Positions 1 to 40,379 of a stretch of DNA of 40,379 bases are shown one piece after another (position 1 is the stretch's first letter; every line of letters starts with the position of its first letter). Below the pieces are notes generated by a model. That model was not told the origin of the DNA, made no database searches, and saw nothing but the letters and a program-made list of their open reading frames with translations. The stretch covers positions 1-40,379 of the forward strand of contig NZ_JACJQA010000022.1 in the NCBI RefSeq assembly GCF_014696355.1. The letters run 5' to 3'. Both the position numbers and the translations under genes were made by a program. Source of the DNA: Pseudanabaena sp. FACHB-1998. GTDB taxonomy: Bacteria; Cyanobacteriota; Cyanobacteriia; Pseudanabaenales; Pseudanabaenaceae.

Positions 1-242
1 TCCCAGAACTATTACCAGGGCAAATAGTGGCTATCGACAATGCTAGTTTTCATCCACAGGAAAGGATTAGGCAATTAGTCCGTCAGGCTGGCTGTGAGGT
101 GATATTTTTGCCTCCCTATTCTCCTGACTTAAACAAGATTGAGAAATTCTGGGCTAGATTGAAGAGTTATGTCAGTAAGATTATTGGACAATGTAAAAGT
201 TTATGGAATGCTGTTCAACAAGCTTTCTGTCATTTGTCCTAA
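1..242 (+). CDS. IS630-family transposase, C-terminal part (cut by window edge)
   Basis: The reading frame is open to the left edge; the residues before the GTG at 27 (PELLPGQIV) already read as transposase, so the gene starts outside the window. The visible part holds the last two catalytic acids of the DDE domain: D in AIDNASFHP and E in NKIEKFW. There are 34 residues between them, the D34E spacing of the IS630/Tc1-mariner superfamily, and PPYSPDLN is the usual motif before the last acid. The protein ends at 242, only about 17 bases before recognisable target DNA resumes, so the terminal repeat must be very near the stop. Whether the left part of the element is intact cannot be seen. Confidence 0.9.
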   Translation, partial: PELLPGQIVAIDNASFHPQERIRQLVRQAGCEVIFLPPYSPDLNKIEKFWARLKSYVSKIIGQCKSLWNAVQQAFCHLS

Positions 243-260
243 CTATCTCTTTCTTTGCTA
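1..260 (+). mobile_element. Right end of an IS630-type insertion sequence
   Basis: The right boundary is placed at about 258-260 because minus-strand reading of a DUF433 gene resumes there and breaks off at ATT-ACT-GAA-ATA-TAG. A TA dinucleotide lies at the break, and this superfamily targets and duplicates TA. The exact terminal inverted repeat cannot be defined without the left end. Confidence 0.7.
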
Positions 261-396
261 TATTTCAGTAATGCTGACGTTTTCGGCAAGCATTTCTAAT
301 ATATCGGTGACGCGGATTCGCATTCCTCGAAGGCAGGGACGACCGCCGCATTGTCCAGCAGTTTAGGTGATTCGAGTAAGTAGTGAGTGGGTAGTT
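258..396 (-). pseudogene. DUF433-family antitoxin remnant interrupted by IS630
   Basis: Read on the minus strand from about 380, the frame gives TRIT, a stop codon, then TAGQCGGRPCLRGMRIR and VTDILEMLAENVSITEI, ending at the IS630 boundary. GRPCLRGMRI followed by VTDILEMLAENVS is the classic DUF433 antitoxin core. No start codon is visible in this frame, an in-frame stop follows RIT, and the C-terminal half is missing beyond the insertion. It lies just downstream of tail copy T9, the position other DUF433 genes take in this array. The remnant is clear; I assign it no function. Confidence 0.8.
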
Positions 397-440
397 TTTA
401 TATATTTTTCTTTTTGTTTTTTAAGCTGATGTCAAGGGTT

Positions 441-590
441 TTACTCTATTTTAATTGCTGTGTATTCTAGTTCTGTTAGTTCAAATTCTGGATTAATAAT
501 TTTTACTTCGTCATAGGTGAGTTGATAGAGTTTGTAAACTAATTGATCGCATTCTTTTTCTAATTCGCTACTATCAGCATGGCGATCGCC
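441..590 (-). repeat. Tail repeat T9 (type A 3' end, SELEKECD variant)
   Basis: On the minus strand this reads as the end of the restriction-methyltransferase at 6288-10079: GDRHAD, then SSELEKECD in place of TTKEEKAID, then LVYKLYQLTYDEVKII and a TAA stop at 441-443. It has no methyltransferase body in front of it. It sits between the DUF5615 stop (606) and the broken DUF433. The rest of 396-605 holds only an AT-rich spacer. Confidence 0.85.
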
Positions 591-605
591 TTACAGTTGA
601 TAGTT

Positions 606-946
606 TTACACCGATGGTAATTTGATTCTAATGAGTTGTTTTTCTATAGTCTCAAATTGAGAGAGATGATTATGTATGGCTTGGGCGATTTTTTCCCAGT
701 TGGTGCTACTTTTGCAAATCACGATGCCTTTATGTTGAGGGATTTGAGTATGTAAACGAATGAAATCTCGGCGATTCATGGTTAAAACGGCTCGATTGAG
801 GCTAATGGCATAGCTCAAGACTTCAGGATCGGGTATTTTTTTTCTGCTTTTCCTGCATCTTGTACGGTCAGGATGTCATACCCTAATGTACGCAAAATTT
901 TGACAACGGGCAATGGAAATTGCTCATCTGCATAGAGTTTAATCAT
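606..946 (-). pseudogene. DUF5615-family putative toxin with a frameshift in an A8 run
   Basis: The frame starts at ATG 944-946, four bases after the DUF433 stop, as MIKLYADEQFPLPVVKILRTL and then GYDILTVQDAGKAEKK. It then leaves frame. The rest (DPEVLSYAISLNRAVLTMNR, then DFIRLHTQIPQHKGIVICKS, ending RIKLPSV) is in the next frame. The break falls at eight consecutive A residues (about 836-843); one more A would join the halves into a protein of about 113 residues. LYADEQFP and VLTMNRRDF are typical of DUF5615, a PIN-like family commonly encoded directly after DUF433. It may be a simple pseudogene, a slippage-expressed gene or a sequencing error. Confidence 0.75.
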
Positions 947-949
947 TGC

Positions 950-1276
950 TTAATCTGTCTCGTTTTCAAGAATAGCTGTGGCAATTTCTTGGGGATGGCT
1001 TTCGGCGTATATCCAAGCATTTGCTAGATCAACTGCGTTTAGGGTTGGATATGCTTCTAATATTTTTGCGTCACTAAGCCCTTGTTGTTGGTAGCTGACT
1101 AATAGCCAAACGGGGATTCTGGTGCTACGGATACAAGCATCACCGCCACATACGTTTAATGTTTTCTCAATGCCGTGCCAACTATTTAATAGGCTGTTGA
1201 GAATTAGTTGAATTGCTTGAGATTTTTCTGTGGGTGAGAGTGCGAGTAGTTGGGGTTCTAGTTCTTTAAGTGTCAT
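950..1276 (-). CDS. DUF433-domain antitoxin with N-terminal extension
   Basis: This 108-residue protein has a DUF433 core from about residue 42 (CGGDACIRSTRIPVWLLVSY, then LSDAKILEAYPTLNAVDLANAW). It is preceded by a roughly 40-residue helical segment beginning MTLKELEPQLLALSPTEK that resembles the N-terminus of small antitoxins. It ends four bases before the DUF5615 frame, the usual antitoxin-then-toxin order. Known members pair with DUF5615 as putative type II TA systems; neutralisation here is inferred. The ATG is 68 bases beyond the stop of tail copy T8. One codon differs from the common CIRGMRIP motif (CIRSTRIP). Confidence 0.8.
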   Translation of the reverse strand: MTLKELEPQLLALSPTEKSQAIQLILNSLLNSWHGIEKTLNVCGGDACIRSTRIPVWLLVSYQQQGLSDAKILEAYPTLNAVDLANAWIYAESHPQEIATAILENETD

Positions 1277-1343
1277 AGTTTTTTGAATTGGATATTTATA
1301 AATCTGCTCTAATTTTTCCTTTTTCCTTTCTACTTTTTACTTG

Positions 1344-1441
1344 TCACCTCTCTCCTTCTACTATTTTAATCTCTTCTTCTGTCAACCCATAAAGTTGATA
1401 AACTAAAGCGATCGCATTCTTTTTCTAATTCGCTAGTATCA
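1344..1441 (-). repeat. Tail repeat T8 (type B 3' end)
   Basis: The minus strand reads SELEKECD, then, after one extra T that breaks the frame, VYQLYGLTEEEIKIVEGER and a TGA stop at 1344-1346. The type B ending differs from the type A ending of the restriction gene but is a familiar ending of related cyanobacterial methyltransferases. Its first bases supply the stop codon of the adjoining RelE gene. Confidence 0.85.
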
Positions 1442-1783
1442 GGATTGTTGATATTCTGTGATGATATTCCTAATCTCTTCGGCTTCAATGTCTGACTGTT
1501 CAGACTTAGGATAAATAGTTAGCAGAACTATTCCTGTTAATGTTTTGAGATAATAAATTAGGCGATAACCTCCACTTTTTCCTTTCTTAATGTCACTATT
1601 TTTAACTCTGAGTTTGAAAACAGGATAGCCAATTCCTGATATTTGATCACCGAGTAGTTCTCCTTGCCCTAGTTGGTTGATAACTGGTTGGAGGTCTTGG
1701 CGAATGTTGCGATATTTTTTGGCAAGAGTGCGTATATTTTTCTGAAAAACGGGTGAGGCTTCAATTTGGATTGGGTTAGTCAT
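1439..1783 (-). CDS. RelE/ParE-family toxin, copy 1
   Basis: This 114-residue protein resembles RelE/HigB-type mRNA interferases. It has an N-terminal VFQKNIRTLAKKYRNIRQDL helical stretch, a basic strand KLRVKNSDIKKGKSGGYRLI with R74, and a late strand LLTIYPKSEQ. It overlaps the upstream antitoxin by 8 bp, typical translational coupling. Its last codon and TGA stop come from the junction with tail T8, so the C-terminus is set by the repeat. Copy 2 at 3448-3792 differs by G39 to E and by the last residue (S to P). mRNA cleavage is inferred from the family. Confidence 0.8.
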   Translation of the reverse strand: MTNPIQIEASPVFQKNIRTLAKKYRNIRQDLQPVINQLGQGELLGDQISGIGYPVFKLRVKNSDIKKGKSGGYRLIYYLKTLTGIVLLTIYPKSEQSDIEAEEIRNIITEYQQS

Positions 1784-2009
1784 TTTCTAGCCCTTCCCAA
1801 AGTTGAGATAGTGGAATTGTTTGACCTGTCATTGCTTCGTGCCATGCTTGGCGAAAGTCCGATATTATTTCTTCTTTGGTGAAGTCTTCTGGTGATTCTG
1901 GAATCAGAACGATGATTTCTACTCGACTGTTTTTGTTTTTTAGGAGGGGACTGTCTAGGGTGATTTGTCCTTGTTCGTTGATGGTTGCCATTGCTTTAAG
2001 TGCTTTCAT
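1776..2009 (-). CDS. Antitoxin of the RelE-type pair, copy 1
   Basis: This 77-residue protein starts MKALKAMATINEQGQITLD, followed by a strand-rich segment VEIIVLIPESP and an acidic helical C-terminus (ISDFRQAWHEAMTGQTIPLS). The layout fits a small antitoxin: a swapped-hairpin-like N-terminal domain and a toxin-binding tail. It is encoded first and overlaps the toxin by 8 bp. Its ATG lies 24 bases after the stop of tail T7, with AAGGAAT as a likely ribosome site. The protein is identical to that of copy 2 at 3785-4018. Confidence 0.75.
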   Translation of the reverse strand: MKALKAMATINEQGQITLDSPLLKNKNSRVEIIVLIPESPEDFTKEEIISDFRQAWHEAMTGQTIPLSQLWEGLEND

Positions 2010-2033
2010 GTTTTTATTCCTTAGTTAAAAGTT

Positions 2034-2140
2034 TTACTCGATTGTAATGGCTGTGTATTCTGGTTCTGTTAGTTCAAATTCTGGGTCAATGATTTTTACT
2101 TCGTCATAGGTGAGTTGATAGAGTTTGCAAACTAAATTAT
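2034..2140 (-). repeat. Tail repeat T7 (type A, 5'-truncated)
   Basis: The minus strand reads NLVCKLYQLTYDEVKIIDPE and on to AITIE with a TAA stop at 2034-2036. The usual GDRHADT start is missing. The repeat begins inside the core AATTTAGTTTGCAAACT, fused directly to the HEPN gene, which takes its stop codon at the junction. Confidence 0.85.
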
Positions 2141-2433
2141 CTAAAGTTAGGACTATAGTCTCCTAATTGTCTAAGATCATAGGCATCATTTAAAAGCTTA
2201 AATATTTTGCGATCAAGTTGGTTTGTTCTGACAAAATGCAGATTTATTAATTTAATGACTCCTTTATGGGTTGATGTTTCTACATTCTCTGATAGCAATA
2301 ATGCTTGAGCAGAGTAGTACATGGCGTAATAAGCACGAGATAAGCAGGATCGATAACGTTGTCCTGCAAATAGAAACTCAGCAGTTTCTAAGTCTTCAAA
2401 AGCTAAATTCAACAACTTACTTATTTCACTCAT
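2137..2433 (-). CDS. HEPN-domain toxin-like protein, C-terminus truncated by a tail repeat
   Basis: The 98 residues match the front of HEPN proteins: helices LLNLAFEDLETAEFLF and YRSCLSRAYYAMYYSAQALL, and the late motif AYDLRQLGDYSPNF. Relatives usually continue for another 25-35 residues after this motif; here the frame stops at R98 where tail T7 begins. The ATG overlaps the stop of the nucleotidyltransferase by 4 bp. HEPN/MNT pairs such as HepT/MntA act as an RNase toxin controlled by adenylylation. The R-x4-H-x-Y motif of active HepT is not seen in full (RQLGDY instead), so activity is uncertain. Confidence 0.75.
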   Translation of the reverse strand: MSEISKLLNLAFEDLETAEFLFAGQRYRSCLSRAYYAMYYSAQALLLSENVETSTHKGVIKLINLHFVRTNQLDRKIFKLLNDAYDLRQLGDYSPNFR

Positions 2434-2771
2434 AGTTTAATTCCCTCGCATTTAGCTATTCTTATCAAGGAAATAGATGATGATATAAATTCTGATTTAG
2501 ATACGGGAATAATTGAGATTAGCTCTCCATATTTATCAATAAAATAAAATCTTATATCAGATGTTTTATATACTTCTTTGACTACATCAACGGGATCTTC
2601 GAGAACAGTCATGATATCAATATCAGAGTCTGGGGTTGCTTCTCCTCTAGCCTGTGAACCAAATAAAATTAAGGAATACAATTGCTGTCCATAAAGATGA
2701 ATTAAATTTATTTTTAGTTCATCAAGTAATCTATGTAATTTTGGACTAATAGTATTTTGATTGTAAAGCAT
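2430..2771 (-). CDS. MNT-domain nucleotidyltransferase (antitoxin partner of HEPN)
   Basis: This 113-residue minimal nucleotidyltransferase has the signature LFGSQARGEATPDSDIDI: G38-S39, then D50 and D52 as metal-binding acids. It lies just before the HEPN gene with a 4-bp overlap, the arrangement of MntA/HepT-like systems where the transferase modifies the HEPN toxin. Its ATG is 13 bases past the tail T6 stop. The C-terminal part (about 60-113) is less conserved. The pairing is firm from context; the chemistry is inferred. Confidence 0.85.
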   Translation of the reverse strand: MLYNQNTISPKLHRLLDELKINLIHLYGQQLYSLILFGSQARGEATPDSDIDIMTVLEDPVDVVKEVYKTSDIRFYFIDKYGELISIIPVSKSEFISSSISLIRIAKCEGIKL

Positions 2772-2784
2772 GGTTTATTTATTC

Positions 2785-2926
2785 CTATTCTATTTTAATT
2801 GCTGTGTATTCTTGTTCTGTTAGCTCAAATTTTGGGTCAATAATTTTTACTTCGTCATAGGTGATCTGATAGAGTTTGCAAGCTAAATTATTGATCGCCT
2901 TTTCTTCTTTTGTCGTATCAGCATGG
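2785..2926 (-). repeat. Tail repeat T6 (type A)
   Basis: The minus strand reads HADTTKEEKAINNLACKLYQ, then ITYDEVKIIDPKFELTEQEY and AIKIE with a TAG stop at 2785-2787. It directly follows the DUF5615 remnant (stop at 2937) and ends 13 bases before the nucleotidyltransferase start. Confidence 0.85.
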
Positions 2927-2936
2927 GGATTACTGT

Positions 2937-3085
2937 TTACCTCTTTCTGATTCTAAATTTATTTTGATCGACAATTACGGTTGCACCAATTATTTCTGGT
3001 AAGTTGACTTGATCGATAAATTTCTCTAATGCTTGTCGAATTTCTATAGCGATCGCTTCAAAAGGAAATCTTAAAATAATTAAGC
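2937..3085 (-). pseudogene. C-terminal remnant of a DUF5615-type toxin
   Basis: In this frame the minus strand reads GLIILRFPFEAIAIEIRQAL, then EKFIDQVNLPEIIGATVIVD and QNKFRIRKR before a stop. The sequence looks like the end of a DUF5615/Mut7-C-like toxin. It has no start of its own: the upstream DNA is the DUF433 gene in another frame, and the two overlap at 3058-3085. The best explanation is a deletion that removed the DUF433 end and most of the toxin. The family assignment rests on context and the RIRKR ending and is moderate. Confidence 0.55.
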
Positions 3086-3291
3086 CGCAAAAGCTCGGAG
3101 AAGTAGGCAAGGGATGCAAGAATCTGTTCGCGGGTGACTGCGTATTCTTGGATTACTTCGTCATAGGTCATGCCACCTGCGAGGGAGCCAATAATCACGG
3201 CGATCGGAAGACGAGTTCCTTTTAGTACGGGTTTACCATGTTGGATTTCGTTGTCGATGGTAATTACATCAGTTAGAATGCTTTTTCTCAT
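3058..3291 (-). CDS. DUF433-family antitoxin with altered C-terminus
   Basis: This 77-residue frame has a normal DUF433 body: ITIDNEIQHGKPVLKGTRLP, then IAVIIGSLAGGMTYDEVIQE and YAVTREQILASLAYFSELL. The last residues (RLNYFKISF) are not family-like and coincide with the switch to the DUF5615 remnant in another frame, so the natural end seems to have been lost in a deletion. The ATG is at 3289-3291, 62 bases after the T5 stop. It may still fold, but its toxin partner is broken. Confidence 0.7.
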   Translation of the reverse strand: MRKSILTDVITIDNEIQHGKPVLKGTRLPIAVIIGSLAGGMTYDEVIQEYAVTREQILASLAYFSELLRLNYFKISF

Positions 3292-3353
3292 AATCTATTT
3301 CCTTATTCAATCTAAACATTTTTACAGAAATCAACACCTTGTCTTTTTTCTTG

Positions 3354-3450
3354 TTACCTTTCTCCTTCTACTATTTTAATCTCTTCTTCTGTCAACCCAT
3401 AAAGTTGATAAACCAAATTGTTGATCGCCTTTTCTTCTTTTGTCGTGTCA
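3354..3450 (-). repeat. Tail repeat T5 (type B 3' end)
   Basis: The minus strand reads DTTKEEKAINNLVYQLYGLT, then EEEIKIVEGER and a TAA stop at 3354-3356. It combines the TTKEEKAI front of type A copies with the type B ending. Its first bases (CCTGACACGAC) create the stop codon of RelE copy 2. Confidence 0.85.
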
Positions 3451-3792
3451 GGGTTGTTGATATTCTGTGATGATATTCCTAATCTCTTCAGCTTCAATGT
3501 CTGACTGTTCAGACTTAGGATAAATAGTTAGCAGAACTATTCCTGTTAATGTTTTGAGATAATAAATTAGGCGATAACCTCCACTTTTTCCTTTCTTAAT
3601 GTCACTATTTTTAACTCTGAGTTTGAAAACAGGATAGCCAATTCCTGATATTTGATCACCGAGTAGTTCTCCTTGCTCTAGTTGGTTGATAACTGGTTGG
3701 AGGTCTTGGCGAATGTTGCGATATTTTTTGGCAAGAGTGCGTATATTTTTTTGAAAAACGGGTGAGGCTTCAATTTGGATTGGGTTAGTCAT
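3448..3792 (-). CDS. RelE/ParE-family toxin, copy 2
   Basis: The protein is nearly identical to the one at 1439-1783: 112 of 114 residues agree by eye (E39 instead of G, and P instead of S at the end). It has the same GGYRLIYYL strand with R74 and the same 8-bp overlap with the antitoxin. The final residue and stop again come from the junction with a tail repeat, here T5. Two almost identical pairs in one array imply recent duplication; cross-neutralisation between the pairs is expected because the antitoxins are identical. Confidence 0.8.
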   Translation of the reverse strand: MTNPIQIEASPVFQKNIRTLAKKYRNIRQDLQPVINQLEQGELLGDQISGIGYPVFKLRVKNSDIKKGKSGGYRLIYYLKTLTGIVLLTIYPKSEQSDIEAEEIRNIITEYQQP

Positions 3793-4018
3793 TTTCTAGC
3801 CCTTCCCAAAGTTGAGATAGTGGAATTGTTTGACCTGTCATTGCTTCGTGCCATGCTTGGCGAAAGTCAGATATTATTTCTTCTTTGGTGAAGTCTTCTG
3901 GTGATTCTGGAATCAGCACGATGATTTCTACTCGACTGTTTTTGTTTTTTAGGAGGGGACTGTCTAGGGTGATTTGTCCTTGTTCGTTGATGGTTGCCAT
4001 TGCTTTAAGTGCTTTCAT
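3785..4018 (-). CDS. Antitoxin of the RelE-type pair, copy 2
   Basis: The 77 residues are identical to those at 1776-2009, although the DNA differs at a few positions (for example near 3869 and 3917). It starts 24 bases after the T4 stop with the same AAGGAAT leader, so the leader and promoter-proximal DNA were duplicated with the genes. Confidence 0.75.
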   Translation of the reverse strand: MKALKAMATINEQGQITLDSPLLKNKNSRVEIIVLIPESPEDFTKEEIISDFRQAWHEAMTGQTIPLSQLWEGLEND

Positions 4019-4042
4019 GTTTTTATTCCTTAATTAAAAGTT

Positions 4043-4201
4043 TTACTCGATTTTAATTGCTGTATATTCTGGTTCTGTTAGTTCAAATTCGGGGTCGATA
4101 ATTTTTACTTCGTCATAGGTGAGTTGATAGAGTTTGTAAACTAAGCGATCGATCGCCTTTTCTTCTTTTGTCGTATCAGCATAGCGATCGCCTTTTTTAG
4201 C
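4043..4201 (-). repeat. Tail repeat T4 (type A)
   Basis: The minus strand reads AKKGDRYADTTKEEKAIDRL, then VYKLYQLTYDEVKIIDPEFE and on to AIKIE with a TAA stop at 4043-4045. The match to the end of the restriction gene begins at GCTAAAAAAGGCGATCGC, 15 bases beyond the PIN toxin stop. Confidence 0.9.
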
Positions 4202-4216
4202 GGGTGACTGTTAGAT

Positions 4217-4657
4217 TTATTCTTCAAATTCTTTTAAGTAGTTTAGAAAAGAATTAACTCCTAATAATTCGATGGAATATAATGCCATTGCTTCTCTCAA
4301 TGTTTCATCGGCGCGTAAGTCGTCATCTCCCGATACAATAATTTTTGCTTTACCGTCAATGGCGGTAGCTAATACGGGTAAATCTTTGGGATCGCGACAA
4401 TAAGGGGGGATTGTTTTTGGTTCAATCCAGATGGCACGATTTGTTAACTGTTGCTCTAGGCGCATAGCTTGAGTTAGGTCAATATATTTGCTTAATCGTG
4501 GTCGGTTCCATACTTCAAGTAGTTCATCCAAAAGATTTTGGCTCATGACTAATTGGAATTTGTCTTGATTAAATGCTTCTAAGATTGGGAGGGTAACGCG
4601 CCCTTTTAAAAGGATGCGAATCCAAATGTTTGTATCTATGACTACTCGAAATTTCAT
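4217..4657 (-). CDS. PIN-domain toxin (COG1569-like)
   Basis: This 146-residue protein has the acidic residues of a PIN nuclease: D8 in VVIDTNIWI, E45 in LLDELLEVW, D92 in CRDPKDLPVLATAI, and the cluster D111-D113 in IVSGDDDL. The CRDPKD...ISGDDDL pattern is typical of the family annotated as a putative TA toxin component of PIN type. It follows its antitoxin with a 2-bp gap. It appears full length, and tail T4 begins just after the stop. RNase activity is inferred from the family. Confidence 0.88.
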   Translation of the reverse strand: MKFRVVIDTNIWIRILLKGRVTLPILEAFNQDKFQLVMSQNLLDELLEVWNRPRLSKYIDLTQAMRLEQQLTNRAIWIEPKTIPPYCRDPKDLPVLATAIDGKAKIIVSGDDDLRADETLREAMALYSIELLGVNSFLNYLKEFEE

Positions 4658-4659
4658 GT

Positions 4660-4893
4660 CTAGTTTTTTGATTGCTGACGCACGGCTTTAATTTCGTTCA
4701 TAATCTCGACATCTGTGATTTCATTGATGGGTGGTTGACTATACAGTTCTTCAAGTAATTTGGTCAGATCTGATTTTAATTCTATTTGAATTAGGGCTTT
4801 AGCTATCTGGGCGCGATCGCTAGGTTGTAGTTGTTGTACGGTTGTAATCAGTTGCTCTAGAGTTATTGGTAGTTGAATCATTTGGTTCACCAT
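4660..4893 (-). CDS. Antitoxin partner of the PIN toxin
   Basis: This 77-residue, mostly helical protein contains LEQLITTVQQLQPSDRAQIA, a segment often seen in antitoxins encoded before PIN toxins, then an acidic C-terminal half (ELYSQPPINEITDVEIMNEI). The frame opens at MVNQMIQL; the second Met (12 bases later) is an equally good start. It sits 2 bp before the toxin. The role is assigned mainly from gene order. Confidence 0.65.
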   Translation of the reverse strand: MVNQMIQLPITLEQLITTVQQLQPSDRAQIAKALIQIELKSDLTKLLEELYSQPPINEITDVEIMNEIKAVRQQSKN

Positions 4894-4937
4894 AAAAATT
4901 TGTTGTCTATGACTTTAACTTGCATAATTTTTCTTTA

Positions 4938-5097
4938 TCACCTCTCTCCTTCTACTATTTTAATCTCTTCTTCTGTCAACCCATAAAGTTGATAAACCAA
5001 ATCGTCGATCGCCTTTTCTTCTTTTCTCGTATCAGCATGGCGATCGCCTTTTTTGACGTTCATAATTAAATCGGTAAGTACCTGAATCGAATTGAAA
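4938..5097 (-). repeat. Tail repeat T3 (type B, longest copy)
   Basis: The minus strand reads FNSIQVLTDLIMNVKKGDRH, then ADTRKEEKAIDDLVYQLYGL and TEEEIKIVEGER with a TGA stop at 4938-4940. Residues before KKGDRHADT line up with FQKISMLVDEILTA in the restriction protein, so this copy keeps more of the parent gene than the others. That supports an origin from a methyltransferase coding region. Confidence 0.85.
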
Positions 5098-5126
5098 CAT
5101 CGCTTACAGAGATAATTACATCATTT

Positions 5127-5381
5127 TTAAGTTCTGTCTGCTTGGGCGGTTTGCCAAAAGATGACTCGTTCTTGGGGGAGCCAAGCGGCATATCTAAGCG
5201 CTTGCTGGATATCTGCTGGTTCAAGATAGGGATAGTCTTCAATTATTTCTGCTATTGATAAACCGTTGGCGATAAGGTTTATGACTACGGATACGGGTAT
5301 TCGCATTCCGCGAATGCAAGCTTGACCTGCCATAATTTTGGGGTCAAAGGTGATGCGATCTAGTCCTGCTATTGCTTTCAT
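5127..5381 (-). CDS. DUF433-family antitoxin without a toxin partner
   Basis: This 84-residue protein is a textbook DUF433: RITFDPKIMAGQACIRGMRI, then PVSVVINLIANGLSIAEIIE and DYPYLEPADIQQALRYAAWL. It starts 12 bases after tail T2. The DNA after its stop (5126-5098) has no room for a toxin before tail T3 begins, so a DUF5615 partner is either lost or never present. It could act on toxins of neighbouring DUF433 pairs; that is speculation. Confidence 0.85.
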   Translation of the reverse strand: MKAIAGLDRITFDPKIMAGQACIRGMRIPVSVVINLIANGLSIAEIIEDYPYLEPADIQQALRYAAWLPQERVIFWQTAQADRT

Positions 5382-5393
5382 TGTTTTTGCCTC

Positions 5394-5543
5394 TTATTCT
5401 ATTTTAATGGCTGTGTATTCTAGTTCTGTTAGTTCAAATTCTGGGTCAATGATTTTTACTTCGTCATAGGTGAGTTGATAGAGTTTGTAAACTAAGCGAT
5501 CAATCGCCTTTTCTTCTTTTGTCGTATCAGCATGGCGATCGCT
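5394..5543 (-). repeat. Tail repeat T2 (type A)
   Basis: The minus strand reads DRHADTTKEEKAIDRLVYKL, then YQLTYDEVKIIDPEFELTEL and AIKIE with a TAA stop at 5394-5396. By eye this is among the closest copies to the 3' end of the intact restriction gene. It begins 8 bases beyond the PIN stop and ends 12 bases before the DUF433 start. Confidence 0.9.
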
Positions 5544-5551
5544 CATTAGGT

Positions 5552-5962
5552 TTATCGTAGCAAGGCTATAAATCCTGCTTGTTCAAAATGTTTATCATAG
5601 GCAATCGCTTCTACTATGTTTTGTTGCTGCATGATTTGAAATGATGTGCAATCTGTATGACTCCAAGCTTGATCGCGTCGTTGATCGTATAGCTCAAGAG
5701 CATTCTGAAATAGCGCGTCAGTTTGCAAAATCACTTCGATTTCAGGATTTGTAAAGGCGTGTTTGATAAATCTAACGGCTTTTTGTCGATAGGATTTACC
5801 TTTGCCAGAGAAGGCGTTGAGTAGTTCAGTAAATACCATTTCACTGGTAACTATAGGAGTTGAGATTAAGGTAACTGATATTTGTCGTGCTTTTTGATGT
5901 AGGTCATCTTCGGGGTTGAGCAGGGCGATCCAGTAGCCTGTGTCTGCAAATACTTTCTTCAT
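5552..5962 (-). CDS. VapC-like PIN-domain toxin
   Basis: This 136-residue protein has the PIN pattern: D7 in VFADTGYWIAL, E46 in MVFTELLNAF, D104 in SHTDCTSFQIM and D123 in AYDKHF. Length and motif order fit a VapC-type RNase toxin. The start overlaps the upstream antitoxin stop by 4 bp (ATGA), the usual coupling of type II TA pairs. It is the first cassette after the restriction gene. The target RNA is unknown. Confidence 0.88.
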   Translation of the reverse strand: MKKVFADTGYWIALLNPEDDLHQKARQISVTLISTPIVTSEMVFTELLNAFSGKGKSYRQKAVRFIKHAFTNPEIEVILQTDALFQNALELYDQRRDQAWSHTDCTSFQIMQQQNIVEAIAYDKHFEQAGFIALLR

Positions 5963-6231
5963 GCTTGTTCTTTGGGTGTGCCGTATAGATAATGATCTAG
6001 ATTTTTGGCAAGGTCTTTGGGAATATTTGTTTCTGTTGGGATCTCAGAGTTGACTTGATCGATAAAGCTCAAAAAATCTGGAATATTAGATTCTTTAGCT
6101 TTTTGAATAGGTTCTTGTTTGGAGATTTCGTTGGTTCGGGTTTTGATGAATAAAAAGAAATTCAAGACTTCGCGTATTAAAAAGTCTGGGGCTTGATCTA
6201 GTTCATTAATTAGTTGTTCTTTGTCTGACAT
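5959..6231 (-). CDS. Antitoxin-like protein paired with the PIN toxin
   Basis: This 90-residue protein has a DUF2281-like N-terminal helix pair (LINELDQAPDFLIREVLNFF, then LFIKTRT) and a C-terminal half rich in acidic and polar residues (IPDFLSFIDQVNSEIPTETN) that would suit toxin wrapping. It precedes the PIN toxin with a 4-bp overlap. AGGAGT lies 7 bases upstream of the ATG as a ribosome site. The name rests on the N-terminal resemblance plus gene order. Confidence 0.7.
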   Translation of the reverse strand: MSDKEQLINELDQAPDFLIREVLNFFLFIKTRTNEISKQEPIQKAKESNIPDFLSFIDQVNSEIPTETNIPKDLAKNLDHYLYGTPKEQA

Positions 6232-6287
6232 GGTGATTACTCCTATTGTTTTTTGTTTTTGGGATTCTTTTATCTATATCACAGGCT

Positions 6288-6437
6288 CTACTCCATTTTA
6301 ATTGCTGTATATTCTTGTTCTGTTAGTTCAAATTCTGGGTCAATGATTTTTACTTCTTCATAGGTGAGTTGATAAAGTTTGTAAACTAAGCGATCGATCG
6401 CCTTTTCTTCTTTTGTCGTGTCAGCATGGCGATCGCC
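6288..6437 (-). repeat. Tail repeat T1: the copy inside the restriction gene
   Basis: These bases encode the real C-terminus of the restriction-methyltransferase: GDRHADTTKEEKAIDRLVYK, then LYQLTYEEVKIIDPEFELTE and AIKME with a TAG stop. It is the only copy still joined to a methyltransferase body, so it is taken as the reference for T2-T9. Confidence 0.9.
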
Positions 6438-9400
6438 TTTTTTAGCAGTAAGAATTTCGTCAACAAGCATGGAGATTTTCTGAAAATTACTTTTACTGCT
6501 AGGAAACGGAAATTCTTTGAGATCTTGAATTAAAATTTTAGGAAAAGTATCTTTTGAGCTATTGCCAGATTTATTTAAATGAAAGAATCGTGCAAATTTA
6601 GAGTTAAGTATAGCAAGCAAGACTTTTAAATCTTGAAGATTATTTGATTTGCTTTTTATTCCATCAACCGAATTTGAGAAAACATATTCATCAAATATTA
6701 ATGTTGCAAAAATATGTCCTTTTGATGTAACCTCCCTAACAACAATTCTGGGACTAGCCTCAAACCATATTGGCTTTCTAGGTTCAGCAATCCACTCTCC
6801 ATAATTTACAAAGCCACCTTTCCATGACAAGCTATATGGAAAAATCTCACTACCTCCAATTAAAGGCTTATGTGTAGGAGTGAGATGCCTTGCTGAATGA
6901 AAGATTTTCTGTTGTGATTCATCACCAGTTTGAGGAGGGTTTCCAAGACCTTTTTTATAAACTTTTATTCCCCATATCACATCAAAATAATCATTAACTT
7001 TTTCGTTAGAATTGATTATTTTTTTTGTCAGTGTAAAATCACTTGATTTTGAAAATGAACTAATTGAATATCTTTCATTGGATATAATATCATCAAATAA
7101 AACCTTGTTTAATTCTTCTTTTTTAAGAGAATAAACTTCAAAAAAATCTTTGTTGTTTTTTGGGACACATTCTAAAATACAGGTTTCAACTACGGCATCA
7201 TCAAAGGTATTAACTGGGCAAGTTGTAATACTATCAATAAATTTATTGTCTATCAAATATTTTCTGTATTGAGTATCATAAATTGATGCATACCAAGTAT
7301 TAGGAATAATAAAACACAAAATAAATTTAGGATTGCTAATCTTTATACCTAGTTCGGTAAATAAAGTATATGTATCAATTTGATAATTTGATACTTGATA
7401 GTTTTGCCTAAATAGAAAGTCTTCCTGTTTATTTAATTTCACTCCATAAGGCGGATTACCAATAACTACATCGAATCCGACAAAATCACCATTATCATTC
7501 AAAACTTCAGGAAACTCAAACCGCCATTCCAAGGCATTCTCGTATAGCCGACCGCTTTCAATATCCTCAATCTCCGCACTTAACTTATCAATCTCATTAT
7601 TTAACTTACTAACCCGCTTCTCCCTAGCCTTAACCTCCGCCTTAGTCTCCTCCAATAACAACATCTGATTTTCCACGCCATAAAGCTCCGCCTGTAACTG
7701 CCGTAACTTCACCTTCTTAGGATCACCAGCCAACAAACTCGAACTAAAACCAGTCTTAATCTTCGCAATCAAACTTTCCATCTCTCGCTTTTGTGCCTTA
7801 CTTTCCGCACTGCGATAAGTCTGCACCGCATTCCGATACTGCTCAATACTAAACTTCTGCTTCTGCAAAACCTGCTTCACATCCACATCCAACCCAAACC
7901 GACTAATCAAAGAATTCCCACACTTGATATTAATGTCGATATTCGGCAAAGTTTCCAGATCTACCCCCCCTAGCCCCCCCTTTGGAAGGGGGGGGATTAG
8001 ATTCCCCGTTTTTTTCTCCATTTCTCCCCTTTGCAAGGAATCTCTCTCCATCCCCCCCCTTTGCAAGGGGGGGCTAGGGGGGGTTTTATAATAAGCATTC
8101 TTCAAAAGCTCAATCCACAACCGCAAACGGCAAATCGTCACCGAATTGGGATTAATATCCACCCCAAACAAACAACCCTCAATAATCGACTGCTTCTCAT
8201 GAAACAGCGCTTCCTGAACCCTTTGACTTTCCTTGTTTTTAGGATTATAAGCAAACAACTTACCATCCAAAGTCACCTTCAACTTATCATTAACCACCTC
8301 AATCTCATACTGACTCAAAACCTCACCCTTGCGATCGCGCAAAATCCCCAGATAATGCTTAATCGCAATCATCTCATTCAAAGCCGACACCAAAAAATGC
8401 CCCGAACCCACCGCAGGATCGCAAATCTTAAGACTATTAAAAATTCCATTAGCCTCATTTCTGCGAACCACTCGATCTGACTTCCTAATATAGTTACTCA
8501 AATCATCCTTGAGATCCTGAATATTCTCACAACTCCAGCCCATCTCCTCATTAAACTTCTGCACCACCGCCCGCCGTATCGTCTCGCGACACATATACAT
8601 CGTAATGAAACTCGGCGTATAAAAAGAACCATCCTTATAGCCATTAATCTTCTCAAAAATCAACCCCAAAACCGAAGCATTAATCAACTTCTCACTATCT
8701 TCTTGCGTATCTTCCAACTCATCGCGATCAAATTTATAAGCATCCAAAAACTCAAATAAATATGCCAATGCATTCAACTTACCCGATCGCTTATTGCCAT
8801 TACCATCTTTAAGAACTGTCGCCCCAAAAATTAGCAGATCCCGATCCTTGAGATTGCCAATAAAAATTGTCTCCTGCTCTGTCTCCGTTGGTTCAAATAA
8901 CGAACTATTCAAATAAGGCACATTAACAAAAGCATCTCTCACCTTTGCCTCGCGCTTATCCTGTTCCTTTGCTAATACATCAAAAAACAAACTATCAAGA
9001 TCATCATAGTTCTGTACCTTTGCCAAATTCAAGAATGCAAATTCACGGGCAGACTCGCGATCGCCTTGATGATATTTGATTAACTGCGCCTCCAATAACT
9101 TCAAAAACAAAACCCGATTAATCCAATTAATCGACAATCGCAAAGCCACATTAAATAACTTTTCATCATCAGTCACCCCAAACTCTTCAGGCTTAGACAG
9201 CCGCGACAGTTTCCCCAAACTATCCAAACGACTAATCGCATTCTCAATCAGTGAACCCTCATCGCGATCGCCCTCTGCCCTGCGATCGATTAACTTCTTG
9301 CCCTTATCCTTAAATTCTGTCAAGCCAATGATATACAGCAACTCATTATAAAAAGGCTTATTTAAACTATTGCTATCATTCACAAAAGGCAACTTCAGCA

Positions 9401-10079
9401 AATGCTCAGGCGAAAAAATCTTATAAAGCTCGATTAGATCCAACTTCTCAAGATCGCGCAAATCAAAATGCGTGAATTTAATTTGATCGATAACATTCGC
9501 GATCGCAGGTTTCGCAATCTCCTTATAAAAAAATTCCGTCTTATCTCCACCTAACCGCTTTTCTTGAAACTCGATAAACTTCTTTTTTAAAGCACTATCG
9601 TTATAAAACAACTCTTCAAAAATCCGCGCATCAAAAATAAACCACTCATAAATATTCGTCACCACCAAATGCTTAATACCAACATTTCCATGCGTCAGCC
9701 TTTCCCGCAAAAAATATAAAACCAACTGCTGCACCGCCTTATCATTTAGACTGCCAACTTTCGGCATCTCCACACTGCCCGTCTTAGTTGGCTTCTTAAT
9801 CTCAAAGATCACCCCCACCGCACTTTCTACATTTTTATCATTGTGGATCACCAAATCACTATTTTCTTTCGTATTAATGAAATAGCGATCAATGTAATAG
9901 GTCTTTTTTAAAAAATCACTCAGCAGATTTTTATTAAACTCTTCATCTTTTTTGCTATCACAAAGCTCAAGCATCCGCCCCAAATTAGCCTTAAACCCCT
10001 GAATATTTTCCCCATCAGGCTTAATCTTCAAATACGTCTTATTTAATGCTTGCTTTAGCTCTAGCTTATTGACGATCAT
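6288..10079 (-). CDS. Single-chain restriction enzyme/adenine methyltransferase (type IIG, Eco57I-like)
   Basis: This 1263-residue protein combines restriction and modification. The N-terminal nuclease region has D75 (NSDLVI) and E93-x-K95 (IFEIKKP), a PD-(D/E)xK arrangement. A helical region follows, then an N6-adenine methyltransferase with motif I DPAVGSGHF (D554) and motif IV GNPPY (875-878). A coiled coil (about 770-850) precedes motif IV, and a TaqI-type specificity region (about 950-1210) closes the protein. Residues of about 666-703 are an in-frame low-complexity insertion made of a GC-rich repeat. The ATG is at 10079; XisH lies divergently upstream. The TA array follows on the same strand. 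BREX PglX is a related fold, but no other BREX genes are visible here. Confidence 0.88.
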   Translation of the reverse strand: MIVNKLELKQALNKTYLKIKPDGENIQGFKANLGRMLELCDSKKDEEFNKNLLSDFLKKTYYIDRYFINTKENSDLVIHNDKNVESAVGVIFEIKKPTKTGSVEMPKVGSLNDKAVQQLVLYFLRERLTHGNVGIKHLVVTNIYEWFIFDARIFEELFYNDSALKKKFIEFQEKRLGGDKTEFFYKEIAKPAIANVIDQIKFTHFDLRDLEKLDLIELYKIFSPEHLLKLPFVNDSNSLNKPFYNELLYIIGLTEFKDKGKKLIDRRAEGDRDEGSLIENAISRLDSLGKLSRLSKPEEFGVTDDEKLFNVALRLSINWINRVLFLKLLEAQLIKYHQGDRESAREFAFLNLAKVQNYDDLDSLFFDVLAKEQDKREAKVRDAFVNVPYLNSSLFEPTETEQETIFIGNLKDRDLLIFGATVLKDGNGNKRSGKLNALAYLFEFLDAYKFDRDELEDTQEDSEKLINASVLGLIFEKINGYKDGSFYTPSFITMYMCRETIRRAVVQKFNEEMGWSCENIQDLKDDLSNYIRKSDRVVRRNEANGIFNSLKICDPAVGSGHFLVSALNEMIAIKHYLGILRDRKGEVLSQYEIEVVNDKLKVTLDGKLFAYNPKNKESQRVQEALFHEKQSIIEGCLFGVDINPNSVTICRLRLWIELLKNAYYKTPPSPPLQRGGMERDSLQRGEMEKKTGNLIPPLPKGGLGGVDLETLPNIDINIKCGNSLISRFGLDVDVKQVLQKQKFSIEQYRNAVQTYRSAESKAQKREMESLIAKIKTGFSSSLLAGDPKKVKLRQLQAELYGVENQMLLLEETKAEVKAREKRVSKLNNEIDKLSAEIEDIESGRLYENALEWRFEFPEVLNDNGDFVGFDVVIGNPPYGVKLNKQEDFLFRQNYQVSNYQIDTYTLFTELGIKISNPKFILCFIIPNTWYASIYDTQYRKYLIDNKFIDSITTCPVNTFDDAVVETCILECVPKNNKDFFEVYSLKKEELNKVLFDDIISNERYSISSFSKSSDFTLTKKIINSNEKVNDYFDVIWGIKVYKKGLGNPPQTGDESQQKIFHSARHLTPTHKPLIGGSEIFPYSLSWKGGFVNYGEWIAEPRKPIWFEASPRIVVREVTSKGHIFATLIFDEYVFSNSVDGIKSKSNNLQDLKVLLAILNSKFARFFHLNKSGNSSKDTFPKILIQDLKEFPFPSSKSNFQKISMLVDEILTAKKGDRHADTTKEEKAIDRLVYKLYQLTYEEVKIIDPEFELTEQEYTAIKME
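7962..8085 (-). repeat. GC-rich palindromic repeat inserted in frame in the restriction gene
   Basis: The segment contains runs such as CCCCCCCTAGCCCCCCC and CCCCCCCTTTGCAAGGGGGG, with outer parts that are near inverted repeats of each other. Translated, it gives PPSPPLQRGGMERD, SLQRGEMEKK and LIPPLPKGGLGGV, a pattern found in short dispersed repeats of cyanobacteria. It has no stop codon in the gene frame and lies between methyltransferase motifs I and IV, where a surface loop would tolerate it. Confidence 0.8.
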
Positions 10080-10270
10080 TAAATCTTATATTTAGTGAAA
10101 CTATTGGCTACCCCCATTATGCCTAATTTTGTAGCCAGCGATCGCTCCCAATTGTTTGGTATATCTACTCGCGCCCATTTATACCAAAGCGATCGCCACA
10201 CCCATAAATCTATCAATAAGCAATCAAGCGATCGCATATACTGAAAAACACAACTTTACACTTTTAACTT
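10080..10270. other. Divergent intergenic region between the restriction gene and xisH
   Basis: These 191 bases hold the start regions of both divergent genes and several GCGATCGC-type HIP1 sites (near 10140, 10189 and 10228). I see no convincing paired -35/-10 boxes or operator. Confidence 0.4.
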
Positions 10271-10690
10271 GTGCCAGCAAGAGATATCTATCACAATACT
10301 GTCAAAACAGCCTTAGAAAAAGATGGCTGGACAATCACCCACGATCCATTTCCATTACAGATTGGGAAAAAGCGTTTATCTGCCGACTTAGGAGCAGAAC
10401 GCCTCATTAGTGCTGAGAAAGGCATCCAAAAAATTGTTGTGGAAGTAAAAAGCTTTGTAGGGCAATCGGATGTTAAGGATTTAGAACAAGCTTTAGGGCA
10501 GTACGTTTTATATCGCCAAATTCTCAATGAAACAAAAATTGAGCGAGATCTCTATCTTGCAGTCTCACTCTTAACATTCAACAGCGTGTTCAGGATACAA
10601 TTAGGTCAAATGCTGCTTACAAATCAGATTATCAAATTAATTGTTTTTGATGATGAAAGGGAGGTAATTATTCAATGGATACCCAATTAA
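10271..10690 (+). CDS. xisH: XisH-family protein (PD-(D/E)xK-like)
   Basis: This 139-residue protein starts at GTG 10271: MPARDIYHNTVKTALEKDGW and TITHDPFPL form the usual XisH opening. D39 (LSADLGAE) and E58-x-K60 (VVEVKSF) give a PD-(D/E)xK nuclease pattern. XisH was named as a factor controlling excision of the Nostoc/Anabaena fdxN element, but homologues occur far more widely next to xisI without that element. It overlaps xisI by 16 bp. No heterocyst element or recombinase is visible here, so an excision role is not supported; a TA-like or defence role is possible. The GTG start has no clear ribosome site. Confidence 0.9.
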   Translation: MPARDIYHNTVKTALEKDGWTITHDPFPLQIGKKRLSADLGAERLISAEKGIQKIVVEVKSFVGQSDVKDLEQALGQYVLYRQILNETKIERDLYLAVSLLTFNSVFRIQLGQMLLTNQIIKLIVFDDEREVIIQWIPN

Positions 10691-11013
10691 CATATCGTCA
10701 GATCATTAAACAAGTACTCCAAAATCATGCCGACTATCGCTCTGCAATACCTGATGCTTATACATCTCAAGTTTTATTTGATGATGAGCGAGGGCAATAT
10801 CTAGTTCTCGACATTGGTTGGAATGGCGATCAATATCTTCACAGTACCCCCATTCATCTGAGTTTAGTTAACGATAAAATCTGGATTCAGTATGATGACA
10901 CCGAAGAAGGAATAGTTACTGATTTGGTAGATGAGGGCGTATCAAAAAATGATATCGTCCTCGGATTTCGTCACCCAAAAGTTAGACTACATACAGGATT
11001 TGCTGTCGCATGA
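10675..11013 (+). CDS. xisI: XisI-family protein
   Basis: This 112-residue protein has the XisI hallmarks: YRQIIKQVLQNHADY, then DDERGQYLVLDIGWNGDQYL, then HLSLVNDKIWIQYDDTEEGI, and the ending VLGFRHPKVRLHTGFAVA. It is translated with a 16-bp overlap with xisH, as in nearly all xisHI pairs, so the two proteins probably act together. The overlap and the AAAGGGAGG sequence within xisH suggest coupled translation. Confidence 0.92.
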   Translation: MDTQLTYRQIIKQVLQNHADYRSAIPDAYTSQVLFDDERGQYLVLDIGWNGDQYLHSTPIHLSLVNDKIWIQYDDTEEGIVTDLVDEGVSKNDIVLGFRHPKVRLHTGFAVA

Positions 11014-11308
11014 TAAGTAAATCTGGTGACAATGCGATCGCCACACTCATGAACTTCTCAACAAACAATAGGCGAACCTATATACTTTGCCATTCCATAG
11101 CATCCGCAAACAACGACAATAGGAAAATGCTTAGATTTACATGAAATTTTGCAGCTATGGCGATCGCTATCCTCACAAACCTGTAAACACGTAACTAGCC
11201 ATACCCTCATCTAGAGTCAATTTCTAAAACTTTTCTATAATCTCTTGCGAACCACTAATAAGATCTGCCAAGATAGGACATAACGTTTGCTTATAAGGGA
11301 AGATTTGC
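11014..11308. other. Intergenic region before the GH57 gene
   Basis: This 295-base region is mostly AT-rich with scattered HIP1-like sites (near 11033 and 11159). AAGGGAAG at 11295-11302 is a good ribosome site for the GTG start at 11309 and supports that start. No gene is seen. Confidence 0.5.
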
Positions 11309-13978
11309 GTGACTGTTGCTGCTTCTGTTTCTTCGCCTGATGTCAAGATTCCGACCGACTCGGGAATTTTTATTACCATTCACGGACACTTTTATCAGCC
11401 TCCCCGTGAAAACCCTTACCTCAATGCGATCGAGCGGCAAGAAAGCGCGGCTCCCTTTCATGACTGGAATGCAAGGATTCACCATGAATGTTATCGCCCT
11501 AACGCATTCTCACGGATTGAGCGTCATGACGGCAAAATCGTAAAGATTGTCAACAATTATGAATACATGAGTTTCAACATGGGGCCCACCTTGCTCTCAT
11601 GGATGGAATTTCACGATCGCGACACCTATCAGGCTATTCTTGATGCCGACAAACGCAGTGCCGAGCGCCTGAACGGACATGGCAATGCGATCGGACAGGT
11701 GTATAACCACATCATCATGCCCCTAGCCAATTGGCGGGACAAAGTAACCCAAATTCGCTGGGGTAAAGAAGACTTCAAATCCAGATTTGGACGTGATCCC
11801 GAAGGAATGTGGTTAGCGGAAACTGGTGTTGATTATGAAACGCTGGAGGCTTTAGTTTTAGAGGGGATCAAGTTTATTGTGCTTGCGCCCTCACAGGCTC
11901 AACGCTGTCGCCCTATACCCACCAAAGACAATCCGAACCCCGCATGGAATGAAGTGGGTGGGGCACAGATTGATCCCAATCGCCCCTATCGTTGTCATTT
12001 GCGCCGCCATAGCACCAGTATTAGTAACGTCTCAGAATTAGGGCAGTTCCATTTGCCTGCCGATACCGACGCTTATATTGATGTATTTTTCTATGATGGA
12101 CCCATCTCGCGAGATATGGGATTTGGGGATTTGCTGGGAAGTTCCCATAATTTCGCTAAGCGCCTTAGCCAAGCCGTCCGCAATGATAACCGTCCTCATC
12201 AAATGGTTTCAGTGGCAACTGATGGCGAAACTTTCGGACATCACAAGCACTTTACGGAGAAGACGCTCTCCTATGCCTTTGTGGAAGAGTTTCCAAAGCG
12301 TGGCTGGACAGTAACTAATTACGCTCACTATTTGAGTCTATTTCCGCCTACATGGGAAGCAGAGTTAAAATCAGTGACCGCATGGAGTTGCGCCCATGGA
12401 GTCGATCGCTGGCAGGGTGGATGCGCCTGTGGTGGTGAAGGTTCGGGCTATCAGTTACTGTGGCGCAAACCTTTACGCGCAAGCCTTAACTGGTTACGCG
12501 ATCGCCTTGCCACCGTTTATGTAGATATTGGACGCAAATACTTTAATGATCCTTGGGAAGCCCGCGATCGCTACATTGAAGTGTTGCAATATTCCCTCCG
12601 CGACAATATCCCTGACCTATCTCCCATTTTGGATAAGTTCTTTGAGCAGCAGTGCGGAACCAAAGTTACTTCTCCAGCCCAGAGAATTGATGCCCTGCGA
12701 CTTTTGGAAATGCAACGTCATGCGCTTTTGATGTTCACCAGTTGCGGGTGGTTTTTTGAGGAATTGTCACGCCCTGAAACTGTGCAGATTTTGCGGTATG
12801 CCGCCAGAGCGATCGAGCTAGCCGCCGATGTGGCGGGAGTATTGCTAGAGGACGAATTTATTCAGCGCATGGCAAAGGCTCCGAGTAATCTCGCGGAGTT
12901 TAAGGATGGAGAAGGGGTTTATCGGAAGCAGGTAATCACTAATCGCATTAGTCTTGCTCAAGTGGCGGCTCAATACGCGCTGAGTTCCACTTTAGGAAAT
13001 TACGGGCGATCGCAACAACTCTATTGTTACCAAATTCAACAGCAGGATTACCAACTGCAAAGAATTGGCTCCATGTCCTTAGCGATCGGGCAGATTTATT
13101 TAACTTCGCGCATTACTCAAGAATGCGTTAGCTATATTTTTGCCGTATTACATCTCGGTGGTGATGACTTCCATTGCTGCATCCAACCCTTTACAGGTCG
13201 AAGGGAATATGAAGAGATTAAGGCAACTCTCTTTAAAACCCTGAAGCAAGCAAATACGGCTTCAGTAATTTTAGCAATGGCAAGTAACTTTAGTGGTGAG
13301 CAGTTCAACCTGCATCATCTTTTTGCGGAGGAACGCCATCGAATTCTGCAAATGCTAGCTGACGAAACGCTAACTAGACTGGATCAGCTATACGAACAGG
13401 TTTATCGCGATAACTATGGGATTCTCATTTCCTTCCGTCGGGATGACTTGCCTGTGCCGCCCGAATTGCGCGTTGCTGCGGATATTGTTCTTAATAATCG
13501 CCTGACCGAGGAATTGAAAAAACTGGAAACAGGAGCATCACTACCCAATGTGGGATTAGATGCTGTAGCGATCGAGGCGATTAATCTGGGTTGCAAGTTT
13601 ATCCATGATGAAGATGCCAAAATCCTTGAAAAATATATCTTGAAGCAGATTAAAGAACTTTCGCAAATTCAGGATCTCCATGAGAAGGCACTTTTTGATC
13701 ATCTCAATCAAATTGAAGAATCTCTCGCCATTAGCGATCGCCTAGCTCTAAAGCTCAATCTTAATCTCTCTCAGGAAGCTTTTTTGAGATATCTATCGGG
13801 AAGGATTGCACCTCAATGTGTACTCGCCAGACAGATTCTGGATTTAGAATCTGTGCAGAAACAACCAATTCACATCGAAGTAAATCTCTGTGAGACTATT
13901 TCTAATTTGGAATTGCATCAGTTAATTGATACTGCTGGCAAGCTAGGCATTGCCACTGAAGCTTGGTTACTTCCTTAA
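11309..13978 (+). CDS. Glycoside hydrolase family 57 protein with DUF3536 region
   Basis: This 889-residue protein opens with IFITIHGHFYQPPRENPYLN, the GH57 N-terminal motif with its HxH histidines. The expected catalytic residues are visible: E171 in MWLAETGVDYETLE (nucleophile) and D305 in VATDGETFGHHKHF (acid). Residues from about 530 to the end form the long DUF3536-type region common to these 850-900-residue proteins. GH57 enzymes act on alpha-glucans (amylase, branching or transglycosylase activity), so a role in glycogen handling is likely but the exact reaction is not shown. There is no signal peptide, so it is cytoplasmic. GTG is used as the start. Confidence 0.88.
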   Translation: MTVAASVSSPDVKIPTDSGIFITIHGHFYQPPRENPYLNAIERQESAAPFHDWNARIHHECYRPNAFSRIERHDGKIVKIVNNYEYMSFNMGPTLLSWMEFHDRDTYQAILDADKRSAERLNGHGNAIGQVYNHIIMPLANWRDKVTQIRWGKEDFKSRFGRDPEGMWLAETGVDYETLEALVLEGIKFIVLAPSQAQRCRPIPTKDNPNPAWNEVGGAQIDPNRPYRCHLRRHSTSISNVSELGQFHLPADTDAYIDVFFYDGPISRDMGFGDLLGSSHNFAKRLSQAVRNDNRPHQMVSVATDGETFGHHKHFTEKTLSYAFVEEFPKRGWTVTNYAHYLSLFPPTWEAELKSVTAWSCAHGVDRWQGGCACGGEGSGYQLLWRKPLRASLNWLRDRLATVYVDIGRKYFNDPWEARDRYIEVLQYSLRDNIPDLSPILDKFFEQQCGTKVTSPAQRIDALRLLEMQRHALLMFTSCGWFFEELSRPETVQILRYAARAIELAADVAGVLLEDEFIQRMAKAPSNLAEFKDGEGVYRKQVITNRISLAQVAAQYALSSTLGNYGRSQQLYCYQIQQQDYQLQRIGSMSLAIGQIYLTSRITQECVSYIFAVLHLGGDDFHCCIQPFTGRREYEEIKATLFKTLKQANTASVILAMASNFSGEQFNLHHLFAEERHRILQMLADETLTRLDQLYEQVYRDNYGILISFRRDDLPVPPELRVAADIVLNNRLTEELKKLETGASLPNVGLDAVAIEAINLGCKFIHDEDAKILEKYILKQIKELSQIQDLHEKALFDHLNQIEESLAISDRLALKLNLNLSQEAFLRYLSGRIAPQCVLARQILDLESVQKQPIHIEVNLCETISNLELHQLIDTAGKLGIATEAWLLP

Positions 13979-13988
13979 TACTTCCCCA

Positions 13989-14021
13989 TTAGCAGTGCGC
14001 GGCTTCGCCGCGCACTGCTAA
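13989..14021. terminator. Hairpin after the GH57 gene
   Basis: There are perfect 15-base arms (TTAGCAGTGCGCGGC at 13989-14003 and its complement at 14007-14021) with a TTC loop, followed by TTTTT. It lies 11 bases past the GH57 stop and is a likely intrinsic terminator. The core GCGCGGC-TTC-GCCGCGC recurs elsewhere in the window. Confidence 0.75.
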
Positions 14022-14311
14022 TTTTTGAGCGGAATCCCTAGCTGTTGCCATTCTGGTTAGGACAAATCAAAACCTAAGAAGCGAGTTGCGGCGCTAAGCG
14101 CCGCAACTCGCTTCTGGTTCGGTGCGCTAACAAAAATGACAACAGCTATACAAAAAAATCTTGAGAGAACCTACGCCATTTTTGACAAGATGTGATAACG
14201 TATTGGCACTTTCGTGCTGTCAGAAATTGGCATCCTAGAGAAACCTTAAAAATTAGCGTAACTAATTTTTGAGCTTGGCAAGCCCCCCGATCGCTACTGC
14301 GTATATTGCAT
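14022..14311. repeat. Intergenic region before smc with an 18-base-arm palindrome
   Basis: A palindrome at 14078-14114 has perfect 18-base arms (GAAGCGAGTTGCGGCGCT) and a one-base loop. It has no T-run, so it looks more like a dispersed repeat than a terminator. Nearly the same arms occur at 32431-32466 in a terminator-like setting. The remaining bases up to smc hold no visible gene. Confidence 0.7.
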
Positions 14312-17300
14312 ATGTACATTAAAAATGTAGAACTAACCAGATTTAAGTCCTTCGGCTCAACCGTGTCGATCCCATTGTTGCAAGGGTTTACGGTAATTTC
14401 AGGGCCAAATGGATCGGGCAAGTCGAATATTTTAGATGCGTTGCTGTTTGCCCTTGGGCTAGCAGGGTCAAAGGGGATGCGCGCCGATCGCTTACCAGAT
14501 TTGGTCAACCAAGCCCATAGCAAAAAAGGGCGCATGGTCGAGGCGAGCGTGATCGTCACCTTTGCACTGGAAGAAGCAGAAATGGTGGCGCTGCAAAGCG
14601 AAGGCGAGGATATTCCCAAGGCTGAGGGGCAGACTATGGGTGAATGGACGGTCATGCGGAAGTTGCGTGTAACTACGCAGGGAACCTATACATCTACCTA
14701 TTACATTAATGGAACACCTTGTAACTTAAGTGAATTACATGAGCAGTTAGCCAAGTTCCGTATTTATCCTGAAGGCTATAATGTGGTGTTGCAGGGGGAT
14801 GTCACGGGCATTATTTCCATGAACTCGCGGGAGAGACGCGAGATTATTGATGAGTTGGCAGGTGTGGGGGAATTCGATCGCAAGATTGCGACCGCAAAGG
14901 ATAAGCTCGATGATGTCAAGGCTCAGGAAGAAAGATTTCGGATTGTGGAGCAGGAATTAATTGCGAATAAGGAGAAGTTGAAAGGCGATCGCGTTAAGGC
15001 GGAAAAATATAAAGCACTTCGATTAGAATATGAGCGCATGGAGGCATCGGAAGCGGTGCTACAACAGCGTGAGATTACCTATCAGCAATCGCTTCGCAAT
15101 GTCGAGTTAGTTAATAATCGTGAACAATGCGGCAATATTGAGAAGTCCTTAACGGAACTCTCCCAGACAATTGAGACAGGCACTGTCCAGCTTAATGAAC
15201 TAAGCGATCGCGTCCATACCCTTGGCGAAGAAGAATATCTCTCGGTATCCAGCAACCTGTCGGCTCAACAGGCGGAATTGCGGGGCTTGCAACGTCAGCA
15301 ACAATCTCTAACTAGTACCTATCAAAACAATCAAAATCATATTGTTAGTACTCAAGAGGAAATCGATCGCCTCCTACGCGAATCTGAGCAATTGGAATCG
15401 CAAAAGCAATTTAAAGAAGAATCAGTAGTCACTGCTGAGAAAGCTCGCGATCAACAGTCGGCAATTGTTTCCCAATATCGCAAGGAAGTCCAAGCGATCG
15501 CCTCAGCATCGTCCGAATGGGTACGTCAACAAACCCAGTTACGGCAAGAAGTCGATCAAGCTCAATCCGAACTTGATCCCCAAAAGCAAGAGCAAACAAG
15601 GATTCGCGAAGTACTCAATCAGCGATCGCAACAGTTAGAATCGCAGGAAAAAGAACTGCAAGAAATCATGGCTGGCGAAGGGCGCTATGCTGTGGATATG
15701 TTGTCTAATCAGTCTCTGGAGGATGCTCTCAGATTGCAGGAAGCCGAGGTTAGCGGCGCGGAAACCTTAGTACAGAATCTTGCCAAGAATCTTGCTGAAG
15801 CCCAATTAGAAGTTCAGCTACAGAATGAGACGATTGATCGCCTCAACCAAGAACAAAGGGTCAAAACTCGCCAACTCGATAAGCTCGAGGCGCAGGTACA
15901 AGCCAGCCGTGAAGTTCAAGGTACAAAAGCCTCGCAGATAATTATCGAAGCGGATATGTCGGGAGTTTATGGACTAGTCGCGCAGTTAGGGCTAGTCGAA
16001 CCTCGCTATCAATTAGCTCTAGAAATCTGTGCAGGTGGACGGCTAGGTAATCTCGTAGTGGAAAATGATCAGATTGCTGCCGAAGCGATCGCCTTGCTCA
16101 AAAGAGAGAGGGCTGGACGAGCAACTTTCCTTCCGTTAAACAAACTCCAACCCGCAAAGTTCCCTTCCCGCATGGAAGCTCAAAAACTAGGCGCGATCGA
16201 CTATGCGTTTAATCTGGTCACCTACGAAGATCGTTATCAGGATGTCTTCTCTTTTGTTTTTGGGAATACCTTAGTATTTGAGCATCTCGATCAAGCTCGA
16301 TTCCACATCGGTAAATATCGCATGGTGACTCTCGAAGGTGAAATCCTTGAAACTTCGGGAGCGATGACGGGTGGTAGCGCTCCCTTGCATACGAGCTTAC
16401 ATTTCGGTAATGCCAAGCCTGCGGAGTCATCAGAAACTAAGCAACTACGCGATCGCCTGTTAGAAATTGATCAAATGTTGGCAAGACTCAATCAACGTTT
16501 GCGGGGTGCTTTGACGGGCATCGCCAAATATGAAGAGCAACTCCAAGCCGCCAGAACTACCCATCGTGAATCCCAACTCAAGCGCGATCGCATATATGAA
16601 CAAATCGAACGCAATAGCCGCGATCGCTCTCGGCTGCAAGATCAAATCCAACAAACTCGTACCGCCATTGAAATCGGTCAAGCTCAACTCAACACTCTTG
16701 ATAGCAACATTGTAGAACTCGAAGCAAAGCTACTTGTTAAGCGTGCGGAACTAACCGAACTAGAAAAATCGGGAACCCACACCCGTTGGCTACAGGCTCA
16801 AGAAGCTCTGCAAAGTCAAGAAGCTCTATTAAACAGTGCTGAAATTGAACTGAGGACTTCTAAACAGCAACTAGGAGAATTAGAGAATCAGCATAAGCTA
16901 GCCCTTGAGAAGATGGCGCAACGTCAAACCCGTTTGCAAGAACTTCGCAGCACCCAAACAGAATTGATTAACAGCACCTCGCAAATTCAACTACAAATTA
17001 AGCAAACTGAAAATGCGATCGCCTCCTATCAATCTCGTCTGGAGACCCTAGAACAAACCATCGGTGCAGCCAAACAAGAGCGTGATGCTGCCGAGCGATC
17101 GCTACGCGCTCAACAACAGCAACTGCAACAACAGGAATGGCAGTTACAAAAAAATCGCGAACGTCAAGGGGAGCTAGAACAACAAATTGCTCAATTTAAC
17201 GAACAACTTGAGCTAATTGAACTTCCTGACATCGTTCCTGAAGTGCCTGAGTCGATGACTCTCGAACAGTTGCAACTAGAGCAACGCCGACTGCTCAAGC

Positions 17301-17911
17301 GGATTCAGTCAATGGAACCTGTGAATATGATGGCAATTGCCGAATACGAGGCAACATCACAACGTCTTGAGGAACTTAGTAGCCGCTTAGAAACTCTCAA
17401 TCAAGAACGGACTGAACTCTTAATTAGAATCGAGAACTTCACCACTTTGCGTCAACGTGCCTTTATGCAAGCATTTGATGCGGTGAATGGACATTTCAAA
17501 GAAATTTTCTCGGAATTATCCGATGGCGATGGTTATTTGCAATTAGAAAATCCCAATGCGCCTCTGAGTGGCGGTTTAACCCTAGTCGCTCATCCCAAAG
17601 GTAAACAAGTTCAAAACCTTTCGTCAATGTCTGGTGGTGAAAAATCTCTCACCGCCCTGAGTTTCATCTTTGCCTTGCAGCGTTATCGCCCTTCGCCTTT
17701 CTACGCCTTCGATGAAGTTGATATGTTTCTGGATGGCGCGAATGTGGAACGTCTCTCAAAGATGGTCAGCAAGCAAGCCAGTCTGGCTCAGTTTATTGTA
17801 GTCAGTCTCCGTCGCCCGATGATCGAGGCATCCGAGCGTACGATTGGTGTGACTCAGGCTCGTGGCGCACATACTCAAGTATTGGGCTTAGAGCTAAGAT
17901 CCTCCAGCTAA
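14312..17911 (+). CDS. smc: Chromosome segregation protein Smc
   Basis: This protein of about 1199 residues has the full Smc plan. The N-terminal ATPase half has Walker A GPNGSGKSN (31-39). A first coiled coil runs about 165-510. The hinge is around 545-665 (GVYGLVAQLGLVEPRYQLAL, and FLPLNKL). A second coiled coil runs about 670-1030. The C-terminal half has signature SSMSGGEKSL (about 1105-1114) and Walker B FYAFDEVDMFLD. It condenses and segregates the chromosome, normally with ScpA/ScpB, which are not in this window. The frame also opens at TTG 14306, but ATG 14312 gives the usual MYIKNVELTRFKSFG opening and is preferred. Confidence 0.95.
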   Translation: MYIKNVELTRFKSFGSTVSIPLLQGFTVISGPNGSGKSNILDALLFALGLAGSKGMRADRLPDLVNQAHSKKGRMVEASVIVTFALEEAEMVALQSEGEDIPKAEGQTMGEWTVMRKLRVTTQGTYTSTYYINGTPCNLSELHEQLAKFRIYPEGYNVVLQGDVTGIISMNSRERREIIDELAGVGEFDRKIATAKDKLDDVKAQEERFRIVEQELIANKEKLKGDRVKAEKYKALRLEYERMEASEAVLQQREITYQQSLRNVELVNNREQCGNIEKSLTELSQTIETGTVQLNELSDRVHTLGEEEYLSVSSNLSAQQAELRGLQRQQQSLTSTYQNNQNHIVSTQEEIDRLLRESEQLESQKQFKEESVVTAEKARDQQSAIVSQYRKEVQAIASASSEWVRQQTQLRQEVDQAQSELDPQKQEQTRIREVLNQRSQQLESQEKELQEIMAGEGRYAVDMLSNQSLEDALRLQEAEVSGAETLVQNLAKNLAEAQLEVQLQNETIDRLNQEQRVKTRQLDKLEAQVQASREVQGTKASQIIIEADMSGVYGLVAQLGLVEPRYQLALEICAGGRLGNLVVENDQIAAEAIALLKRERAGRATFLPLNKLQPAKFPSRMEAQKLGAIDYAFNLVTYEDRYQDVFSFVFGNTLVFEHLDQARFHIGKYRMVTLEGEILETSGAMTGGSAPLHTSLHFGNAKPAESSETKQLRDRLLEIDQMLARLNQRLRGALTGIAKYEEQLQAARTTHRESQLKRDRIYEQIERNSRDRSRLQDQIQQTRTAIEIGQAQLNTLDSNIVELEAKLLVKRAELTELEKSGTHTRWLQAQEALQSQEALLNSAEIELRTSKQQLGELENQHKLALEKMAQRQTRLQELRSTQTELINSTSQIQLQIKQTENAIASYQSRLETLEQTIGAAKQERDAAERSLRAQQQQLQQQEWQLQKNRERQGELEQQIAQFNEQLELIELPDIVPEVPESMTLEQLQLEQRRLLKRIQSMEPVNMMAIAEYEATSQRLEELSSRLETLNQERTELLIRIENFTTLRQRAFMQAFDAVNGHFKEIFSELSDGDGYLQLENPNAPLSGGLTLVAHPKGKQVQNLSSMSGGEKSLTALSFIFALQRYRPSPFYAFDEVDMFLDGANVERLSKMVSKQASLAQFIVVSLRRPMIEASERTIGVTQARGAHTQVLGLELRSSS

Positions 17912-17974
17912 AAGCCAGAAGACGAGTTGTGACACTTTGGGCAGCTACTCATCTTTGGGTTGCTGTATGGGGGC

Positions 17975-17999
17975 TATAGCTAGATATAAGCTAGCTATA
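17975..17999. promoter_or_regulatory. Inverted repeat upstream of pflB, possible operator
   Basis: TATAGCTAG at 17975-17983 and its exact complement CTAGCTATA at 17991-17999 are separated by 7 bases. It lies about 140 bases before the pflB start, in the only non-coding gap before this anaerobic gene. The size and symmetry would suit a dimeric regulator. It does not match the FNR consensus (TTGAT-N4-ATCAA) or NtcA consensus (GTA-N8-TAC). Function is inferred from position only. Confidence 0.35.
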
Positions 18000-18123
18000 A
18001 GGATTAACTTTTGTAATAAACTGCCAGCAATCCTATGAGAATCTGAAGGTAAATCTATAATGGAAGAAAGCAAGCGATTCTTTATCTTCTCGAAAAATCG
18101 CAAAATTTAAAGGCTAAAGCTAT

Positions 18124-18128
18124 GGAGG
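18124..18128 (+). promoter_or_regulatory. Ribosome binding site deciding the pflB start
   Basis: GGAGG sits 8 bases before ATG 18137. It is inside a tandem repeat of AGGCTAAAGCTATG (18111-18124 and 18126-18139) that also creates an earlier ATG at 18122 with only a weak AAAGG ahead of it. The second ATG is therefore the better start. Confidence 0.6.
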
Positions 18129-18136
18129 CTAAAGCT

Positions 18137-20365
18137 ATGTATGTAGAATGGCAGGGCTTTACGGAAGGCAGTTGGACAAGAGAAATAAATGTCAGAGATT
18201 TTATTCAGAAGAATTACACTCCTTACGAAGGGGATGCGGAATTTCTTGCTGAATCCACCAAGAAAACTCAACAACTTTGGCATGAAGTCCTTGAATTGAT
18301 GAAATTAGAGCGTCAACAAGGAATCTTGGACGTAGATACAAAAGTACCATCCTCAATCACCGCCCATGATGCGGGATATATTAATCAAGAATTAGAACAA
18401 ATTGTGGGCTTGCAAACCGACAAACCTCTAAAGCGGTCAATCATGCCCTATGGTGGCATTCGGGTGGTCAAGGCGGGACTAGAAGCCTATGGCTATCAGC
18501 TTGATCCCCAAACAGAAGAAGTCTTTACGAAATATCGCAAGACCCATAATGATGGCGTATTTGATGTTTATACGAGTGAAATGCGAAAGGCAAGGCGATC
18601 AGGAATCATCACAGGTTTACCCGATGCCTATGGTCGGGGACGCATCATTGGTGACTATCGGCGCGTACCTCTCTATGGAGTCGATCGCCTAATTGATGAC
18701 AAGAAAAACCAACAGGAATCTCTTGATCTTGACTTGATGGATGAAGACACCATTCGTCTGCGGGAGGAAATTTCAGAACAGATTCGCGCCCTCTTTGAAC
18801 TCAAGGAAATGGCGACGAAATATGGCTTTGATATTGGTCGTCCTGCGATGACTGCTCAAGAAGCTGTGCAATGGCTATATTTTGCCTATCTAGGGGCGGT
18901 GAAGGAACAGAATGGTGCAGCAATGTCCCTCGGTCGGGTTTCGACCTTTTTAGACATATATTTTGAGCGGGATCTTCGCAATGGCGCGATCGCCGAATCA
19001 ACATTGCAAGAACTCATCGATCATTTCGTGATGAAGTTGCGGATGGTGCGCTTTTTACGCACCCCTGACTACAACGATCTCTTCTCAGGTGATCCGACAT
19101 GGGTAACCGAAGCGATCGGGGGCATGAGTGCCGATGGACGCACCTTAGTGACTAAGACCAGTTACCGCTTCTTACATACGCTGGTTAATCTCGGTTCTGC
19201 TCCAGAACCTAACTTGACGGTGCTATGGTCAGAGCATCTGCCAGAAAGCTTTAAGCAATTCTGTGCGAAGGTTTCGAGTGCTACGAGTTCTATTCAGTAC
19301 GAGAATGATGATCTGATGCGTCCGACCTATGGCGATGACTACGCGATCGCCTGTTGTGTATCGGTCATGCGAATTGGTAAGCAGATGCAGTTTTTCGGCG
19401 CAAGGGTGAATCTCGCCAAGACTTTGCTCTATGCAATCAATGGTGGTAAGGATGAAAAGTCTGGGGATCAAGTCGCTCCACAGTTTGCCGCAATTACCAG
19501 CGAATATCTCGACTATCAAGAAGTTAATGATCGTCTGCAACAGATGATGGGCTGGCTTGCCAAAGCCTATATCAATACGCTCAATGTCATTCACTATATG
19601 CATGACAAGTATTGCTACGAACGGATTGAGATGGCTTTACATGATCGCGATGTCTATCGGACGATGGCTTGTGGAATTGCAGGCTTGTCAGTGGTTACGG
19701 ACTCGCTCTCAGCGATTAAATACGCTAAGGTCAAAGTTCTTCGCAACGAACAAGGCTTGGCAGTAAATTATGAAACGGTCGGCGAATATCCCAAGTATGG
19801 CAATAACGATGATCGCGTAGATAGTCTAGCGATTGACCTTGTAGCGAGATTTATGAATGAAATCCGCAAGCACAAGACCTATCGCAACGCTGTCCCCACG
19901 CAGTCGGTATTGACAATTACTTCTAATGTTGTCTATGGCAAGAAGACAGGTAGCACTCCCGATGGGCGCAAATCAGGTGAACCCTTTGCTCCTGGGGCAA
20001 ATCCTATGCATGGAAGAGATTGCTGTGGCGCGATCGCCTCGCTATCATCGGTGGCGAAACTTCCCTACAGCGATTGTCAGGACGGTATTTCTAATACCTT
20101 CTCGATCTTGCCCTCGGCTCTGGGTAGACAAGAAAGCGATCGCACCAATAACCTTGTGAATTTGCTAGATGGCTATTTCCACGATGGCGGTCATCACATT
20201 AATGTGAATGCCCTTGATCGCAATACCTTACTAGATGCGATGGAACATCCTGAAAATTATCCACAACTTACAATTCGCGTTTCGGGCTATGCGGTGAACT
20301 TCATCAAGCTCACCCGTGAGCAACAACTAGATGTGATTAAACGCACATTCCACGAACGAGTATAG
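18137..20365 (+). CDS. pflB: Pyruvate formate-lyase (formate C-acetyltransferase)
   Basis: The protein converts pyruvate and CoA to acetyl-CoA and formate without oxygen. It closely follows the family from end to end: [20 protein letters not shown] at the start, then [20 protein letters not shown]. The catalytic cysteine pair is in AIACCVSVM (C406-C407) and the glycyl-radical loop is RVSGYAVNF with G717 near the end. Length (742) is close to the 760 of the E. coli enzyme. The radical is installed by PflA, encoded next. PFL is oxygen-sensitive and uncommon in cyanobacteria, so dark anoxic use is implied. No formate channel gene is nearby. The frame also opens five codons earlier, at 18122. Confidence 0.96.
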
Positions 20366-20711
20366 TTTCCTGATTGGCAAACTTTCTTTCCCTTCTAGTG
20401 AGCGCTCCTATCTTTTGTGGTGGGAGCGCTCATCGTTGTGGAAGCGATCTCGCCACTCAGCAAACCAAGACCATCAAATAGAGTGAAATTATCATCAATT
20501 AGCGAGCGCCCTTTTCTAAGACAATATCTCTAAATAATCACAATGGCTGGAACGCATAATCGAAACGATCGCGCTTTTGGTTAGCTAATTTTATGGGAAA
20601 GGCGATCGCGCCTTTTGTCGATAACTTTATACTAAATAAATCGACCTAAACAATGAAATCTCTTTCGACTTTTATAGTAAAATAGAAGACATAAAATTAC
20701 TGAGAACTCTC
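20366..20711 (+). terminator. pflB-pflA intergenic region with hairpin 20399-20432
   Basis: A hairpin with 10-base arms (TGAGCGCTCC at 20399-20408 and its complement at 20423-20432) lies 34 bases past pflB. It lacks a T-run, so it is a weak terminator or an RNA-stabilising stem. The remaining roughly 280 bases carry HIP1-like sites (near 20570 and 20603) and an AT-rich stretch before pflA (20625-20690) that probably holds its promoter. No gene is seen. Confidence 0.5.
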
Positions 20712-21455
20712 ATGATTTCTCAATCGGGACGCATTCACTCAATTGAAACCTTCGGGACGGTGGATGGACCAGGAATTAGATTTATCGTATTCACTCAGGG
20801 CTGTCCACTTCGTTGCCTCTATTGCCACAATCCCGATTGTCGCAATGCTCATGAAGGCAAAGAAGTCACCGTAGATTATTTAATTGATGAGATCAAAAAA
20901 TGTAAATCCTTCATTCGTAAAGGGGGCGTAACCGTAAGCGGTGGCGAACCCTTAATGCAACCAGAATTTGCGCGAGAAATCTTTGCCCGTTGCCATCAAT
21001 TAGGTTTACATACAGCCCTTGATACCTCTGGATACTGTGCGATCGAGGTCGCGCAACCCGTGCTGGATGAAACCGATTTAGTGCTATTAGATATCAAATC
21101 CTATATTCCTGAACTCTATTACAAAGTTACCAATGTATCCATCGAGCCAACCTTAGCGATGGCAAAGCATCTCAGTGAGATTCGCAAGCCAGTCTGGATT
21201 AGGTTTGTATTAGTGCCGCACCTTACGGACAACATCGCTAACATTAATCAATTAGCTGACTTTATCGCTACTCTCACCAATGTTGAGAGATTAGAAGTAT
21301 TACCTTTTCATAAGATGGGGGAGTATAAATGGGAGCAACTAGGTTTGCCCTATTCCCTAAAAGACACCCCCCCAGCCGATCCCCAACTTGTCCAGCAAAC
21401 GGTTGATATATTTCGCGATCGCGGAATATATGCTTTAGGGGCGATCGGCGTTTAG
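20712..21455 (+). CDS. pflA: Pyruvate formate-lyase-activating enzyme
   Basis: This 247-residue radical SAM enzyme carries the 4Fe-4S motif C31-x3-C35-x2-C38 in GCPLRCLYCHNPDC, and the glycine-rich SAM-binding GGVTVSGGEPLMQ. The opening IHSIETFGTVDGPGIRFIVF matches PflA. It uses SAM to place the radical on the glycine near the PflB C-terminus. It follows pflB after 346 bases, on the same strand, and may have its own promoter. Confidence 0.95.
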   Translation: MISQSGRIHSIETFGTVDGPGIRFIVFTQGCPLRCLYCHNPDCRNAHEGKEVTVDYLIDEIKKCKSFIRKGGVTVSGGEPLMQPEFAREIFARCHQLGLHTALDTSGYCAIEVAQPVLDETDLVLLDIKSYIPELYYKVTNVSIEPTLAMAKHLSEIRKPVWIRFVLVPHLTDNIANINQLADFIATLTNVERLEVLPFHKMGEYKWEQLGLPYSLKDTPPADPQLVQQTVDIFRDRGIYALGAIGV

Positions 21456-21535
21456 TCAGCATTGACAATCTGTTTGATTGTACCTACAATGTAATTACTT
21501 CTCATTTTCTAAGTTCTTTAAATCACTCTCTAGAT

Positions 21536-21796
21536 ATGAGTACAGCGATCAGAACTCGAATTATCAAGATTGGAAATTCTCAAGGTGTGCGTATTCCTAA
21601 ATTGCTACTAGAGCAAAGCGGGATTCATACAGAGGTAGAAATTGAACTTCATGGCGATCATTTAACTATTCGCCAAGCTGCTCACCCCCGATCAGGATGG
21701 GAGCAATCCTTTGCGGAGATGGCACAAAACCATGATGATCTGCTTTTAGATGGAGTTAGTGCAACGGTTTGGGATCAAGTTGAATGGGAATGGTAA
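21536..21796 (+). CDS. MazE-like antitoxin (SpoVT-AbrB fold)
   Basis: This 86-residue protein has the swapped-hairpin DNA-binding motif RTRIIKIGNSQGVRIPKLLL at its N-terminus and a C-terminal acidic and tryptophan-containing tail (WEQSFAEMAQNHDDLLLD, WDQVEWEW) that would block the toxin. It overlaps the MazF frame. It sits between pflA and adhE and interrupts an otherwise metabolic block. Such antitoxins usually repress their own operon. Confidence 0.85.
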   Translation: MSTAIRTRIIKIGNSQGVRIPKLLLEQSGIHTEVEIELHGDHLTIRQAAHPRSGWEQSFAEMAQNHDDLLLDGVSATVWDQVEWEW

Positions 21797-22113
21797 TTAA
21801 GAGATTTGATATTTTCTTAGTGAGTCTTGATCCCACTATTGGCAGTGAAATCCAGAAGACACGCCCCTGTGTTGTCATTTCCCCCGATGAAATCAATCTC
21901 TATATTTCCACAATAATAATTGCCCCGATGACGACAAAAGGTAAAGCGTATCCTACTCGTATTTCATGTCAGTTCCAAGGTAAAAATGGGCAAATAGTTC
22001 TAGATCAAATTCGCACTATTGATAAAACTAGATTGATCAAAAAATTGGGGCGAATTCACCAAGATGAGCAAAGAGTTGTGCTTGATACCTTAGCGAAGCT
22101 GTTTGCTGAGTAG
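21784..22113 (+). CDS. MazF-family endoribonuclease toxin
   Basis: This 109-residue protein follows MazF/PemK order: RFDIFLVSLDPTIGSEIQKT, RPCVVISPDEINLY, then IAPMTTKGKAYPTRI and LDQIRTIDKTRLIKKLGRI. The R/K-TRPCVVIS and TKGKAYPTR segments line the active site of the family. Starts at 21784 and 21790 are both possible; they overlap the antitoxin by 13 or 7 bp. It would cleave mRNA when the antitoxin is lost; specificity is unknown. Confidence 0.88.
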   Translation: MGMVIKRFDIFLVSLDPTIGSEIQKTRPCVVISPDEINLYISTIIIAPMTTKGKAYPTRISCQFQGKNGQIVLDQIRTIDKTRLIKKLGRIHQDEQRVVLDTLAKLFAE

Positions 22114-22211
22114 GCTCTTTCTCAAAAGAGATTCTTTAGTAAGCATTTACCCACAAATCGAATAGAAATCCATCAAGAATTAAATCAGAATAAGTAAGGA
22201 GAAAGTCCAAA

Positions 22212-24830
22212 ATGCAAGTTACGAATCAAGTTACGAATGTTGAAGAACTGGAATTATTGATTCAGCGCGTAAAAATTGCTCAAGCAGAATTTGCCAGTTT
22301 TACGCAAGAACAGGTCGATCGCATCTTTAAACATGCAGCGTTAGCCGCGAATGCGGCGCGAATTCCTCTGGCGAAGGCTGCCGTAAAGGAATCGGGCATG
22401 GGCGTAATCGAAGACAAGGCGATTAAGAATCACTTTGCTTCGGAGATGATTTACAACAAATACAAGAACGATAAAACCTGTGGTGTCATTGAATCGGACA
22501 AGCATTTTGGCTATGAGCGCATTGCTGAACCCGTTGGTATTCTGGCAGGGATTGTACCTGTCACTAATCCCACTTCAACGGTAATTTTCAAAGCTTTAAT
22601 TGCCCTTAAAACTCGCAACGGGATTATCTTCTCCCCCCATCCCCATGCCAAGGAATGCGCGATCGCTGCCGCGAAAATTGTGCTTGATGCAGCCGTAGCC
22701 GCAGGTGCGCCCGCCAATATTATTGGCTGGATTAATGAACCTACAGTTCCGCTTTCGCAAGCCTTGATGCAGAACCCAGAGATCAAACTGATTTTGGCGA
22801 CGGGTGGACCTGGGATGGTCAAAGCTGCCTATTCTTCGGGACATCCTTCCATTGGGGTTGGTGCTGGCAATACGCCTGCAATCATTGACGGAACAGCCCA
22901 TATCCAAATGGCGGTAAGTTCGATCATTCTCAGCAAAACCTTTGACAATGGCACGATCTGTGCTTCGGAGCAGTCGGTGGTGGTAGTTGATCCTATCTAC
23001 GAAGAAGTGAAGCAGGAATTTATTAAGCGGGGAGCCTATTTTCTTAATTCCGAAGAACGCGATCGCATTCGGGGCGTGATTTTAAAGGATGGTCGATTAA
23101 ATGCGGCGATCGTTGGTCAGCCAGTACTGAAGATTGCCGAAGTTGCAGGATTTGCAATTCCTGAAAATACGCGAGTTTTAATTGGCGAAGTGGAAACAAT
23201 TTCTAAGGATGAGCCATTTGCCTATGAGAAATTGTCGCCAATTCTTGCCATGTATCGGGCGGACAACTTTCATGATGCCGTAGATAAAGCCGAAGCTCTA
23301 GTCATCTTTGGTGGACATGGACATACTTCGGTTCTCTACACAGCACCTAGCAATAAAGAGCATATTCGCTATTTTGAAAACAAGCTGGAAACTTCGCGAG
23401 TATTGATTAATACCCCATCTTCGCAAGGGGCGATCGGGGATCTTTATAACTTCCGTCTCGATCCTTCGCTGACGCTTGGTTGTGGCACTTGGGGCGGCAA
23501 TTCGATTTCAGCAAATGTCACCCCACACCATTTGCTGAACATCAAAACCGCCGCCGAGCGTCGAGAAAATATGCTCTGGTTCCGTATTCCCCCGAAGATT
23601 TACTTCAAATTTGGATGTTTACCCGTAGCCCTGAGGGATCTCGCAGGTAAAAAACGGGCTTTGATCGTCACCGATCGCCCTCTCTTTGAAATGGGCTTAA
23701 CCAAGGAAGTAACCGACAGCTTAGAAGAAATCGGGATCGCTCACCACACCTTCTATGATGTGGAACCCGATCCTTCCTTGGCGACAGTGCGGCGCGGCTT
23801 GACCATCTGCAATAGTTTCCATCCTGATGTGATCATTGCCTTTGGTGGTGGTTCACCGATGGATGCCGCGAAGGTGATGTGGCTGATGTACGAACATCCT
23901 GAAATTGAATTTGAAGGCTTAGCCATGCGATTTATGGATATTCGGAAACGAGTCTATGAATTGCCTCCTTTGGGTGGTAAGGCAATGATGGTCGCGATTC
24001 CTACCACTTCGGGAACGGGTTCGGAAGTAACACCTTTTGCGGTTGTCACCGATGAGAAGACCCATATTAAATATCCCCTTGCCGACTATGCGCTGACTCC
24101 GAATATGGCGATCGTTGATCCCGAATTGACGATGAATATTCCGAAGCGTCTCACCGCCTATGGTGGTATTGATGCGCTCACCCATGCGATCGAAGCCTAT
24201 GTCTCGGTCTTGGCTTCCGAATATACCAATGGCTTAGCCCTCGAAGCGATTCGGCTACTCTTTAAATATCTACCTAGTGCCTATGAAAATGGCGGCAAAG
24301 ATACCAAGGCTAGGGAAAAGGTGCATTACGCCGCCACGATCGCAGGAATGGCGTTTGCGAATGCTTTCTTGGGCATTTGTCACTCGATCGCCCACCAACT
24401 CGGCGGCACTTGCAAGCTGGCTCACGGCCTAGCCAATGCCCTGATGATTAGCCATGTGATCCGCTATAACGCCACTGATGTTCCCTTTAAACAGGCGATC
24501 TTCTCGCAAAATAAATATCCCAATAGCAAGTGGCGCTATGCTCAAATTGCCAACTATCTCAATTTGGGTGGCGAAACCGATGATGAGAAAGTGGAAAAGC
24601 TCATCGCCGCCGTAGAAGAGCTTAAGCGCAAGGTGGATATTCCCGTCACCATTAAAGATGCGATGACTGAGCAGGGGCTGGGCGAAGAATTTTTCATGGC
24701 TCATGTGGAAGACATGGCTGATCGAGCCTTTGACGATCAATGCACAGGCGCAAATCCCCGTTATCCATTAATTGCTGATCTTAAGCATTTGATGGTAGTC
24801 GCCTATACCGAGCCAGCCCTTCGCCAATAA
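22212..24830 (+). CDS. adhE: Bifunctional acetaldehyde-CoA/alcohol dehydrogenase AdhE
   Basis: This 872-residue fusion has an N-terminal aldehyde dehydrogenase (about 1-440) with catalytic C250 in DNGTICASEQSVVV and a C-terminal iron-type alcohol dehydrogenase (about 455-872) with GGGSPMDAAKVMW, IPTTSGTGSEVTPFAV, and iron-site histidines in ALTHAIEAY and CHSIAHQLGG. It reduces acetyl-CoA to acetaldehyde and then ethanol, reoxidising two NADH, and so balances PFL-based fermentation. AAGGAG at about 22196-22201 is a good ribosome site for the ATG. Members form long filaments (spirosomes) in other bacteria. Length is normal. Confidence 0.96.
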   Translation: MQVTNQVTNVEELELLIQRVKIAQAEFASFTQEQVDRIFKHAALAANAARIPLAKAAVKESGMGVIEDKAIKNHFASEMIYNKYKNDKTCGVIESDKHFGYERIAEPVGILAGIVPVTNPTSTVIFKALIALKTRNGIIFSPHPHAKECAIAAAKIVLDAAVAAGAPANIIGWINEPTVPLSQALMQNPEIKLILATGGPGMVKAAYSSGHPSIGVGAGNTPAIIDGTAHIQMAVSSIILSKTFDNGTICASEQSVVVVDPIYEEVKQEFIKRGAYFLNSEERDRIRGVILKDGRLNAAIVGQPVLKIAEVAGFAIPENTRVLIGEVETISKDEPFAYEKLSPILAMYRADNFHDAVDKAEALVIFGGHGHTSVLYTAPSNKEHIRYFENKLETSRVLINTPSSQGAIGDLYNFRLDPSLTLGCGTWGGNSISANVTPHHLLNIKTAAERRENMLWFRIPPKIYFKFGCLPVALRDLAGKKRALIVTDRPLFEMGLTKEVTDSLEEIGIAHHTFYDVEPDPSLATVRRGLTICNSFHPDVIIAFGGGSPMDAAKVMWLMYEHPEIEFEGLAMRFMDIRKRVYELPPLGGKAMMVAIPTTSGTGSEVTPFAVVTDEKTHIKYPLADYALTPNMAIVDPELTMNIPKRLTAYGGIDALTHAIEAYVSVLASEYTNGLALEAIRLLFKYLPSAYENGGKDTKAREKVHYAATIAGMAFANAFLGICHSIAHQLGGTCKLAHGLANALMISHVIRYNATDVPFKQAIFSQNKYPNSKWRYAQIANYLNLGGETDDEKVEKLIAAVEELKRKVDIPVTIKDAMTEQGLGEEFFMAHVEDMADRAFDDQCTGANPRYPLIADLKHLMVVAYTEPALRQ

Positions 24831-24836
24831 TTCTCC

Positions 24837-24877
24837 AGATTTGGGAATCTGTTGCTTTGCAAGAGATTCCCAAATCT
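24837..24877 (+). terminator. Hairpin after adhE
   Basis: There are 14-base perfect arms (AGATTTGGGAATCT at 24837-24850 and its complement at 24864-24877) with a 13-base loop, 7 bases past the adhE stop. It has no strong T-run, so termination may be partial, letting some transcripts continue into the phosphoketolase gene. Confidence 0.65.
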
Positions 24878-24993
24878 AGCTCCTCAGAATCTAAATTAAA
24901 TCCACACATAACCTCAAGAAACCCAAACTTCATTTAAGGTTGTGATGTGAGTATTCAAAAACTCCAATTATCGACAGGAACAATCGTAATTTT

Positions 24994-27441
24994 ATGGTAT
25001 CTACTCCTATCAAACCAGCAGTAACCGACTTATCAAATCAGTCTATTAGTTGCTATGGTAAGGCTCGTTCTACAGTGTCAGGAACTCCTCTCAGTGCGGA
25101 AGAGTTGCGTAAAATTGATGCCTACTGGCGTGCTTGCAATTATCTGGCGATCGGCATGATCTATCTGCGCGAGAACCCTTTATTGCGTGAACCATTATTA
25201 TCTTCTCACGTCAAAAATCGCTTGCTGGGACATTGGGGATCAAGTCCAGGGATGAGCTTTGTCTACACCCATCTCAATCGTTTAATCAAAAAATACGACC
25301 TCAACACCATCTTTTTAGCAGGACCAGGACATGGCGCTCCTGGAATTTTGGGTCCTGTGTATTTAGAAGGAACCTATTCAGAGGTTTACCATGATGTCAG
25401 TGAAGATGAAGAAGGCTTGAAGCACTTCTTCAAGCAATTTTCCTTCCCCGGCGGAATTGGGAGCCACTGCACCCCAGAAACCCCAGGCTCGATCCATGAA
25501 GGCGGTGAGCTTGGTTATAGCGTCTCCCATGCCTACGGCACAGTGTTTGACAATCCTGATTTGATCTCTGTCGTGATGGTGGGAGATGGTGAGTCGGAAA
25601 CGGGTCCACTGGCTACGGCTTGGCATTCTAACAAATTTATTAACCCCATTCGCGATGGCGCAGTTTTGCCAATTCTGCACTTGAATGGCTACAAGATTAA
25701 TAACCCCACCGTGTTGTCCCGAATTAGCCATGAGGAGCTAGAAAGTCTCTTTGTGGGCTATGGCTATCAGCCCTATTTTGTGGAAGGCTCCGATCCTGAG
25801 TCGATGCACCAAGCGATCGCTGCCACCCTAGAGCATTGCGTTAATGAAATTCGCAGCATCCAGCAAGAATCTCGAAGTACGGGAATTCCTAAACGCGCAA
25901 AATTCCCGATGATCGTCTTGCGGACTCCCAAGGGTTGGACGGGGCCCGATGTTGTCGATGGTCATAAGGTCGAAGGTTTCTGGAGAGCGCACCAAGTACC
26001 ACTGTCGGGAATGCACAACAATCCTGAACATTTACAGATGCTCGTAGATTGGATGCAGAGCTATAAACCTGATGAGTTGTTTGATGCTTCGGGTAAATTA
26101 ATTCCTGAATTGAAGGAGCTTGCGCCCACAGGCGATCGCCGCATGAGCGCAAACCCGATCGCCAATGGTGGTGTCTTGCGCCGAGCCTTGAGAATGCCTG
26201 ATTTCCGTGACTATGGCGTAAAGGTAGAGAAAGCGGGAACTACGGAAGCCGAAAATACTAAGCCCCTTGGTGTTTTCCTCCGTGATGTGATGCGACAAAA
26301 CATGGAAAATTTCCGTGTCTTTGGACCCGATGAAAATACATCGAATAAGCTGCAAGCCATTTACGAAGTCAGTAAGAAATTCTGGATTGCCGAATATCTC
26401 CCTGAAGATGCCGACGGTGGCGAATTAGCGACCGATGGACGGGTGATGGAAATCTTGAGCGAACATACCCTTGAGGGTTGGCTAGAGGGTTATTTGCTGA
26501 CGGGTAGACATGGATTCTTCTCGACCTATGAGTCCTTTGTCCATGTAATTGACTCGATGATTAACCAGCATTGTAAATGGCTGGAAATCAGTAAGGATAT
26601 TTCTTGGCGATCGCCGATCGCTTCGCTCAATTTGTTAATCACCTCGACGGTGTGGCGACAAGATCACAATGGCTTTACCCACCAAGATCCAGGCTTTTTA
26701 GATGTGGTGGTAAACAAGAGTCCCGATGTCACCCGTATCTATTTACCACCCGATGTCAATAGCTTGCTCTCGGTTTCCGATCACTGTTTACGCAGCACCG
26801 ACTATGTAAATGTGATTGTTTGCGATAAGCAGATGCACTTGCAATTCATGGATATGGATGAGGCGATCAAGCATTGCACCAAAGGCTTAGGCATTTGGGA
26901 TTGGGCAAGTAATGATCAAGGTACTGAGCCTGATGTGGTGATGGTCGGCTGTGGCGACATTCTCACACAGGAAGCTTTAGCCGCAACGATTTTACTTTGG
27001 GAGCATTTCCCCGAATTGAAGATTCGCTTTATCAATGTGGTGGATCTGTTCAAGTTACAACCTGATACCGAACATCCTCACGGTTTAAGCGATCGCGATT
27101 TTGACTCGCTCTTTACCACCGATAAGCCGATCATTTTCAACTTCCACGGCTATCCTTGGTTGATTCACCGTCTCGCCTATCGCCGCAAAAACCACAAAAA
27201 TCTCCATGTGCGTGGCTATAAGGAAAAAGGCAACATCAACACACCTTTGGAATTGGCGATTAATAACCAAGTTGATCGCTTTAGTCTAGCGATCGATGTG
27301 ATCGATCGCGTACCCAAGTTGCAAAATATCGGCGCTCATGCGAAGGAAGCCCTCCGCAATCAACAAATCGAATGTCGTCAATATGCCTACGAGCATGGCA
27401 TCGATAAGCCCGAAATTGTAAACTGGCGCTATCCCCATTAA
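24994..27441 (+). CDS. xfp: Phosphoketolase (xylulose-5-phosphate/fructose-6-phosphate type)
   Basis: This 815-residue, thiamine-diphosphate-dependent enzyme is of normal family length. Motifs include [40 protein letters not shown], and the cofactor-binding [19 protein letters not shown]. It splits sugar phosphates into acetyl-phosphate plus a shorter sugar phosphate. This gives ATP through acetate kinase or feeds acetyl-CoA without losing CO2. Its place after pflBA and adhE suggests a shared use in dark or anoxic carbon metabolism, though it has its own 163-base upstream gap. Whether it prefers xylulose-5-P, fructose-6-P or both cannot be read from the sequence. Confidence 0.95.
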
Positions 27442-27476
27442 TTAAAAAAGCCTTGCTTCGCAAGGCTTTTTTAATT
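27440..27476 (+). terminator. Intrinsic terminator of the phosphoketolase gene
   Basis: There are 17-base perfect arms (27440-27456 and 27460-27476) with a TTC loop, containing GCCTTGC-TTC-GCAAGGC, followed by a TTTTT run. It begins at the stop codon. Confidence 0.85.
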
Positions 27477-27512
27477 TTTTCTTATTTAAAATCGTTGCGC
27501 CTAAACTAACTT

Positions 27513-28151
27513 ATGAGCTTAAAACTATACTTACTCCGTCATGGTGAAACCATCTATAGCCGCACTGGTGGCTATTGTGGCGATCTTGACCCTGAGCTAA
27601 CGGATAATGGACAGAAAATGGCAGCCGCCTTCGGTAAAGCTTATCAAGCGATCGCTTGGAATGCCGTATTTGTCAGCCCCATGAAACGCACAATCGCCAC
27701 AGCCAAACCATTATGCGAAGCGAGTGGTATGGAAATGCAATTTCGTGATGGCTTGCGCGAACTGCGCTATGGCAAATGGGAAGGCTTAGCGAATGAGTTT
27801 GTCAAAGAGAACTATAGCGAAGACTATCTACGCTGGTTAACAGAACCCGCATGGAATCCGCCCACAGGTGGCGAAACGGCTGTCCAACTTGCTAGCCGAG
27901 CTTCGCTGGTAGTTGCCGAAATCCAAGAGAAGTATCCATCGGGTAACGTGTTAGTTGTTTCCCACAAGGCGACAATTCGCGTCATTCTCTGTGGTTTATT
28001 GGGAATTGATCTGGGTCGCTATCGCGATCGCATTGATGTTCCGGCCGCCTCGCTGAGCATTGTCCAGTTTGGCGCATTGGGTCCGATGCTGAAGGTATTA
28101 GGCGATCGCAGTTTTATGGATGCCGATCTGCGATCGTTAGCAGGCACTTAA
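27513..28151 (+). CDS. Histidine phosphatase superfamily protein (phosphoglycerate mutase-like)
   Basis: This 212-residue protein has the catalytic LLRHGET motif (H10) and the second histidine in VVSHKATIRVIL. ELRYGKWEG supplies the usual acid region, and PTGGETAVQLASR is a typical substrate-loop segment. The branch includes sugar-phosphate phosphatases, cobalamin-pathway CobC and true mutases. The substrate cannot be named. It is flanked by terminators on both sides, so it is transcribed alone. Confidence 0.85.
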   Translation: MSLKLYLLRHGETIYSRTGGYCGDLDPELTDNGQKMAAAFGKAYQAIAWNAVFVSPMKRTIATAKPLCEASGMEMQFRDGLRELRYGKWEGLANEFVKENYSEDYLRWLTEPAWNPPTGGETAVQLASRASLVVAEIQEKYPSGNVLVVSHKATIRVILCGLLGIDLGRYRDRIDVPAASLSIVQFGALGPMLKVLGDRSFMDADLRSLAGT

Positions 28152-28166
28152 TACAAAAAATCAAGA

Positions 28167-28199
28167 CAAAATAGGCGGCGCGAAGCGCCGCCTATTTTG
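28167..28199. terminator. Bidirectional terminator between convergent genes
   Basis: There are 15-base perfect arms (CAAAATAGGCGGCGC at 28167-28181 and its complement at 28185-28199) with a GAA loop. The right arm overlaps the last codons of the minus-strand gene ending at 28192. A-rich and T-rich arm ends suit both directions. Confidence 0.8.
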
Positions 28200-29007
28200 C
28201 CTTGAGGGGCTTTGCTATTTCTTGGAGAATTGGTAAAAGTTCAGTATGACTGACGACTAGAGTAGGGAAATTGCGATCGCTGTAATCCTTACCTAATTCC
28301 AATGGAAAAATATTTAATAATTCTTCTTGCGGAATCCAAATCGCCCCGATCGCTTTAAGAATTACCCAAACCGCCGCAATATCCCAAATCTTAGGTGTAG
28401 CTTCCACTGCGCCAATTGTCGAACCAAGCGCGACCGTCAAGAGGTTATAACTTGCCACTCCCAACATTCTTAACTTGAAAGGGAACTTCGATCTACCGAT
28501 TTTTCCCAAACTGCGAGAACAGGCACTAAAAAAGTAATTTCCCAATGCATCAGGATCGGGTGAGCTTTCTGCTAAATGTAGTGGATTGCCATTCACAAAA
28601 GCCGCTGCACCATTCTCATCGGACCAACCATAGATATTCTGACCCAAGGGCGGAATAGCGACATAGCCAAACACAGGCGTACCCCAATGCAATAAGCCTA
28701 GAGAAATGCCCCAAATTGGAATTCCCCTTGCAAAATTAGTTGTGCCATCAAGGGGATCAACCACCCAAGCCCATTCGCGATCAGGTAAAGTCTGCGTCGA
28801 TTCCTCGGTTAAAATTCCAAAGTCAGGAAATTCTATTTCTAGAGCCGATTTGATATAGGCATCCGCCCATTGATCGCTTTGAGTAACTAAACTGCCATCA
28901 TCCTTAGAGATCGCCACTCGCGCCTGTTCAAAATCCGCCAGTAGGCGATCACCCACCTGCTGCGTAAGTTCTTGGATAAAGGGAAGAATTTCAGACCAGT
29001 TATTCAT
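28192..29007 (-). CDS. Inositol monophosphatase-family phosphatase
   Basis: This protein of about 271 residues has the metal-binding motifs of the Li-sensitive phosphatase family: GILTEES (E68, E69), WVVDPLDGTTNF (D84, D87) and a late WDIAAVWVI. The family hydrolyses inositol-1-phosphate, histidinol-phosphate, 3'-phosphoadenosine phosphates or fructose bisphosphates; the cyanobacterial substrate is not evident. The frame also opens at 29028 (MHFIAIT...), but MNNWSEILPF at 29007 matches usual starts better. Its end is inside the convergent terminator. Confidence 0.88.
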   Translation of the reverse strand: MNNWSEILPFIQELTQQVGDRLLADFEQARVAISKDDGSLVTQSDQWADAYIKSALEIEFPDFGILTEESTQTLPDREWAWVVDPLDGTTNFARGIPIWGISLGLLHWGTPVFGYVAIPPLGQNIYGWSDENGAAAFVNGNPLHLAESSPDPDALGNYFFSACSRSLGKIGRSKFPFKLRMLGVASYNLLTVALGSTIGAVEATPKIWDIAAVWVILKAIGAIWIPQEELLNIFPLELGKDYSDRNFPTLVVSHTELLPILQEIAKPLKAK

Positions 29008-29061
29008 AGTAATTGCGATAAAATGCAATGATATTAGGACTTATGAGGATTTTATAGACCT

Positions 29062-29859
29062 ATGAACTTTAGCTTAAATTTGAGTCTAAGTTTAGGTCGC
29101 ATTTGGGCGATCGCAACCAATGTATTTCGCGAAACAGTACGCGAACAGGTTTTATATCTGTCCTTGCTTTATACCCTGATTGTCGTATCAGCAATGCTGA
29201 TGTTGCCAGAATTTTCCTATGACTCATCCGCCAAGATGATCGTTGATACAGGCATTGCGGCGATCGAAATCGTGAGCTTAATTGTGGCAGTACTGGTCGG
29301 CACAAACTTAATTAACAAAGAAATCGATAAGCGCACCATCTTTATTTTGATTGCTAAGCCCATGCATCGCACCGAATTTGTTCTCGGTAAGCATCTCGGC
29401 TTAACGGCTGTAGTCGGAGCGCTAGTCGCGATCATGACGATCATCTTTATTGTGCTGATGACGATTAAACAAATCGCCATCCCCATTCCTGCCATTCTCA
29501 CGGCTAACTTTTTTATCTTTTGGCAGATTATGCTACTAGGGGCGATCGCCATATTTTTTGGTTCCTTTACAGGTTCCCTAATCGCATCCTTACTGACCCT
29601 TGCCGCCTACATGATTGGTAATTTCAGCCGTGATTTATTGCTATTGGGCGAAATCTCCAAAAATCCTAGTTTGCAACTGATCACCCGCACTTTGTATATG
29701 ATTCTGCCCGACCTATCTCGCGCAAATCTTAAAAACGAAGCGGTATATAACATTCTGCCCAGCCTTGCCGACATGTTCAACAATGGCATTTATATCTTGA
29801 GCTATGCTCTGTTGACCTTAGCGATCGCTATCTTCATCTTCGCCCGTCGCCAATTTTAA
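29062..29859 (+). CDS. ABC-2-type transporter permease
   Basis: This 265-residue membrane protein has about six hydrophobic segments: VLYLSLLYTLIVVSAMLML, IEIVSLIVAVLVGTNLI, TAVVGALVAIMTIIFIVLM, IFWQIMLLGAIAIFFG, SLIASLLTLAAYMIG and the last ALLTLAIAIFIFA. NKEIDKRTIFILIAKPM is a cytoplasmic loop typical of NosY/ABC-2-like permeases. An ATPase partner is not encoded nearby, so the substrate is unknown. It starts 33 bases from the divergent phosphatase start region, so the two promoters probably overlap. Confidence 0.8.
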   Translation: MNFSLNLSLSLGRIWAIATNVFRETVREQVLYLSLLYTLIVVSAMLMLPEFSYDSSAKMIVDTGIAAIEIVSLIVAVLVGTNLINKEIDKRTIFILIAKPMHRTEFVLGKHLGLTAVVGALVAIMTIIFIVLMTIKQIAIPIPAILTANFFIFWQIMLLGAIAIFFGSFTGSLIASLLTLAAYMIGNFSRDLLLLGEISKNPSLQLITRTLYMILPDLSRANLKNEAVYNILPSLADMFNNGIYILSYALLTLAIAIFIFARRQF

Positions 29860-29898
29860 TAAAATGGCGACGCTTCGCGTCGCCATTTTATTAAAATT
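29852..29898. terminator. Long hairpin ending the permease gene
   Basis: There are 22-base perfect arms (29852-29873 and 29877-29898) with a TTC loop; the inner core is GGCGACGC-TTC-GCGTCGCC and the outer part is A/T-rich. It overlaps the last codons of the permease gene and reads as a terminator in both directions. Confidence 0.8.
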
Positions 29899-29923
29899 AA
29901 AAGCCGCACCATGTGCGGCTTTT
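29899..29923 (-). terminator. Terminator of pilT
   Basis: The 11-base arms (AAAAGCCGCAC at 29899-29909 and its complement at 29913-29923) have a CAT loop and A- or T-runs at the ends. It is 4 bases beyond the pilT stop and directly adjoins the permease hairpin, so each convergent gene has its own hairpin. Confidence 0.8.
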
Positions 29924-29927
29924 TTGC

Positions 29928-31415
29928 TTACATACGACCACGCAACATTTGCGCCATTTCGTTTGGTTTCGGTGAGTTCTCTACGGCTGTCTCCTCCGTA
30001 ATGCGTCCATCCTCATAGAGCTTATAGAGAGACTGGTTCATATTGACCATGCCCTCATAGGTACACTTAGGAATGATCGCCTCAATTTCATCCACTTCAC
30101 CACGCTTGATATAGTCCCGCACCGCATCGGTATTAATCATGATTTCATGGACGGCGGCGCGTTTCCCATCGGTCGTTCTTACTAGGGACTGAGCAATAAC
30201 ACCCACTAGCGACTCCGCCACCTGAATCCGCATGGGCGCTTGTTGTTCAGGCTCAAAGAGGTTGAGAATCCGCTCAATCGTCTTAACCGCACTGTTGGTG
30301 TGCAAAGTTCCAAATACTAAGTGCCCTGTTTGGGCAGCTTTTAGCGCCGTATTGACTGTTTCCTTGTCGCGCATTTCCCCAATCAGAATGATATCGGGAT
30401 CTTCACGCAAAGCCGCCTTCAGAGCATTATCAAACTTGAGCGTATGAATACCGACTTCCCTTTGCTTAATCAGGGCTTTTTTGCTTTGATGCACAAATTC
30501 AATCGGATCTTCAATGGAAATCAAATGCTTCTGCATTTCCGTATTAATGAAGTCCACCATCGCCGCCAAGGTCGTAGACTTACCCGAACCCGTGGGGCCC
30601 GTTACCAGAATTAATCCCTTATGGGTATAGCAAAGCTCACGGAATACCTCAGGCAACCCTAACTGATCGATCGACAAAATCTTGAGGGGAATAAGTCGCA
30701 AGACCATCGCCGAACCCCGCAAAGAATCAAAAACATTGATCCGACAACGGGCAAATTCGTATTGAGTAGCACCGTCAAACTCTAGGGTGTCGCGAAATTG
30801 CTGGATTTGCTTATCATCCATAATTTCCGTCAACCAAGTATCAAAGGTCTGCTTATCAGGCACAGGATACTGTTCCTGCGTGACCATTAAGCCTCGACTC
30901 CGAAATCTCACAGGCTCATTTATGCCAGCATGAATATCGGAACATCCTTGTTCATGGGCATCCTTGACAATTTGAGCAAGGGTGGGCTGTCCTGAACTGC
31001 GCTGTAAAATCGATGGCACACCTAAGCCTGGAAGGTTTGGAGGTGGACCGGGACGAATGGGAGGACGAGGATTTGGTGGTGGTGGCACATTGGTGATCTG
31101 GGTATCCGTGGGGATCGCCATCTGTGCTTGACGGGCTGCGGCTGCGGCTCTAGCCTGTTGGGCAGCTTGGGCTTGCTGAATTTGGGCGGGAGTCAATGCA
31201 GGATTTGGGGCAACACCACGAGCTTGAGCGGCTTGCGCCTGTTGAGGATTAGCGGCGCGAGGCTGTCCTGATTGAGGATTAGGAGGTACTTGAGGGTTGT
31301 TGGGTGGAGCGACACGCTGCTGGGCGGGCGGTGGGGCGGCGGGGTTACGTGGCTGTTGTGGCACACCTCCCCCAGAAGAAGGTGGTGGTAAGGGAGGCAT
31401 CCCAGATTGCGTCAT
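29928..31415 (-). CDS. pilT: Type IV pilus retraction ATPase PilT with proline-rich N-terminal extension
   Basis: The C-terminal 345 or so residues are a complete PilT: QIVKDAHEQGCSDIHAGINE, Walker A GPTGSGKST (273-281), the acidic box ALREDPDIILIGEMRD, HTNSAVKTIERILNLF with its histidine, and the ending EMAQMLRGRM. It powers pilus retraction for twitching motility and DNA uptake. The first 140 or so residues are low-complexity, rich in P, Q, A and N (for example PPLPPPSSGGGVPQQPRNPA), and absent from ordinary PilT, whose Walker lysine lies near residue 136 (279 here). The extension is a continuous open frame with no good internal start. Confidence 0.93.
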   Translation of the reverse strand: MTQSGMPPLPPPSSGGGVPQQPRNPAAPPPAQQRVAPPNNPQVPPNPQSGQPRAANPQQAQAAQARGVAPNPALTPAQIQQAQAAQQARAAAAARQAQMAIPTDTQITNVPPPPNPRPPIRPGPPPNLPGLGVPSILQRSSGQPTLAQIVKDAHEQGCSDIHAGINEPVRFRSRGLMVTQEQYPVPDKQTFDTWLTEIMDDKQIQQFRDTLEFDGATQYEFARCRINVFDSLRGSAMVLRLIPLKILSIDQLGLPEVFRELCYTHKGLILVTGPTGSGKSTTLAAMVDFINTEMQKHLISIEDPIEFVHQSKKALIKQREVGIHTLKFDNALKAALREDPDIILIGEMRDKETVNTALKAAQTGHLVFGTLHTNSAVKTIERILNLFEPEQQAPMRIQVAESLVGVIAQSLVRTTDGKRAAVHEIMINTDAVRDYIKRGEVDEIEAIIPKCTYEGMVNMNQSLYKLYEDGRITEETAVENSPKPNEMAQMLRGRM

Positions 31416-31529
31416 AGTTGAACCTCTTTCTAAATCAGTTTTCGCGATTTGACCTAAAAAATAACCAATCCTGTTACTTCATAGGCTAAAAATATATTAG
31501 CTGTTGTAAATACTATCCTCAAATAATTA

Positions 31530-32375
31530 ATGAATATTCTCAGTGCCCTGCGATCGAAACCGAACGCAGAAAGCAAAAAAGCTTCTCAACAATCTGCCCC
31601 TAAGCAAAATAAAGGTATTGAAATAAAGTCACAACGGGAGTTGGACTTTATGCGTGAGTCTTCTCGCATTGTAGCAACAGTCCTCAAGGAAATTTCCGAG
31701 ATAATTGCCCCTGGGATGACCACTAAGGATCTAGATGCCTATGCCGAAAAACGGATTCGAGAGATGGGTGCTGTACCTAGCTTCAAAGGCTATTGCGGTT
31801 TCCCTGCGAGCATCTGCTCTAGCATTAATAACGAAGTGGTACATGGCATCCCTAACGCAAAGAAGGTAATTAAGCTAGGTGACCTAGTTAAAATTGACAC
31901 AGGGGCGTTTAAAAATGGATTTCATGGAGATTCTTGCATCACGGTAGGCGTTGGCACGATTAGCGAGAAAGCCTCTAAGTTGATGCGTGTGGCTGAAGAA
32001 GCTCTATTTAAGGGCATTGAGCAGGTAAAGCCCGGCAATTGTATGCTTGATTTGGCTGGGGCGATCGAGGATCATGTGAAGGCTAATGGCTTTGTCATTG
32101 TGGAAGATTTTACGGGGCATGGTGTGGGGCGTAATCTCCATGAAGAGCCGTCTGTGTTCAATTTCCGTACCTACCAGTTGCCTAATGTGCGTTTTCGTCC
32201 CGGGATGACCCTAGCGATCGAGCCTATTTTAAATGCTGGTTCTAAGCGAGTACGGATCTTGGCGGATAAATGGACAGCAGTAACGGTCGACAATCAGCTT
32301 TCTGCTCAATTTGAGCATACAGTTTTAGTTACTGAGACTGGTTATGAAATTTTTACCGATCGCACTAAAGTTTAG
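31530..32375 (+). CDS. map: Methionine aminopeptidase, type I
   Basis: This 281-residue enzyme removes the initiator methionine. All five metal ligands are visible: D123 (KIDTG), D134 (HGDSC), H197 (GHGVG), E231 (AIEPI) and E262 (FEHTV). Residues 1-30 are a short basic, S/Q/K-rich leader not needed for catalysis ([20 protein letters not shown]); cyanobacteria often have several Map paralogues and this one has its own leader. It is divergent from pilT with a 114-base gap holding both start regions. Confidence 0.95.
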
Positions 32376-32420
32376 GCAAAGGACATTTTATAGCAAAGCT
32401 AGAGTTAGCCAGTACAAACC

Positions 32421-32475
32421 AAAACCAAAAAAGCGAGTTGCGGCGCGAAGCGCCGCAACTCGCTTTTTTGGTTTT
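32421..32475 (+). terminator. Terminator of map with a repeated core
   Basis: There are 26-base perfect arms (32421-32446 and 32450-32475) with a GAA loop, ending in TTTTTT. The core GCGAGTTGCGGCGC is shared with the palindrome at 14078-14114, though the loops differ. Confidence 0.85.
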
Positions 32476-32578
32476 ATGCCCTAAGCAAAACTTACTTTGC
32501 TATATGCCTTCTAAAAATATATTTCTCATTTACTCCCTTTCTACCCAAAGAATAGGCGGTATAAAGTGAATAATTAGC

Positions 32579-32601
32579 CGTGCGCGGCGAAGCCGCACAC
32601 G
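32579..32601. repeat. Short GC-rich palindrome before sufS
   Basis: CGTGCGCGGC (32579-32588), loop GAA, then GCCGCACACG (32592-32601) with one mismatch. It is the same core as the hairpin at 13989-14021 in the other orientation. It has no T-run, so it looks like a dispersed repeat. The rest of 32476-32671 shows no gene. Confidence 0.6.
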
Positions 32602-32671
32602 CCTATCATTTAAGATTCCTATAACTGTTAAGATGCATATAGCAGTTACGGTATTAAACGACGCAAGCGTC

Positions 32672-33919
32672 ATGACATTAACTTACGAAAAGACTTTGGC
32701 GGATCAAGTCAGAGCAGATTTTGAAATACTAGATCAACAGGTCAACGGCAAGCCCCTCATTTATTTTGACAATGCCGCTAGTTCCCAAAAGCCCAAATCA
32801 GTAATCGCCGCATGGAAGTATTATTACGAGCATGATAATGCCAATGTCCATCGAGGCGCACATACCCTCAGCGCCAGAGCCACTGATGCCTACGAAGGAG
32901 CGCGAGAAAAAGTCGCCAAGTTTGTGAACGCGAAATCCTTTCAAGAAATTATCTACACTCGCAATGCTAGCGAAGCGATTAATCTAGTTGCCTATACTTG
33001 GGGCTGGGCAAATCTGAAGGAGGGGGATGAGGTCATTCTCTCGGTGATGGAACATCACAGCAATATTGTGCCTTGGCAATTGATTGCTCAACGCACAGGC
33101 GCAGTCTTGAAGTTTCTGGAACCTAATGAGGATGGAATATTAACGATAGAACAGTTCAAATCCTTGCTCAATGGAAAAACTAAGTTAGTTTCTATCGTTC
33201 ATGTCTCTAATACCTTAGGCTGTGTTAACCCAGTAGAAGAGATCATCTCTCTCGCCCATGCTCAAGGGGTAAAAGTATTACTGGATGCCTGTCAGAGCGT
33301 GCCACATATGCCCATTGATGTCCAGAAGTTAGATTGCGATTGGCTCGTTGCTTCAGGACATAAGATGTGTGCGCCAACGGGAATTGGCTTTCTTTATGGC
33401 AAGCGTGATCGCTTGCTAGAGATGCCTCCCTTTATGGGCGGCGGCGAAATGATTTCGGAAGTCTTTCTCGATCATTCTACCTATGCGGAATTACCACATA
33501 AGTTTGAGGCAGGAACTCCCGCCATTGGTGAGGCGATCGCCCTTGGTGCAGCAGTAGATTATCTCATGGCGATCGGCATGGATAAAATCCACGCCTATGA
33601 ACAGGAATTAATCAATTATTTGATGGATTATTTGGTAGAGATTCCCGATATTAAAATTTATGGGCCCCGCCACGATCGCGCGGGTCTAGCGGCTTTCACG
33701 ATCGCGCATGGTATTCATGCCAATGATTTATCAGCTATGCTCGATCAAGATGGTATTGCGATTCGTTCTGGACATCATTGCACTCAGCCCTTACATCGCT
33801 TTTTAGGAATTAGCGGCACTGCTAGGGCGAGTGTCTATTTCTATAACACCAAAGCAGAAGTAGATACTTTTGTCGCTTCCCTTAAAGATGCGATCTCTTT
33901 TTTCAAAAGCGTCATCTAA
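32672..33919 (+). CDS. sufS: Cysteine desulfurase SufS
   Basis: This protein of about 415 residues is a PLP-dependent class V aminotransferase-fold enzyme that releases sulfur from cysteine for iron-sulfur cluster assembly. K231 in [12 protein letters not shown] binds PLP, and C370 in [14 protein letters not shown] is the persulfide cysteine in the short loop typical of Suf[13 protein letters not shown] and [14 protein letters not shown] are family motifs. The frame also opens at 32633, but [17 protein letters not shown] fits usual SufS starts. In many cyanobacteria sufBCD sit beside it; here they do not. Confidence 0.94.
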
Positions 33920-33923
33920 ACCA

Positions 33924-33964
33924 CACAAGAGAGGGTTGGTGCGAAGCACCAACCCTCTCTTGTG
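33924..33964. terminator. Hairpin after sufS
   Basis: There are 19-base perfect arms (CACAAGAGAGGGTTGGTGC at 33924-33942 and its complement at 33946-33964) with a GAA loop. It starts 4 bases past the stop and has no T-run. Confidence 0.75.
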
Positions 33965-34005
33965 ATAAACAAAATTCGCCACAATCGCAAGGTGCTGTAA
34001 ATCCT

Positions 34006-35097
34006 ATGGAAAGAGCCTATTGGCTAGCATGGTCACAAGTGAGGGGTATTGGGCCTGTTTTAATGAAACGGCTTTATCAAGCATTTAGCTCAATGTCGGA
34101 GGCTTGGCAAGCTGAACCCAACGCATTACAAGAAGTGGAAGGAATTGGCGGACAAACCCTTGACACAATTCGACAAGCCCAGCAAGAAGTTGAGCCAGTG
34201 GCACTATTAGCTGACCATGAGCATCATAATTTAAACTTTTGGACTCCCAGCGATCGGGAATATCCTCAACTACTTTGGGAAATCCCCGATCCGCCACCCC
34301 TGCTCTACTATCGCGGACATCTTACTCAATGGAATGAGCGTAATACGGTGGCGATCGTCGGCACGCGCCGCGCTACTCCCTATGGTCGGCGATGGACAAA
34401 AAAAATTGTGACAGCCCTTGCCGAGCGGGGTTTTACGATCATTTCGGGTATGGCTGAGGGCATTGATGGCGAAGCTCACAAAGCTTGTTTAGAGGTCGGT
34501 GGACAAACTGTCGCTGTCGTTGGTACGGGAGTCGATCAGGTTTATCCTTACAAACACAAGGATTTGTATAAGCAAATTCTGGATACAGGCTTAGTAGTGA
34601 GCGAATATCGCCAAGGCACACCCCCTGACAAAAAACATTTCCCAGCCCGCAATCGCATTATTGCAGGCATGAGTCGCGTTACCTTAGTCATGGAAGCGCC
34701 CGATCGCTCGGGAGCTTTAATTACCGCTTATCAAGCCAATGAATATGGTCGCGATGTCTATGCGTTGCCCAATTCCTTAGAAGTGCATGAGGCAAAGGGA
34801 TGCTTAAAGATACTCGGTAAAGGCGCTCAAGCGATTTTAGGGGTGGATGAGTTACTGGAAGCTCTAGGGATGTTGCCGAATCTTGATACGCCTATGCCAG
34901 CGATCGCCATTTCGCAACTACCGCCACTACAACAAAATGTTCTACAGGCGATCGGTTTTGGCGATCCTGTGGGCTTAGATTGGATTGTCGAGCAGGTCAA
35001 ATCACCTTCGGGCGAAGTGCTAGGCGCTTTAACGCAATTAGAACTAGCAGGGGCGATCGCGCCCTACCCAGGAATGCGCTATCAACGCCTAGCCTAA
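34006..35097 (+). CDS. dprA: DNA-processing protein DprA
   Basis: This 363-residue protein has an N-terminal helical SAM/HhH-like part (ARSQVRGIGPVLMKRL-type, with VEGIGGQTLDTIRQAQ). The Rossmann-like core (about 100-290) has VAIVGTRRATPYGRR, FTIISGMAEGIDGEAHKACL, VGTGVDQVYPYKHKDLY and FPARNRIIAGMSRVTLVMEA. A C-terminal winged-helix (about 300-363) closes the protein. DprA loads RecA on incoming single-stranded DNA during natural transformation. PilT in the same window serves the same process. Length and domains are normal. Confidence 0.95.
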   Translation: MERAYWLAWSQVRGIGPVLMKRLYQAFSSMSEAWQAEPNALQEVEGIGGQTLDTIRQAQQEVEPVALLADHEHHNLNFWTPSDREYPQLLWEIPDPPPLLYYRGHLTQWNERNTVAIVGTRRATPYGRRWTKKIVTALAERGFTIISGMAEGIDGEAHKACLEVGGQTVAVVGTGVDQVYPYKHKDLYKQILDTGLVVSEYRQGTPPDKKHFPARNRIIAGMSRVTLVMEAPDRSGALITAYQANEYGRDVYALPNSLEVHEAKGCLKILGKGAQAILGVDELLEALGMLPNLDTPMPAIAISQLPPLQQNVLQAIGFGDPVGLDWIVEQVKSPSGEVLGALTQLELAGAIAPYPGMRYQRLA

Positions 35098-35138
35098 AAA
35101 AGAAGGTGTAGATACTAAATATCTACACCTTCTTTTTT
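35096..35138 (+). terminator. Terminator of dprA
   Basis: There are 19-base perfect arms (35096-35114 and 35120-35138) containing GAAGGTGTAGATA, with a CTAAA loop and a T6 run. The first arm begins in the stop codon. Confidence 0.85.
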
Positions 35139-35143
35139 GTGTA

Positions 35144-35214
35144 AGCGAATGGCGGGAATCGAACCCGCAACATCTGCTTGGAAGGCAGAGGTTTTACCAC
35201 TAAACTACATTCGC
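35144..35214 (-). tRNA. tRNA-Gly (anticodon UCC)
   Basis: The minus-strand reading GCGAATG...CATTCGC gives a 7-bp acceptor stem. The D-arm has GTAGTTTAGTGGTAAAAC. The anticodon stem TCTGC/GCAGA holds the loop CTTCCAA, so the anticodon is TCC. The T-arm GCGGGTTCGATTCCCGC is standard. The discriminator base is T, as usual for tRNA-Gly. CCA is not encoded. Total length is 71. Confidence 0.95.
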
Positions 35215-35303
35215 ACAATTCAGATTTGCATCAGCAGTTACTAATTATAGCAGCAATTGCACCATTGTCAAAGAATTTCTGGCAAATTTGATAAGGTGGA
35301 TTG

Positions 35304-36062
35304 CTAAAACTCGCAATAGCCCTGATCCATTTCAATCCGATCTAGCACTTTTAGCCCTCGCGGATCGCCTAGTTTACGCAAAGCACTACGAGCATCAGTC
35401 TGCACGCTAAGATCGTCATCATCAAGGGCATAGATCAGCGCATCCAAGGCATCATGATAAATTTCATCCTGAGTAAATTCTCGACGCTTCTGCACAATCA
35501 ACTTACCCAATGACCAAGCACAGTTACCGCGCACCGCCGAGATGGGATCGTTACTTAAAGCATCAACTAAAGGCTCGATCGCTTGTAAGTCTCCCAACTG
35601 TCCCAACGCGCTAGCCGCCCATAGGCGTACTGCCGTAATGTCATACTTAAGCGCCGAAATTAATGGGTGTAACCCTAAAGCGGCGTGACAGGTTCCCAAA
35701 GCCCAGACAATACCTTTACGGACATAGCCATTCCAGTCCTGCTTGAGTTGGTCGATTAATGGGACGATCGCGCGATCGCTCTTATTGCGACCCAAGGCAT
35801 AGGCAGCGCTAACCCGTACTAGCGGACATTCATCTTGGAGTAATTCGATCAGGCGGGGAATGGCTCGCTCATCCTCTAATTCACAAAAAGCTCTCGCAGC
35901 TTGCATCCTTTCAAGAATTACATCTGAATTAAGTAGTGCTAACATTTCATCAGGATCGGGAAGAGGGATTTCCTCTTCGGGTGGCAAATCCAAGGGACTA
36001 AGGGGATTTGTATCAATATCTAAGATAGTTAGGTCGTCATTGAGTGTCATGGCGATCGTCAT
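35304..36062 (-). CDS. HEAT-repeat protein
   Basis: This 252-residue protein is built from about five or six HEAT/PBS-lyase-like repeats (AIPRLIELLQDECPLVRVSA and AYALG; AIVPLIDQLKQDWNGYVRKG; LHPLISALKYDITAVRLWAA; AIEPLVDALSNDPISAVRGN; then DALIYALDDDDLSVQTDARS). It is preceded by an acidic, P/L-rich N-terminus of about 40 residues. Cyanobacterial relatives include phycobilin lyases (CpcE/F-like) and adaptor proteins, but no cysteine or lyase motif specific to these is visible, so the role is open. Starts at 36062 and 36050 are both possible. Confidence 0.8.
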   Translation of the reverse strand: MTIAMTLNDDLTILDIDTNPLSPLDLPPEEEIPLPDPDEMLALLNSDVILERMQAARAFCELEDERAIPRLIELLQDECPLVRVSAAYALGRNKSDRAIVPLIDQLKQDWNGYVRKGIVWALGTCHAALGLHPLISALKYDITAVRLWAASALGQLGDLQAIEPLVDALSNDPISAVRGNCAWSLGKLIVQKRREFTQDEIYHDALDALIYALDDDDLSVQTDARSALRKLGDPRGLKVLDRIEMDQGYCEF

Positions 36063-36240
36063 GGCAAAAAGTCAGGCATAGTTGGGATGCCCCGATGTGT
36101 AGTTGTTATCTTACAGTGCTTTGTCCTGATTTGTTAACTACTCCCTGCCTAGACAGCATCAATATTTTTTTTGTGGAACAATTGACTGGAGAGAAGCTAT
36201 TTCACATAAGTAACTAGGCAAAATTAAATATAAAACCCCA

Positions 36241-36277
36241 AAACCTGTGGCGCACGCGCAGCATGCGCCACAGGTTT
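36241..36277. repeat. Palindrome in the gap between the HEAT gene and the NurA gene
   Basis: AAACCTGTGGCGCA (36241-36254) and its complement (36264-36277) enclose CGCGCAGCA. The rest of 36063-36343 (divergent start regions) is AT-rich with no gene. The palindrome has no T-run in the usual place, though CTGGGTTTTT follows about 10 bases later. Confidence 0.65.
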
Positions 36278-36343
36278 TGATTCTGGGTTTTTAATTATGC
36301 CCAGCTACATAACTTGAGTTTCTGAATTGAGCTAGAGGTATAA

Positions 36344-37531
36344 ATGCTGGATTTACAGAAATTGATGGGACAGATGCAAGGCATGTCCGAGCAATTGCAA
36401 AGGGAAGCGCAGCAATTGACAACCAAACTCGATCGCGCCGAAAATATATTTCATCAAGCCCGAACCAATCAGCAATCTCTTCTTCAAAGTCTTCAGCAAG
36501 GGGGCGATCGCTTTGTCTTTAATTGCGCTCAGCCAGTGGAAGACTTAGAACAAATTACGGCGATCGCGCCCATCACCACCCCACATATTGTTCTGGCAAC
36601 CGACGGCTCTCAGATTGCGCCAAGTCGCCACGAAATCGCCTATTGCTATTTGATTAATATTGGTCGGGTTGCCATTTACTATAACTCTGGAATCTATCCG
36701 TTATTGGATAATGTTCCAGAAGTATTTTATAAAACAGAAGATTTATATAAGGCGCGTCAATGGGGAATTCAGACCGAGCAATGGATGACTCTCAAGCGCA
36801 CAGTTGCCGAAAATGTTGCCCTAGCCAGTTTAGCGATCGCAACTCTTGCTAGCTATCCTGCTGCACCGATGTTAGCTTTTAGTGATGGAGCTTTAGTTCA
36901 TTGGGAACTTGATGAGATTCCTACCGAGGCGCGATCGCAACTCTTGCCAGATATTCTCAGCGCATGGGATGCGTTAAAAGCTCAACAAATTCCGCTTGCG
37001 GGCTATATCAGCGCACCCCGTGCAGCAGAAGCAACTAACTTTTTGCGATTGCAACTCTGCCCATTTGAGCAGCCAGAATGCCAGAGACATTGTGCGGCTA
37101 AGCCCCTTGATGCTTCGCCCTGTAGTCAATTGCAACCCTTGCGAGATGCCACATTATGGAGTCGTTTTTTAAAAGTAGGAGAAAGTAGTCCTCTTTGGCA
37201 AAGTCGCGCCAGAATTATGGAAGAGTATGGCGAGCATCAAATATATTTTTGCTATCTCCATGTAGGAACGGAAGTTGCCAGAGTGGAGATGCCCGCTTGG
37301 ACGGCGCTAAATCCTAACCTGCGATCGCAAGCTTTGCAAATTATCCTCGCGCAAGTACAAAAGGGCTATGGCTACCCTGTAGCCTTGGCAGAGGCACATA
37401 ATCAAGCCGTAGTCACAGGTAGCGATCGCCGCCGATTTTTTGCGATTTTAGAACAGCAAATGGTGAAGTCAGGTTTACGGAATATTGCCACTTCCTATAA
37501 AGAATCTCGCAAGCGCAGCAGTATTGCATAA
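36344..37531 (+). CDS. NurA-domain nuclease
   Basis: This 395-residue protein has the NurA signature: ATDGSQIAPSRHEIAY with the metal-binding D87, a middle FSDGALVHWEL, and the ending GYPVALAEAHNQAVVTGSDR. NurA nucleases work with the HerA helicase on DNA ends in archaea; cyanobacterial homologues often stand alone, as here. An N-terminal coiled coil (about 5-50) and a four-cysteine stretch (CPFEQPECQRHC...SPC, about 239-260) are extra to the core. The cysteines could bind zinc or an iron-sulfur cluster; that is inference. Confidence 0.8.
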   Translation: MLDLQKLMGQMQGMSEQLQREAQQLTTKLDRAENIFHQARTNQQSLLQSLQQGGDRFVFNCAQPVEDLEQITAIAPITTPHIVLATDGSQIAPSRHEIAYCYLINIGRVAIYYNSGIYPLLDNVPEVFYKTEDLYKARQWGIQTEQWMTLKRTVAENVALASLAIATLASYPAAPMLAFSDGALVHWELDEIPTEARSQLLPDILSAWDALKAQQIPLAGYISAPRAAEATNFLRLQLCPFEQPECQRHCAAKPLDASPCSQLQPLRDATLWSRFLKVGESSPLWQSRARIMEEYGEHQIYFCYLHVGTEVARVEMPAWTALNPNLRSQALQIILAQVQKGYGYPVALAEAHNQAVVTGSDRRRFFAILEQQMVKSGLRNIATSYKESRKRSSIA

Positions 37532-37572
37532 AAGGAAGAGATAGCGCATAGCGCTATCTCTTCCTTTTATGC
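37526..37572. terminator. Bidirectional terminator between the NurA gene and hemH
   Basis: There are 22-base perfect arms (37526-37547 and 37551-37572) with an ATA loop; the core is GAGATAGCGC-ATA-GCGCTATCTC. It starts inside the last codons of the plus-strand gene, with CCTTTTATG in the second arm. Confidence 0.8.
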
Positions 37573-37589
37573 GATGGAGTGCGATTAAT

Positions 37590-38603
37590 TTAGGCAGGAA
37601 CTGCTGCCACTTTAGTTGTGCCGAGAGATTCCATTACTAATTCGGCAAGATCATTAATAAAGATGGGATGGCTGTTTAAGGCAGGAACGCGATCAAAGTG
37701 ATGAATCCCTGCTTCTTCGGCAATTTCACGATATTCAATATCGATCTCTTGCAGAGTTTCAATATGTTCGGAAACAAAGCTAATGGGAACCACCAGCAGA
37801 TCATTAATACCTCGCTTTGCAAGGCTTTTGATCGCTTCCTCGGTGTAGGGTTGGAGCCACTCCACGGGGCCCACACGACTTTGGTAAGCGAGGGTATGGG
37901 CGTTGTAGCGCTGATAGTCGCGACGTAGAGCTTTCATGATGCCATCAACACAGTTTTCCATTTCCGATTGATAGGGATCATTGTATTGCGTGACATACTT
38001 CACAGGTACGCCGTGGGCGCTAAAGAAGATATGCACATTGTCAGGATTCGCGGATTCTTGTAACTTGCCATTGATGAGTTCATTCATCGCCCGAATGTAA
38101 CCCTTGCGCTCATACCAAGACTGAATCGTAATGCGCTCGATCGCTTGCAATTCGGGATCATTTGCCCATAGCTCATCAAGTTGCTTAATGCTAGAGCCGC
38201 TAGTGCTGATGGAATATTGCGGATATAGAGGTAAGACCACCAATCGAGTAATGCCATCTCGCTTGATTTGGGAGATCGCCTCGGAGGTATAGGGATGCCA
38301 GTAGCGCATCGCCACATAAACCTTGGCATCCAGCCCGTTACGCTGCAATACATTCTCAATGTTTTCGCCCTGCTCCTCTGTAATCTGACGCAGGGGTGAA
38401 CCACCACCAATCATCCGATAATTTTCTTGGCTAATGGGGGCGCGGCTCGCAGCAATCAATGAGGCGATCGGCTTTTGCAAAAAGCGAATTGGGAGGCGAA
38501 TAATTTCTGGATCGGCGAACAAGTTGTACAAGAAAAGATAGACATCCTCTAGCTTTTCAGGACCTCCTAGATTTAATAGCATTACTCCAACGCGACCAGA
38601 CAT
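37590..38603 (-). CDS. hemH: Ferrochelatase without C-terminal extension
   Basis: This 337-residue protein catalyses insertion of iron into protoporphyrin, the last step of haem synthesis. Motifs: [38 protein letters not shown], catalytic H197 in [11 protein letters not shown], and E282 in [11 protein letters not shown]. It ends with [15 protein letters not shown] just after the catalytic domain. Many cyanobacterial enzymes are about 380-390 residues because of a C-terminal light-harvesting-like (CAB) helix; that part is absent and the stop is followed by the shared terminator, not by a remnant. Confidence 0.93.
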
Positions 38604-38669
38604 AAAATTTCCTAAATTAATGGATTTATAAAAAGATAAAAAATAGCAAAAAAATTAAAATAAGGGTTT

Positions 38670-38706
38670 GCGCTTTTCGTTTTGCCGTAGACAAAATGAA
38701 AAGCGC
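38670..38706 (-). terminator. Palindrome between the response regulator gene and hemH
   Basis: GCGCTTTTCGTTTTG (38670-38684) pairs with CAAAATGAAAAGCGC (38692-38706) except for one G/T position. It lies about 105 bases past the response regulator stop and 66 bases before the hemH start. It may terminate the upstream operon; the T-run is weak. Confidence 0.5.
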
Positions 38707-38812
38707 CCTAGTCTAAATATTAGTCTAAGTTTATAGCTAGATATTAGCCTTTACTTTGAAAGACCTACCAATAAGCTCGCGTAGAAATAAACGCTACTCT
38801 AAGGTTATCGCC

Positions 38813-39199
38813 CTATTGCTTGCCTAACCAATGCTTAACACAGTCTTCTAGCAAATCAATATCTAAGGGCTTTGTCAGATAATCATCACAACCTGAGGCG
38901 ATCGCCGTTTCCTTGTCGCCTTTCATCGCATGTGCTGTCACCGCCACAATCGGAATCTTCGCAGTGCGATCGCTAGCCTTTAATTGTCTGGCTACCTCCC
39001 ATCCATCAATTTCTGGCAAAGATAAATCTAGCAGAATTAAATCTGGATGATTAGTTTGCAGCCAATCCAACGCCGCTTGTCCATCTTGGATACAAGTTAC
39101 GCGATAGCCTGAATCTTGAAACACCTGTTCCACCAAAACTTGGTTGTCAGGGGCATCTTCGACCACTAAGATTAGCGGCGGTTTGTTAAATGCGGGCAT
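38813..39199 (-). CDS. Single-domain response regulator
   Basis: This 128-residue receiver domain has the acidic pocket E14-D15 (LVVEDAPD), phospho-acceptor D58 (LILLDLSLPEIDGWE), the switch threonine in VAVTAHAM, and lysine in DDYLTKPLD. No output domain follows, so it acts by protein contact, as CheY-like or hybrid-kinase partners do. The frame extends to 39352, but that part overlaps the DUF362 gene and is not receiver-like; ATG 39199 is preferred. It overlaps the DUF362 stop by 14 bases, so the two are probably translated together. No histidine kinase is in the window. Confidence 0.9.
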   Translation of the reverse strand: MPAFNKPPLILVVEDAPDNQVLVEQVFQDSGYRVTCIQDGQAALDWLQTNHPDLILLDLSLPEIDGWEVARQLKASDRTAKIPIVAVTAHAMKGDKETAIASGCDDYLTKPLDIDLLEDCVKHWLGKQ

Positions 39200-40151
39200 A
39201 GGTGCTGAGCGGTTCTTTGATGAACTTGATATAGAGATGTTTAAAAGTTGAGCGAATGACTCTAGGCATCCCAAAGTCAATTTCCAACATAGTTTCAGGA
39301 AGTTTCCAATCGAGGCAACGTAACTGCGCGACTTGATCACCAACAATATCAATGGCGTTCAAGTCACTACATAGCCCCGATCGCATCGATGCAGCCACGG
39401 TTGGCACATCATGAGGTTTAACGCCTAAGATTTCCACCATAACGCGATCGAGGGCAAATACATCACAGGCGGCAGCTAAAATTCCTAAATCTTTGGGTTC
39501 GCCAGCGCTAGGACCATTGCCTTCATGTCCGATGATGCCATCAAGGATCGTTAGCTCAGGGTTAATGGTTCTCGCAGTTTCCACCAGCATTTGCGAAAAT
39601 CTTTCGACATCTTTGCCAGCTTCCATGTGCCACCATGCTTTCATTTTTCCGGGGACGCAACCAAAGAGATTTTTCACGCCAAGGGTGAGGGTTAATTGCA
39701 TGTGAGATTTCACCTTGGGCAAGTTGATGACTACATCCGCCTCCATCGCTTCTTTGCTCAAGCGTAAATGCTGTAGTTCGCCTTCACTTTCGGTTTCGTA
39801 ACGTTTGCCATGAAATTCGACGATGGGAATTCCTAGTTCCTCCGCCAGAGGCAGCAAGCCATTGGCTTTGGCAATACCCTTAACACTCCCAAAGGCAGGG
39901 CTATCGCCTAAAAAGGGCTTGCCACCAGCATCCTGTACCATTTTGGCTACGCAATACACCAGTTCAGGACGAGTGGTACATTCTTTGGTGGGGCGAGAGC
40001 CTGTGAGCAAATTGGGCTTGAGGAGAACGCGATCGCCTGCTTTGACGATGCTGGACATACCTCCTAGGGGTGCAAGTACTGCCTCCAGAGATTGTATCAA
40101 TGATGCAATCTCATAGCTAGAGGTATGTAAAAGACTGACAATTGGTTTCAT
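39186..40151 (-). CDS. DUF362-domain protein
   Basis: This 321-residue protein has the DUF362 features VLLKPNLLTG near residue 45, ELVYCVAKMVQDAGGKPFLG, DVVINLPKVKSHMQLTLTLG, VKNLFGCVPGKMKAWWHMEA and LTILDGIIGHEGNGPSAGEP. DUF362 proteins are often found with iron-sulfur domains; no cysteine cluster is present here, so this is the stand-alone form. The function is not established. It is the first gene of a two-gene unit with the response regulator. Confidence 0.85.
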   Translation of the reverse strand: MKPIVSLLHTSSYEIASLIQSLEAVLAPLGGMSSIVKAGDRVLLKPNLLTGSRPTKECTTRPELVYCVAKMVQDAGGKPFLGDSPAFGSVKGIAKANGLLPLAEELGIPIVEFHGKRYETESEGELQHLRLSKEAMEADVVINLPKVKSHMQLTLTLGVKNLFGCVPGKMKAWWHMEAGKDVERFSQMLVETARTINPELTILDGIIGHEGNGPSAGEPKDLGILAAACDVFALDRVMVEILGVKPHDVPTVAASMRSGLCSDLNAIDIVGDQVAQLRCLDWKLPETMLEIDFGMPRVIRSTFKHLYIKFIKEPLSTYARI

Positions 40152-40223
40152 GGAAGTTTCTAGAAGGTTTTGAGGTCAGCAAACTTATTAAAATATACCC
40201 TACTCTTCTGAGGAAATAATTAT

Positions 40224-40250
40224 ATGGTGCGTGGCTTTGCTACGCACCAT
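40224..40250. repeat. GC-rich palindrome near the right edge
   Basis: ATGGTGCGTGGC (40224-40235), loop TTT, then GCTACGCACCAT (40239-40250), pairing fully if one G-U is allowed. It lies between the partial gene at the edge and DUF362, so it could terminate the edge gene. Other bases of 40152-40286 show no gene. Confidence 0.55.
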
Positions 40251-40286
40251 TATTAAAAACAGAATGTATAGCTGTCGCCAAGTGTA

Positions 40287-40379
40287 TTAGGACGCAGAAG
40301 CGGCCAGAACAGATTCCATGGCATCACGTAAATTGTCAGAATTGCGTAAAAGTTTGCGAATTCGATGCTTCAACCAAGC
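40287..40379 (-). CDS. C-terminal end of an unidentified gene (cut by window edge)
   Basis: The minus-strand frame reads AWLKHRIRKLLRNSDNLRDA, then MESVLAASAS and a TAA stop at 40287-40289, and is open to the window edge. The basic, amphipathic 30 residues do not identify a family. Codon use and a hairpin just after the stop support a real gene end. Confidence 0.5.
   Translation of the reverse strand, partial: AWLKHRIRKLLRNSDNLRDAMESVLAASAS

Follow-up and report, generated by a model that had tools for sequence, protein, structure and literature searches.

A GC-rich palindromic insert read in frame within a Type IIG restriction-modification gene of Pseudanabaena, and the association of such palindromes with DUF559 nuclease genes

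Codons 665-707 of a Type IIG restriction-modification gene in Pseudanabaena sp. FACHB-1998 are GC-rich palindromic DNA that was inserted into the gene and is read in frame, and the protein loop in which they lie is a hot spot that inserts of different classes have entered repeatedly. We interpret the segment as a nuclease-less copy of a REP-like palindromic family that enters tolerant coding loops and survives when in frame, a reading to which we assign a probability of roughly 0.55. The insertion is a direct observation; as to its mover, we infer that it was probably a DUF559 nuclease acting in trans. Because one loop combines repeated insertions with clean empty sites, the process can be counted, and a candidate mover emerges from the palindromes, namely DUF559, a domain of unknown function. 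The hot spot, the DUF559 association and the inserts of this sort that carry a nuclease or a transposase all go beyond an earlier note on this DNA, which had described the segment itself.

Results

The host gene and its palindromic insert

The window, i.e., the whole stretch of 40,379 nucleotides that was analyzed, carries the following features at and around the insert.

6288..10079, minus strand: host gene, Type IIG restriction-modification enzyme, 1263 aa (Pfam DUF7149-DUF7814-Eco57I MTase-TaqI_C)
7446..7457, minus strand: NPPY (alignment position)
7959..8087, minus strand: hot-spot loop, residues 665-707, with the palindromic insert inside (5 or 8 residues in the 16 of 30 sequences that are empty)
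7962..8085, no strand assigned: palindromic element, 124 bp (repeat search and DNA fold)
7963..7997, no strand assigned: outer arm 1, consisting of C-run, CTAG tag and palindrome CCCCCCCTTTGGAAGGGGGGG (repeat search and tag grammar)
8024..8040, no strand assigned: third palindromic unit, central and decayed, CTCCCCTTTGCAAGGAA (seen in the sequence)
8050..8084, no strand assigned: outer arm 2, inverted, consisting of palindrome CCCCCCCTTTGCAAGGGGGGG, CTAG tag and G-run (repeat search)
8394..8420, minus strand: DPAVGSGHF (alignment position)

The host open reading frame matched the PADLOC family REase_MTase_IIG (6.8e-236), and its predicted product unites the fused nuclease, N6-adenine methyltransferase and specificity domain of the Type IIG class, the nuclease part being assigned through that PADLOC family. 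Known relatives of the gene include Pseudanabaena cinerea. The Pfam Eco57I match (residues 636-953) spans the insert, which lies between DPAVGSGHF and NPPY, presumably methyltransferase motifs I and IV; the earlier note had placed it rightly, and the position can be narrowed to the stretch that follows the helix after DINPNSV and precedes the NIDINIKCGNSL strand. The same note had described about 38 residues of a palindromic repeat translated in frame within a methyltransferase, and this description holds, in that the frame crosses the segment without a stop, the two arms of 35 nt each are 91% complementary, and the peptide of the filled loop, KTPPSPPLQRGGMERDSLQRGEMEKKTGNLIPPLPKGGLGGVD, comprises 43 residues, which is 38 above the 5-residue empty allele. 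AlphaFold2 models of the methyltransferase domain with the insert (5 sequences) reached a mean pLDDT of 46 and were set aside.

Folded as single-stranded DNA, the 124 nt attained -42.8 kcal/mol (z -6.35), a value as low as which was found in none of 200 dinucleotide shuffles, and the GC content of the element is 59% against 44% for the window. The element displays the REP trait of a short GC-rich palindrome in an inverted pair, and its central unit looks, by eye, like the one in the middle of L004, an intergenic copy. Of the features by which a MITE would be recognized, the arms are inverted, and neither a target-site duplication nor a fixed target sequence was seen beside the insert, where the filled allele replaces about five codons. 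Pfam detected no nuclease domain inside the insert. As had been noticed before, the frame is kept and no stop is introduced; the idea that the element avoids stop codons is ruled out, since two of its six frames are open against an average of 1.8 in mononucleotide shuffles, so that the element is not specially stop-poor.

At positions 418-6446 of the window, the 3' end of the Type IIG gene is repeated at nine places (its own end counted and two repeat families merged), in alternation with small genes that resemble toxin-antitoxin pairs (PIN, RelE-like, HEPN/MNT and DUF433). The arrangement suggests an array of cassettes, each supplied with a restriction-gene 3' end of its own, and similar tail copies were observed near relatives of the Type IIG gene in other genomes.

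Recurrent insertion at a single loop

A first set of six orthologues exhibited the motif R-x-D-G-N at the loop in G011, G002, G027 and G001, and in-frame palindromic inserts, unlike that of the window in sequence and length, in G022 and G018. A search of 388 genomes of the class returned a match at 1e-30 or better in 42, and the loops of 28 of these (the window's genome included) were analyzed along with two Bacteroidota loci, totaling 30; outside this set stand 14 further genomes and the second copies in G123, G145, G180, G198 and G234. The loop was empty in 16 of the 30, with 5 or 8 residues and no hairpin, and filled in 14, with 13 to 55 residues. Orthologues without the insert, for which the earlier note had advised looking, are thus frequent, and the case that it named as contrary to insertion, a segment common to all orthologues with ordinary variation, fails on these empty loops and on the other 13 filled inserts, which differ in sequence, length or unit number. 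The insert shows the pattern by which elements of the Rickettsia type are recognized, lying in frame in a conserved open reading frame and missing in orthologues.

Hairpins with 8-bp GC-rich stems, belonging to several classes, were present in 10 of the 14 filled loops. The loops of G202, G204 and G153 yielded no hairpin with the stem lengths applied and were counted as filled by their SPLTPLLxGEG-like peptide, which four hairpin-bearing loops (G123, G176, G198 and G137) also encode; the filled loop of G234, likewise without a hairpin, was called by its peptide alone. The insert kinds are accordingly that of the window, that shared by G022 and G018, that of the seven SPLTPLL-like genomes, and those of G158, G180, G168 and G234. 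Two sisters on the tree, G158 and G168, differ in the kind of insert, and tandem units number four in G180 and two in G198.

On a gene tree built without the loop, parsimony required seven changes, at least five of which are forced by well-supported branches. A single ancestral insertion without loss in the window's family is ruled out by the trees; the Pseudanabaena rows taken alone may reflect one gain and two losses, or recombination. GC-rich hairpins with 8-bp stems numbered 15 in 1,533 bp of loop against 1 in the 104,121 bp elsewhere in the same 30 open reading frames, as far as the loci reach. This concentration, in combination with the repeated gains and losses, identifies the loop as an insertion hot spot, by tolerance, targeting or both. 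None of the 28 cyanobacterial and two Bacteroidota sequences has a nuclease-carrying copy at this loop. That the loop might be an ordinary low-complexity stretch diverged by point mutation, as its variable length even without palindromes (5 or 8 residues) could suggest, is vanishingly improbable in view of the strong hairpins, sharp edges and near-alike flanks, and is refuted by the relatives with an empty site.

The palindrome elsewhere in the genome and genus

The earlier note had also proposed seeking the repeat in the rest of the genome (4.78 Mb, 64 contigs), and the exact core CCCCCYTTNSNAAGGGGG indeed occurs at 13 places there, two of them in the window element, with no occurrence of the backward control. 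Nine of the remaining 11 lie in a MITE with both ends recognized, one has a single recognized end and one has neither. A DNA search with the whole element yielded three further, looser relatives, on contigs C13, C56 and C34; the one on C34 has a DUF559 nuclease gene 70 bp away, and this gene in turn lies in frame in an MmeI-type enzyme. Across the genus, the core was detected in 23 of 26 genomes and the backward control once each in two of the 26.

In four related genomes, 40 core places were classified among the matches listed (28 in G022, from which places beside DUF559 were excluded, 5 in G016, 3 in G013 and 4 in G004). Thirteen of them are in frame in open reading frames of at least 500 aa, 8 are beside a MITE end and 19 are elsewhere, so the remark that such repeats are mostly intergenic in other places is right only in part. 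Pfam scans of 7 of the 13 hosts assigned a CobN/Mg-chelatase, a nitrite/sulfite-reductase-like protein, three WD40 proteins and a CHAT-TPR protein, one host being without a Pfam match, and no restriction enzyme was found among these seven. For the loop of the nitrite/sulfite-reductase-like protein, 12 of 30 loci were parsed and no conclusion is drawn from it.

The MITE, with ends AGAGCGTGTTTGAGAAGT / ACTTCTCAAACACGCTCT, holds C-run/G-run palindromes and has nine two-ended copies in the window's genome (L007, L016, L018, L020, L022, L024, L026, L028 and L030); it is an end of this same MITE that accompanies the 8 core places in relatives. The window also has palindromes of another family, long, near-perfect and unrelated to the first (GCGAGTTGCGGCGC and similar), at 14059-14113, 32411-32475 and 33907-33961.

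Association of the palindromes with DUF559 nuclease genes

The genus contains 59 DUF559 matches, of which 44 score at least 96 bits and 15 less than 40 bits, and palindromes are about ten times as frequent beside DUF559 genes as in the background. In the neighborhood of the 44, GC-rich hairpins reached 3.41 per kb in the 400 bp before the gene and 2.33 per kb in the 400 bp after it, compared with 0.93 per kb at 400-800 bp before, 0.11-0.44 per kb further out and at most 0.02 per kb in shuffled sequence; no hairpin was found within 400 bp of the 15 low-scoring DUF559-like matches. Palindromes are also common away from DUF559, at 0.1-0.4 per kb. The grammar of a C-run followed by C(T/C)A(G/A/C) and a C-rich palindrome was observed in 99 of 155 hairpins near DUF559 and in 58 of 249 far from it, and the window element, with CTAG between C-run and palindrome, fits this DUF559-side pattern. 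Standalone DUF559 genes carry the same palindromes as the embedded ones.

The divergence of the nucleases is correlated with that of their palindromes, measured as 5-mer distance (Mantel r 0.49, p 1e-4; 18 representatives below 85% identity, 20,000 permutations, not tree-aware), a correlation which could partly stem from shared descent of whole loci. The window palindromes are closest to the classes at L124 (0.91), L127 (0.90), L141 (0.89) and L137 (0.80), resembling the class that stands beside DUF559s of the LPYNP/LPYDP type in other Pseudanabaena genomes. No DUF559 of this type was found in the 64 contigs of the window's genome, whose two DUF559 genes are of other kinds; with the best-matching clade missing here, the copy would have moved before the nuclease was lost, or would have come by recombination.

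Association and co-variation fall short of proof that DUF559 moves the palindromes, and the nuclease could be a passenger. The palindromes might even spread with no dedicated enzyme, by replication template switching, recombination or gene conversion between copies, DUF559 being a passenger or beneficiary; the change of unit number in place at the loop of G180 and G198 is what slippage would give, and recombination could also yield the scattering of carriers on the tree. We consider such enzyme-free spread unlikely, as it leaves unexplained the presence of a nuclease between palindromes in unrelated genes, the co-variation of the two and the conservation of the embedded nuclease.

DUF559 modules in frame inside other proteins

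Twenty-five of the 44 DUF559 domains are in frame in open reading frames of at least 400 aa and 19 are in frames of 122-180 aa; in L110 and L122, the frame stops 35 and 106 residues past DUF559. Among 13 of the 25 hosts that were scanned, 12 themselves contain domains of restriction-modification enzymes or DNA methyltransferases (Type ISP, MmeI, HsdR, Eco57I-type and DUF1156), and the thirteenth, L122, was assigned only through its likeness to L131; the other 12 hosts join restriction-modification hosts by blastp clusters.

The residues E15, D44, E55, D57 and H61 are invariant in 26 DUF559 copies, embedded and standalone, and by their sequence look like an EDxHD active site. The DUF559 profile matched PDB 3hrl (3e-34) and 3r3p, which is I-Bth0305I (2.5e-5), and the AlphaFold2 model of a DUF559 relative from a viral contig (pLDDT 87) matched 3hrl and 3r3p (TM 0.72) and, more weakly, Vsr. 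DUF559 relatives are present on IMG/VR viral contigs (L308-L387), several of them 6-8 kb long. In the MmeI host, the embedded DUF559 is under strong purifying selection, with a dN/dS of 0.051 compared with 0.084 and 0.181 for the host parts and 0.48 and 1.22 for the palindromic linkers (8 genomes, 28 pairs).

DUF559-plus-palindrome modules are found in frame inside proteins whose relatives have the site empty. For the MmeI host (194 genomes), in which DUF559 splits the methyltransferase domain between the GNSL and NPPF segments, the flanks are 3-18 bp apart in six close relatives (G022, G385, G459, G027, G001 and G387) and the module is present in six others, two of which have a stop inside the match. 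The loop of the Type ISP enzyme contains DUF559 in five genomes and, at the same point in two, a Y1_Tnp domain with its own palindromes; it is empty in two more distant copies, one of them from the window's genome. This host is in a single frame only in G024 (DUF559) and G005 (Y1_Tnp), being broken upstream in five of the seven. The two Y1_Tnp domains in frame in Type ISP enzymes, at L183 (G022:C1:4604084) and L249 (G005:C292), have palindromes on both sides, by which they appear RAYT-like.

Such loci bear on the possibility that the window insert is a classical REP element moved by a RAYT (a Y1 tyrosine transposase of the HUH type), DUF559 being unrelated. In addition to the Type ISP loop that takes Y1_Tnp in some genomes and DUF559 in others, this explanation can draw on Y1_Tnp domains in 22 of the 26 genomes of the genus (RAYT and IS200-type pooled), on hairpins near Y1 transposase genes above background (0.58 vs. 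0.15 per kb), and on cyanobacterial REP families and intragenic REPs already in print (PMC3733652). We nonetheless regard it as rather unlikely: the palindromes beside Y1_Tnp genes (e.g., AAGGGGCTTAAGCCCCTT) are unlike the C-run/G-run class of the window, that class was absent within 400 bp of Y1_Tnp in the 30 of 52 loci examined (four of which are cut by contig ends), and the tag is CTAG in the window and CTAG, CCAG or CTAC in its relatives, with no 5' GTAG.

Beyond the genus, PriA matches extended through a DUF559 module in 3 of 78 genomes from a different family of the phylum; of 30 PriA loci fetched, 21 were parsed, 3 with DUF559 and 18 without, and Pfam recognized PriA domains on either side of DUF559 in L195 and L192. 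Pfam also located DUF559 in or beside proteins of two further kinds, a GHMP kinase, presumably IspE (L191, L204 and L206), and the M14 peptidase of L201; in L196 it forms the end of a radical-SAM protein. In both PriA and HsdR, the module directly precedes one and the same motif, which we take to be Walker A. The frame at L191:334-2064, of the GHMP-kinase (IspE-like) kind, has two DUF559 domains, one before the kinase and one inside it.

Restriction-modification genes as the sole home of these elements are ruled out by the DUF559 modules in PriA and GHMP kinase and by the nuclease-less palindromes in the CobN/Mg-chelatase, nitrite/sulfite-reductase-like, WD40 and CHAT-TPR proteins. One could still suppose that the embedded DUF559 is a true nuclease domain acquired by restriction enzymes through fusion, and that the palindromes are linkers grown by repeat expansion, given that the tested hosts in the genus are restriction-modification or DNA-methyltransferase genes and that purifying selection acts on the domain in the MmeI host. 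We judge this quite improbable, because the domain splits the methyltransferase of MmeI and directly precedes the Walker A of HsdR, close relatives do without it, it recurs in PriA, GHMP kinase and M14 peptidase, and standalone genes have the same palindromes; on the window insert, which has no nuclease, the fusion explanation is silent.

Discussion

Returning to a palindromic family with DUF559 as its probable mover, we propose that the DUF559 protein, with its I-Bth0305I/Vsr fold, would nick or cut the target DNA and would recognize or protect the palindromes, and that the break would then be filled during repair by a copy of the element, which may or may not include the nuclease gene. Movement would be homing-like or RAYT-like and would involve no splicing, the translation of the element would provide a flexible loop tolerated by the enzyme, and frame-breaking copies would be lost by selection.

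More tentatively, and at somewhat less than even odds, the modules may represent an undescribed class of mobile element, in which a DUF559 gene of the Vsr/EDxHD fold, bounded by tagged palindromes, homes into tolerant loops next to catalytic motifs and is kept as an in-frame domain without splicing, nuclease-less palindromes such as that of the window being non-autonomous derivatives. On this reading, a host methyltransferase would shield the cell from the embedded nuclease and so bind both together, for which reason restriction-modification genes would be favored homes. Against DUF559 as the mover speak the lack of a junction signature, the absence of a nuclease-carrying copy from the window's loop, the hairpin-rich surroundings of Y1_Tnp, the decay of some hosts and a correlation to which shared descent could contribute. 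If the nuclease does move the palindromes, DUF559 "fusions" in restriction enzymes, PriA and others would have to be read as mobile insertions instead of domain architectures, and insertion of an element would be a way for proteins to gain a whole new domain without splicing.

Comparison with known systems

In-frame palindromic elements have so far figured as an oddity of Rickettsia and of some REP-bearing genomes, and many of them are not known to have a mover. The Rickettsia palindromic elements (RPE) were reportedly described by Ogata and Claverie, and palindromic elements of Wolbachia are said to behave likewise. By analogy, and as the earlier note had surmised for Rickettsia, these resemble the elements described here in being small palindromic DNAs found in frame in unrelated genes, where they encode short extra peptides; the organism is another one and the likeness is one of description, and what the present data add is that one loop is used recurrently and that the palindromes are linked to a nuclease gene. 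Mobile GC clusters of yeast mtDNA (var1) and the double-hairpin elements of Allomyces mtDNA are also GC-rich palindromes that insert in frame, unlike the present ones in being mitochondrial, and we know of no nuclease gene that travels with them.

In-frame Rickettsia elements and intragenic REPs are described in PMC3733652, which portrays GTAG/CGTC REPs as palindromes of 20-40 bp, often paired, with a tag by the stem and with some copies in open reading frames, and lists the cyanobacterial families GTAG-12, -15 and -16. The elements reported here differ from these in their tag (CTAG/CCAG/CTAC), in their partner, which is DUF559 and not RAYT, and in the occurrence of whole enzyme-gene modules in frame. 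The RAYT superfamily, with cyanobacterial subclasses, is described in PMC6006769, and the RAYT / TnpA-REP REPtrons it covers are similar in that a gene for a single-domain DNA enzyme is flanked by its palindromes; the fold is that of an HUH tyrosine transposase there and of a Vsr/EDxHD nuclease here.

I-Bth0305I, of the EDxHD/Vsr fold, is akin to DUF559 in fold and profile and in insertion near conserved motifs of important genes, whereas DUF559 modules leave the reading frame of the host simply continuous. Caulobacter VsrA, according to the excerpted text of PMC12907096, is a DUF559 protein functionally tied to a DNA methyltransferase and a predicted mismatch-repair nuclease; it differs in being a separate gene, and that excerpt mentions no palindromes. 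A tie of DUF559 to palindromic repeats or to in-frame insertion was not found in the titles and abstract openings of open-licence papers that name DUF559 or in the accessible parts of PMC3733652, PMC6006769, PMC12350094, PMC1913061 and PMC12907096; in other literature the repeat may bear other names. Set beside these systems, the in-frame palindrome is of a kind already known, the hot spot and the link to a nuclease are new, and in-frame modules that carry a nuclease may be of a kind not described before.
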